Virus record (IMG/VR): IMGVR_UViG_3300033999_000356
Location: 1-37,552 of that record
DNA from: a virus
Strand: one strand, 5' to 3'
DNA: 37,552 nt
Both the position numbers and the translations under genes were made by a program. The notes beneath the pieces were generated by a model that was not told the origin of the DNA, did not search any database, and worked only from the letters and a program-made list of their open reading frames with translations. Each line of letters starts with the position of its first letter. The first letter of the stretch is position 1. Shown here piece by piece: positions 1 through 37,552 of the stretch.

Positions 1-318
1 ATGAGTGCCTCAGCCAGCATCACGGTTCCGCCTGACCTTCTCGAGGCCTTGTGCCGAAGGTGGAGGGTCCGCGAACTGGCGCTTTTCGGCTCCGCAGTGC
101 GGGATGACTTCGGCCCGCAGAGCGATGTGGACGTGCTGGTCTCCTTCGACGAAGATGCCCCGTGGAGCCTCTGGGACCTGATCACGATGCAGGACGAGTT
201 GGCCGTCCTGTTCGGCCGGCCGGTCGATCTGGTGGAACGCGAGGGGCTGAGGAATCCTTTCCGTCGGCAACGCATTCTTGAAACCAGCCGGGTGATCTAT
301 GCCAGCGGACAGGGATGA
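1..318 (+). CDS. mntA: MntA-like minimal nucleotidyltransferase, antitoxin of a HEPN/MNT pair
   Basis: The 105-aa protein carries the minimal nucleotidyltransferase signature: a GS-x-x-R motif at residues 30-34 (FGSAVRDDFG) followed by SDVDVLVSF at 40-48, whose two Asp residues bind the metal. Proteins of this size are the MNT partner of HEPN toxins; in characterised MntA/HepT pairs the nucleotidyltransferase adenylylates and so neutralises the HEPN RNase. The reading frame starts on the first base of the window, so a start further upstream cannot be excluded, but the N-terminus looks complete for the family. Its 3' end overlaps the hepT start (ATG at 299) by 20 bases, so the two are translationally coupled. 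It could belong to the host flank or be element cargo. Confidence 0.85.
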   Translation: MSASASITVPPDLLEALCRRWRVRELALFGSAVRDDFGPQSDVDVLVSFDEDAPWSLWDLITMQDELAVLFGRPVDLVEREGLRNPFRRQRILETSRVIYASGQG

Positions 319-668
319 CCGCGCGTGCCTCTGGGACATGCTGACGGCGGCCCGGGCCGTGCAGACGTTCGTCGAGGACCGCGCGTTTGAGGACTATGTG
401 GCCGATTTGATGCTGCGCAGCGCCGTGGAACGGCAGCTTAAGATCATCGGGGAAGCCGCGCGACGCGTGTCGAAGCCATTTCAGGACGCGCATCTTGAGA
501 TTCCGTGGGCGGCCGATCCAGGCCCAGCGACACGTTCTGGCGCACGAATACGGCGAGATCAAGCATGAGCGGATCTGGCGGGTGGCCACGGTTCATATTC
601 CGGAGCTTGTCAAACAGCTCGCTGCGCTTCTTCCCGAACCGTCGCCTGGTTCCGATCCCGAAGTATGA
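299..668 (+). pseudogene. hepT: HepT-like HEPN RNase toxin, frameshifted
   Basis: The first 69 codons read as a DUF86/HepT protein (LWDMLTAARAVQTFVED, then RSAVERQLKIIGEAARRVS) up to IPW. Directly after Trp (506-508) the frame is lost through one extra G in the run 507-509. Reading on with one base removed restores the expected HEPN tail: RHVLAHEYGEIKHERIW, then IPELVKQLAALLPEP, ending at TGA 666-668. The R-x4-H active-site motif (RHVLAH) lies only in the shifted frame, so the uninterrupted 89-aa product would lack the catalytic residues. Either the toxin is inactivated or the sequence has a one-base error. The cognate antitoxin upstream is intact. Confidence 0.85.
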
Positions 669-701
669 TCGCTGGCCGATGCTTGATCGCACGGCTGAGC
701 A

Positions 702-745
702 GACAAAAACGCATACGCATCTTCGAATCTGCGTGCGTTTTTGTC
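702..745. terminator. Strong bidirectional rho-independent terminator
   Basis: Arms at 702-719 and 730-745 pair as GACAAAAACGCA(TA)CGCA-type sequence over 16 base pairs with a two-base bulge, around a 10-base loop. The 5' arm begins with an A run and the 3' arm ends in TTTTTGTC, so it can terminate in both directions. It lies 34 bases after hepT and separates the toxin-antitoxin pair from the integration cassette. Confidence 0.85.
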
Positions 746-787
746 CAGGCCCGCCCCCCCGAAAATTGTGACACCTCAAGCCGCCGT

Positions 788-815
788 CCGGTAGGTTAAC
801 AGCATAGGGCCGCGC
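788..815 (+). promoter_or_regulatory. 28-nt motif shared with 7123-7150
   Basis: CCGGTAGGT (788-796) and GGGCCGCGC (807-815) are separated by 10 bases. The same two blocks with identical spacing occur at 7123-7150. Both copies precede a gene by 70-130 bases and both have a small palindrome in the middle (GTTAAC here). A promoter, operator or leader element is inferred. Confidence 0.4.
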
Positions 816-887
816 GACCAGCCTTTCCGTGAGCGTCGCCCGCCGGGAGCGGCCACCGCGGGCATCGTCTTCTTCTGGAGTGCTCCC

Positions 888-1088
888 ATGTTCGACTGCG
901 CTCAGGCTGCGCGCTGCCGGCCGGAGGATCGGTTGGACAAGATCGCGGCCGTGCTCGCCACCGGGCTGCTCCGGCTGGAAAGCCGGGCCGTCTTGCCCAC
1001 CAACGCATGCCCCGAACGCGATCGAAAAACGTTGGCCGAGGGCCTTGAGCTTTCCCACCAAACGAGGCTCAGTGTGCGTGTCGGTTGA
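888..1088 (+). CDS. Small protein of the recombinase cassette, unknown function
   Basis: This 66-aa ORF starts at an ATG behind a TGGAG-like ribosome binding site (875-879). Its centre, RLDKIAAVLATGLLRLESR, matches what I remember of small proteins encoded just upstream of DUF2924/serine-recombinase cassettes in planctomycetes; that recollection is the main support. The C-terminal half is basic and has no recognisable domain. It ends 33 bases before the DUF2924 gene, so the two are probably co-transcribed. The function is unknown; proximity suggests a role connected with the recombinase or with control of the cassette. Confidence 0.55.
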   Translation: MFDCAQAARCRPEDRLDKIAAVLATGLLRLESRAVLPTNACPERDRKTLAEGLELSHQTRLSVRVG

Positions 1089-1121
1089 CGGTTTCCCAGA
1101 CCCGTACCAGGAGCCGAGAAC

Positions 1122-1610
1122 ATGCATCTGAACGTCGAGAAGGAGTTGGCCGCGTTGCGGCGCATGTCGGTGGGCGAGCTGCGCTTGCGCTACGCCGAGG
1201 TGTTCGGCGAGCCCACCCGCAGCCGGCACAAACAGTGGCTCATCAAGCGCATCCTTTGGCGGGTGCAGGCCTTGGCCGAGGGCGACCTTTCGGAGCGTGC
1301 CCGGCGTCGGGCCGAGGAGTTGGCCAACGATGCCGACCTGCGCCTGCGCCCGCCTCGGGCGCCTGCCGCGCCGCCCCAAACGCAGGCCATCCACGCCCTA
1401 GCGGACCGCAACTCGCGTCTCCCGCCGCCCGGCAGCATCCTCACCCGGCCCTACAAGGGCGAGACGCTCCAGGTCAAGGTGCTGCCCCAGGGATTCGAGT
1501 ATGAAGGGGAGGTCTACAAGTCGCTCTCGGCCGTAGCCAAGGCGATCACCGGGAGTCACATCAACGGTTATCTGTTCTTCCGACTGGGCGGAAAGAGGGG
1601 CGACCGATGA
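1122..1610 (+). CDS. DUF2924 family protein
   Basis: The protein has 162 aa. The N-terminal half (residues 1-75) is helical with the DUF2924 pattern: a segment around MSVGELRLRYAEVFGEP, then HKQWLIKRILWRVQALAEG. A Pro/Ala-rich linker follows, then a basic C-terminal module (about 108-160) with LTRPYKGETLQVKVL and FEYEGEVYKSLSAVAKAITG. DUF2924 proteins are almost always encoded next to large serine recombinases, and here the stop overlaps the recombinase start (ATGA at 1607-1610). The biochemical role is not established; an accessory DNA-binding factor for the recombinase, such as a directionality factor, is a guess from the genetic linkage. Confidence 0.85.
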   Translation: MHLNVEKELAALRRMSVGELRLRYAEVFGEPTRSRHKQWLIKRILWRVQALAEGDLSERARRRAEELANDADLRLRPPRAPAAPPQTQAIHALADRNSRLPPPGSILTRPYKGETLQVKVLPQGFEYEGEVYKSLSAVAKAITGSHINGYLFFRLGGKRGDR

Positions 1611-3190
1611 GACGCAACGGCAACAACGGCTCCTCCCGCACCCCGCCGGTCATCCGCTGCGCCATCTACACGCGCAAGAGTACCGACGAGGGCCTGGACC
1701 AGGAGTTCAACTCGCTGGATGCCCAGCGCGAGGCGGCCGAGGCCTTCATCCGCAGCCAGGCCGGCGAAGGCTGGACCGTGCTTCCGGAGCGCTACGACGA
1801 CGGCGGATTCACCGGCGGCAACATGGACCGTCCGGCCTTGCAGCGCCTGCTTTACGACATCGAGGCGGGCCGCGTCGATTGCGTCGTGGTCTACAAGGTG
1901 GACCGCCTGAGCCGCAGCCTCCTGGACTTCGCCCGGATGATGGAGACGTTCGAGCGCAAGGGCGTGTCGTTCGTCTCGGTCACGCAGCAGTTCAACACGG
2001 CCACGTCGATGGGCCGGCTGGTCCTCAACGTGCTCCTGTCCTTCGCCCAGTTCGAGCGGGAGATCATCTCCGAGCGCACTCGGGACAAGATCGCCGCTAC
2101 GCGCCGCAAGGGCCGCTGGTGCGGCGGCCGGCCGATCCTCGGCTACGACTTGGCCCCCCAGGGATCGCGGCTCTTGGTCAACCCGGACGAGGCGGCCCAG
2201 GTCCGGGCCATCTTCCAGTTGTACCTGGACTACGAGCGGCTGATGCCGGTGGTCGAGGAACTGCGCCGCCGCGGCTGGCGCAACAAGCGCTGGACCACGC
2301 GCAAGGGCTTCGAGTGTGGCGGCAGGGCATTCGACAAGAACAGCCTGTGGCACCTCCTGACCAATGTGACGTACCTCGGCAAGGTCCGCTACAGGGACGA
2401 AATCCACGACGGCCAGCACGAAGCCATTGTGGACGCCGACGTATGGCAGCGTGTGCAGGCCCTCGTGGCGCGAAATGGCCGGACGGGCGGGACGTGGGTC
2501 CGGAACAAGTTCGGGGCGCTCTTGAAGGGACTGGTGCACTGCGCGGCTTGCGGCTGCGCGATGGTCCACACGCATACCTCGCGCAAGGGCACCAAGCGGT
2601 ATCGGTACTACGTCTGCGCCGGAGCCCAGAAGCGCGGGCGGGATACGTGCCCGACGGGGTCAATCCCCGCAGGCCAGATCGAGCAGTTCGTCGTCGAGCA
2701 GATCAAGTGCATCGGCCGCGATCCGCGCCTGGTGGCGGCGACGGTCCGCCAGCTCCAAGCCCAAGCCTCGCGAGGGACGGAGGAGTTGGCCGCCGAAGAA
2801 GGACGGCTCCGGCGCGAGCTTGGAGAGTATGACCTCCAGTTGCACCGGATCGTCACCGAGCCCAGCACTGAGTCGGACATCGAAAGGACCACAGCGCGAC
2901 TGGCCGACCTTCAGGAGCGGATCGCGGCGGCCCAGCGGCGGCTGGTCGAGGTCCACGACCAGGCCGAGCGGCTGCGGCGTGGCACGATCGATCCGGCCGA
3001 GGTCGCCCGGGCGTTGGCCGAGTTCGATTCGGTCTGGGAGTCGCTCAGTCCGCATGAGCAGGCTCGGCTCCTCCGTCTGTTGATCGAGAGGATCGACTAC
3101 GACGGGCGCGACGGTCTGATCTCGATCACGTTTCACCCCAGCGGCATCAAGACGCTGGTGGATCGCCATGTAGACGGAGACGCCGCATGA
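1607..3190 (+). CDS. Large serine recombinase (site-specific integrase)
   Basis: The 527-aa protein begins with a resolvase/invertase catalytic domain (about 15-160). YTRKSTDEG supplies the nucleophile Ser25, and KVDRLSRSLLDFARMM and EREIISERTRDKIAATRRKG supply the Arg-rich active site and the long E-helix. A recombinase domain follows (about 180-290), then a zinc ribbon (about 311-347; CAACGCAMV and a second Cys pair further on) and a coiled coil (about 375-460), the layout of large serine integrases. Such enzymes join attP and attB without host factors. Its position near the left end fits integration of this element. The start ATG overlaps the DUF2924 stop, and its own stop overlaps the next gene (ATGA 3187-3190), so the three form one operon. 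Confidence 0.95.
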   Translation: MRRNGNNGSSRTPPVIRCAIYTRKSTDEGLDQEFNSLDAQREAAEAFIRSQAGEGWTVLPERYDDGGFTGGNMDRPALQRLLYDIEAGRVDCVVVYKVDRLSRSLLDFARMMETFERKGVSFVSVTQQFNTATSMGRLVLNVLLSFAQFEREIISERTRDKIAATRRKGRWCGGRPILGYDLAPQGSRLLVNPDEAAQVRAIFQLYLDYERLMPVVEELRRRGWRNKRWTTRKGFECGGRAFDKNSLWHLLTNVTYLGKVRYRDEIHDGQHEAIVDADVWQRVQALVARNGRTGGTWVRNKFGALLKGLVHCAACGCAMVHTHTSRKGTKRYRYYVCAGAQKRGRDTCPTGSIPAGQIEQFVVEQIKCIGRDPRLVAATVRQLQAQASRGTEELAAEEGRLRRELGEYDLQLHRIVTEPSTESDIERTTARLADLQERIAAAQRRLVEVHDQAERLRRGTIDPAEVARALAEFDSVWESLSPHEQARLLRLLIERIDYDGRDGLISITFHPSGIKTLVDRHVDGDAA

Positions 3191-3591
3191 CCGAGGGCAT
3201 CACCTTCCGAACCAGAGTCCACTTCCGCCGCGGTTCCAGGGGTCGCAAGCAACTCTGCCCGGGCGAGAACGCAGCCGCCGCGGCACCCTCCGGCCGCGTG
3301 CCCCGGGTTACGCGGCTGATGGCCCTGGCGATCCGCTTCGAGGGGCTGATCCGCTGTGGCGAGGTGGCGGACCAGGCCGAGTTGGCCCGGCTGGGGCACG
3401 TCACGCGGGCGAGGGTCACGCAAATCATGAACCTCTTGAGCCTGGCCCCGGATATCCAGGAGGAGTTGCTGTTTCTGCCTCCCGTGCAGCGCGGCCGCGA
3501 CCCGCTCGTGCTGCGTGACCTGCTGGTGATCGCCGCCGAACCGGATTGGCAGCGCCAGCGGCGGCGGTGGCGGGTGCTGGCAGCGAGCTAA
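3187..3591 (+). CDS. Small HTH protein of the recombinase operon (ParB/KorB-type helix-turn-helix)
   Basis: The 134-aa protein has a basic N-terminal tail (RTRVHFRRGSRGRKQLC) followed by a helix-turn-helix at about 63-92: GEVADQAELARLGHVTRARV then TQIMNLLSLAPDIQEELLFL. The Gln-Ala-Glu-Leu-Ala and Arg-Val-Thr-Gln-Ile-Met pattern resembles the DNA-binding helices of ParB/KorB proteins, but no ParB nuclease or CTPase domain is present. It is coupled to the recombinase by an ATGA overlap. I remember near-identical genes downstream of serine recombinases in planctomycetes. Roles as a repressor of the cassette or as an accessory recombination factor are possible; neither can be shown from the sequence. 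Confidence 0.75.
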   Translation: MTEGITFRTRVHFRRGSRGRKQLCPGENAAAAAPSGRVPRVTRLMALAIRFEGLIRCGEVADQAELARLGHVTRARVTQIMNLLSLAPDIQEELLFLPPVQRGRDPLVLRDLLVIAAEPDWQRQRRRWRVLAAS

Positions 3592-3633
3592 CGCATTGCC
3601 TGACAAGGAGATGCGACTTTGACCTCCGGCCTC

Positions 3634-3679
3634 TTGCATTTTGGCCACTCTCGTGATAGTGTACTGATGATCACTATCA
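3634..3679 (+). promoter_or_regulatory. Promoter with overlapping inverted-repeat operator
   Basis: A sigma70-like promoter can be read as TTGCAT (3634-3639), a 17-base spacer, and TAGTGT (3657-3662) preceded by an extended -10 TG. A perfect 8-base inverted repeat, TGATAGTG (3654-3661) and CACTATCA (3672-3679) with a 10-base centre, covers the -10 element. A repressor bound there would block transcription of the two-gene module starting at 3768. The flanking DNA is GC-rich, so this AT-rich symmetrical site stands out. Confidence 0.6.
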
Positions 3680-3767
3680 AGGAGCCGGCCGAAGGACGAC
3701 TTGCGTGTCGGCGACCCTCCGGCCGATTGGTGACCATTATTGCCCCGCTTTGGGTAGGAGGTCGACG

Positions 3768-4961
3768 ATGGCGACATTCCGTCTGAGGTACTTTTCGCGT
3801 CCCGACACCCTGCGCAGCATCGCCCCGTCCCGACTGCTCGAGTTGCTCGCCCCGTATCGCGAGGTCCTGGCGGCTGCCGGGTGCGTCTTGCCGACAGTGG
3901 CGCGGGAAGAGCTTGTGCCCTATCAGCGCCTTGGTGAACTGCTGGCGGCTGCAAGCGAGGCGCTCCCGGCGGAGCTGCTCAATGTCCTGTATCTGATTGA
4001 CGAGATGGCCACGCCGCAAGGGGCCGACGCGCTGTTGGAAGCGGCATTCGAGGACAATCTGTCGCTGGATGCCGACCAAGAGCAGACCCCGGCGGACGTG
4101 GCGGTTCAGGTATGGCTGCGGCGTCCCGAGCTGCTCGAGCGGAAACATGCCGAACGGATGACCCTTCGGCCCCGGACATTCGAGTACTACCAGACCGCCC
4201 GGGAGACGCCGCCCGTGTTCCGCGGCCTGTCCGCGTCGGCCAAGGAGCGTCTCGAACACGACCTGGACGATTGGCTGGAGCGGAGGCGGCGGGGGAGGGG
4301 CTCACGGGTGTTCCTCTTTCCGGACGAGCATGAGGTACGGTTCCTGGTTCGCCGGGGAGAGCCTTTCCGGCGCGAGGAGAGTCTCTCGGAGAAAGGTGTT
4401 TGCGGCATCTGCTATCGGCCGGTGCGATACGATGTGGTGATCTTCGACCGGCGCCTGGGCGAGCTGAGGATCAACGCCCGGTTGGCCAGCGAGAAGCGAC
4501 TCTACGCGCGGCTTTTCGGCAAGCACCTGTTCGCGGACGAGGGGTGTTTCCCCGGAGGGTCGAAGTACACGCTGGAACCGCTGCGGCACGTGGGGGCAGA
4601 GGGCCTGACCTGCTTCGACATTGAGGGACTCCAGTGGATCAGGCTCGTGGAGGTCGAGATGCTCTTCGGCGGGGCCTACCACGCCCGGGAATGCCGCAAG
4701 GCCGACGACGTGCTGGCCGACCTGGCCCAGCGCGGTCGCACGCTCCCCCAGAGCGGTCGCCTGCTGAAGGCGGTCTTCCGGGTCAAGTTCGCCGATGGGC
4801 GGACTCCGCGCTCGGTGACGATCCGCCCATCGAATGTCGCCCAATACACGCGCGACGCAGACGCGGCGATGGTCGAACGATGGCTCCAGTCGCGGGGATA
4901 CATCGTTGCGGAGGAGGCTGCCGAGCATGAGACCTTTTCCGAGGTTCTGGCGAGCGCTTGA
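3768..4961 (+). CDS. Unknown protein, first gene of an unrecognised two-gene module
   Basis: The 397-aa protein is not one I recognise. The start ATG at 3768 is preceded by TAGGAGGT (3755-3762), a much better start than the in-frame GTG at 3705. Residues 1-130 are mostly helical and Leu/Ala-rich. The middle contains a basic stretch (about 165-180, ERRRRGRGSRVFLF), then a predicted beta-rich part with GVCGICYRPVRYDVVIFDRR and RINARLASEKRLYARLFGKH. The last third holds further beta segments and a lone CRKADD. There are no membrane segments and no nuclease, ATPase or HTH motif that I can name. The next gene starts inside its last 35 bases, so the two products are made together. Its place just after the integrase operon, behind an operator-like site, is a usual position for phage or island cargo such as immunity or regulatory genes. 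Confidence 0.8.
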   Translation: MATFRLRYFSRPDTLRSIAPSRLLELLAPYREVLAAAGCVLPTVAREELVPYQRLGELLAAASEALPAELLNVLYLIDEMATPQGADALLEAAFEDNLSLDADQEQTPADVAVQVWLRRPELLERKHAERMTLRPRTFEYYQTARETPPVFRGLSASAKERLEHDLDDWLERRRRGRGSRVFLFPDEHEVRFLVRRGEPFRREESLSEKGVCGICYRPVRYDVVIFDRRLGELRINARLASEKRLYARLFGKHLFADEGCFPGGSKYTLEPLRHVGAEGLTCFDIEGLQWIRLVEVEMLFGGAYHARECRKADDVLADLAQRGRTLPQSGRLLKAVFRVKFADGRTPRSVTIRPSNVAQYTRDADAAMVERWLQSRGYIVAEEAAEHETFSEVLASA

Positions 4962-5850
4962 GGACACGGCCGGGGCGGCTGCCTGGGCCGAATGGAAATA
5001 CCGGCTCGGCGATGACCTCCAGACCGCGCTGCCCATGCTTTCGCCGGCGGATCGGTTCGTCGAGTCGCTGCCCGACTGGGACGCCCCCTGCCGCTGGTAT
5101 CGCGTCGTGCAGCACGGCCCGGGGGACTTCGTGGGCGTGCCGGAAGATGGAGGGCCGCCGCTTGCGCTTCGCCGCGAAGACGTTCTCATCTATCGCATCG
5201 ACCATCCCAAGCTGGGCCGGCGGATTGCCGAAACCTTCGCCCTGGAGTTCCGATTCGCGCCGCATGCGCCGCCGAGATGCACATGGCGCATCGGCATGGG
5301 CAAGGCAGCCGTCGGCACGCCCATCGACTTCAGCCTACTGGTTCCAGCGGACGAGGACGACGTTCAACAGGCCGTCGCGTGGTACGCCGCGGGTCGCACG
5401 CCCTACGTCCTTTTGGTGCCGACGCGCCGTCGTGTGACGCCCGAGGTGGAGCGGCTCGTTCGGCACTCTTCGGGACATCTGGTCGTACTGGCCGAGGCGA
5501 TCGTTTCGGATGGGGGTAAGCGGTGGATGGCAGCCGCCGAGGCGCAGGTGGCCATCAGGCGTCATCTTGAGACAGCGGCCAACTGCCCGGACGAGCCGCT
5601 TTCGGAAAGGGCCCAGCTCGTGCTGGCAGCCATGCTGGAACTGAATGCCGTGGACTCGGACCGCCGACGGCCGGTCGAAGAGATCGCCCCGCGGGCCCTG
5701 GGCCCAGAGGCGGACGCGAATGCCCTCAAGCTGGTACTGGCAGAACTTCGGGGCAAGGGGATGGCCCGGTCCAAGACCGGCCGTGGCGGAGGATTCTGGC
5801 TGACGGACAAGGGCCGGAGACGCGCCGAGCGGCTTGCCGAAACTCGGTAA
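4927..5850 (+). CDS. Unknown protein with C-terminal winged-helix-like domain, partner of the preceding gene
   Basis: The 307-aa product starts at ATG 4927 inside the end of the upstream gene. The N-terminal part (1-130) contains many aromatics (FWRALED, WAEWKYRLG, CRWYRVVQHG). The middle (130-215) alternates beta strands and helices (FSLLVPADEDDVQQAVAWYA, then PYVLLVPTRRRV, then GHLVVLAEAIVSDGGKRW), compatible with a Rossmann-like or nuclease-like fold, but no catalytic set is obvious. The C-terminal 80 residues (LSERAQLVLAAMLELNAVDS to GFWLTDKGRRRAERL) look like a winged helix with a basic wing (KTGRGGGFWLT). A DNA-binding effector or regulator working with the upstream protein is inferred. 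The family is unknown to me. Confidence 0.78.
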   Translation: MRPFPRFWRALEDTAGAAAWAEWKYRLGDDLQTALPMLSPADRFVESLPDWDAPCRWYRVVQHGPGDFVGVPEDGGPPLALRREDVLIYRIDHPKLGRRIAETFALEFRFAPHAPPRCTWRIGMGKAAVGTPIDFSLLVPADEDDVQQAVAWYAAGRTPYVLLVPTRRRVTPEVERLVRHSSGHLVVLAEAIVSDGGKRWMAAAEAQVAIRRHLETAANCPDEPLSERAQLVLAAMLELNAVDSDRRRPVEEIAPRALGPEADANALKLVLAELRGKGMARSKTGRGGGFWLTDKGRRRAERLAETR

Positions 5851-5903
5851 CTGTTTCGACACTGTTTGCGCACCGATTTCCGGCCGGCGTTGGTGGATAC
5901 TTC

Positions 5904-5945
5904 GCTCGATGAGGATCGCTGCTTGTGGCGATCCGTCTGTCGAGC
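5904..5945 (+). promoter_or_regulatory. Nested hairpin in the leader of the 5961 gene
   Basis: An outer stem GCTCGA (5904-5909) / TCGAGC (5940-5945) encloses a perfect inner stem GGATCGC (5913-5919) / GCGATCC (5928-5934) with an 8-base loop. The structure ends two bases before the AAGGAG ribosome binding site (5948-5953). The 12-mer GAGGATCGCTGC (5911-5922) recurs in the leader at 8128-8139. A regulatory RNA or operator role is inferred. Confidence 0.5.
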
Positions 5946-5960
5946 AGAAGGAGAAGCCCT

Positions 5961-6326
5961 ATGTCCACCTCCGTCACTGTATTGGAAGGGGCGCGCAAGA
6001 CCGTCGGCCCGCCCCGCACATGCGACCTGTCGCCAGCCTGCCGCAGCCTGCTGGAACTGATCTGCCGGGTGAACTTCGGACGCATCGAGGCCCTGGCGGT
6101 CCGCGGTGGCGAGCCGGTCCTCGATCCGCCCCCGCGGGTCGTCCGCGCGGTCCGGCTTGCCGAGGTCGGGCCCTCGCGCCCCGAACCCGCCGGGGCCCAA
6201 TACTCTTTGAAGCGCGAGCAGATCGCGCTGGTCGAGGCACTGGCGGCCATCGGCACAGGCGTGATCGAGGTTATCAAGGTCCACGACGGCTTGCCGGTGG
6301 TCTTGGAAATCCACGAGCAGGTGTAA
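5961..6326 (+). CDS. Hypothetical protein, 121 aa
   Basis: The start is ATG 5961 with AAGGAG seven bases upstream; the frame is open further upstream but only without a ribosome binding site. The protein is small and soluble. CRSLLELICRVNFGRIEALA looks like a helix-turn-strand, followed by LAVRGGEPVLDPPPRVVRAV and a C-terminal part ending VIEVIKVHDGLPVVLEIHE. There are no Cys pairs and no membrane segment. I do not recognise the family. It is the first gene after a structured leader and precedes the sigma factor gene by 179 bases, so it is probably an early gene, perhaps a small regulator or anti-repressor; that is inference only. Confidence 0.65.
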   Translation: MSTSVTVLEGARKTVGPPRTCDLSPACRSLLELICRVNFGRIEALAVRGGEPVLDPPPRVVRAVRLAEVGPSRPEPAGAQYSLKREQIALVEALAAIGTGVIEVIKVHDGLPVVLEIHEQV

Positions 6327-6373
6327 CGGTTTCCTCTTCGTAACCACGTTCGATTCCGGACAACCGACCGACC

Positions 6374-6438
6374 GCACGAGCGGAGGCGTTGTGGGAGTCG
6401 CCAAACAAGTGGCGATCCACGCACGTTTCCGCTCGTGC
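6374..6438 (+). promoter_or_regulatory. Nested inverted repeats upstream of the sigma factor gene
   Basis: A perfect 11-base outer pair, GCACGAGCGGA (6374-6384) and TCCGCTCGTGC (6428-6438), encloses TCGCCA (6398-6403) / TGGCGA (6410-6415) with a 6-base loop. The inner hairpin shares TGGCGATCC with the leader at 5926-5934. It lies in the 179-bp gap between the 5961 gene and the sigma factor gene. Confidence 0.5.
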
Positions 6439-6475
6439 CGCTTTCTTGCCCGAAGCTTGGCGACGGCCTGCACGC

Positions 6476-6499
6476 CCTTCTCGGCGGTCCGAGAAGGAG
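6476..6499 (+). promoter_or_regulatory. Hairpin sequestering the Shine-Dalgarno of the sigma factor gene
   Basis: CCTTCTCGG (6476-6484) and CCGAGAAGG (6489-6497) form a perfect 9-base-pair stem with the loop CGGT. The ribosome binding site AAGGAG (6494-6499) is mostly inside the 3' arm, and the ATG follows at 6506. When folded, the hairpin should block initiation, so translation of the sigma factor is probably controlled by opening this stem. Confidence 0.6.
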
Positions 6500-6505
6500 T
6501 TGCCA

Positions 6506-7099
6506 ATGGCTACCAAGCACAATCTCGATTGCTTCGACCAATTCACCATCCGTTTCATTCGCAGCAAGGCCCGCCAGCTCATCGGCCGGGCCGGGTTGAC
6601 CGAGGCGGACCGCGAGGACCTGATTCAGGAGTTCGTCCTCGACCTGCTCGAGCGTCGCAAGCACTTCGACCCCCGCTCCGGAACCTGGGAGGCATTCGTG
6701 GTCGTGGTGTGCGAGAACTGTTTGGCCACGATCCTGGAGCGCCGGCAGGCCGAGATGCGCTCGCCCGAGCGCGAAGAGGGATCGCTCGACCGTCCGATCC
6801 AGGACGGGGAGGGCAGCCGCACGGAGTTTGGCGAAACCCTCCCCGACACCCAGCCGGGTAAACGGACCGGCCACTGGCCGCGGTCCGCCCAAGAGACCTC
6901 CGAGCTGGTCCAGGATGTCGCCACCGTGCTCCAGCCGCTGCCCGACCACCTGCGGGACATCTGCCAGCGCTTGATGGCCGACCGGTCGAAGGCGTCGATC
7001 GCCCGTGAGCTGGGTATGTCGCGGGCGGCCCTGTACGGACTGCTTCGGGACATCCGCAAGCGTCTCGAGCGGTCGGGCCTGCGAGACTATTTGGCGTGA
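6506..7099 (+). CDS. Sigma-70 family (ECF-like) RNA polymerase sigma factor
   Basis: The 197-aa protein has a region-2-like part: FDQFTIRFIRSKARQLIG then EADREDLIQEFVLDLLERRK, with DLIQEF matching the conserved core-binding segment. A variable linker spans about 85-130. A region-4-like HTH follows at about 135-190 (LQPLPDHLRDICQRLMA, then KASIARELGMSRAALYGLLR). It lacks regions 1 and 3, as ECF factors do. The start ATG 6506 follows AAGGAG after seven bases; the site is folded into a hairpin (6476-6497). A phage-borne sigma factor ahead of the replication operon suggests it redirects host polymerase to phage promoters. No anti-sigma gene is adjacent. Related small sigma-like proteins in planctomycete phages are, as I remember, common at this place. 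Confidence 0.82.
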   Translation: MATKHNLDCFDQFTIRFIRSKARQLIGRAGLTEADREDLIQEFVLDLLERRKHFDPRSGTWEAFVVVVCENCLATILERRQAEMRSPEREEGSLDRPIQDGEGSRTEFGETLPDTQPGKRTGHWPRSAQETSELVQDVATVLQPLPDHLRDICQRLMADRSKASIARELGMSRAALYGLLRDIRKRLERSGLRDYLA

Positions 7100-7114
7100 T
7101 TTGCGACAGTTCGG

Positions 7115-7175
7115 CCGGCCAGCCGGTAGGTCTACTAGTAGGGGCCGCGCCGTTAGAGACCTCCGAGCTGGCCGG
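7115..7175 (+). promoter_or_regulatory. Nested hairpin and shared 28-nt motif upstream of the nuclease gene
   Basis: CCGGCCAGC (7115-7123) / GCTGGCCGG (7167-7175) form the outer 9-base-pair arm. AGGTCT (7128-7133) / AGACCT (7157-7162) form an inner arm. The palindrome CTACTAGTAG lies at 7132-7141. The 28-nt motif CCGGTAGGT-N10-GGGCCGCGC (7123-7150) also found at 788-815 is embedded here. It sits in a 179-bp gap after the sigma gene. Confidence 0.5.
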
Positions 7176-7278
7176 TTCGTCTCCATGCCGGACCTCACGG
7201 GCGGCCCCAACGGCCAGCGAGCCAGGCCGCGCGGTTCCGCTCCACGACATTCCCTCGGACGAAAACAAAGGCCATTGC

Positions 7279-8079
7279 ATGAGCGCTATCGTCGATCAGA
7301 TTCTCCACGAGTCGTACGCAGTTTATCGAGAGAAGGCGCGAGAGTACCTCACCAGCCACCAGCTTGCCGACTTTCGCCGCTGCCCGCTTCTGTACCGCAA
7401 GAAGAAGCTGGGCCTGATTGAGGACGAGGACCGGCCGGCGTTTCTGGTGGGCCGGGCCTTGCACACGCTGGTGCTCGAAGGCCGGCAGCGATTCGAGCAA
7501 GAGTACGCCGTTGGAGGGCCAATCAATCCCAAGACCGGCGAACTCTATGGTTCAAACACCAAGGCCTTCGCCGAGTGGGCCGCGCAGCAGGGCAAGCCCG
7601 TGCTCACTGTCCAGCAGCACGACCTGATCGAGCGCATGACCGAAGCGGTGCGCGGGCACGGCTTGGCCAGGGACCTACTTTCGGAAGGTGCGCCCGAGGG
7701 TGTGGTGCGGGCCGAGTACTGTGAACTGCCCTGCCAGATTCGCATGGACTGGTTCGACCCGCACCGGGGCATCGTGGACCTGAAGACCTGCGACGACATG
7801 GACTGGTTCGAGTCCGACGCCCGCCGCTACGGCTATGTCTACCAAGTGGCGTTCTACCAGGCGGTGCTCTCGCAGGTGATCAGCCTCAACCAGCCGGTCT
7901 TCTTCGTGGCCATCGAGAAGAAAGAGCCTTACCGCTGCGGCGTGTGGAAGGTCCATGAAGACGCTCTGGCCCAAGCCCGGCGGGAAAACGAGGCGGCCAT
8001 CGAACGGCTGCGGCGATGCGTGTCCACCGACACCTGGCCAAGCGGCTACGAGGAGTGCCGCGTGTTCGATTACGTCTGA
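7279..8079 (+). CDS. PD-(D/E)XK nuclease, exodeoxyribonuclease VIII/RecE-like (DUF3799)
   Basis: The 266-aa protein has the layout of phage RecE-like nucleases. An early helix (YLTSHQLADFRRCPLLYRKK) starts the fold, GRALHTLVLEG gives the conserved Gly-x-Ala-x-His-x-Leu motif, and the catalytic core has MDWFDPHRGIVDLKTCDD (Asp then Asp-x-Lys) followed by a Gln-x3-Tyr helix (YQVAFYQAVL). Such enzymes resect DNA 5' to 3' to give single strands for annealing. The next genes encode a Sak4-like ATPase and an SSB-like protein, so a single-strand annealing recombination unit is likely. The start ATG 7279 has only a weak AAAGG upstream. The open frame extends to 7096 but that part has no ribosome binding site. 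Confidence 0.85.
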   Translation: MSAIVDQILHESYAVYREKAREYLTSHQLADFRRCPLLYRKKKLGLIEDEDRPAFLVGRALHTLVLEGRQRFEQEYAVGGPINPKTGELYGSNTKAFAEWAAQQGKPVLTVQQHDLIERMTEAVRGHGLARDLLSEGAPEGVVRAEYCELPCQIRMDWFDPHRGIVDLKTCDDMDWFESDARRYGYVYQVAFYQAVLSQVISLNQPVFFVAIEKKEPYRCGVWKVHEDALAQARRENEAAIERLRRCVSTDTWPSGYEECRVFDYV

Positions 8080-8175
8080 GCCGGTCGCCTGTCGGGTCTT
8101 TTGAAGTTGGGTAGGCATGTCATGGACGAGGATCGCTGCCCCACCCGAAGGCGACCGGCCCTTCTTGTCAACTTC
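8080..8175 (+). promoter_or_regulatory. Structured leader, possible H-type pseudoknot, upstream of the Sak4-like gene
   Basis: Directly after the upstream stop codon, GCCGGTCGCC (8080-8089) plus TCGGGT (8092-8097) pair with ACCCGA (8143-8148) plus GGCGACCGGC (8150-8159): 16 base pairs with a small internal loop. GAAGTTG (8103-8109) in the loop can pair with CAACTTC (8169-8175) downstream, which would make an H-type pseudoknot. The ribosome binding site CGGAGAA (8191-8197) and ATG 8204 follow. A cis-acting RNA switch is a plausible reading. Confidence 0.5.
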
Positions 8176-8203
8176 CCATTGTCCTTTCCACGGAGAACTT
8201 CGC

Positions 8204-8929
8204 ATGCCCCTTCCTGATACCGTGATCAGCCAATCCCAGTTGCGGGCCCCGAAGGGCATCGTCTACTCCGCACCAGGGGCCGGAAAGACGACCTTCGGGG
8301 CGTCTACCGACCGGCCGCTCATCATCGACTGCGAAAACGGCGCAGCCCACGTGCAGTGCCACCGCACGCCCTACCTGGCCAGTTGGCCGGAGATTCAGCC
8401 CTGGCTCGACGGCCTGGCTGCCGGCGGCCACGAGTACCAGACCGTGGTCATCGACTCGATCGACTGGCTCCTGCGGCGGATCGAGGAGCACGTGGCGGGC
8501 GTGGACGGCACGCCCACCGGCATGAAGCAGACACTCAATCGCAGCCACGGCGGCTACGGCAATGGCCGGCAGGTCTTGAAGAACTACGTCTACCAGTACC
8601 TCTTGCCCGTCTTGGACCGGCTGGTCAACTCGGGCGTGGCCGTGCTCTTGTTGGCCCATGCCGCCCGCCGCTCGATCACCACGATCGACGGCATCGAACA
8701 GGAGAAGTCCGCCCCCGAGATTCACCCCGACCTGGCCAACACGATGATCGAGTGGTCGGACTTCGTCGGGGCGATCCGTCTGGTCGGCCAGGACCGGGAA
8801 CTCATCCTCTACGAGACGCCGCAACTGGTGGCCAAAAACCGCTATGGCATCGCCGAAAGCCTGCCTTTGTCCTGGGCGGCCTTCGTCGCGGCCATCAGCG
8901 ACCGTAACCCGCAACCCCAAGGAGCCTGA
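8204..8929 (+). CDS. Sak4-like phage recombination ATPase (AAA_24 nucleotide-binding protein)
   Basis: The 241-aa protein starts at ATG 8204 behind CGGAGAA. The Walker A motif is SAPGAGKTT (about 22-30), followed by RPLIIDCENG, the acidic strand typical of RecA-fold phage ATPases. Walker B is YQTVVIDSIDWLLRRI (about 84-99). NSGVAVLLLAHAARRS (about 146-161) is the sensor strand with the His seen in this family. These proteins are related to Sak4, a RecA-like single-strand annealing ATPase of phages. The neighbours (RecE-like nuclease upstream, DUF669 SSB-like protein five bases downstream) support a recombination role. A general nucleotide-binding function is certain, the Sak4 assignment probable. 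Confidence 0.85.
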   Translation: MPLPDTVISQSQLRAPKGIVYSAPGAGKTTFGASTDRPLIIDCENGAAHVQCHRTPYLASWPEIQPWLDGLAAGGHEYQTVVIDSIDWLLRRIEEHVAGVDGTPTGMKQTLNRSHGGYGNGRQVLKNYVYQYLLPVLDRLVNSGVAVLLLAHAARRSITTIDGIEQEKSAPEIHPDLANTMIEWSDFVGAIRLVGQDRELILYETPQLVAKNRYGIAESLPLSWAAFVAAISDRNPQPQGA

Positions 8930-8933
8930 AATC

Positions 8934-9389
8934 ATGGCACACCTCGGCAATTTCGACGCTTCCCAAGTGGAGCCTACCACTACGTTCGATCCCATCCCGG
9001 CCGGGAAATACCTGGCGATGATCACCGCCTCGGAGATGAAGCCGAACAAGGCGGGCACAGGCAGCTACCTGGAGCTGGTCTTCACGATTCTGGAAGGCGA
9101 GCACAAGGGCCGGCAGCTCTGGGCGAGGCTCAACCTGGACAACCCCAACGAGCTGGCGGTGAAGATCGCCCGGGCCGAACTGTCGGCCGTCTGCCGAGCG
9201 GTGGGGGTGTTGACGCCTCGAGATTCGACGGAACTGCACAACCTGCCATTGGTCGTCCGCGTGGCCTGCAAAAAGCGTAAAGACACCGATGAGATCATCA
9301 ACACCCTCAAGGGTTTTGAGCGTCGGGATGCCCTCAGTGGCCGTCCTCAGCAGGTGCAGACGAATACGCCGCCGTGGCGGAGGCCGTGA
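8934..9389 (+). CDS. DUF669 single-stranded-DNA-binding-like protein
   Basis: This 151-aa protein begins MAHLGNFDASQVEP, followed by PIPAGKYLAMITASEMKPNK, YLELVFTILEGEHKGRQLWA and LNLDNPNELAVKIARAELSA. This is the DUF669 pattern, an OB-fold-like family encoded next to phage recombinases. It probably coats single-stranded DNA during replication and recombination. The C-terminal tail is Gln/Thr/Pro-rich and lacks the acidic tip of bacterial SSB. The start has AAGGAG at 8919-8924, and the stop TGA overlaps the ATG of the next gene (9387-9391). Confidence 0.82.
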   Translation: MAHLGNFDASQVEPTTTFDPIPAGKYLAMITASEMKPNKAGTGSYLELVFTILEGEHKGRQLWARLNLDNPNELAVKIARAELSAVCRAVGVLTPRDSTELHNLPLVVRVACKKRKDTDEIINTLKGFERRDALSGRPQQVQTNTPPWRRP

Positions 9390-9730
9390 TGGGCGAGAAA
9401 TCTCGACGCAAGGGCTGCCGCGGCGAACGTGAGGCGGCGGCCGAGATCGCGCGGCTGTTTCGGGTCGAGGCCCGCAGGGGCAGGCAGTACTGTGGCGACC
9501 CGGAGGCCCCCGACATCCGCACGGCCATCGCCGGAGTCCACTTCGAGGTCAAACGCTGCGAGGCCCTGCGGCTCTATGCGGCACTGGAACAGGCCACGGC
9601 GGACGCCTGCCAGAACGTGCCGCTGGTGCTCCATCGCGCCAACGGGAGACCGTGGGTGGCCATCGTGTGGTTGGAGGACCTGCCGCGTTTGGCTGTGCAG
9701 CTTTATCTCACTCTCGCCCAACAGCAATAG
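9389..9730 (+). CDS. Holliday-junction-resolvase-like PD-(D/E)XK nuclease
   Basis: The 113-aa protein reads SRRKGCRGEREAAAEIARLF (Glu in the first helix), then RRGRQYCGDPEAPDIRTA (the metal-binding Asp) and GVHFEVKRCEALRLYAALEQ (Glu-x-Lys). The end has LVLHRANGRPWVAIVW. The E..D..ExK order is that of small phage resolvase/endonuclease proteins resembling Hjc. It would resolve branched DNA produced by replication and recombination. It overlaps the upstream gene by TGATG. It ends in TAG (9728-9730), and the phosphoesterase ATG at 9737 is in the same frame, so readthrough would fuse the two. No strong ribosome binding site lies between them. Confidence 0.78.
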   Translation: MGEKSRRKGCRGEREAAAEIARLFRVEARRGRQYCGDPEAPDIRTAIAGVHFEVKRCEALRLYAALEQATADACQNVPLVLHRANGRPWVAIVWLEDLPRLAVQLYLTLAQQQ

Positions 9731-9736
9731 GCCGAG

Positions 9737-10504
9737 ATGGCAAAGCGCGGAAGCAAGACACTGCTGGCCTTCGGCGACGTGCATGTGCCCTACCACCACC
9801 CGGTCGCGCTGGAGGTCTTATGCCGGGCCGCGGAGCGCATCCGGCCGGACGTGATCGTCTGCCTGGGCGACCTGTTGGATTGCGGCCAGTTCAGTACGCA
9901 TCCACCGACATGGGGTACACCACAGACTGAATACCTCGACGACCTGAATACGGCCTGTAGGCTGCTGGATCGCCTCCAGGCGACTTGCCGCCGCCTGGTG
10001 CTCTTGGAGGGCAACCACGAGTATCGGCTAGATCGCTGGGCAGCCGCCACAGCCGAAGGCCGTGACGCGTATTCGATGCTCGCCCCACGCCTGCGCCTGA
10101 CGCACGGCCGCCAGTGCCTGTACATCCCCTACGGATCGGCCAACGGCCGCTATCCGCACTATCGGGTCAATGCGCGGATCGTCGCCGTGCATGGCTGGTC
10201 CTATGCCCGGCACGCGACCAAGAACCACCTGACCATGAGCCAAGGCCGCAGCGTCATCCACGGACACACGCATCGCGCCGATGCGGCCATCGTGCAGAAC
10301 ATCTGGTCGCCAGGGCGGATCGTCGAGGCCCGCAGCGCGGGCTGTCTCTGCCGGCTGGTGCCGCTTTACGGCACGGGCCGGCCCGTCGAATGGGTCCACG
10401 CCTTCATCCTGGGCTACCTGGGACGGCGGAGCGACACGCTCTACACCGTGCCGATCTTGGGGCGTCGGTGCATCCTGCCAGACGGTCCGGAGGTGCAGGC
10501 ATGA
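9737..10504 (+). CDS. Calcineurin-like metallophosphoesterase
   Basis: The 255-aa protein shows all metallophosphoesterase motifs: GDVHVP (about 13-18), CLGDLLD (about 42-48), LEGNHE (about 93-98), AVHGWS (about 153-158) and GHTHR (about 174-178). These residues bind two metal ions and hydrolyse phosphoesters. The substrate is not visible; phage members inside replication operons are usually suspected of acting on nucleic acid ends or nucleotides. It lies between a resolvase-like nuclease and a helicase, an SbcD-like context, but there is no SbcC partner. Its stop overlaps the helicase start (ATGA 10501-10504). Confidence 0.88.
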   Translation: MAKRGSKTLLAFGDVHVPYHHPVALEVLCRAAERIRPDVIVCLGDLLDCGQFSTHPPTWGTPQTEYLDDLNTACRLLDRLQATCRRLVLLEGNHEYRLDRWAAATAEGRDAYSMLAPRLRLTHGRQCLYIPYGSANGRYPHYRVNARIVAVHGWSYARHATKNHLTMSQGRSVIHGHTHRADAAIVQNIWSPGRIVEARSAGCLCRLVPLYGTGRPVEWVHAFILGYLGRRSDTLYTVPILGRRCILPDGPEVQA

Positions 10505-12198
10505 CACAGCTTCGCGCGTATCAGCAGGCTGCCGTCGAGGCCGTCTACGAGCACCTGCGAACGCGGGAGGATAACCCGGCCGTGGTGATGGCCACAGCTG
10601 GCGGCAAGAGCTGGGTCATCGCCCAGTTGGTCAAAGATGCCGTGCTCCGCTGGAACGGACGGGTGCTGGTGTTAGCCCACGTGAAGGAACTGTTGGAGCA
10701 GAACGCGGAGAAGATTCGGCGGCTGTGCCCGGAGGTGCCAATCGGCATCTACTCGGCCGGACTGGGCCGCCGCGAGACGGACGCGCCCGCGATCATCGCC
10801 GGCATCCAGTCAGTCTACCGGCGAGCTTGCGAGCTAGACACCTTCGACCTAGTGATCGTCGACGAGGCCCATCTCATTCCACCCGACGGCGAAGGGATGT
10901 ACCGCACCTTCCTGGCTGACGCGAAGGTCGTCAATCCACACCTGCGCGTCATCGGGCTGACGGCTACGCCGTTCCGCCTGGCAAGCGGGCCAATTTGCAC
11001 GCCGGACGGCATCCTCAACCACATCTGTTACGAGGTGGGTGTGCGAGAACTCATACGCGACGGCTACCTCTGCTCGTTGGTCACCAAGGCGGGCATCCAC
11101 AAGGCCGACTTCGGGCGTCTCCACGTTCGCGGCGGCGAGTTCGTGGCAGACGAGGTGGAAGACCTGATGGACGATGAACGGCTGGTGGCGGCAGCCTGCG
11201 GCGAAATCGTCGCGTTTACGCACGACCGCCAAAGCGTGCTGGTGTTCACTGCCAGCGTGACGCACGGCAAGCACGTGGCCCGGGTGCTTGCCGAGATGAG
11301 CGGGCAAGAGGTGGGGTTTCTCGACGGCAAGACGGCGGCCCACGAGCGGGCTGAATTGATTGCTCGCTTCCGCCGGGAATCGCTTCCGGGCGACCTGTTC
11401 GGCCACAGACCGACACCGCTCAAGTACTTGGTCAACGTCAACGTGCTGACTACGGGTTTTGACGCCCCGAACATCGACTGCGTGGCGATCCTGCGTCCCA
11501 CCATGTCGCCGGGCCTGTGGTATCAGATGGTCGGTCGCGGCTTCCGTTTGCACCCGGGCAAGCAGAACTGCCTCGTGCTCGACTTCGGCGGCAACGCCTT
11601 GCGCCACGGGCCAGTGGACCAACTGAAGATGCCCGAAGCGCCTGGGCGAGGCAGCGGCGAGGCGCCGGCCAAGGAATGTCCCGAATGCCATGCGGTGATC
11701 GTTGCCGGCTACGCCCGCTGCCCCGAGTGCGGCCACCAGTTCCCGCCGCCGGAAAGACAGAAGCACGACGCCAAGGCCGCAACTGCCGGCGTGCTCTCCG
11801 GCCAGGTCACCGACACCGAGTACGAGGTCCTGGACATCCGCTACAGCGTCCACACCAAGCGAGACGCCCCGCCGGATGCCCCGCGGTCCATGCGTGTGGA
11901 ATACCGCATCGGCCAGTTCACCTGGGTCTCCGAGTGGGTCTGCTTCGAGCATGGCGGCTACGCCCGCTGGAAGGCCGAACAGTGGTGGCGGCGCCGTTCG
12001 CCCGACCCGGTGCCGGAGACGGCCGAGCGGGCCGTCGAGATCGCCGAGGCGGGCGGGGTGGCGTGGACCGAAAAGATCGTGGTGCGCACGGTGGCCGGCG
12101 AGAAATACGACCGCATCGTGGGCTACACGCTCGCGGCCAAGCCGGAGCCGGTGCCTATCGAGGAAACGGCAGGCGACTTGGCAGATGTTCCATTCTGA
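10501..12198 (+). CDS. SF2 DEAD/DEAH-type DNA helicase with zinc ribbon
   Basis: The 565-aa protein has helicase motifs in order: RAYQQAAVEAV (Q-like), MATAGGKSWVI (motif I), IVDEAHLIP (motif II), GLTATPFR (motif III), NVLTTGFDAPNID (motif V) and YQMVGRGFRLHPG (motif VI). A zinc ribbon follows at about 390-412 (CPECHAVIVAGYARCPECGH), then a C-terminal domain with WVSEWVCFEHGGYARWKAEQ. Similar proteins serve as replicative or recombination helicases in phages lacking a DnaB-type enzyme. The start ATG 10501 overlaps the phosphoesterase stop; the upstream extension of the open frame to 10114 is antisense-like noise. Confidence 0.9.
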   Translation: MTQLRAYQQAAVEAVYEHLRTREDNPAVVMATAGGKSWVIAQLVKDAVLRWNGRVLVLAHVKELLEQNAEKIRRLCPEVPIGIYSAGLGRRETDAPAIIAGIQSVYRRACELDTFDLVIVDEAHLIPPDGEGMYRTFLADAKVVNPHLRVIGLTATPFRLASGPICTPDGILNHICYEVGVRELIRDGYLCSLVTKAGIHKADFGRLHVRGGEFVADEVEDLMDDERLVAAACGEIVAFTHDRQSVLVFTASVTHGKHVARVLAEMSGQEVGFLDGKTAAHERAELIARFRRESLPGDLFGHRPTPLKYLVNVNVLTTGFDAPNIDCVAILRPTMSPGLWYQMVGRGFRLHPGKQNCLVLDFGGNALRHGPVDQLKMPEAPGRGSGEAPAKECPECHAVIVAGYARCPECGHQFPPPERQKHDAKAATAGVLSGQVTDTEYEVLDIRYSVHTKRDAPPDAPRSMRVEYRIGQFTWVSEWVCFEHGGYARWKAEQWWRRRSPDPVPETAERAVEIAEAGGVAWTEKIVVRTVAGEKYDRIVGYTLAAKPEPVPIEETAGDLADVPF

Positions 12199-12209
12199 GG
12201 AGCAACGAC

Positions 12210-12584
12210 ATGAACGAGCCTGAGGTTGCAGCGCTTGGCGAACCCGTCCTGTTGCCGCAGGAAGGCTTGGCCGTGTTCGCCACCGGCGCGGTGCGTGGCA
12301 GCGACGCCGACGGCGAGCGATGGGATTTGATCACGCCCATCGGGCTGCGGCGCCTGGCCGAAACCTGCGCCGAAGGGGCGGCCAAGTACGGTGAACACAA
12401 TTGGCAGAAGGGCATCCCGGCGAGCGTGATGCTCAACCACGCCATCCGGCACATCTACCTGTACCTGGCCGGCGATGCGAGCGAAGACCACCTGGCCCAC
12501 GCCGCCTGGAACATCCTGGGCGTGTGCCACTTCGAAGAGACGCTGCCCGAGATGATCGACATTCCGGCGAGATCGACGAAATGA
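12210..12584 (+). CDS. dATP/dGTP diphosphohydrolase-like protein (DUF5664, MazG-like)
   Basis: The 124-aa protein contains RWDLITPIGLRRLAETCAEG, then AAKYGEHNWQKGIP, then LNHAIRHIYLYLAGDASEDH and LAHAAWNILGVCHFEE, the pattern of the DUF5664 family related to MazG all-alpha NTP pyrophosphatases. The His and Asp/Glu residues of the last two helices would bind metal. Family members in phages remove selected dNTPs, for example MazZ of the cyanophage S-2L, which makes dAMP for its modified genome. No PurZ or special polymerase gene is seen here, so simple control of the dNTP pool is likelier. The gene sits in the replication operon, with a GAGGAG ribosome binding site (12197-12202). Confidence 0.75.
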   Translation: MNEPEVAALGEPVLLPQEGLAVFATGAVRGSDADGERWDLITPIGLRRLAETCAEGAAKYGEHNWQKGIPASVMLNHAIRHIYLYLAGDASEDHLAHAAWNILGVCHFEETLPEMIDIPARSTK

Positions 12585-12874
12585 CCAGCTATGTCAAATT
12601 GCACTGGCCCGCAGAGCCGGCGGTGGTCTTTCATCACGATCGCCTGCACCGCCTGTGGAGCGACAGTTCCGGCCGCTACCAAGTGCATGAGCTGCTGATC
12701 GGCGACGGCACGCGGACCGTGTATGCCTATCGCCTCGGTCGCATGCGCAATCGGCTGCTGGGGATGTGGCGTCTGCGGTCGCAACGACCGGCCGCCGTCG
12801 CGCGGGCCCTGGGACGGGCGCGGCGCATCTGTGAGACCGACGCCGCCAAGGAAGGCCGGCAGGAGCGAGGATGA
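12581..12874 (+). CDS. Hypothetical 97-aa basic protein
   Basis: It starts at ATG 12581, overlapping the upstream stop by ATGA, and its own stop overlaps the primase start in the same way (12871-12874). That double coupling is the best evidence that it is real. The N-terminal half is beta-like with aromatics (YVKLHWPAEPAVVFHHDRLH, then GRYQVHELLIGDGTRTVYAY). The C-terminal half is Arg-rich and helical (RLGRMRNRLLGMWRLRSQRP). It may bind nucleic acid or the primase; the family is unknown to me. Confidence 0.7.
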   Translation: MTSYVKLHWPAEPAVVFHHDRLHRLWSDSSGRYQVHELLIGDGTRTVYAYRLGRMRNRLLGMWRLRSQRPAAVARALGRARRICETDAAKEGRQERG

Positions 12875-15303
12875 TCGAGGCGGCGCTGAAATACCTGCGA
12901 GCGGGGTTGTGCGTGCTGCCGGCCGTCCGGGCCGAGAAACGCCCGGCCGTGCCGCGCTGGAAAGAGTTCCAGCGCGCGCTGCCCGGCGAAGAGCAACTTG
13001 CGGCCTGGTGCCGCCGCGCCGACGCCCTGTGCCTGGTCTGCGGGGCCGTCTCGGGCAACCTGGAGATGCTCGACTTCGATCTGGGCGGCGAAGCGTTCAA
13101 TGCCTGGTACGCCAAGGTGCGAGAGAGCGATGCGACGCTTCCCGACCGGCTGGTCATCGAGCAATCGCCCTCGGGCGGCTGGCATGTGGTCTATCGCTGC
13201 CAGGAGCCGGTATGCGGGAACCTGAAGCTCGCCCAGCGCGCCCAGCTCGTAGACGGGCCGGACGAGGTGACCATCGCCGGCAAGACCTACAAGCCGAGGC
13301 AGGACGCCCAAGGCCGCTGGCACGTCGTGCTGACGACAATTGAAAGTCGCGGCGAAGGTGGGCTCTTCCTCTGTGCGCCGACGCCGGGCTACGAGCTGGT
13401 GCAAGGCGACTTGGCGGAACTACCTGTGCTCTCGGCGGCTGAGCGGGAGACGCTCTTGGAGGCGGCTTGGTCGCTGAACCAGTACTGGCCGCCTGCGGCC
13501 CTTGTACGGCCATCTAACGGGCCAGTGGCGAATCCGGGCATAGATGGCCGACCCGGCGACGACTTCAACCAGCGGGGCGACGTTCGCACGCTCCTGGAAC
13601 GGCACGGCTGGACGCAAGCACGCAGCGCCGGCAGCGACGGCAATGAGCACTGGCGCCGGCCGGGCAAGAACTCCGGCACGTCAGCTACACTGAAGGATGG
13701 CGTGTTCTACGTGTTCAGCACGAACGCAGCTCCCTTTGAAGCAGGCAACGGCTACTCGCGGTTTGCCGTTTACACCTTGCTCGAGCACGGCGGTGACTAC
13801 GCGGCCGCCGCGTCCGCGCTGCGAGCACAAGGCTTCGGGCGCGATGGAGGATCGCCGCAAACCGTCAATCTGTCGGGTCTCATCGGCTCAAGCGACGCAC
13901 CGCCCCCTGCGGAGCCCGCCACGCCCGACCCCGGCCCCATGCCGGAAGACCTTCTGGACGTGCCCGGCTTCATTCGGCAGGTGACCGACTACACGCTGGC
14001 CGTCTCGCCCTATCCCCAGCCGGCCCTGGCCTTCGCCGCAGCGCTCGTGCTCCAGGCCTTCCTGGCTGGCCGCAAGATACGCGACGTGGCCGACAATCGC
14101 ACCAACCTCTACGTCCTGGCCCTGGCCAACAGCGGCGCAGGCAAAAATGAGCCCCGCAAAGTCAACCAGAGGATCTGCGTCGAGGCCGGGCTGCAGGACT
14201 GCCTGGGCGACGCCTTCGCCTCCGGGGAAGGCATTGAGGACCGCCTGTTCGTCACGCCGTCGGTCTTGTTCCAGACCGACGAGATCGACGGCCTGATGAA
14301 CGCCATCAACCGGGCCTCCGACGCCCGCCACGAGGGCATCATGAACGTGCTGCTGAAGATGTACACCTCCAGCAGCACCATCTATCCCATGCGGGTCAAG
14401 GCCGGCGGCCGGTCGCCAGGGGTCATCGATCAACCGTCGCTGTGCATGCTCGGCACGGCCGTGCCCAAGTACTACTACGAGGCCCTCAGCGTCCGCATGC
14501 TCAATAATGGCTTCTTCGCCCGGCTGATCGTGCTGGAGGCGGGCCGGCGCGGCCGGGGCCAGACGCCGGTGTCGCGGCCCATCCCAGAGGCGATCCTGCG
14601 CACCGCGCGCTGGTGGGCCGAGTTCCGGCCCGGCGAAGGCGACCTCCAGAACTGGCATCCCATCCCGGTCTGCGTTGAGGCGACGCCGGAAGCTGAAGCC
14701 GCGCTGGAGGAGTTCCGCGCGCTGGCCGACGACCGCTACGCCGAAGCCGAAGACCGGGATGACCCGGCGGGCATGGCTATTTGGGCCCGGGCTTACGAGA
14801 AGGCCCGCAAGCTGGCGCTCGTCTACGCCGCCAGCGAGAACCATCTCCAGATGCGGATCGACGAGCCGGCCGTGCGCTGGGCGTGGCGATTCGTGGACTA
14901 TCAGACGCGGCGGATGCTGTTCATGGCCGGCCAGCACGTGGCCGAAGGCGAGTTCGACGCCCGCTGCAAGCGCATGCTCGAGGTGCTCACCCTGTGGCGG
15001 CAGCGACGCGGCGACGCGTGGATGCCGCACTGGGAGCTGTCCCGCCGACTGAAGTGGAGCGACAAGGACATCGAGGAGGTCCGCAACGCCCTGCGTGGCC
15101 AGCGACGCATCGAGCACGATGTGGGCTCGACGCCCGGAGGTGGTCCGGTTGCGGTGCGATATCGCCTGCTGGCCACAAGCGGCGGCGAGCAGTTGCCGCA
15201 GTTACCACATCGAAATGTGGCAACTGGCGATCCGCAGGGGATAGTTGCCGCTGTCCCCTCACGGTTGCCGCCCGGCCCGATGCGGGAACTGGGAGAAACG
15301 TAA
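12871..15303 (+). CDS. Primase-polymerase N-terminal domain fused to DUF3987 helicase-like domain
   Basis: This 810-aa protein opens with a bifunctional primase-polymerase (Prim-Pol) domain (about 1-150): LRAGLCVLPAVRAEKRPAVP, the metal-binding DFDLGG (about 69-74) and SPSGGWHVVYR (about 97-107). A middle region (about 220-330) has short repeat-like helices. A DUF3987-type ATPase domain follows (about 360-720) with ALANSGAGKNEPRK; its Walker A keeps SGxGK but lacks the usual following Thr/Ser. ILFQTDEID-like acidic segments come later. The C-terminus (about 720-770) has a winged-helix-like part with LSRRLKWSDKDIEEVRNALR. Such fusions start phage DNA synthesis. The last 40 codons contain GTTGCCGC three times and run into the repeat-rich non-coding stretch that may be the origin. 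Confidence 0.88.
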   Translation: MIEAALKYLRAGLCVLPAVRAEKRPAVPRWKEFQRALPGEEQLAAWCRRADALCLVCGAVSGNLEMLDFDLGGEAFNAWYAKVRESDATLPDRLVIEQSPSGGWHVVYRCQEPVCGNLKLAQRAQLVDGPDEVTIAGKTYKPRQDAQGRWHVVLTTIESRGEGGLFLCAPTPGYELVQGDLAELPVLSAAERETLLEAAWSLNQYWPPAALVRPSNGPVANPGIDGRPGDDFNQRGDVRTLLERHGWTQARSAGSDGNEHWRRPGKNSGTSATLKDGVFYVFSTNAAPFEAGNGYSRFAVYTLLEHGGDYAAAASALRAQGFGRDGGSPQTVNLSGLIGSSDAPPPAEPATPDPGPMPEDLLDVPGFIRQVTDYTLAVSPYPQPALAFAAALVLQAFLAGRKIRDVADNRTNLYVLALANSGAGKNEPRKVNQRICVEAGLQDCLGDAFASGEGIEDRLFVTPSVLFQTDEIDGLMNAINRASDARHEGIMNVLLKMYTSSSTIYPMRVKAGGRSPGVIDQPSLCMLGTAVPKYYYEALSVRMLNNGFFARLIVLEAGRRGRGQTPVSRPIPEAILRTARWWAEFRPGEGDLQNWHPIPVCVEATPEAEAALEEFRALADDRYAEAEDRDDPAGMAIWARAYEKARKLALVYAASENHLQMRIDEPAVRWAWRFVDYQTRRMLFMAGQHVAEGEFDARCKRMLEVLTLWRQRRGDAWMPHWELSRRLKWSDKDIEEVRNALRGQRRIEHDVGSTPGGGPVAVRYRLLATSGGEQLPQLPHRNVATGDPQGIVAAVPSRLPPGPMRELGET
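15192..15271 (+). repeat. Three GTTGCCGC copies and a hairpin at the end of the primase gene
   Basis: GTTGCCGC occurs at 15192-15199, 15244-15251 and 15264-15271 in two different reading frames. Between them GTTACCACAT (15201-15210) pairs with ATGTGGCAAC (15215-15224) over 10 bases with one wobble. GTGGCAAC, nearly the reverse complement, recurs at 15217-15224, 15415-15422 and 15648-15655. Iteron-like function is inferred. Confidence 0.45.
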
Positions 15304-15865
15304 AGCATGAATAATAAACAACTTACTACTTCTTCTTTTCAGTTACCTCATATTCTCATCCTACCCCTGCACACGCGACGTGCGCACGTGCGTACGCGCG
15401 CGAGGCGTGATGTGGTGGCAACGGGTCCTTCCCGGCCAATCCCCCTCCGAAGAGGCGTGCGGGAACGCCTCCGAACGTAGCCAGAGTTGCTTTTCGCGGT
15501 CAGAACTTCGACGGAGCAGGTCAGGCATGAAGATCGAGCTTTGGGAACTGGGCTGCGTGCGGCCCTACGACGCGGAACAACACGACAGGCCGCACCCGGG
15601 GGCCTCGGGGCCGCGCGATTCGAGGAACCTGCCGCCCCGGTCCATAGGTGGCAACCTGGCGGAACTTGGCCCGGAGGGGAGGCGTGCTTCCGCCGCAACG
15701 GTGCCAGGCAGGGAATCCGTGGGACGCCTCTGGAGGGGATGCGTCGTGAGAGGGCAAGGCCCGGCCGGGCAAGGCAAGGCGAGGCCAGGCGCGGCTGGGC
15801 AAGGCAGGCCGGGCGGGACGCACGGTTCCGCCCGGCCTTGGAAGACAAACGCGAAGGAGTCGCCC
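15304..15865. other. 562-bp repeat-rich non-coding region, candidate replication origin
   Basis: The stretch starts with an AT-rich tract (15304-15360), unusual here. Next comes a perfect alternating purine/pyrimidine run of 25 bases (15378-15402), containing the palindrome ACGTGCGCACGT (15378-15389). GAGGCGTG follows three times (15402, 15452, 15679) and ACGCCTC twice (15465, 15724), making a perfect hairpin at 15452-15471. A remnant-like ORF start lies at 15527, and a GGCAAGGC-rich low-complexity segment at 15755-15815. AT-rich DNA, a Z-DNA-prone run and iterated short repeats next to a primase gene suggest an origin. A decayed gene or a long leader of the methyltransferase gene are alternatives. 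Confidence 0.5.
15527..15865 (+). pseudogene. Apparent remnant of a second ParB-like gene start
   Basis: ATG 15527 opens a frame continuous with the methyltransferase. Its first residues, MKIELWELGCVRPYD, closely resemble the methyltransferase start MQIEMWDIARVKEYE, but after about 20 residues the similarity ends and the translation becomes Gly/Arg/Ala-rich filler. I read this as the stub of a duplicated ParB-like domain whose body was lost or replaced by non-coding DNA. Translation from here would give a 564-aa protein; the good ribosome binding site at 15854 argues for the later start. Confidence 0.4.
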
Positions 15866-17221
15866 ATGCAGATTGAGATGTGGGACATTGCGAGGGTCAA
15901 GGAATACGAGCACAATCCGCGTTGCAACGACGGACCTCCCGTCGAGGCGGTGGCCGCCTCCATCCGGCAGTTCGGCTTCCGAGTGCCGGTCATCGTGGAA
16001 GGGGATGGGGTGCTGGTCGCAGGCCACACGCGACTGAAGGCGGCCCGAAAACTCGGCTTGTCGCAGATACCGGTCATCCGGGTCAACGACCTGACCCCCG
16101 AGCAGGTCAAGGCCTATCGCATCGCCGACAACAAGACGGCCGAGCTGGCCGAGTGGAACTACGAGCTATTGCCCATCGAGCTGGGCGAGCTGGCGAGGAT
16201 GAACTACGACCTGGGCCTGTTGGGGTTCTCGGACGAAGAGCTGGCCAAGCTCTTGGACCCCGGCGTGAAGGAGGGACTCACCGATCCCGACGAGGTGCCC
16301 GAGCCGCCCGACGAGCCGGTCACGCGGCCCGGCGATCTCTGGATTCTCGGAAACCACCGGCTGCTCTGTGGCGACGCGGGCAAGACCGAGGATGTGGACC
16401 GGCTGCTGGATGGCAACCCGGTGCATCTGGTGAATACGGACCCGCCCTACAACGTGCGGGTGGAACCCCGCTCGAACAACGCCATCGCGGCCGGCTTGAG
16501 CTCGTATCCTTCAGCCGAAGAGCTGCACGGTGGGCGCAAGCGGCGTGGGCACCACCAGGCGATGGACGTGGCGCGGCACCCCGAGAAGGCCCAGGCCACG
16601 CACCGCAAGCTGCGGGCCAAGGATCGGCCCCTGGAGAACGACTTCGTCTCGGATGAGGAGTTCAACCGGCTCTTGCACGCCTGGTTCGGCCAGATGGCCC
16701 GGGTGCTCTTGCCCGGGCATGCGGCCTACATCTGGGGCGGCTATGCCAACTGCGCCAACTACCCAGCGGTGCTCAAAGCGGTGGGCCTGTACTTCTCGCA
16801 GGCCATCATCTGGGTGAAAGAGCACCCGGTTCTCACGCGCAAGGATTTCATGGGCAACCATGAGTGGTGCTTCTACTGCTGGCGCGAAGGGGCGGCCCAC
16901 CGGTTCTTCGGCCCCAACAACGCGGTGGACGTGTGGAGCGTCAAGAAGGTCAACCCCAACAAGATGCTCCATCTGACCGAGAAGCCGGTCGAGCTGGCGC
17001 TGCGGGCGATCCAGTATTCGTCGCTTGCCGGCGAGAACGTGCTGGATCTGTTCGGCGGCAGCGGCAGCACGCTGATCGCGGCCGAGCAGACCGGCCGCAA
17101 GGCGTACCTGATGGAGCTCGACCCGGCCTATTGCGATGTGATCACCCAGCGCTACGAGCAGTTCACCGGCAAGAAGGCCCAGCGGATTGCAGATGGCCAC
17201 GAGCAAGAATTGCTGCCTTAG
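15866..17221 (+). CDS. ParB-like domain fused to beta-class DNA (adenine-N6 or cytosine-N4) methyltransferase
   Basis: ATG 15866 follows AAGGAG (15854-15859). Residues 1-110 form a ParB/Srx-like domain (ASIRQFGFRVPVIVEGDGVL then AGHTRLKAARKLGLSQIPVI). The methyltransferase domain follows: motif IV is NTDPPYNV (about 190-197), the variable part covers about 205-340, and motif I is DLFGGSGST (about 392-400). Motif IV before motif I defines the beta group; DPPY indicates amino-methylation of adenine or cytosine. No restriction endonuclease is adjacent, so it is probably a solitary phage methyltransferase that protects or marks phage DNA. The TAG stop (17219-17221) is odd: seven codons further a TGA at 17240-17242 would overlap the next gene by the ATGA typical of this operon. 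Confidence 0.92.
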   Translation: MQIEMWDIARVKEYEHNPRCNDGPPVEAVAASIRQFGFRVPVIVEGDGVLVAGHTRLKAARKLGLSQIPVIRVNDLTPEQVKAYRIADNKTAELAEWNYELLPIELGELARMNYDLGLLGFSDEELAKLLDPGVKEGLTDPDEVPEPPDEPVTRPGDLWILGNHRLLCGDAGKTEDVDRLLDGNPVHLVNTDPPYNVRVEPRSNNAIAAGLSSYPSAEELHGGRKRRGHHQAMDVARHPEKAQATHRKLRAKDRPLENDFVSDEEFNRLLHAWFGQMARVLLPGHAAYIWGGYANCANYPAVLKAVGLYFSQAIIWVKEHPVLTRKDFMGNHEWCFYCWREGAAHRFFGPNNAVDVWSVKKVNPNKMLHLTEKPVELALRAIQYSSLAGENVLDLFGGSGSTLIAAEQTGRKAYLMELDPAYCDVITQRYEQFTGKKAQRIADGHEQELLP

Positions 17222-17238
17222 CGGGGGGACGCTTGGCG

Positions 17239-17424
17239 ATGAGTCTCGATAAAGCTATCCGCCACAAGAAGGAGCGCCGGCGACACTATCGTGACAGCAA
17301 GCGCTTTGACGCGACGTGCCGCAATCACGGCACGTGTGACTGGTGTCGTCGCAACCGGCTTCACTCAACTGAGCGAGGCCGACAAGCTGCGACTGAGCAA
17401 ATTCGGGAGTGGGAGGCACGATGA
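17239..17424 (+). CDS. Small Cys-containing basic protein, 61 aa
   Basis: The product is short and strongly basic (MSLDKAIRHKKERRRHYRDS), with one Cys cluster TCRNHGTCDWCRRNRLH that could hold a zinc ion. I remember very similar 50-60-aa proteins (starting MSLDKAI-HGKE) as conserved hypothetical genes of planctomycete prophages. The stop overlaps the ATG of the DUF1937 gene (17421-17424). Nucleic-acid binding is plausible; the role is unknown. Confidence 0.7.
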   Translation: MSLDKAIRHKKERRRHYRDSKRFDATCRNHGTCDWCRRNRLHSTERGRQAATEQIREWEAR

Positions 17425-17774
17425 TCTAGCTTGCATCGCCCTATTCGCATCCCGACCCGGCTGTTCGACAGGAGCGTTACGAGGCCGTTTGCCAGGCCGC
17501 GGCCGAGCTGATCTCTCGGGGGCACATCGTGTTCTCGCCTGTGGCTCACAGCCACACCATTGCCACCTACGGCCTGCCTGGGGATTGGGAGTTCTGGCAG
17601 CGAACCGACAGGTGGTTTATCCGACACTGCCAGCGGCTGGTGGTGCTCACATTACCTGGCTGGCGGGAAAGCCAGGGCGTGGCAGCGGAGATGGAGATCG
17701 CTCGCGGTTTGGGTAAGCCGGTTGTGCTATTGGCCCCCGTTTCGCACCCGTGGCCCTGTGCGGCCACAGTATAG
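17421..17774 (+). pseudogene. DUF1937 protein (deoxyribosyltransferase-like fold) with TAG at codon 3
   Basis: Read from ATG 17421, which overlaps the upstream stop by ATGA, the frame is MI-stop-LASPYSHPDPAVRQER and continues open to 17774 with ISRGHIVFSPVAHSHTIATY, WEFWQRTDRWFIRHCQRLVV and GWRESQGVAAEMEIARGLGK. This is the complete DUF1937 pattern; family members begin M-I-Y-L-A-S-P-Y-S, so TAG (17427-17429) stands where Tyr is expected. DUF1937 belongs to the nucleoside 2-deoxyribosyltransferase-like superfamily, and the product could act on nucleosides. Without suppression only a fragment from a later GTG (17529) could be made. Nonsense mutation, sequencing error or amber readthrough are the options. 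Confidence 0.8.
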
Positions 17775-17831
17775 GGCCGTGGGAAGAACGGCCGGGCCAA
17801 AAGAACTCGCCACAGGGCCTAGCACAGGGCC
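17752..17831. terminator. Inverted repeats at the convergent gene junction
   Basis: GGCCCTGTG (17752-17760) can pair with CACAGGGCC at 17811-17819 or with a second copy at 17823-17831. A small hairpin CTGTG-CGGC-CACAG and GGCCGT/ACGGCC lie between. The two converging genes end here (stops at 17774 and 17819), so a bidirectional terminator without T-runs is likely. Confidence 0.5.
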
Positions 17832-18508
17832 GTTTCCGGCGGAAGCGAGACGCACTGTTGCCTGAGGAGGCCGGATTGACTGAAGTAAACCGCAGCGAAG
17901 TTGTCGTTGACCGGGCGAGGGGAGGCGGGGAGTTCGCGTGGCAGACTGGCGAAGTAGTGCCCCCGGCGGGTCGTAGCGACCGCCAGCGGCCGGCCCCGGC
18001 GGACGACGAGCATTCGCAGCGGGTTGGCCCACAGGCCCAGGATGGCCAGGCTCCCCTCGGCCTGCCTGACCGCCCAACACGCCCGCTGCAGGATCGAGCC
18101 GCCGGATTGCATCATCAAGTGGCAAAAGACCTCGCTGTCGCAGTCGCTGCGCAAGCGGAAGCGGTAGCGGCGGACCAGCGCGTCGTAGTTGCGAACCACA
18201 CCGTTGTGCACCAGCCATCCGCGGCCGGCGAAGTGGGGATGGTTGTTGCGATTTTCCTGGGGATCGCCGCGGGTTGCCCAACGGCAGTGGCCGATCATGG
18301 CTTGACAACCGCGACACAATTCCAGGTCGTCCAGGTCGTCGCTGGCCGCCCCGGGGCGTTTGAACGCGTGCAGTTGGCCGTGGGCGTCGATCCAGACCAG
18401 GCCGAAGGCGTGGCGGCCGCGGGTTTCGGTCTCCGCGGCGATCCGCCGCAGGCGGGCCAGCTCCGGCCCGCGTCCATCGGTGCTCAGGAATCCGAAGATA
18501 CCGCACAT
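17819..18508 (-). CDS. Class II glutamine amidotransferase (stand-alone GATase domain)
   Basis: The 229-aa protein starts MCGIFGFLST, so Cys2 becomes the N-terminal nucleophile after Met removal. HCRWATRG (74-81), RNNHPH (87-92), LVHNGVV (99-105) and SDCDSEV (121-127) are the glutamine-binding and oxyanion residues of Ntn-type amidotransferases. It frees ammonia from glutamine. There is no attached synthetase domain, so ammonia must go to a partner; the amidoligase encoded 400 bp upstream on the same strand is the obvious one. Stand-alone GAT-II domains next to amidoligases are known from comparative genomics of peptide and cell-wall modification clusters. The start is nine bases after, and in frame with, the TAG of the 96-aa gene. 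Confidence 0.9.
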   Translation of the reverse strand: MCGIFGFLSTDGRGPELARLRRIAAETETRGRHAFGLVWIDAHGQLHAFKRPGAASDDLDDLELCRGCQAMIGHCRWATRGDPQENRNNHPHFAGRGWLVHNGVVRNYDALVRRYRFRLRSDCDSEVFCHLMMQSGGSILQRACWAVRQAEGSLAILGLWANPLRMLVVRRGRPLAVATTRRGHYFASLPRELPASPRPVNDNFAAVYFSQSGLLRQQCVSLPPETALC

Positions 18509-18517
18509 GGTCGCCCC

Positions 18518-18808
18518 CTACTCCGCGTCGCCGGATTGCAGGCGGATCGCGTGGGATTCCAAGGTGTCTGCTACCGCAGCGAGCAAGGCCGCGTCGCGGC
18601 GGGCGGTGGCGGCAAGCTCGCGCTGGCGGATGACGGCCGAGTCGCCCAGCCGGGCATCGGCCATCTCGAACAGGCGTTCGGCCAGGCGGGCGATTTCTGC
18701 GGCCCAATCGCCCGGCGTGACATCCGCGCGGATGCCACGGGCCAGGATGGCGGCCCACTCGGTGGCGGTCAGGCGCTGGTCGGCAGCGAGTCGCTTCATG
18801 TGCGTCAT
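18518..18808 (-). CDS. Hypothetical 96-aa helical protein between amidoligase and amidotransferase
   Basis: The product is almost entirely alpha-helical and Ala-rich: RLTATEWAAILARGIRADVT, then WAAEIARLAERLFEMADARL and RDAALLAAVADTLESHAIRL. It has no Cys, membrane segment or signal peptide. A ribosome binding site (AAAGGA on the minus strand) precedes its ATG. It ends with TAG, nine bases before and in frame with the amidotransferase ATG, so the two are co-translated and would fuse on readthrough. A small scaffold or subunit joining the two enzymes is possible; no family was recognised. Confidence 0.65.
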   Translation of the reverse strand: MTHMKRLAADQRLTATEWAAILARGIRADVTPGDWAAEIARLAERLFEMADARLGDSAVIRQRELAATARRDAALLAAVADTLESHAIRLQSGDAE

Positions 18809-18904
18809 GGTTGCGATCCTTTCGTTGCTGGTGTTGGGGTTGCCTCGTCAGGCGGCCGGCACCCATCCGGCCACGACGCCCGCGTCCGTGCGTGCGTTTC
18901 GGCT

Positions 18905-19756
18905 TCAGAGCTGCGCGTCGTACTTGCGGGCCAGCCGGCGGAACTCGGCCTTGATCTGGTCCTGCGGGATGGCGTCGGAAATCCATCCGTACTGCTTGCC
19001 GCCGTGGATGCGGGCGTAGCCTGCGCCCCAGGCCAGGTAGCCCAAGAGGCGTTCCGTCTCGCTTTGGCCCGGGCCCGATTTTTTCCAGCCCCCGCTGGGG
19101 GCCTTGGGGTTCCACGTCGGCATCCGCTTGGCCGCCAGGGCCCGCTCGACCAAGCCCAGGCAGACCTGAATCCAGCCGGCGACCTTGGTGGGGTTGAGCG
19201 AGCCGGAGAAGACGCGGAACTCGACCGTGTCCTTGGTTCCGCGGGCGAGATTGGTCAGGTTCAAGGCGTGGTAGCGGTCACGGTCCAAGGCGGGCTTGGC
19301 CGACTTGTCGCTTCCGTACTTCCGCACCCCGCCGCAGTACCTGCCCCGCTCGCGGTTCTTGGTGCCGGTGATCGCGTAGAGGCCCTTTTCCAGGTAGGCG
19401 ACGATGGTGACCAGCCGGGCCAGGGCCTCGCTCGGCCAATCGCGATTCCAGCCGACATGGACGTGGACGCCGCAGGAGGCGTTGACCCGGTGGCCCTTCG
19501 ATTCCAGCGTCCGCAGGACCTCGATCACCTGGCGGATGCCTTCTTCCCCGCGGAGGACGGGGCTGACGATTTCGCACTTGTGGCCGCCGTGCCCATTGTC
19601 GATCGAGCCGTCGGCTTCGGCCTTCCAGCCGGCGGGCAGGTACGGGACCTGGATTCCGTGGCGGTAGGGGCCGATCCGCAGGCCGTGCTGGCGCACGGCG
19701 CTATCCGGGGCGATGGTTTCGATCTCGATTCCGAAGGTCAGGTCGCTTGCGTTCAT
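18905..19756 (-). CDS. Amidoligase (carboxylate-amine ligase, Amidoligase_2 family)
   Basis: The 283-aa protein begins with TFGIEIET (7-14), the acidic metal/ATP strand of the family. CEIVSPVLRGEEGIRQVIEV (61-80), SCGVHVHVGWN (94-104) and DTVEFRVFSGSLNP (about 176-190) complete the pattern of the glutamine-synthetase/gamma-glutamyl-cysteine-ligase-like fold used by predicted COOH-NH2 ligases. Such an enzyme would join a carboxylate to an amine or ammonia with ATP. An amidotransferase encoded downstream on the same strand probably provides ammonia. Substrates could be peptides, cell wall or capsid components, or small molecules; none can be deduced. The ATG at 19756 has a GAGGGG site upstream, and an operator-like repeat plus a conserved 92-nt leader lie just before it. 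Confidence 0.85.
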   Translation of the reverse strand: MNASDLTFGIEIETIAPDSAVRQHGLRIGPYRHGIQVPYLPAGWKAEADGSIDNGHGGHKCEIVSPVLRGEEGIRQVIEVLRTLESKGHRVNASCGVHVHVGWNRDWPSEALARLVTIVAYLEKGLYAITGTKNRERGRYCGGVRKYGSDKSAKPALDRDRYHALNLTNLARGTKDTVEFRVFSGSLNPTKVAGWIQVCLGLVERALAAKRMPTWNPKAPSGGWKKSGPGQSETERLLGYLAWGAGYARIHGGKQYGWISDAIPQDQIKAEFRRLARKYDAQL

Positions 19757-19773
19757 GGCGTTCCCCTCGATGG

Positions 19774-19797
19774 TATAATGTTCATGCGTACATTACA
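19774..19797 (-). promoter_or_regulatory. AT-rich inverted repeat, operator/promoter candidate for the amidoligase gene
   Basis: TATAATGT (19774-19781) and ACATTACA (19790-19797) form an 8-base inverted repeat with one mismatch around an 8-base centre. It lies 18-41 bases upstream of the amidoligase ATG on the minus strand, where a promoter would be, in otherwise GC-rich DNA. Binding by the HARE-HTH-like protein or a host regulator is possible. Confidence 0.5.
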
Positions 19798-19888
19798 CAG
19801 GAGCCATGAACGGCCAAAAACATCAAGCGGATTTCCGCCCCGGCGGGCCGGATTTTTCGGAATACTTTTGGGGCCCGGCGTAGCACCG
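19797..19888 (-). repeat. Conserved 92-nt leader element, copy 1
   Basis: On the minus strand, GCTACGCC, AAGTATTCCGA, AATCCGCTTGATG and CATGGCTCCTGT occur in this order with the same spacing as in copy 2 (20483-20574). Both copies precede a minus-strand gene. Both also encode a short frame reading RCYA--QKYSE-S----G--SA and ending in TGA, so a leader peptide is possible. Confidence 0.7.
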
Positions 19889-20000
19889 CCTAACGCTTGT
19901 GGCCGGTTGGGGAGTAACGCTTTCGGCCGGCCGGCCAGAAGATGGGGGCTCACGGCGGGCGTCGTTGTTGCCAGGCTAGGGTGCGGGTATGGCGCTGGGT

Positions 20001-20030
20001 TGGCCACGTGGGCCCCACAGTGGCCACGTG
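20001..20030. promoter_or_regulatory. Direct repeat TGGCCACGTG x2, 20-bp period
   Basis: The 10-mer TGGCCACGTG is repeated at 20001 and 20021, two helical turns apart, and each contains the palindrome CACGTG. Such spacing allows two protein dimers to bind on one face. It may be an operator for the minus-strand cassette; it could also be a chance feature. Confidence 0.35.
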
Positions 20031-20045
20031 TGGCGTCGCAGGCGG

Positions 20046-20099
20046 GGCCTTGGGCTTGTGGGCCAAGGCCAAGAGAAAACCCCGGCGGTGGGCCCGGGG
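20046..20099 (-). terminator. Tandem hairpins ending the HARE-HTH gene
   Basis: On the minus strand CCCCGG-N8-CCGGGG (20099-20080) is followed by TTTTCTCTT, a rho-independent terminator 23 bases after the stop. A second perfect hairpin GGCCTTGG/CCAAGGCC (20046-20053, 20063-20070) follows. Confidence 0.7.
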
Positions 20100-20122
20100 A
20101 TAGCCGACCGGCGCGCTTGGGT

Positions 20123-20434
20123 TTACGCCCGGGCGAACTTGCCCCGCTCGACTTTGCGGAAGCGGGACTGGGGGCCTTTGGCCGCGATTTCCCGGGCGAT
20201 GGCTGCGTAGAGCGTCCGATCGGGCGTCTTGCCGCCGGGCGAACGCCAGTAGCCCTTGGACTCGGCCGCCGCGACGATCTGCTTGGCCGTCATCGGCTGG
20301 CCTGCTTCTTCCAGCACCCGGGCAGCGGCGTCCCAGCCGCCGTGGCGGCTTACGCCGTCGATCCGCACCTGGACCAGCCGATTCGACACCTTCGCGGTGT
20401 AGACGCCGCCGACCTGCACTTCGCTTCGCTTCAT
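20123..20434 (-). CDS. HARE-HTH-like winged-helix protein
   Basis: The 103-aa protein starts at ATG 20434 behind GGAGGT. After a short beta stretch ([20 protein letters not shown]) come [20 protein letters not shown], then [35 protein letters not shown] and [10 protein letters not shown], the HARE-HTH (RpoE-delta/HB1/ASXL-type) winged-helix pattern. This domain links DNA-binding or chromatin proteins with nucleic-acid enzymes. In a phage cassette it is likely a transcription regulator, possibly of the amidoligase gene or of the divergent late genes. It is preceded by leader copy 2 and ends before two terminators. Confidence 0.8.
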
Positions 20435-20482
20435 GGCACACCTCCGATGGTGATGGAGCAACGGTTCGTGACACACCATCCA

Positions 20483-20574
20483 ACAGGAGCCATGTTTCGG
20501 CCAGCGCATCAAGCGGATTCTTCGCCCCATCGGATGGAATTCTCGGAATACTTCTGCGCGGAGGCGTAGCACCG
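20483..20574 (-). repeat. Conserved 92-nt leader element, copy 2
   Basis: This is the second copy of the element at 19797-19888, with the same length and the same conserved blocks (AAGTATTCCGA, AATCCGCTTGATG, CATGGCTCCTGT on the minus strand). It lies between the divergent HARE-HTH gene and the 20576 gene, so it may serve either direction. Confidence 0.7.
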
Positions 20575-20575
20575 G

Positions 20576-20800
20576 ATGACGGACACCATCGCCCAAGGAC
20601 GGCAAGCCAGCCCCCTGAGCCCCCAGGCCTTACGGCTGGAGGACTTGGCCCGGATTCTGTCGGCCGCCGGGCCGCGGCCGATCACCGTGGAATTGCTCCA
20701 AGCGGACATCGACGCCGGGGCCCCGACCAACGCCGACGGTACGCTGAACCTGGTGCATTACGTGGCTTGGGTGATAAAGGAACTTGCCGGTGGCCATTGA
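20576..20800 (+). CDS. Small conserved protein preceding the terminase
   Basis: The 74-aa protein has a helical region [19 protein letters not shown] followed by [20 protein letters not shown] and [12 protein letters not shown]. The last part reads like a short HTH or a helical hairpin. It overlaps the terminase start by 11 bases. Position and size fit a small-terminase-like or packaging accessory protein, but no clear DNA-binding motif can be named. I recall similar proteins before terminase genes in planctomycete prophages. Confidence 0.65.
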
Positions 20801-23054
20801 CCCTAGAAGGTTGCGTCCCAGCGAGCTGTGCCGGCTGGTCAATTCCACGCCGCTGGGCACGGTCTTGGACGAGCGCCAACTACACCGGCACCGCACCCGC
20901 GCCGGGTTTCGCATTGGCGACGGCCGGCATGTGGACCTGTTCCGCTACGCGGCGTGGCTGGTGGAACTGCGGCACACGCCGCGCCCGCAAGCCGAGGGCG
21001 ACCCCTACGAGAAGCTCAAGGCGCGTGCGGCGGCCCGGAACAAGGCCCTATCGCTTGCCGGCCGCGACATTGGCCAGTTGCCGGCGGTGGTCAACCCCGA
21101 GCGGAAGGAGCGGGCCGCCCAAGACTTCCGCTTCTTCTGCGAGCAGTACTTCCCGATGACGTTCCACTTGCCATGGTCGCCGGACCACTTGAAGGTCATG
21201 GCCAAGATCGAACAGGCCGTGCTTCGCGGTGGGCTCTTTGCGATGGCCATGCCGCGGGGGTCGGGTAAGACGGTCCTGTGCCAGACGGCCGTGGTCTGGT
21301 CGGCCCTGATCGGTGCGACACCGTTCGTAACGCTCATCGCTGCCAGTGCCGATCGGGCGAAGGACCTGCTGGAGAACATCAAGACCTGGCTGGAGACCAA
21401 CATGCTGTTGGCCGAGGACTTCCCCGAGGTCACCTACCCGATCAAATGCCTGGAGCGGATCACGAACCGGCAGAAGGGCCAGAAACACAATGGCCAGCCG
21501 ACGCGGATCGACTGGGCGGCCGATAAGATCGTGCTGCCGACGATCGAGGGCTCGAAGGCCTCCGGTGTGGTAATCTCCTGCAGCGGCATGAAGGGCTCCG
21601 ACATCCGCGGGCAGAATTACGCCCGGGCAGACGGTCAAGTCGTCCGTCCGCAGTTGGTGATGGTCGACGACCCGCAAACGACCGAGTCGGCCTGGTCGCC
21701 TTCGCAGAGTCAGCGGCGTGAGGCCATCCTTGCCGGCGACGTGCTGGGTATGGCGGGCCCTGGCAAGAAGATCGCCGGGCTGATGGCCTGCACGGTGATC
21801 CGGCCCGACGACATGGCCGATCGGCTGCTTGATCGCGAGAAGCACCCGGAGTGGCAGGGCGAACGGACGAAGCTCGTCTACTCATTTCCCATCAACGAGA
21901 AGCTTTGGGCCCGCTACGCCGAAATTCGCGGTGACTCGCTCCGCAACGACGGCGACGGGGCCGAGGCCACGGCGTTCTACCGCCAAAACCGCGAGGCGAT
22001 GGACGAGGGGGCAGTCGTTGCTTGGCCGGAGCGCTACAACCCCGACGAACTGTCGGCGATCCAGCATGCCATGAACCTCCGCCTCCGCGACGAGGCAGCC
22101 TTCTTCGCCGAATACCAGAACGAGCCGATCGTCGAGGCCGAAGGCGAGGAGATGCTTACGGCCGAGGAGATTGCGGCCAAGATCAACGGCTACGAGCGCG
22201 GCGTTGTTCCCCTCGGCGCATCGCACTTGACGATGTTCATCGATGTACAGCAGCGGGCCCTGTTCTGGCTGATCGCCGCGTGGGAGGAGGACTTCACCGG
22301 CTATGTGCTCGACTACGGCACGTGGCCCGACCAGCGCCGTGCGTACTTCACCTTGCGGGACGTTCAGCGGACGTTGGCCCGGGCCACGCCGGGCGCCGGC
22401 CTGGAGGGCTCGATCTACGCCGGTCTTGAGAAGCTTTGCGAGGAGCGCTTGCCGCGATCATTCCGGCGCGAAGACGGCGTCGGGATGAAGATCGACCGCA
22501 CACTGATCGATGCCAATTGGGGGCAGTCGACCGACGTGGTCTATCAGTTCTGCCGGCAGTCGACGCATGCGGGAACGATCCTGCCGAGCCACGGCCGGTA
22601 TGTGGGTGCCTCGTCGATTCCCTTCGCCGAATACCGCCGCAAGCGCGGCGACCGGATCGGCCACCACTGGCGCATCCCCTCGACGACCGGCAAGCGCCAG
22701 GTCCGGCACGTGTTGATCGACACGAACTACTGGAAGTCGTTCGTCCACGCCCGGTTGGCCGTGGCCATGGGCGATCCGGGTTGCCTGTCGCTGTTCGGGC
22801 GGGATGAGAAGGCCCATCGCCTGTTGGCCGAGCATCTCACCGCTGAGTTCCGCGTGAAGACCATGGCCCGCGATCGGACCGTCGACGAATGGAAGCTCCG
22901 CGCCACCCGACCGGATAACCACTGGTTCGACTGCCTGGTCGGCTCGGCCGTGGCGGCGAGCATCCAGGGGGCGACGCTCTCGGCACTGCCGGGGCAGACT
23001 GCGGCCCCTCGCCAGCGGATCATGCTTTCGAAGCTGCAGCGGGGGCAAGGATGA
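20790..23054 (+). CDS. terL: Phage terminase large subunit
   Basis: The 754-aa protein (GTG at 20790 preceded by AAAGGA; TTG 20784 is the alternative) has an N-terminal extension of about 110 residues with an HTH-like part (RLRPSELCRLVNSTPLGTVL), unusual for terminases and possibly a built-in DNA-recognition region. The packaging ATPase follows: FAMAMPRGSGKTVLCQTAVV holds Walker A (about 150-170) and RPQLVMVDDPQTTES Walker B (about 287-301). The C-terminal nuclease part begins near LTMFIDVQQRALFWLIAAWE, whose Asp would bind metal, and ends WFDCLVGSAVAASI. It cuts and pumps DNA into proheads. Portal and capsid genes follow, as usual. Confidence 0.93.
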   Translation: MAIDPRRLRPSELCRLVNSTPLGTVLDERQLHRHRTRAGFRIGDGRHVDLFRYAAWLVELRHTPRPQAEGDPYEKLKARAAARNKALSLAGRDIGQLPAVVNPERKERAAQDFRFFCEQYFPMTFHLPWSPDHLKVMAKIEQAVLRGGLFAMAMPRGSGKTVLCQTAVVWSALIGATPFVTLIAASADRAKDLLENIKTWLETNMLLAEDFPEVTYPIKCLERITNRQKGQKHNGQPTRIDWAADKIVLPTIEGSKASGVVISCSGMKGSDIRGQNYARADGQVVRPQLVMVDDPQTTESAWSPSQSQRREAILAGDVLGMAGPGKKIAGLMACTVIRPDDMADRLLDREKHPEWQGERTKLVYSFPINEKLWARYAEIRGDSLRNDGDGAEATAFYRQNREAMDEGAVVAWPERYNPDELSAIQHAMNLRLRDEAAFFAEYQNEPIVEAEGEEMLTAEEIAAKINGYERGVVPLGASHLTMFIDVQQRALFWLIAAWEEDFTGYVLDYGTWPDQRRAYFTLRDVQRTLARATPGAGLEGSIYAGLEKLCEERLPRSFRREDGVGMKIDRTLIDANWGQSTDVVYQFCRQSTHAGTILPSHGRYVGASSIPFAEYRRKRGDRIGHHWRIPSTTGKRQVRHVLIDTNYWKSFVHARLAVAMGDPGCLSLFGRDEKAHRLLAEHLTAEFRVKTMARDRTVDEWKLRATRPDNHWFDCLVGSAVAASIQGATLSALPGQTAAPRQRIMLSKLQRGQG

Positions 23055-23230
23055 TGAGCAAGCAGGTCGTCGATTCTCGGAGACCGGAACACGTTGGCTT
23101 GGTCTGCCGCCAATGTGGGGGCCGGCACTTCATGACGGTCTACACCCGGCCTCGCCATGACGGAATCGTTCGCCGTAAGCGGTGTCGCAACTGCGGCCAG
23201 ACGATCACCACACGCGAGAAAATCGTCTGA
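23051..23230 (+). CDS. Small zinc-ribbon protein, 59 aa
   Basis: The ORF is short. ATG 23051 overlaps the terminase stop (ATGA). Two Cys pairs, LVCRQCGGRHF and KRCRNCGQTITT, about 30 residues apart, form a zinc ribbon like those of NrdR or phage Ogr-type regulators. Positively charged residues lie between them. It may control late transcription or assist packaging. It is followed at once by a 7-bp hairpin (23231-23248). Confidence 0.75.
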   Translation: MMSKQVVDSRRPEHVGLVCRQCGGRHFMTVYTRPRHDGIVRRKRCRNCGQTITTREKIV

Positions 23231-23248
23231 CGTACCAGATATGGTACG
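23231..23248. promoter_or_regulatory. Perfect hairpin after the zinc-ribbon gene
   Basis: CGTACCA-GATA-TGGTACG is a 7-base-pair stem with a 4-base loop, starting on the base after the stop codon. No T-run follows, so it is either a weak terminator, an RNA stability element or a protein-binding palindrome. The 138 bases after it include an AT-rich TTACTTTATAGAGG (23300-23313), which could hold a promoter. Confidence 0.45.
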
Positions 23249-23386
23249 ACTTTCGGAAATCTCATCGGCGACCGGCGAAAACGTGCTCTCGGCGGCCCCT
23301 TACTTTATAGAGGGCCAACGGTCCTTTGCTTTCCATGTGAAGGCTGCTTCCTCCTAAAGCGACCAAAGCAGAAGACCGGGACGTTC

Positions 23387-23587
23387 GTGAGCGACAGTGA
23401 TCTGGAAAATGCGATCGAGGAGAACGCCGCCGGCCCGAAGAAGGTCAGCGGCGACGCGGGCAGCGTCGAGCAGCACTCGCTGAAGGACCAGATCGAAGCG
23501 GACAAGTACTTGGCGGCGAAGAAAGCCGCTCAAACGAAGGGATTGGGCATCAAACTGGCGAAGATCAGCCCGGGAGGGACCGTTTGA
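23387..23587 (+). CDS. Small conserved protein between terminase and portal
   Basis: The 66-aa protein starts with GTG. It is charged and helical: MSDSDLENAIEENAAGPKKV, GDAGSVEQHSLKDQIEADKY, then LAAKKAAQTKGLGIKLAKI. Its place directly before the portal and its size resemble gpW-like head-tail connectors, but the sequence pattern (EQH-L-DQIEAD-YLAAK) is one I recall as its own phage family of unknown role. The stop overlaps the portal ATG (TGATG at 23585-23589). Confidence 0.7.
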   Translation: MSDSDLENAIEENAAGPKKVSGDAGSVEQHSLKDQIEADKYLAAKKAAQTKGLGIKLAKISPGGTV

Positions 23588-25002
23588 TGTGGCCGTTTCG
23601 GAGCAGGAGAAAGACCCGCGCGCCCCTCCCGGGCCATCTTCGGGCGCGCTACGACGCGGCGCAAACGACCGCCGAGAACGCCCGCCACTGGGCGATGGCC
23701 GACAGCCTGAGCGCCGATGCGGCCATGACGCCCGACGTGCGGCGCACGTTGCGGAACCGTGCCCGGTACGAGGTGGCCAACAACTCCTACGCCAAGGGGA
23801 TGACACTGACCATCGCCGGGGACTGCGTGGGAACGGGACCACGGCTGCAATTGCTCACCGACGACACCGAGACGAACCGGATCGTCGAGCAGGCGTTCGC
23901 CGAGTGGGCCGCGGCCGTCGACCTGGCCGCCAAGCTCCGCACGATGCGGATGGCCAAGGTGACCGACGGCGAGGCGTTTGCCGTACTGGTCAGTAACCCT
24001 CGACTGGACCATCCGGTGAAGCTGGATGTGCGGCTGATCGAAGGCGATCAGGTCGCCACGCCCGTGACGGCGATCCATCGGCCCGATGTCGTCGACGGCG
24101 TCGAGCTGGACAGCCTCGGCAACCCGCAGGCCTACCACGTCCTGCAGGAGCATCCGGGCGCCTACGGAATCGGCGCGGGCTTCGTGACGAGTCTGCGAAT
24201 TCCCGCCCCGTCGATGATCCACTGGTTTCGGGCCGACCGACCGGGGCAGCACCGGGGCGTACCCGAGATCACACCCGCCTTGCCGCTGTTCGCCCAGCTC
24301 CGCCGCTACACGCTAGCCGTGCTGGGCGCGGCGGAGACGGCGGCCGACTTCGCGGCAGTGCTTTACACCGACGCCCCGGCCAACGGCGAAGCGACGCCGG
24401 TTGAACCGCTCGACGTGATCGAGCTCGAAAAGCGAATGGCCACCACGCTTCCCGACGGATGGAAGCTCGGCCAAATCAAGGCGGAACAACCGGGCACGGC
24501 CTATGCCGAGTTCAAACGCGAGATTCTCAGTGAGATCGGTCGCTGCCTGCAGGTGCCGGTGAACGTCATCACCGGCGATTCGAGTCAACACAACTACGCC
24601 AGCGGACGGCTCGACCACCAGACGTACTTCAAGAGCCTCCGCATTGAGCAATCCCATTTGGGCCGCGTCGTGATGGATCGCATCTTCTCGGCATGGATCG
24701 CCGAGGCGGCCCTCTTACAAACCTTCGCCGTGCTTCGCTCCATTGCAGCGCCCCCACGCCAGTTTTTCTGGGACGGTATGGAGCACGTCGACCCGGCCAA
24801 GGAAGCGACGGCCCAGGCGACGCGATTGGCCAGCCATACGACGACGTTGGCCTACGAGTACGCCCGGCAGGGCAAGGACTGGGAAGCCGAACTCCGCCAG
24901 CGGGCGAAGGAGCGGCAACTCATGAAGGAACTGGGCCTGGTCACGGATCAACCGACCACCAAGGAGGAAGATGAGGATGACCAAGAGCGTTGCGCCGCCT
25001 GA
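23587..25002 (+). CDS. Phage portal protein (lambda gpB-like family)
   Basis: The 471-aa protein shows RARYDAAQTTAENARHWAMA then RTLRNRARYEVANNSYAKGM, followed by TDGEAFAVLVSNP, IHWFRADRPGQHRGVPEITP (the conserved HxFxxxRPGQxRGVP of lambda-type portals) and SEIGRCLQVPVNVITGDSSQ-NYAS. It forms the ring at one prohead vertex through which DNA passes. Start ATG 23587 has GGGAGGG upstream. The C-terminus is acidic (KEEDEDDQER). Its last 26 bases overlap the protease gene. Confidence 0.92.
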   Translation: MWPFRSRRKTRAPLPGHLRARYDAAQTTAENARHWAMADSLSADAAMTPDVRRTLRNRARYEVANNSYAKGMTLTIAGDCVGTGPRLQLLTDDTETNRIVEQAFAEWAAAVDLAAKLRTMRMAKVTDGEAFAVLVSNPRLDHPVKLDVRLIEGDQVATPVTAIHRPDVVDGVELDSLGNPQAYHVLQEHPGAYGIGAGFVTSLRIPAPSMIHWFRADRPGQHRGVPEITPALPLFAQLRRYTLAVLGAAETAADFAAVLYTDAPANGEATPVEPLDVIELEKRMATTLPDGWKLGQIKAEQPGTAYAEFKREILSEIGRCLQVPVNVITGDSSQHNYASGRLDHQTYFKSLRIEQSHLGRVVMDRIFSAWIAEAALLQTFAVLRSIAAPPRQFFWDGMEHVDPAKEATAQATRLASHTTTLAYEYARQGKDWEAELRQRAKERQLMKELGLVTDQPTTKEEDEDDQERCAA

Positions 25003-25162
25003 GTTCGTTGCGTTCTCTGCCGTGCCGGTCATCGAAGCGGCGGCGAGTGAGAAGGAACTGCCCCGCTTCTCGATGGTCGCCTATTCCGGCGGCACGATGC
25101 GAATCGCCGGGTTCCCGCACGCCGTGGTCGTCGATCTGGCCGGCCTGACCGTGCCCAACTAG
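24977..25162 (+). pseudogene. N-terminal fragment of the prohead protease, cut off by TAG
   Basis: ATG 24977 lies nine bases after AAGGAGG (24961-24967). The 61 residues (MTKSVAPPEFVAFSAVPVIE to VVVDLAGLTVPN) form the first strands of a prohead protease and then meet TAG at 25160-25162. The downstream frame goes on with SVPIRLDHKPNQGVGHT, the normal continuation of such proteases, so the TAG interrupts one gene. A CAG-to-TAG change is the simplest explanation. See the findings for the readthrough alternative. Confidence 0.75.
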
Positions 25163-25165
25163 TCG

Positions 25166-26974
25166 GTGCCGATCCGCCTGGATCACAAGCCCAACCAGGG
25201 CGTCGGCCACACCACCCGGATCGAGGCGCACCAGGGGCAATTCATCGCCGAGGGGCTGATCAGTCGCGACACCGCGTGGGCGCGGGACGTGGCCCGATCG
25301 GGCTCCAACGGCTTTCCGTGGCAGGCGAGCATCGGCGGGCCGGTGCTCGAAGCCGAGTTCGTGCCGCCCGGCCAGACCGTCCAGGTCAACGGCCAGACCT
25401 TCGAAGGACCGCTGCACGTGGTTCGCCGGATGACGCTCAAGGAGATCAGTTTTGTCGACAGCGGGGCCGACGGTGGCGCGAAGGCCGTCGTGTCCGCCCA
25501 AGCCAAGGAGAACGATTCGATGCCGAAGACGACCGTTACGGATGACGCCACCACCACCGCCGTCGACACCGCGACCACGGACGATGGCCAGGCCAGGGAG
25601 GGCCAGGGGGCCGTTGAGACGCCCGAGCGGCTCGAAGCGGCCGATCGGGCCGATGCGCTGGCCGCACTGCGCAATGATCTGCGGAAGACGGCCGCCGAGG
25701 AAACCCGACGCATCGCCGAAGTCCGCAAGATTTGCGGCGGCGAGTACCCGGACATCGAGGCCCAGGCGATCGACGAGGGCTGGGACCTGACTCGCTGCGA
25801 GCTGGAAGTCCTGCGCGCCTCGCGTCCCGCCGCTCCGGCCGCGCACGTCCAGGCCAGCGCCCCCTCGCCTCAGGTCTTCGAGGCCGTCGCGCTGTCGGCC
25901 TCGGGTGTGGCGACCAGGGTGCTCGAAGCCGCCTACTCCGAGCAGACGCTCGAAGCGGCCGACAAGCTCCGCGGCGTCGGCATCCAGGAGTTCTGCGAAC
26001 TGGCCTGCGGTGTGCGGTTGCCGCGTTTCCGACGGGACGCGACCGGCTGGCTGCAGGCGGCCTTTAGCACGGCCAGCCTGCCGGGCATCCTCTCGAACAT
26101 CGCCAACAAGACGTTGCTCGAGGGCTACAACTACATCGAGGACGCCTGGCGGCGGATCTGCAAGATCGCCTCGGTCAACGATTTCAAGGAGCACAGCCGG
26201 TACCGCATGACCGGCAGCTTCAAGTTCGAGCAGGTCGGCCCCGACGGGGAACTGAAGCACGGAAAGGTGGACGAGCTGAAGTTCGGCCAGAAGGCGGACA
26301 CGCACGGGATCATGTTCGCCCTGACGCGGAAGATGATCATCGACGACGACCTCAGCGCATTGACCGACCTTCCGCGGCAGATCGGCATGGGCGCCGCCGA
26401 TGCGATCGCCGACGCGGTGTGGGGTCTGCTCTTGTCGAACCCGACGCAGGCGGACGGCAAGGCCTTCTTCCACGCCGACCACAAGAACTACCTGGCCGGC
26501 GCCGACACGACGCTCGACGTCGACGGGCTGACCAAGGCCGAGGTTGCCTTCGGCGAGCAGACCAAACCCAATGGCCGGCCGCTCGGGGTTCCCGCCCGTC
26601 TGTTGCTCGTACCCACTGCGCTGAAGGTGCCGGCCGAGCTGTTGATGACCTCGATCAACCTCAACGAGACGACCACGGCCGGCAAGGCGAAGCCGCAGTC
26701 GAATCCGCACGTCGGCAAGTTCGATGTCGTCTCGTCGGTCTACCTCAGCAATGCGGCCTTCCCGGGCTACAGCAGCAAGGCCTGGTACCTGCTCGCTGAT
26801 CCCAACCGGCTGCCGACGCTCGAAGTGGCGTTCCTCGGCGGCGTCGATCGTCCCACGGTCGAACGGGCAGACGCCGACTTCAACACGCTGGGCATCCAGT
26901 TCCGCGGCTACATCGACTTCGGTGTCCACGAACAGGACCACCGCGGCGCCCTGAAGATGAAGGGCGAGGCGTAA
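25166..26974 (+). CDS. Prohead protease C-terminal part fused to Mu gpT-like major capsid protein
   Basis: The frame downstream of the TAG (nominal GTG at 25166, without a ribosome binding site) has 602 codons. The first 110 complete a prohead protease: RLDHKPNQGVGHT with the catalytic His, then SRDTAWARDVARSGSNGFPW followed by QASIGG with the likely Ser, and LKEISFVDSGADGGA. A Thr/Ala/Glu-rich linker (about 119-225) may act as scaffold. From about 230 the sequence is a Mu gpT-like major head subunit: LPGILSNIANKTLLEGYNYI, DLPRQIGMGAADAIADAVWG, KAFFHADHKNYLAGAD, RLLLVPTALKVPAELLMTS, ending YIDFGVHEQDHRGALKMKGEA. Protease-capsid fusions release the capsid protein by self-cleavage. An internal start at 25520 could make the capsid part alone (484 aa). 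Confidence 0.88.
   Translation: MPIRLDHKPNQGVGHTTRIEAHQGQFIAEGLISRDTAWARDVARSGSNGFPWQASIGGPVLEAEFVPPGQTVQVNGQTFEGPLHVVRRMTLKEISFVDSGADGGAKAVVSAQAKENDSMPKTTVTDDATTTAVDTATTDDGQAREGQGAVETPERLEAADRADALAALRNDLRKTAAEETRRIAEVRKICGGEYPDIEAQAIDEGWDLTRCELEVLRASRPAAPAAHVQASAPSPQVFEAVALSASGVATRVLEAAYSEQTLEAADKLRGVGIQEFCELACGVRLPRFRRDATGWLQAAFSTASLPGILSNIANKTLLEGYNYIEDAWRRICKIASVNDFKEHSRYRMTGSFKFEQVGPDGELKHGKVDELKFGQKADTHGIMFALTRKMIIDDDLSALTDLPRQIGMGAADAIADAVWGLLLSNPTQADGKAFFHADHKNYLAGADTTLDVDGLTKAEVAFGEQTKPNGRPLGVPARLLLVPTALKVPAELLMTSINLNETTTAGKAKPQSNPHVGKFDVVSSVYLSNAAFPGYSSKAWYLLADPNRLPTLEVAFLGGVDRPTVERADADFNTLGIQFRGYIDFGVHEQDHRGALKMKGEA
25505..25522 (+). promoter_or_regulatory. Internal ribosome binding site and start codon in the protease-capsid gene
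   Basis: AAGGAG (25505-25510) is followed after nine bases by an in-frame ATG (25520-25522, MPKTTVTDDATTT). Initiation here would give linker plus capsid protein without the protease, comparable to nested scaffold starts in other phages. With TAG upstream this may be the main source of capsid protein. Confidence 0.6.
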
Positions 26975-27040
26975 GCCGCCGCCGGCCACTTTCGCACGTT
27001 ATCACTCAATCTGCCGCTAGCATACTACGGAAACACGTCC

Positions 27041-27249
27041 GTGAACGATCTGCTGCCCAACGTGTGGCTGGCCAAGCAACTCTCGAAGGTGCTCAAAAAC
27101 AACGGCTAGGTGATCGCCAGGAGCACCCGGCCATCGAGTCGGTCGCAAGAATCGCCTCAGACACGAAGTGGCTGATGCAGCGGTTGCGTGGCGAGTCACT
27201 CAAGCGGCCGTGCCTGTTGGACGGGTACAGCCATGACGACCGACGGTAA
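27041..27249 (+). other. Small overlapping ORFs in the 320-bp gap after the capsid gene
   Basis: Between 26975 and 27294 no strong gene is present. GTG 27041 encodes a 22-aa peptide (MNDLLPNVWLAKQLSKVLKN) ending in TAG. A second frame (27064-27249) continues with DRQEHPAIESVARIASDTKW and LMQRLRGESLKRPCLLDGY, which looks like protein sequence. The two frames would join by a one-base shift, so a decayed small gene is possible. A short hairpin ACGGA/TCCGT lies at about 27027-27042. Confidence 0.3.
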
Positions 27250-27294
27250 CCGAAGCGTGGGCGCAGCACCCACCGATTGCAGAAGGAGCTGAGA

Positions 27295-27633
27295 ATGACT
27301 GCGTTTTTCGTACAGGACGGGAACTCGATCGACCACACGCCGGGTGCCGATGTGGCTGCCGGTGAGGTGGTGGTCCAGGGCGAGTTGGTCGGCGTGGCCA
27401 AGTTGGACATCCCTGCCGGCAGGCTCGGTGCGCTGGCGGTCAGTGGCGTGTTCGACCTGGCCAAGGCCGCCGGCAGCGGCGTCACATTCTCCGCAGGCGA
27501 CAAGGTGTATTGGGACGCCAGCGGCAGCGTGGCCGTGGCCACCGACGGCAGCGGCGCAAACAAGCTCGTCGGCAAGGCGGTCGCTGACGCCGCGGATGGC
27601 GATTCCACTGTCCGTGTCCGCCTGAGCCAGTGA
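27295..27633 (+). CDS. DUF2190 capsid decoration-like protein
   Basis: The start is ATG 27295 with AAGGAG (27283-27288). The 112-aa protein reads FFVQDGNSIDHTPGADVAAG, then VVVQGELVGVAKLDIPAGRL, LAVSGVFDLAKAAGSGVTFS and GDKVYWDASGSVAV. This all-beta DUF2190 pattern (capsid cement/decoration proteins encoded after the major capsid gene) is very clear. It would bind the outer surface of the capsid and stabilise it. Confidence 0.88.
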   Translation: MTAFFVQDGNSIDHTPGADVAAGEVVVQGELVGVAKLDIPAGRLGALAVSGVFDLAKAAGSGVTFSAGDKVYWDASGSVAVATDGSGANKLVGKAVADAADGDSTVRVRLSQ

Positions 27634-28016
27634 TGGGCGATCTGCTCAACGACGCAAACGAATGGCTGGCCGGCCAGTTCCGCAAGCACCTCGCCCACAC
27701 GGTCATCTACTGCCGCGGCAACGAGGAGTTGCCGGTGCAGGCGACGGTTGGGCGGACCCGGCTTCAGATCAACGATGCCTACGGCGGTGTGCGGATGGAG
27801 TGGACTGACCGCGACTTCCTGATAGCTGCTGAGGACCTTGTGTTCGATGGGCAGGCGGTGTTGCCGCAGCGGGGGGATCGGATTCGCGAAACCCGTGACG
27901 CACGCGTGCTGGTCTACGAGGTGACCGCCCCGGCCGGCGAGCCGGAATGGCGCTGGAGCGACCCCTTCGGCAAGCTCCTGCGGATTCACACCAAACAAGT
28001 CGACGTCGAAGTTTGA
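27633..28016 (+). CDS. Head-tail joining protein-like, 127 aa
   Basis: This small mostly-beta protein (MGDLLNDANEWLAGQFRKHL, then VQATVGRTRLQINDAYGGVR, DFLIAAEDLVFDGQAVLPQR and GDRIRET, ending RWSDPFGKLLRIHTKQVDVE) has the position and size of a head completion or neck protein. It overlaps the DUF2190 stop (TGATG). The phrase PQRGDRI next to an R-L-Y/V-V-Y-E-V strand is common in such proteins. Exact family not determined. Confidence 0.7.
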   Translation: MGDLLNDANEWLAGQFRKHLAHTVIYCRGNEELPVQATVGRTRLQINDAYGGVRMEWTDRDFLIAAEDLVFDGQAVLPQRGDRIRETRDARVLVYEVTAPAGEPEWRWSDPFGKLLRIHTKQVDVEV

Positions 28017-28045
28017 GTCTCACACATACCACGGGGAGCGTTGTT

Positions 28046-28492
28046 ATGAGTACCGCGATGCGGTTGGTGGATTGGTTGTCGCTGGTGCGGCAGATCCGGA
28101 TCTGGCTGTTTCAGGCCGGGGAGATTCTGGATTTGCCCGAGGTGAACGATCCCAGCGCTGTCTACGGCTGGTGCCTCACGATCCTGGTATTGGCTCGGCA
28201 GTCGGCGGAACTGACGCCCACCGAGATCGACGATCGTGTGGTGACCTGGCTATTGGCTGGTCCGTTCGACTCGTTCGAGGCTTTCCAGCCCTATTACCAG
28301 GTGTTCCGCGCCGTATTGGAGTTGGTCGCCAGCGACGAATCGTCTGAGGCCATCGCCGCTCGGGCGGTGGAAATGGGGGGCGAGGACGTCGGCGACCTGC
28401 TGGCGGCCAACCCGATCGGCCTCGATCCGGTCACGGTGATCACGGTCATCGTGCAGGTCATCCGCCTGATCCTCGAATTTCGGGGGAAGTGA
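28046..28492 (+). CDS. Hypothetical 148-aa phage protein
   Basis: GGGGAG (28033-28038) precedes ATG 28046. The protein is helical with many hydrophobic residues: LVDWLSLVRQIRIWLFQAGE, VYGWCLTILVLARQSAEL, then FQPYYQVFRAVLELVA. The last 20 residues (PVTVITVIVQVIRLILEFRG) form a potential membrane helix or amphipathic helix. Such proteins appear beside secreted and lysis-like genes; a holin-like or assembly role is possible. I cannot place it in a family. Confidence 0.65.
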   Translation: MSTAMRLVDWLSLVRQIRIWLFQAGEILDLPEVNDPSAVYGWCLTILVLARQSAELTPTEIDDRVVTWLLAGPFDSFEAFQPYYQVFRAVLELVASDESSEAIAARAVEMGGEDVGDLLAANPIGLDPVTVITVIVQVIRLILEFRGK

Positions 28493-28496
28493 TCCA

Positions 28497-29261
28497 ATGC
28501 GCGACAGGTTCTCTCTACTGCTCTGTGTCGCGATTGTCGGCGGGCTGATCTGGCCTGCCTGGGGTAGCGCGGCCGAGCGGCTGCGACTGGCTGAAGAGGC
28601 CAGCTTTCAGGTACCCCTGGCGACCGGCCAGACTGGCACGGCGCTGCTGCTTCCCAGTGGGGACGACCAAACGATGGTCGTTGCAGCCGGTGGCTCGCCG
28701 CCTGTGTTGGCGATCTATCGCGTCAGTTCGGCTGATACACCTGGCCCGGGCCCGAGACCAGAGCCCGAACCAGGTCCCCGGCCCGATCCGCAACCGGAAC
28801 CGCTGGGACCGCTCAGTTTGATCTGGATCGAGGAAACAGCGGATCGCACGCCGGAACAGGCCCAGGCGATCGTGAATCCTGATATCCGCGAAGCGTTGCG
28901 GGATGCGGGCTGGTCGCTGCGTGTAGCAGACGTGGACGTGGTCGACGAGCTGGGCCGGGTACCGGTGGAACTGGAGCCCTACATCACCGCTGCCCGCCGG
29001 GATGGGCTGCCGCGGCTGTTTGCAGTCAACGCGCACGGCGCCGAGGTCTTCGCCGGCAAAGCTCCCGATGACATCGTCGCATTCCAGGCGATCCTGCGGC
29101 AACTTGGGCTGGGGGGACAACCGACGGTGCCGGACTCAGAACTTCCGCAAGACCCGGATGATGAGCCTGAGCCAGTAGGGGCTGCTGTGACCTGTCCCGA
29201 TGGCAATTGCCCTGTCCGCAGTCTTCCGCAACCGCGAGTGCGGTTTCGGCTGTTTCGATGA
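28497..29261 (+). CDS. Secreted protein with Pro-rich linker and thioredoxin-like C-terminal part
   Basis: The 254-aa protein has a signal peptide (SLLLCVAIVGGLIWPAWGSA, cleavage likely near residue 27). A short domain up to about 80 is followed by a Pro/Gly/Glu/Arg linker at about 82-102. The segment at about 103-205 (LSLIWIEETADRTPEQAQAI, WSLRVADVDVVDELGRVPVE, LEPYITAARRDGLPRLFAVN) resembles a thioredoxin-like alpha/beta fold but has no CxxC active site. The acidic tail contains CPDGNCPVR. The position before a papain-like protein and a small membrane protein suggests a role in the cell envelope, perhaps lysis. The gene ends overlapping the ATG at 29258. Confidence 0.7.
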   Translation: MRDRFSLLLCVAIVGGLIWPAWGSAAERLRLAEEASFQVPLATGQTGTALLLPSGDDQTMVVAAGGSPPVLAIYRVSSADTPGPGPRPEPEPGPRPDPQPEPLGPLSLIWIEETADRTPEQAQAIVNPDIREALRDAGWSLRVADVDVVDELGRVPVELEPYITAARRDGLPRLFAVNAHGAEVFAGKAPDDIVAFQAILRQLGLGGQPTVPDSELPQDPDDEPEPVGAAVTCPDGNCPVRSLPQPRVRFRLFR

Positions 29262-29275
29262 GCACGGAGTATCAC

Positions 29276-30061
29276 ATGGAATCCATCCTCATCAACGGTG
29301 AGTTGCGTCCGCTCGGCTGTCTGCCACGTGTCGCTAGGCCGGGGGAAATCTATCCGGTGCTTGGCGATCGCGTCGATCGGCCAGGTGTGCATGTGATCCC
29401 CCGCGCCGAGTGGCGGTCGATCGACTTCTCGGCACACGTTCCGGCGATTTTGGATCAAGACGGCCAGGGTGCCTGCAACGCCTTCGCCTCAGTGCAATCG
29501 CTGCACGTGTTGCGGCACGTGGCGGGGCTGCCCTATGTGGAGCTTTCTGCCGGCAACCTTTATGGTCGAATCAACGGCGGCGTGGACCGCGGATCAGTGA
29601 TCGCCGACGCCATCCGCGAACTGGAGAAGAATGGCGTGTGCACCGCGGAGTTGGTGCCGCAGTTGCAATGGCAACCACGTCGCTGGCCCAGTTCGTGGAA
29701 GAGCGAAGCGCAGCGGTTTCGCGTCTTGGAGGCCTGGGACTGCCCGACCTTCGACCACATCGCCTCGGCCATCCAGTTGGGGTTCCCAGTCAACCTAGGC
29801 GTGCTGGTGGGCAGCAATTTCTCGCCGGGCCCCGATGGATGGTTGCCTGACTATCGCCGTGGAGGCGGCGGACATGCCATGTGCGGCGTTGGGCTAATCT
29901 ACAGCGAAACCCGCGGCTGGGGCATCAAGGTGGCTAACTCCTGGGGGCCCAACTGGGGCGAGCAAGGTTTCGGCATCTTGCCGGAAAGCTACTTTCGCAG
30001 CACGCCGTTTACCGATGGCTGGGCCGTTCGTGGTGTGATCGATCCCACCGGAAAGGAGTGA
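29276..30061 (+). CDS. Papain-like (C1-type) cysteine peptidase
   Basis: The protein of about 261 aa starts at ATG 29276 behind CGGAG; the ATGA-overlapping ATG 29258 lacks a ribosome binding site. The C1 peptidase layout is visible: LDQDGQGACNAFASVQSLHV (oxyanion Gln, then Cys where papain has QGxCGSCW), LSAGNLYGRINGGVDRGSVI, GGGGHAMCGVGLIY (catalytic His) and KVANSWGPNWGEQGFGIL (catalytic Asn). All three catalytic residues are present. There is no pro-peptide or signal peptide. In a phage it may cleave structural proteins or peptidoglycan crosslinks at lysis; its neighbours, a secreted protein upstream and a membrane protein downstream, favour the envelope. Confidence 0.85.
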   Translation: MESILINGELRPLGCLPRVARPGEIYPVLGDRVDRPGVHVIPRAEWRSIDFSAHVPAILDQDGQGACNAFASVQSLHVLRHVAGLPYVELSAGNLYGRINGGVDRGSVIADAIRELEKNGVCTAELVPQLQWQPRRWPSSWKSEAQRFRVLEAWDCPTFDHIASAIQLGFPVNLGVLVGSNFSPGPDGWLPDYRRGGGGHAMCGVGLIYSETRGWGIKVANSWGPNWGEQGFGILPESYFRSTPFTDGWAVRGVIDPTGKE

Positions 30062-30315
30062 GCGTGCCTGACGACTGTGATACTCAGATGCGGAAAATTG
30101 ACCGGCGGCTTGAGGACATCCAGATTTCCATGGCGGAAGTCCGCATGATCTACGAGTCGCAGGCCCGACGTCTGGAGCGACTGGAGCACGAGGTCTTTGG
30201 CAACGGTCGGGCTGGCCTGAGCACACAGGTGCGGGCCGTGCTGTGGATCGCCAGCGGCTGTTTGGCCTTTTTGGCGCTACTGACAGCTAACGTCGTTACC
30301 GCCTGGCTTTCGTGA
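30058..30315 (+). CDS. Small membrane protein with coiled coil, holin-like
   Basis: The 85-aa protein (GTG 30058 overlapping the peptidase stop) has a cytoplasmic coiled coil (MRKIDRRLEDIQISMAEVRM, then YESQARRLERLEHEVFG) and one C-terminal membrane helix (AVLWIASGCLAFLALLTANV, ending VTAWLS). This topology is that of phage haemolysin XhlA-like or holin-like proteins. With the peptidase gene next to it, a lysis cassette inside the late genes is possible. Direct evidence for pore formation is lacking. Confidence 0.72.
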   Translation: MSVPDDCDTQMRKIDRRLEDIQISMAEVRMIYESQARRLERLEHEVFGNGRAGLSTQVRAVLWIASGCLAFLALLTANVVTAWLS

Positions 30316-30328
30316 GGAGATGGTTGCC

Positions 30329-30775
30329 ATGGCTACAATCGTGGAGTTGACCACGGCGGTGACAGACAAGCTCAACGCCACGAGTTTTTCGTTGTTTTTT
30401 GTGGCGACACGCTACTACCGGCCGCGGCACGAGTTGAGAAGCCTCCAGACACTGGCTGTGTCGGTGGTTCCGCGGGCGGCGACGATCACCCCCGAGAGCC
30501 GCACGCTGGATCGCTGGGAATACCAGATCGACGTAGCGATACAGAAGAAGCTCGCAGACGAATCGGTCGAGGAGATCGATCCGCTGATGGAGTTGGTCGA
30601 TGAGATCGCCCGAGAGTTTCGGCTGTGGCGACCGCCGACGCATCCCGAGGCGGTCTGTGCGGAGGTGGCCAACGAGCCGATCTATGCCGTCGAACACCTC
30701 GAGCAGCTACGGGTTTTCACCAGTGTGATCACACTCACCTTCCGAATGGTGGGAAGCTCAACGATGGGAGGGTGA
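30329..30775 (+). CDS. Minor tail/neck protein (tail completion-like)
   Basis: The start is ATG 30329; GAGGAG at 30313-30318 is correctly spaced for it but too close to ATG 30320. The 148-aa product (TIVELTTAVTDKLNATSFSL, then TLAVSVVPRAATITPESRTL, WEYQIDVAIQKKLADESVEE, ending TSVITLTFRMVG) has the alternating strands and order expected of tail completion proteins encoded before the HK97-gp10-like gene. The family cannot be named. Confidence 0.68.
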   Translation: MATIVELTTAVTDKLNATSFSLFFVATRYYRPRHELRSLQTLAVSVVPRAATITPESRTLDRWEYQIDVAIQKKLADESVEEIDPLMELVDEIAREFRLWRPPTHPEAVCAEVANEPIYAVEHLEQLRVFTSVITLTFRMVGSSTMGG

Positions 30776-30777
30776 GT

Positions 30778-31407
30778 ATGCTGGGAATCCGCGCGCGAAC
30801 CCGAGACGAAACGCACAAAGTCAAACGCAAGGCTAAGCGGGCCAATATCGAGAGCCTTGGCCATGCCGGAGCGGCGCTGCGGCTCGCTGCCAAGCGGAGC
30901 ATCCTGAAGCGAAAAAGGCCATCCCGCCCCGGGCAACCACCGCATACGCAGTCGCTGTATTTGCGACGGTCGATCAAGTATGCCGTCGATAAGCAGCGGC
31001 AACTCGTGGTGATCGGGCCTGATGCAGCAGTCATCGGTGAAATTGGTGCTGTACACGAGCACGGTTGGCCTCAGCAGCCTCGATCTACGAGGGGAAAGTC
31101 GGAACGCGAGCTTTTGGCCAGTGGTACGAACTGGAAACTCAAAGTCGGCGGGCATGGCCCTATTGGCGACGGCCGTGGCAACACGGTCTATATCAAGTTT
31201 GTCAGCGAAGCTCAAGTTGAAAGGTCAATTGCGTATATCGAGAGCGGTGCCGATGTGTACGCAACCAAAGCCGCTCGCGAGCGTGCTATGAAACGACGGG
31301 CAATTGCTGGTCGGAAGGCTCATTATCCGAAGCGCCCTTTTATGGGGCCAGCCTTACAGCAGATCAAACCTCGCTTGCCCCGCATGTGGGCGGCATCTAT
31401 CAGGTGA
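30778..31407 (+). CDS. HK97 gp10-like tail-component protein
   Basis: The 209-aa basic protein has GGGAGGG before ATG 30778. N-terminal helices are Lys/Arg/Ala-rich (HKVKRKAKRANIESLGHAGA). Then LKRKRPSRPGQPPHTQSLYL (a Pro-Gly-x-Pro-Pro turn typical of gp10-like proteins) and VIGPDAAVIGEIGAVHEHGW (the VGP...A..HE.G motif) follow. The C-terminus has KRPFMGPALQQIKPRLPRMW, matching the usual P-F-x-P-A-L end. These proteins join head and tail. It is followed by a 106-bp gap with only short repeats such as CTGAAGA twice. Confidence 0.8.
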   Translation: MLGIRARTRDETHKVKRKAKRANIESLGHAGAALRLAAKRSILKRKRPSRPGQPPHTQSLYLRRSIKYAVDKQRQLVVIGPDAAVIGEIGAVHEHGWPQQPRSTRGKSERELLASGTNWKLKVGGHGPIGDGRGNTVYIKFVSEAQVERSIAYIESGADVYATKAARERAMKRRAIAGRKAHYPKRPFMGPALQQIKPRLPRMWAASIR

Positions 31408-31513
31408 TACTAGAGACTGAAGACGGAAAGCTGAAGACTGTAGGGACAGGTAATCACCCCGGTTACCGCACGATACAGTCTACGATTTACAACCTCAAAA
31501 CAAGGATGCTGAC

Positions 31514-31909
31514 ATGGCTACTAATTGGGTTCTCGGTCGCGAAGCCACATTGACCATCGACGGTGTTGAGCTGAAGTTGGCCAAGGAGGTCACCGTGGAA
31601 ATGGGTGGCCCGGAGGCTGACGTGACCACCCGTGGCAGCGAAGGCGTGCGGGAGACGGTGCTGGCGCTACGGGAACTGACACTCTCCGGTACGGCGCTGT
31701 ATTCGCCTGACGACACCGCGGTGCAATCGTTGATTTCCGCTTACAACAGCGGCACTCCCGTGCAGGCGGCTGTTTCCGATCCCACTCTCACCTACAGCGG
31801 CTCCTGGGCGGTGACGAGCATCTCCAACGGCCAGCCGCTGGAGGATGCCGCGACGATCGATTTCACGCTGAAACCCACCCTGCCGCAATCCGATTCATCG
31901 GGAGTCTAA
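31514..31909 (+). CDS. Tail tube-like protein
   Basis: The 131-aa protein (ATG 31514 after AAGGA) is all-beta: LGREATLTIDGVELKLAKEV, VRETVLALRELTLSGTALYS, FTLKPTLPQSD. The pattern NWVLGREATLTIDG and the position before tail assembly chaperones and tape measure fit the major tail tube subunit of siphoviruses. It would polymerise around the tape measure to form the tail. Confidence 0.72.
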   Translation: MATNWVLGREATLTIDGVELKLAKEVTVEMGGPEADVTTRGSEGVRETVLALRELTLSGTALYSPDDTAVQSLISAYNSGTPVQAAVSDPTLTYSGSWAVTSISNGQPLEDAATIDFTLKPTLPQSDSSGV

Positions 31910-31912
31910 ACC

Positions 31913-32392
31913 ATGCGCACATTCCAAGACAGCGCCGGACGAACCTGGACCGTAGCGGTTACCGTCGACGCGGTGAAGCGCGTCCGCGATCTGATAAAGG
32001 AGGACCTGCTGGATATCGAGCAGATGTTTCCGCGGCTGCTAGCCGACCCAATTCTACTTTGCGACTGCCTGTACTGCGTGTGCAAGCCGCAGGCGGATGC
32101 GGAGCGGATTAGCGACGAAGATTTCGCCCGGACTATGGCCGGCGACGTCATCGCCCGCGCAAAACAGGCCCTGATCGAGGAGCTGATTGATTTTTTCCCC
32201 GAGACGAGCCAGCGGGAAACACTGCGGCTGGCGGTGGCTCGGTACGGGGAACTCAGTCGCAAGACAACCGAACTGATCAAACAGCGACTGGGCAGTCCGG
32301 CGCTGGCTCGGGAGATCGAAGCGGCCCTGGCGAGTATTGGCGACTCGTTTACCGACTCGCCGGCATCGTCGGAGTCGACCCCGGACCACTAA
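31913..32392 (+). CDS. Tail assembly chaperone G-like protein
   Basis: The 159-aa protein starts three bases after the tube gene. It begins with a beta segment (MRTFQDSAGRTWTVAVTVDA), then helices (RVRDLIKEDLLDIEQMFPRL, ARAKQALIEELIDFFPE). It corresponds to the short product (gpG-like) of the lambda-type chaperone pair. A slippery heptamer at 32191-32197 within it permits production of a longer frameshifted product. Its distal 65 residues overlap the second frame, so this stretch is dual-coding. Confidence 0.82.
   Translation: MRTFQDSAGRTWTVAVTVDAVKRVRDLIKEDLLDIEQMFPRLLADPILLCDCLYCVCKPQADAERISDEDFARTMAGDVIARAKQALIEELIDFFPETSQRETLRLAVARYGELSRKTTELIKQRLGSPALAREIEAALASIGDSFTDSPASSESTPDH
32191..32241 (+). 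promoter_or_regulatory. Programmed -1 ribosomal frameshift site (slippery heptamer plus stem)
   Basis: T-TTT-TTC (32191-32197) is a canonical X-XXY-YYZ heptamer in the correct phase. The -1 frame is closed by TGA at 32188-32190 directly before it and is open from here to 32595. CGAGCCA (32205-32211) and TGGCTCG (32235-32241) form a 7-base-pair stem, with GCCAGC/GCTGGC as an alternative inside, starting seven bases after the heptamer. All three elements match the lambda G/GT signal. Confidence 0.85.
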
Positions 32393-32595
32393 CATTGCGT
32401 GAACTCTGCTGGATGGCCGAAGGTCGTCAGCGTGACCAGTGGAACCATACATCGCATTTGCTTGCCATGCTGTACAACGCTTTTCGCGGCAAATCGGCCC
32501 GGGTACTGGCCCCGCGGGACTTCCATCCCTTCGCGCCTCCCAAACCAAAGGTGACGCTGCGGCAGCTGAAAGACATGGGGCTCTTACCAGGATAA
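32191..32595 (+). CDS. T part of the frameshifted tail assembly chaperone (GT-like)
   Basis: This -1 frame lacks any start codon until TTG 32395, so it is made as an extension of the G protein. The fused product would have 95 + 132 = 227 aa. The first 45 residues after the slip are Gly/Ser/Asn/Gln-rich linker. Then YWRLVYRLAGIVGVDPGPLT and LRELCWMAEGRQRDQWNHTS follow, ending in VTLRQLKDMGLLPG before TAA. This is the pattern of phage T domains that bind the tape measure protein. A separate protein from TTG 32395 would lack the conserved AGIVGVDPGP part, which supports frameshifting. Confidence 0.82.
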   Translation, partial: FFPRDEPAGNTAAGGGSVRGTQSQDNRTDQTATGQSGAGSGDRSGPGEYWRLVYRLAGIVGVDPGPLTLRELCWMAEGRQRDQWNHTSHLLAMLYNAFRGKSARVLAPRDFHPFAPPKPKVTLRQLKDMGLLPG

Positions 32596-32599
32596 AACC

Positions 32600-34582
32600 A
32601 TGGCTAAAGCATCGGGAATCCGCGCCGGCCAGGCGTTTGTGGAGATCTTCGCCGACAACAGTCGGTTGGTGCGCGGGTTGAAGCAGGCCTCGGCGCGGCT
32701 GCGCAGTTGGGGTCGCAGTGTACAGCGAATTGGCCTGGGGATCTTCGCTGCCGGCTCGGCGATGCTCGGCTTGATGCTATTGGCGGTCAAGCAGTTCATG
32801 TCGGCAGGCGACGCGCTGGACAAGATGTCCGCACGGGTGGGGGTGTCGGTGGAGTTCCTCTCGGCGCTGTCGCATGCGGCGCAATTGGGCGGCACAGACC
32901 TACAGGCCATGGAGGTAGCCATCCGTAGGCTGCAGCGATCGGCTTACGATGCCACGCGTGGACTGAGTACGGCAACCGATGCCTTTGCCGCTTTAGGTGT
33001 CGAAGTCCGCGGCGCGGATGGGCATCTGAAGAGCACCGAGCAGTTGTTCATGGAGTCGGCGACGGCCCTGTCGCAACTGGAAAACGAGACACAGAAGGCC
33101 GCCTTGGCCACGATGCTATTCGGTCGGTCGGGAACGCAGTTGCTGCCGATGCTCAAAAGTGGTCGCGACGGGCTGATGGCGATGATGGAGGAGGCCAAGG
33201 CACTGGGGCTCGTGATGAGTGCCGAGGATGCCGCGGCGGCAGCGAAGCTAACGGATGCGTGGACGCGGCTAAAAACCTCGCTGAACATGACCATCATTCG
33301 TATCGGTGGTGCGCTGGCGCCCATGTTGACTGATCTGGCCGAGCGAATCACCAAAGTGGTCTCGCCGGTCATCGAGTGGATCAAAGAGAACCGCACCTTG
33401 GTGGTGGTAGTGGCCAAAATAGCCGCCATCGTTACCGCCGTCGGCGCGGCGCTTCTGGCATTATCGGCCGTGATGTTCGGGCTGAGCGCCGTGTTCGGCA
33501 CGCTGGCGGGGGTGCTGACGTTTGTCGGAACGGCAATCTCGCTGGTAATCAGCGCATTAAGTGCCATGATCTCGCCCGTGGGGCTGGTGATCGCCGCGGT
33601 GGCCTCGCTTGGCGCATATCTGGCGCAGGTTTCCGGGGCTGGCTCGAAGTCGCTGGCATGGCTGGGGGAGCAATTCCAGGCTCTCAAAAGCACGGCGACA
33701 AGCGCCTGGCAGGGGATCGCCAATGCACTGGCGGCCGGTGACATTGCATTGGCTGCGGAGATCCTTTGGCTGTCCCTGAAACTCGCGTGGCAGAAGGGTA
33801 TCAAGTGGCTCACGGACAAGTGGATCGCGTTCCAGGAGACCTTCGGTTCAGTTGCTACCGAAGCCTGGTACGGGCTGGCCAAGATCCTCACCAAAGCCTG
33901 GGCGGGGCTACAGCAGGCGTGGGCGGAGGTTGCCACCTTCATGGGGAAGACCTGGGCGAAGTTCGCGCACGGTGCAACCAGCGTGTGGCGATCCACGCAA
34001 AACTGGCTTAGCAAGCAGTTTGTGAAGCTGATGGCGCAGTTCGACGAGACGATCGACGTCGATCTGGCCACGAGCATCTTGGACGAGGAGTTCAAGGCCG
34101 AACAGGCCAAGCGTGACGCCGAATTGGCAAAGGATCTGCGAGATATCGAGAACAAGCGCCAAGACAAGCTGAAAGACATCGAGGAGAACAAAGAGGGCGC
34201 GCTGGACATTTTGGAGGAGGAGCGGCAGCGGCGGCACAACGAACGACGGGAACGTCACCAGAAGCAGCAGAAGCAGCTCGAGGATGAGTTGGAGGCGACC
34301 AAAAAGGCATGGCAGGAAGCCCTGGATGCTGCGGCGCGGGCCGGCGAAGACATTGGAGGTGATGGTGGTCCTCCACCTGGAGGTGGGCCGCCTGGCGGCA
34401 TCCCGGATGCCGCAAGCTGGCAACAGGCTGTCAAAGCCTCCGGCACGTTCAACGCCTTGGCGCTGGCAGGGATGGGGATGAGCAATCCCATGGAGCGGGC
34501 CGCTAGAGCCGGCGAGGAGACGGCCAAAAATACCAAGCGACTGGTTGAGCAGGGTCGCGAATTTGGGGGACTTTTTTTCTGA
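32600..34582 (+). CDS. Tape measure protein
   Basis: The 660-aa protein starts four bases after the chaperone stop. It has an N-terminal helical part (ASGIRAGQAFVEIFADNSRL), the TP901-like stretch RVGVSVEFLSALSHAAQLGG (about 76-95), then hydrophobic segments (about 267-345, VVVVAKIAAIVTAVGAALLA and so on), tryptophan-rich repeats AWYGLAKILTKAWAGLQQAW, and a long charged coiled coil (about 490-580, EAKRDAE-like, DKLKDIEENKEGALDILEEE). The end is Gly/Pro-rich (GGDGGPPPGGGPPGG). It sets the tail length and carries the hydrophobic part used in DNA entry. It is short for its class, suggesting a tail of roughly 100 nm. No lysozyme domain was seen. Confidence 0.88.
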   Translation: MAKASGIRAGQAFVEIFADNSRLVRGLKQASARLRSWGRSVQRIGLGIFAAGSAMLGLMLLAVKQFMSAGDALDKMSARVGVSVEFLSALSHAAQLGGTDLQAMEVAIRRLQRSAYDATRGLSTATDAFAALGVEVRGADGHLKSTEQLFMESATALSQLENETQKAALATMLFGRSGTQLLPMLKSGRDGLMAMMEEAKALGLVMSAEDAAAAAKLTDAWTRLKTSLNMTIIRIGGALAPMLTDLAERITKVVSPVIEWIKENRTLVVVVAKIAAIVTAVGAALLALSAVMFGLSAVFGTLAGVLTFVGTAISLVISALSAMISPVGLVIAAVASLGAYLAQVSGAGSKSLAWLGEQFQALKSTATSAWQGIANALAAGDIALAAEILWLSLKLAWQKGIKWLTDKWIAFQETFGSVATEAWYGLAKILTKAWAGLQQAWAEVATFMGKTWAKFAHGATSVWRSTQNWLSKQFVKLMAQFDETIDVDLATSILDEEFKAEQAKRDAELAKDLRDIENKRQDKLKDIEENKEGALDILEEERQRRHNERRERHQKQQKQLEDELEATKKAWQEALDAAARAGEDIGGDGGPPPGGGPPGGIPDAASWQQAVKASGTFNALALAGMGMSNPMERAARAGEETAKNTKRLVEQGREFGGLFF

Positions 34583-35367
34583 TGATCTCTATCACCGAGA
34601 AATGGGACAGCCGTGAGGTCGGCTCCGATTCGGCAGAGCTGGCCTACATCATCCGCGGCACTGATGACGGGTTCGCGGCGAAGGTTGCGCTGGATTCGGT
34701 GGCTCCCGTGCTGTTTGCTGGCTTAGCGTACCAGAGCAGCCATGTGGAGCGGATCGCCGAGGAGATTTGGGAAGGTACGGTTCGCTACGGGCAACTCGAG
34801 CGGCCCGAGACGGGGGATTCTAGCTACCAGTTCGACACCGGCGGCGGTACGCAGCACATCACCCAAAGCCTCCAGACGGTCGGACGCTACGCCCCACCGG
34901 GCAAAACCGCCCCGGATTTCCAGGGGGCCATCGGCGTTACGCACGACAACGTCGAGGGCGTGGACATCACGGTTCCGGTCTACAACTTTTCGGAGACGCA
35001 TTACATCCCGTCCACTTCGGTCACTCCGGCATATAAGGCCACGCTCTTCTTCCTGACCGGCAAGGTGAATGCCGGTCCCTTTCGGGGCTTCGCGCCCGGC
35101 GAGGTGCTGTTCCTGGGCGCGTCCGGCTCGAAGCGCGGCCAGGACGACTGGGAGATCACCTTCCGCTTCGCCGCAAGCCCGAACGTCACCGGACTGGTGA
35201 TCGGCGACATCACGGGCATCAACAAGAAGGGCTGGGAATACCTCTGGGTCCGCTACGCGGACGACGAGGACGCCGCAGCCAAGGTCTTGGTCAAGAAGCC
35301 GATCGCCGCCTATGTCGAGCAGGTCTACCAGTACGGAGATTTCTCCGGCCTGGGGATCGGGACCTGA
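34582..35367 (+). CDS. Distal tail/baseplate-like structural protein, 261 aa
   Basis: The protein overlaps the tape measure stop (TGATG). It is mostly beta-stranded: SITEKWDSREVGSDSAELAY (start), then QFDTGGGTQHITQSLQTVGR, NVEGVDITVPVYNFSETHYI, FLTGKVNAGPFRGFAPGEVL and DWEITFRFAASPNVTGLVIG. The position after the tape measure is that of distal tail proteins. The same region in related prophages, as I recall, encodes a conserved tail protein of this length. No enzyme motif is visible. Confidence 0.72.
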   Translation: MISITEKWDSREVGSDSAELAYIIRGTDDGFAAKVALDSVAPVLFAGLAYQSSHVERIAEEIWEGTVRYGQLERPETGDSSYQFDTGGGTQHITQSLQTVGRYAPPGKTAPDFQGAIGVTHDNVEGVDITVPVYNFSETHYIPSTSVTPAYKATLFFLTGKVNAGPFRGFAPGEVLFLGASGSKRGQDDWEITFRFAASPNVTGLVIGDITGINKKGWEYLWVRYADDEDAAAKVLVKKPIAAYVEQVYQYGDFSGLGIGT

Positions 35368-35381
35368 GGGAGGCTGCGGCT

Positions 35382-37385
35382 GTGGGAAACCCCTTCAAGA
35401 AAGTGCAGCCGGGTCAGAAGCTGGAAATCCCGGCCGAGGCCTTCAATACGTTCATCGACGCCGCCCTGGACCTCAAGGCCCGGCAGCGAAGCCAAGGGCA
35501 ATCCTGCGATCCCCGGTTTCCGAACAGCACGATCATCAAGGTCCGCAATCTGTCGGGCGCGGACCGTGAGCGCTTCGATGTGCTGGGCCTCGACGAGCCG
35601 ATCATCCACCCGCTGGAAAATCTCCAGGCATTCAAGAACGAGCCGGCCTGCTACGGGACCGTGCCTGAGAAACCGCGGCACTTCGGCCGATTCGCCGTGC
35701 TGTTGGAACCGGTCGCCGCCGGCGAGATCGCCCACTACGCCTGTGTCAGCGGGATCACGGTTGCCCGGGTCAACGTCACGCACGAGTGGCACACGCGGGC
35801 CGATATCGCCGACGGCAGTTGCGCCTACCTGGAAAGCTGCGACACCGAAGGGGCGGCTCTGATCCTCTGGAAGCAGCCGGGCACAGGCGTGAAGTGGGCG
35901 GTGGTCAAGATCGGCGTGCCCTATGAGGAAGACTTCTGGGCCCGGCTCCTGTCTGCGGAAGAACTCAGCCCCAATCGCTGGCGCTACCAGTTCATCGAGG
36001 TCGTCCACAGTGACGCGGCGCAAGGCTACGGCTCTTGGGTGGCCAAGCCGGGCGGCCGAACGGGCTATGCCTATAACTCGGTCGAGGACCCCAACGACGG
36101 CAAGGGGCTCGAAGGCAACGGCGTCGACTTGGATTACCTCGAGGAGTGCTGCCGCCGGGCCAGCGAGCAATGCTGCGACGGCCAGTGGCCTTCGTCTTCC
36201 AGTGGGAGCGATGGCCCGTCGTGCTGCCACATCCTGCCTGCCGGCGTCGGGGCCATCGTGCGGATGAAGGAGGTTCGCTTCGGCACCGACTCCGAGGCCC
36301 GGATCGAGTACTGGTTCCAGTACGAGAACGAGTACGACTGCTGCCTGCCCAGCAGCAGTTCGAGTTCGTCGAGCAGCTCATCTTCATCCAGCAGCTCTTC
36401 GTCCTCGTGGAGCAGCAGTTCCTCATCCTCCGGCAGCAGTTCCTCGTCTTCGGGCAGCTCGTCCAGCAGCTCGTCATCGTCCAGCAGTTCGTCCGGTCCG
36501 TCGAGCAGCTCCAGCAGCGGATCATCTGGGTCGAGCTCCGGAAGCTCCGGCAGCGGCTCCAGCGGAAGCAGCTCGTCCGGCTCATCCGGCAGTTCCGGCG
36601 ACTGCCAATGCGTGACGGTCATCACGGGCGTCTCCGCGGACGAAAACGGGTGTCTGGTCGTCACCGCCCGGGAAATCTGCATGCCCGTGGATTGTCCCGT
36701 GGGCGATGAATACAGCTACACGGTCTGCCCGCCGTCTTCGAGCAGTTCGTCCAGCGGCAGCTCCAGTTCGTCTTCGTCGAGCGGTTCTTCTGGGTCTTCG
36801 TCCAGCAGCGGTTCGTCCAGTTCTTCCTCCGACAGTTCGTCGGGCTCCTCATCGGACTCGTCATCCGGCAGCAGTTCCTCCAGCGGTAGCTCGTCTGGCC
36901 TGTCGTCCTCTTCGTCGGGCAATTCCTCCAGCAGTTCCTCGAGCAGCGGCCCTTCGTCGAGTGCCTTCGGCAGTTCTTCCAGTTCGAGCAGCGGTTCCAG
37001 TAGCAGCGGGCAGAGCAGCTCATCGTCGTCCGGGCCCGACAGCAGTTCTTCCGGGGGCCGTCCGTCCTCGTCGAGCAGTTCGGGTACAAGTGCCTCCGGC
37101 TCAAGCGGGTCGTCAAGCAGCCCCGGCGCATCTTGGTCAAGCGACTCAGGCTCCTCGTCAAGTGGTTCGTCTCCACCGCCACCACCTCCACCCCCGCCGA
37201 GCAGTTCGTCCAGCAGCAGCGCGCCGAGTTCGTCAGGCCTGTCGAGCAGTTCGTCGTCCTCGGGCTCGCCCAGCAGTTCGTCCGGTTCGTCCGACGATTC
37301 AAGCAGCAGTTTCTCCGGCGGCGGAACGCCCAGCTCGTCGTCCGGCGCAAGCAGCAGCGGCGAGGAGTCCAGCAGTTGGTTCTGA
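35382..37385 (+). CDS. Tail-associated protein with long polyserine tracts
   Basis: The 667-aa protein (GTG 35382) has a folded N-terminal part (about 1-320; NPFKKVQPGQKLEIPAEAFN, NSTIIKVRNLSGADRERFDV, HYACVSGITVARVNVTHEWH) that resembles planctomycete phage tail proteins. A Ser-rich tract follows at about 323-406, then a Cys-containing module (about 407-450; CQCVTVITGVSADENGCLVV, CMPVDCPVGDEYSYTVCPP) and a second Ser-rich tract (about 450-666) with nine prolines in a row near 597-605. Serine codons mix AGC, AGT, TCG, TCC, TCA and TCT, so the tracts are not simple triplet expansion. Flexible glycosylatable spacer arms or adhesin-like function are inferred. Confidence 0.75.
   Translation: MGNPFKKVQPGQKLEIPAEAFNTFIDAALDLKARQRSQGQSCDPRFPNSTIIKVRNLSGADRERFDVLGLDEPIIHPLENLQAFKNEPACYGTVPEKPRHFGRFAVLLEPVAAGEIAHYACVSGITVARVNVTHEWHTRADIADGSCAYLESCDTEGAALILWKQPGTGVKWAVVKIGVPYEEDFWARLLSAEELSPNRWRYQFIEVVHSDAAQGYGSWVAKPGGRTGYAYNSVEDPNDGKGLEGNGVDLDYLEECCRRASEQCCDGQWPSSSSGSDGPSCCHILPAGVGAIVRMKEVRFGTDSEARIEYWFQYENEYDCCLPSSSSSSSSSSSSSSSSSSSWSSSSSSSGSSSSSSGSSSSSSSSSSSSSGPSSSSSSGSSGSSSGSSGSGSSGSSSSGSSGSSGDCQCVTVITGVSADENGCLVVTAREICMPVDCPVGDEYSYTVCPPSSSSSSSGSSSSSSSSGSSGSSSSSGSSSSSSDSSSGSSSDSSSGSSSSSGSSSGLSSSSSGNSSSSSSSSGPSSSAFGSSSSSSSGSSSSGQSSSSSSGPDSSSSGGRPSSSSSSGTSASGSSGSSSSPGASWSSDSGSSSSGSSPPPPPPPPPSSSSSSSAPSSSGLSSSSSSSGSPSSSSGSSDDSSSSFSGGGTPSSSSGASSSGEESSSWF
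36349..37380 (+). repeat. Low-complexity serine-codon DNA tracts
   Basis: Two segments (36349-36600 and 36729-37380) consist almost only of AGC, AGT, TCG, TCC, TCA and TCT codons with scattered GGC/GGT, encoding polyserine with Gly, Asp and Pro. CAGCAGTTC, GTCGAGCAG and TCGTCCAGC recur many times in varied order. Their complement reads as artificial Leu/Asp/Glu-rich frames, which are not genes. Confidence 0.8.
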
Positions 37386-37387
37386 AC

Positions 37388-37552
37388 ATGGCAGTGCGGC
37401 TGATGCGATATGGTAGCGCGGTGAAACGCTGGATCGCCGCCGGGCGGCCGGTGCGAAGCGACGATCGCGTGCGAGAAATCTTCGACACGCTGTGCCGCCC
37501 TTGCGAACGCTTCGACGCCACGCGGCAGACCTGCCGGTTGTGCGGCTGCCAC
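37388..37552 (+). CDS. Small Cys-rich protein, 5' part (runs off the window)
   Basis: ATG 37388 follows the polyserine gene by two bases. Fifty-five codons are visible (MAVRLMRYGSAVKRWIAAGR to LCRPCERFDATRQTCRLCGC-H) and the frame is open at the window end. The four-Cys arrangement CRPCE-x8-CRLCGC suggests a zinc knuckle. I recall similar Cys-rich small proteins encoded after tail genes in planctomycete prophages. The function is unknown. Confidence 0.65.
   Translation, partial: MAVRLMRYGSAVKRWIAAGRPVRSDDRVREIFDTLCRPCERFDATRQTCRLCGCH

What the first reader, a model, noticed from the sequence alone, without database searches (positions are those of the whole stretch)
17819..20574. Phage-borne amidoligase plus stand-alone glutamine amidotransferase cassette on the minus strand
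All other genes here are on the plus strand. Four minus-strand genes (HARE-HTH-like protein, amidoligase, 96-aa helical protein, class II amidotransferase with intact Cys2 and His/Asn/Asp residues) form an inserted cargo block with its own terminators and operator-like sites. Together they could make an amide bond using glutamine-derived ammonia. Amidoligase/GAT-II neighbourhoods are known from comparative genomics, but the substrate, and why a prophage carries them, is open: capsid or cell-wall modification, a superinfection barrier, or a signalling metabolite are possible.
Basis: partly seen in the sequence, partly recalled or inferred. Interest (0 to 1): 0.75.

Follow-up and report, generated by a model that had tools for sequence, protein, structure and literature searches.

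The report
Phage amide-making genes split by ribozyme
A phage of planctomycete bacteria carries, on the strand opposite to its other genes, an enzyme pair that probably forms an amide bond, apparently switched on from its own repeated promoter-like element and cut into separate messages by a self-cleaving RNA; the enzyme pair is of a known kind, while this way of expressing it appears not to have been described.

Summary
In detail: four minus-strand genes lie between a ParB-methyltransferase gene and the terminase gene: HARE-HTH, amidoligase (AL), a 96-aa protein and a class II glutamine amidotransferase (GAT). AL and GAT have intact catalytic residues and confident glutamine-synthetase-like and GlmS-glutaminase-like folds. 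The pairing is real: of 77 phage loci found through GAT, 62 have AL directly upstream, 35 of them in phages without a related terminase. AL+GAT in phages is, however, already published. It is not a foreign insertion: dozens of planctomycete (pro)phages carry the block at the same place, and a sister lineage keeps AL with no GAT in its records.

The unexpected part is how the block is expressed. HARE and AL each follow a copy of one promoter-like element (phased A-tracts, GCTTGA-N14-CATGGCTCMTGT). Relatives carry up to 11 copies; all 162 scored sites are on the cargo strand, typically about 62 nt before a start codon, and almost none occur in host genomes. A type II hammerhead ribozyme starts directly after the AL gene and precedes the 96-aa gene; relatives have it at the same kind of gene boundary, often before HARE. 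I read the block as individually promoted, ribozyme-separated cargo genes. Substrate and benefit remain open.

The parts
20483..20554 (-). Promoter-like element 1, upstream of HARE: A/T-rich tracts, GCTTGA (20509-20514), 14 nt, CATGGCTCCTGT (20483-20494)
   Evidence: Exact match of GCTTGA-N14-CATGGCTCMTGT at 20483-20514 minus; PWM score 29 against a shuffled maximum of -20.7
20123..20434 (-). HARE-HTH protein, 103 aa: short N-terminal part plus C-terminal HARE-HTH; the most constant gene of the block
   Evidence: PF05066 51.7 bits; present in nearly all related blocks, including those without AL
20080..20099 (-). Terminator-like hairpin after HARE
   Evidence: Consensus scan, 6 GC pairs followed by TTTTCTCTTG
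19797..19868 (-). Promoter-like element 2, upstream of AL: same architecture and spacing as element 1
   Evidence: Exact pattern at 19797-19828 minus; PWM score 38
19777..19794 (.). Operator-like palindrome (AATGTACGCATGAACATT on the minus strand) between element 2 and the AL start codon
   Evidence: Seen in the sequence; similar palindromes at the same place upstream of AL in relatives; pattern occurs at this one place only in the window
18905..19756 (-). Amidoligase (AL), 283 aa
   Evidence: PF12224 91.6 bits; model pLDDT 94.1, nearest solved folds YbdK/GCS2 and glutamine synthetase
18834..18904 (-). Type II hammerhead ribozyme in the AL-p96 gap; predicted cleavage after base 18875 (...GCGUC|GUGG...)
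   Evidence: Rfam RF02276 38.0 bits, gathering 37, only Rfam hit in the window; same position in close relatives at 39-44 bits
18518..18808 (-). 96-aa protein (p96), unknown; first cistron after the ribozyme
   Evidence: No Pfam, PHROG or PADLOC family; homologues in L015, L016, L019 and beside the second AL of L006
17819..18508 (-). Stand-alone class II glutamine amidotransferase (GAT), 229 aa, 9 nt after the p96 stop codon
   Evidence: PF13522 52 bits; model pLDDT 95.7, nearest fold GlmS glutaminase domain 1xff; catalytic residues aligned
15866..17221 (+). Flanking ParB-like + N6/N4 DNA methyltransferase gene, the conserved neighbour beyond GAT
   Evidence: PF01555 94.5 bits; same neighbour in relatives; start codon
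20784..23054 (+). Flanking terminase large subunit, the conserved neighbour beyond HARE (with the 74-aa gene 20576-20800)
   Evidence: PF20454 91.7 bits; same neighbour in relatives

Best explanation
The region is a resident accessory ('moron'-type) locus of a lineage of temperate planctomycete phages, not a one-off insertion. Its genes run against the phage's main transcription and are expressed from a phage-private promoter element repeated in front of individual cargo genes. In the window, element 1 drives HARE, which ends at a hairpin; element 2 drives AL-ribozyme-p96-GAT. The type II hammerhead cuts that transcript 30 nt after the AL stop codon. The AL message would then end in the ribozyme's stem III hairpin, and p96-GAT would start with a 5'-OH and the stem I hairpin, so the two messages can differ in stability and level. 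AL (glutamine-synthetase/YbdK fold) uses ATP to activate a carboxylate and amidates or aminoacylates it. GAT, with a GlmS-type glutaminase site, most likely feeds it ammonia from glutamine but is optional, since sister phages use AL alone. Shown by sequence: gene content, synteny, motif statistics, ribozyme conservation, fold assignment. Inferred: promoter activity, cleavage in vivo, enzyme chemistry. Guess: the product modifies a host molecule (for example cell-wall peptide or a small metabolite) to the benefit of lysogen or infection.
For: Same block between the MTase and terminase genes in dozens of phage contigs and planctomycete MAGs. The HARE/promoter block also lies at three places in one planctomycete chromosome (7.0-Mb contig), where the locus with all flanks in view also carries a ribozyme, and at one place in a second chromosome (6.4-Mb contig). 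Promoter element: 162 sites in 47 loci, all on the AL strand, none opposite; GCTTGA to CATGG spacing constant although a variable gap was allowed; core to start codon median 62 nt, interquartile 59-65, 149 of 162 followed by a Shine-Dalgarno-like site and an ORF; 10 matches in 392 planctomycete genomes, reversed-pattern control 0. Ribozyme: RF02276 over threshold in 30 of 55 records, 36 at E<=0.001; a descriptor scan gave 158 hits, many repeats of the same DNA, against 0.5 expected, starting about 5 nt after the preceding stop codon in many of them and ending about 30-42 nt before the next start; stems covary. AL-GAT: 62 of 77. AL is the most conserved gene of the region: 77% identity to L007, where TerL has 49% and GAT 51%. 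Folds.
Against: The window's ribozyme scores only just above threshold (38.0 against 37) with one A.G mismatch in stem III, and its region does not fold better than shuffles by free energy alone. The promoter-like element has no recognisable -10 box, so it could be an operator or other DNA site. Its score in the window (29 and 38) is well below that in sister phages (up to 107). Several group A relatives (L022, L025, L029) lack the element before AL. No expression or biochemical data exist. GAT could hydrolyse gamma-glutamyl bonds like EgtC (also a fold match) instead of supplying ammonia. R80 replaces the histidine found in relatives and in GlmS.
Confidence: 0.6

Rival explanations
1. GAT is not an ammonia donor but a gamma-glutamyl hydrolase (EgtC- or GGCT-like): AL makes a gamma-glutamyl conjugate that protects or carries an amine, and GAT later removes the glutamate.
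For: AL (GCS2/YbdK fold) is a typical gamma-glutamyl ligase fold. In other phages AL is paired with gamma-glutamyl cyclotransferase instead of, or beside, GAT. EgtC is among the GAT fold matches. A lineage with AL but no GAT exists, as expected if GAT is a trimming enzyme.
Against: The closest relative by sequence and fold is the GlmS glutaminase domain, with glutamine-binding residues conserved. Glutaminase domains are a common ammonia source for ligases (general knowledge).
Confidence: 0.3
2. The repeated element is not a promoter but a recombination or regulator-binding site that lets cargo genes be gained, lost and shuffled as cassettes.
For: One copy per cargo gene, same orientation, variable gene content between phages, up to 11 copies.
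Against: Tight distance to start codons (59-76 nt for most) and phased A-tracts upstream fit a promoter better. No attC-like long palindrome was seen.
Confidence: 0.2
3. Auxiliary nitrogen metabolism: AL and GAT help the host assimilate nitrogen, as proposed for the planctomycete phage ZRK32.
For: A published planctomycete phage carries GAT, amidoligase, glutathione synthase and GGCT and is released on nitrate or ammonium (PMC10945688).
Against: That phage has a LUZ24-like long GAT and divergent AL, a different module. A single ligase plus glutaminase makes no net nitrogen assimilation. The published effect was not traced to these genes.
Confidence: 0.1
4. The ribozyme in the window is a decayed, inactive remnant and AL-p96-GAT is an ordinary operon.
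For: Score near threshold, one stem III mismatch.
Against: All catalytic core bases, the GUC cleavage site and a 4-base loop I/tail complementarity (UGGG-CCCA) are kept; close relatives have the ribozyme at the same place with better stems.
Confidence: 0.2

Closest known systems
Phage amidoligase + class II amidotransferase neighbourhoods (Iyer et al. 2009, cited through PMC10580990; LUZ24-like phages PMC3890496; OM43 phages PMC10580990; Arthrobacter phages Wheelbite, Ottawa)
   Same: AL directly upstream of, or close to, a glutamine amidotransferase gene on the same strand
   Different: Those clusters often add ATP-grasp, COOH-NH2 ligase or GGCT genes; here AL-(p96)-GAT stands beside HARE-HTH, on the strand opposite to the phage's other genes, with private promoter-like elements and a ribozyme; Rfam found no hammerhead in the six annotated phage regions tested
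Poriferisphaera phage ZRK32 (PMC10945688)
   Same: Planctomycete phage with GAT and amidoligase genes
   Different: LUZ24-like long GAT (532 aa) and divergent AL with GGCT close by; no relative of this AL was found there with the single-sequence search
Type II hammerhead ribozymes of prophages (Perreault et al. 2011, PMC3088659; Rfam RF02276)
   Same: Ribozymes flanking single genes or short gene blocks in prophages, proposed to cut long transcripts into gene-length mRNAs
   Different: Here a systematic association with AL, GAT and HARE genes across one phage lineage and several others; no held paper mentions hammerhead ribozyme and amidoligase together
T4-type promoter-stem-loop regulatory cassettes; start-associated sequences of mycobacteriophages (from memory, a lead only)
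   Same: One promoter or motif copy before each small accessory gene
   Different: Different sequence; here combined with hammerhead ribozymes and confined to one minus-strand locus; not compared by any tool
YbdK/GCS2 carboxylate-amine ligases, PafA/Dop (glutamine-synthetase fold)
   Same: Fold, and a conserved ExE pair on the first strand
   Different: No detectable sequence similarity to any solved chain; shorter (283 aa); substrate unknown

Membership tests
Amidoligase_2 (PF12224) | Profile match above curated cut-off | tested here: met
   91.6 bits against 22
Amidoligase_2 (PF12224) | Glutamine-synthetase-like fold with conserved acidic and His/Arg residues | tested here: met
   Model pLDDT 94.1; matches to 1tt4, 1r8g, glutamine synthetases; E11, E13, E62, H98, R161, N166, E179, R181 invariant in 34 sequences
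Amidoligase_2 (PF12224) | ATP-dependent amide bond formation | not testable with these tools
   Needs purified enzyme and substrate
Class II (Ntn) glutamine amidotransferase | N-terminal catalytic Cys and glutamine-binding residues | tested here: met
   Cys2, R76, W77, T79, N102, G103, D124 align with GlmS; one substitution, R80 for the GlmS histidine
Class II (Ntn) glutamine amidotransferase | Glutaminase rather than other gamma-glutamyl hydrolase activity | not testable with these tools
   GlmS closest, but EgtC also matches the fold
Phage AL-GAT module | AL and GAT adjacent in unrelated phages | tested here: met
   62 of 77 GAT-anchored loci; 35 without a related terminase
Phage AL-GAT module | Obligate partnership | tested here: not met
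   12 sister records with AL carry no GAT
Hammerhead ribozyme type II (RF02276) | Score above gathering threshold | tested here: met
   38.0 bits against 37; relatives up to 62.7 bits
Hammerhead ribozyme type II (RF02276) | Invariant core (CUGANGA, GAAA, NUH cleavage site), closed stems I and III, open stem II | tested here: met
   All present in the window copy, with one A.G mismatch in stem III; covariation across the distinct sequences
Hammerhead ribozyme type II (RF02276) | Self-cleavage | not testable with these tools
   Needs an in vitro transcription assay
Phage moron (independently expressed cargo gene) | Own promoter and terminator, dispensable, opposite to or outside the main operons | tested here: inconclusive
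   Promoter-like element and one terminator-like hairpin found; AL and GAT absent from some relatives; activity untested

The most novel reading that the evidence does not exclude
Planctomycete phages own a dedicated expression system for accessory genes: a phage-private promoter class repeated before each cargo gene, recognised by a phage or lysogeny factor (perhaps the ever-present HARE-HTH protein), combined with type II hammerhead ribozymes that split cargo cistrons. AL and GAT are payloads whose product acts on the host, and ribozyme cleavage sets the ratio of ligase to amidotransferase.
Probability: 0.3. Interest if true: 0.78.

Novelty: new variant of a known kind. Interest (0 to 1): 0.6.

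Why it matters
AL-GAT modules occur in many phages, and the held papers describe no demonstrated function for them. Here the module sits in a phage lineage with integrated prophages in assembled planctomycete chromosomes, so deletion and metabolomics become possible. The repeated promoter-like element gives a simple test of when the cargo is expressed and an easy marker for finding further cargo genes. The ribozymes at gene boundaries offer a natural system for the open question of what hammerhead ribozymes do in prophages.

Tried and rejected
Short peptide on the plus strand upstream of AL and HARE (MNGQKHQADFRPGGPDFSEYFWGPA and [25 protein letters not shown]): looked like a possible peptide substrate, but it is the reverse strand of the shared promoter leader, conservation continues past the stop codon, and the start codon is lost in L016; rejected as coding. 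Sigma-70 promoters: none found. Anti-phage defence family: no PADLOC match for any of the four block genes. AL-GAT fusion proteins: none seen. Hammerhead near AL/GAT of LUZ24, Arthrobacter, Bacillus, Christensenellales and Porphyromonas phages: none. AL against solved structures by sequence: no match. MFE folding of the ribozyme region: not informative.
Full report
The record. The window is a complete IMG/VR virus record of 37,552 bases. It encodes a serine-recombinase integrase, helicase, primase/polymerase, exonuclease, Sak4-like annealing protein, ParB-methyltransferase, terminase, portal, major head/protease and tail tape-measure proteins on the plus strand: a tailed temperate phage. Relatives at the same locus lie in MAGs of Thermoguttaceae, Planctomycetaceae, Gemmataceae, Phycisphaerales and Planctomycetia and in two planctomycete chromosomes of 6.4 and 7.0 Mb, so the host is very probably a planctomycete.

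The genes. The four minus-strand ORFs are real. AL matches Amidoligase_2 with 91.6 bits; its model (pLDDT 94.1) resembles YbdK, a predicted glutathione synthase, glutamine synthetases and PafA/Dop. GAT matches GATase_6; its model (pLDDT 95.7) resembles the GlmS glutaminase domain, and Cys2, Arg76, Trp77, Thr79, Asn102, Gly103 and Asp124 align with GlmS active-site positions; only R80 differs from the GlmS and family histidine. The 96-aa protein has no family and is limited to the closest relatives plus a copy beside the second AL of L006.

Is AL-GAT conserved? Yes. Scanning viral contigs with a GAT alignment and testing each locus with profile HMMs gave 77 loci with at least 1 kb upstream; 62 have AL immediately upstream on the same strand, median gap 48 nt, and 35 of these lie in loci without a terminase related to the window's. 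Closely related contigs are counted separately, so this is not a count of independent events, and a terminase may lie outside a locus. In the window's own lineage AL is the slowest-evolving gene of the region (for example L007: AL 77%, MTase 69%, GAT 51%, TerL 49%); lower synonymous divergence in the closest relatives suggests some exchange of AL between phages as well. A sister lineage (group B, AL 41-47% identical, same place next to TerL) has no GAT in 12 whole records. Other phages pair AL with gamma-glutamyl cyclotransferase. GAT is therefore a frequent but optional partner.

Not an insertion. The block lies between the ParB-methyltransferase gene and the p74-terminase genes in dozens of contigs and in prophages of planctomycete chromosomes that carry HARE but no detected AL. 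HARE is the constant gene; AL is frequent; GAT and other small genes vary.

A private promoter-like element. Upstream of HARE and AL the window has the same leader. In group B the element recurs before many genes of the block, up to 11 times in 12 kb. A matrix from 134 distinct sites shows A-tracts spaced about ten bases apart, then GCTTGAtG, then CATGGCTCaTGTGtG. The distance between the two conserved boxes is constant although a variable gap was allowed. All 162 scored sites lie on the AL strand and none on the other; the highest score in shuffled sequence was -20.7 against a threshold of 22. The matrix was trained on sites of the same loci, so the score is partly circular; strand, spacing and position are not. 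The core lies a median of 62 nt before the start codon of the next gene. In whole phage records the exact pattern occurs only in this block, and in 392 planctomycete genomes it occurs 10 times in 4 genomes with 0 for the reversed pattern, so it is not a general host promoter. I infer a promoter from position and A-tracts; the -10 region is not recognisable, and the proteins that read it are unknown.

A hammerhead ribozyme between cistrons. Rfam finds one RNA in the window: a type II hammerhead at 18834-18904 minus (38.0 bits, threshold 37), filling most of the 96-nt gap between AL and p96 and starting right after the AL stop codon. L015, L016 and L019 have it at the same place with better scores. 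In other relatives it precedes HARE, and in distant AL-GAT phages it follows AL or precedes GAT. A descriptor independent of Rfam found 158 hits (many are repeats of the same DNA in overlapping loci) against 0.5 in shuffles; they mostly begin close behind the preceding stop codon and end about 30-42 nt before the next start. Stem pairs covary (for example stem I pair 3: 94% paired against 46% after shuffling partners); the finder required most stem pairs, so this is supportive and not independent. Type II hammerheads flanking prophage genes, with in vitro and in vivo cleavage for some, are known (PMC3088659). The link to AL, GAT and HARE was not found in the held literature.

How it probably works. 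Element 1 makes a HARE transcript that ends at the hairpin 20080-20099. Element 2 makes AL-ribozyme-p96-GAT. Cleavage after base 18875 leaves AL mRNA ending in the stem III hairpin and p96-GAT mRNA with a 5'-OH end and the stem I hairpin, which would uncouple their decay. AL activates an acid with ATP; GAT would supply ammonia. The substrate cannot be read from the sequence. Cell-wall change against superinfection has been suggested for other phages with the pair (quoted in PMC10580990); nothing here tests it.

Known and new. AL+GAT in phages, including a planctomycete phage (PMC10945688), is known, so the enzyme pair is a new member of a known kind. The combination of a repeated phage-private promoter-like element with hammerhead ribozymes at cargo gene boundaries is, as far as the held literature shows, a new variant.

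Noticed in passing
window 17421-17774, plus strand: A frame similar to a gene of relatives (MIYLASPY... in L006 at 9566-9931) reads MI*LASPYSH..., with a TAG at codon 3 and an otherwise open frame: a nonsense mutation, sequencing error or later start; its end lies 44 nt from the GAT stop codon, convergent.
   Followed up: partly
L006 4977-5834, 6345-6701, 8001-8849; L031 6375-7748 and 7998-8876: Two contigs carry two different amidoligases in one block; in L006 a p96-like gene lies between the two, and in L031 the two AL genes run in opposite directions.
   Followed up: partly
Group B loci L094-L142: Besides AL and HARE, the repeated element precedes several small conserved protein families without known function (for example ...QEIREAYYK..., MTIDQLIGLLEEYRD..., ...RDLLQHIELQLDRM...), candidate host-interaction genes.
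   Followed up: partly
L006 1314-4616: The terminase large subunit ORF is 1,101 aa with an extra segment (LALDTPLVTPFGWTTMGEVQVGDW...VCDGDHLWTVY) inserted after MAMPRGSGK, which looks like an intein in the ATPase motif.
   Followed up: no
L039 8001-8144: AL is cut to about its first 40 aa and followed directly by the opposite-strand methyltransferase gene: apparently a deletion that removed the rest of the block.
   Followed up: no
G387 (L337-L339): One planctomycete chromosome holds three loci of this phage type, with HARE and the promoter element but no AL detected.
   Followed up: partly
window 19777-19794: A palindrome similar to TGTWCGYRYGWACA just upstream of AL recurs in relatives that lack the promoter element (L025, L029, L030), suggesting a second regulator of AL.
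   Followed up: partly
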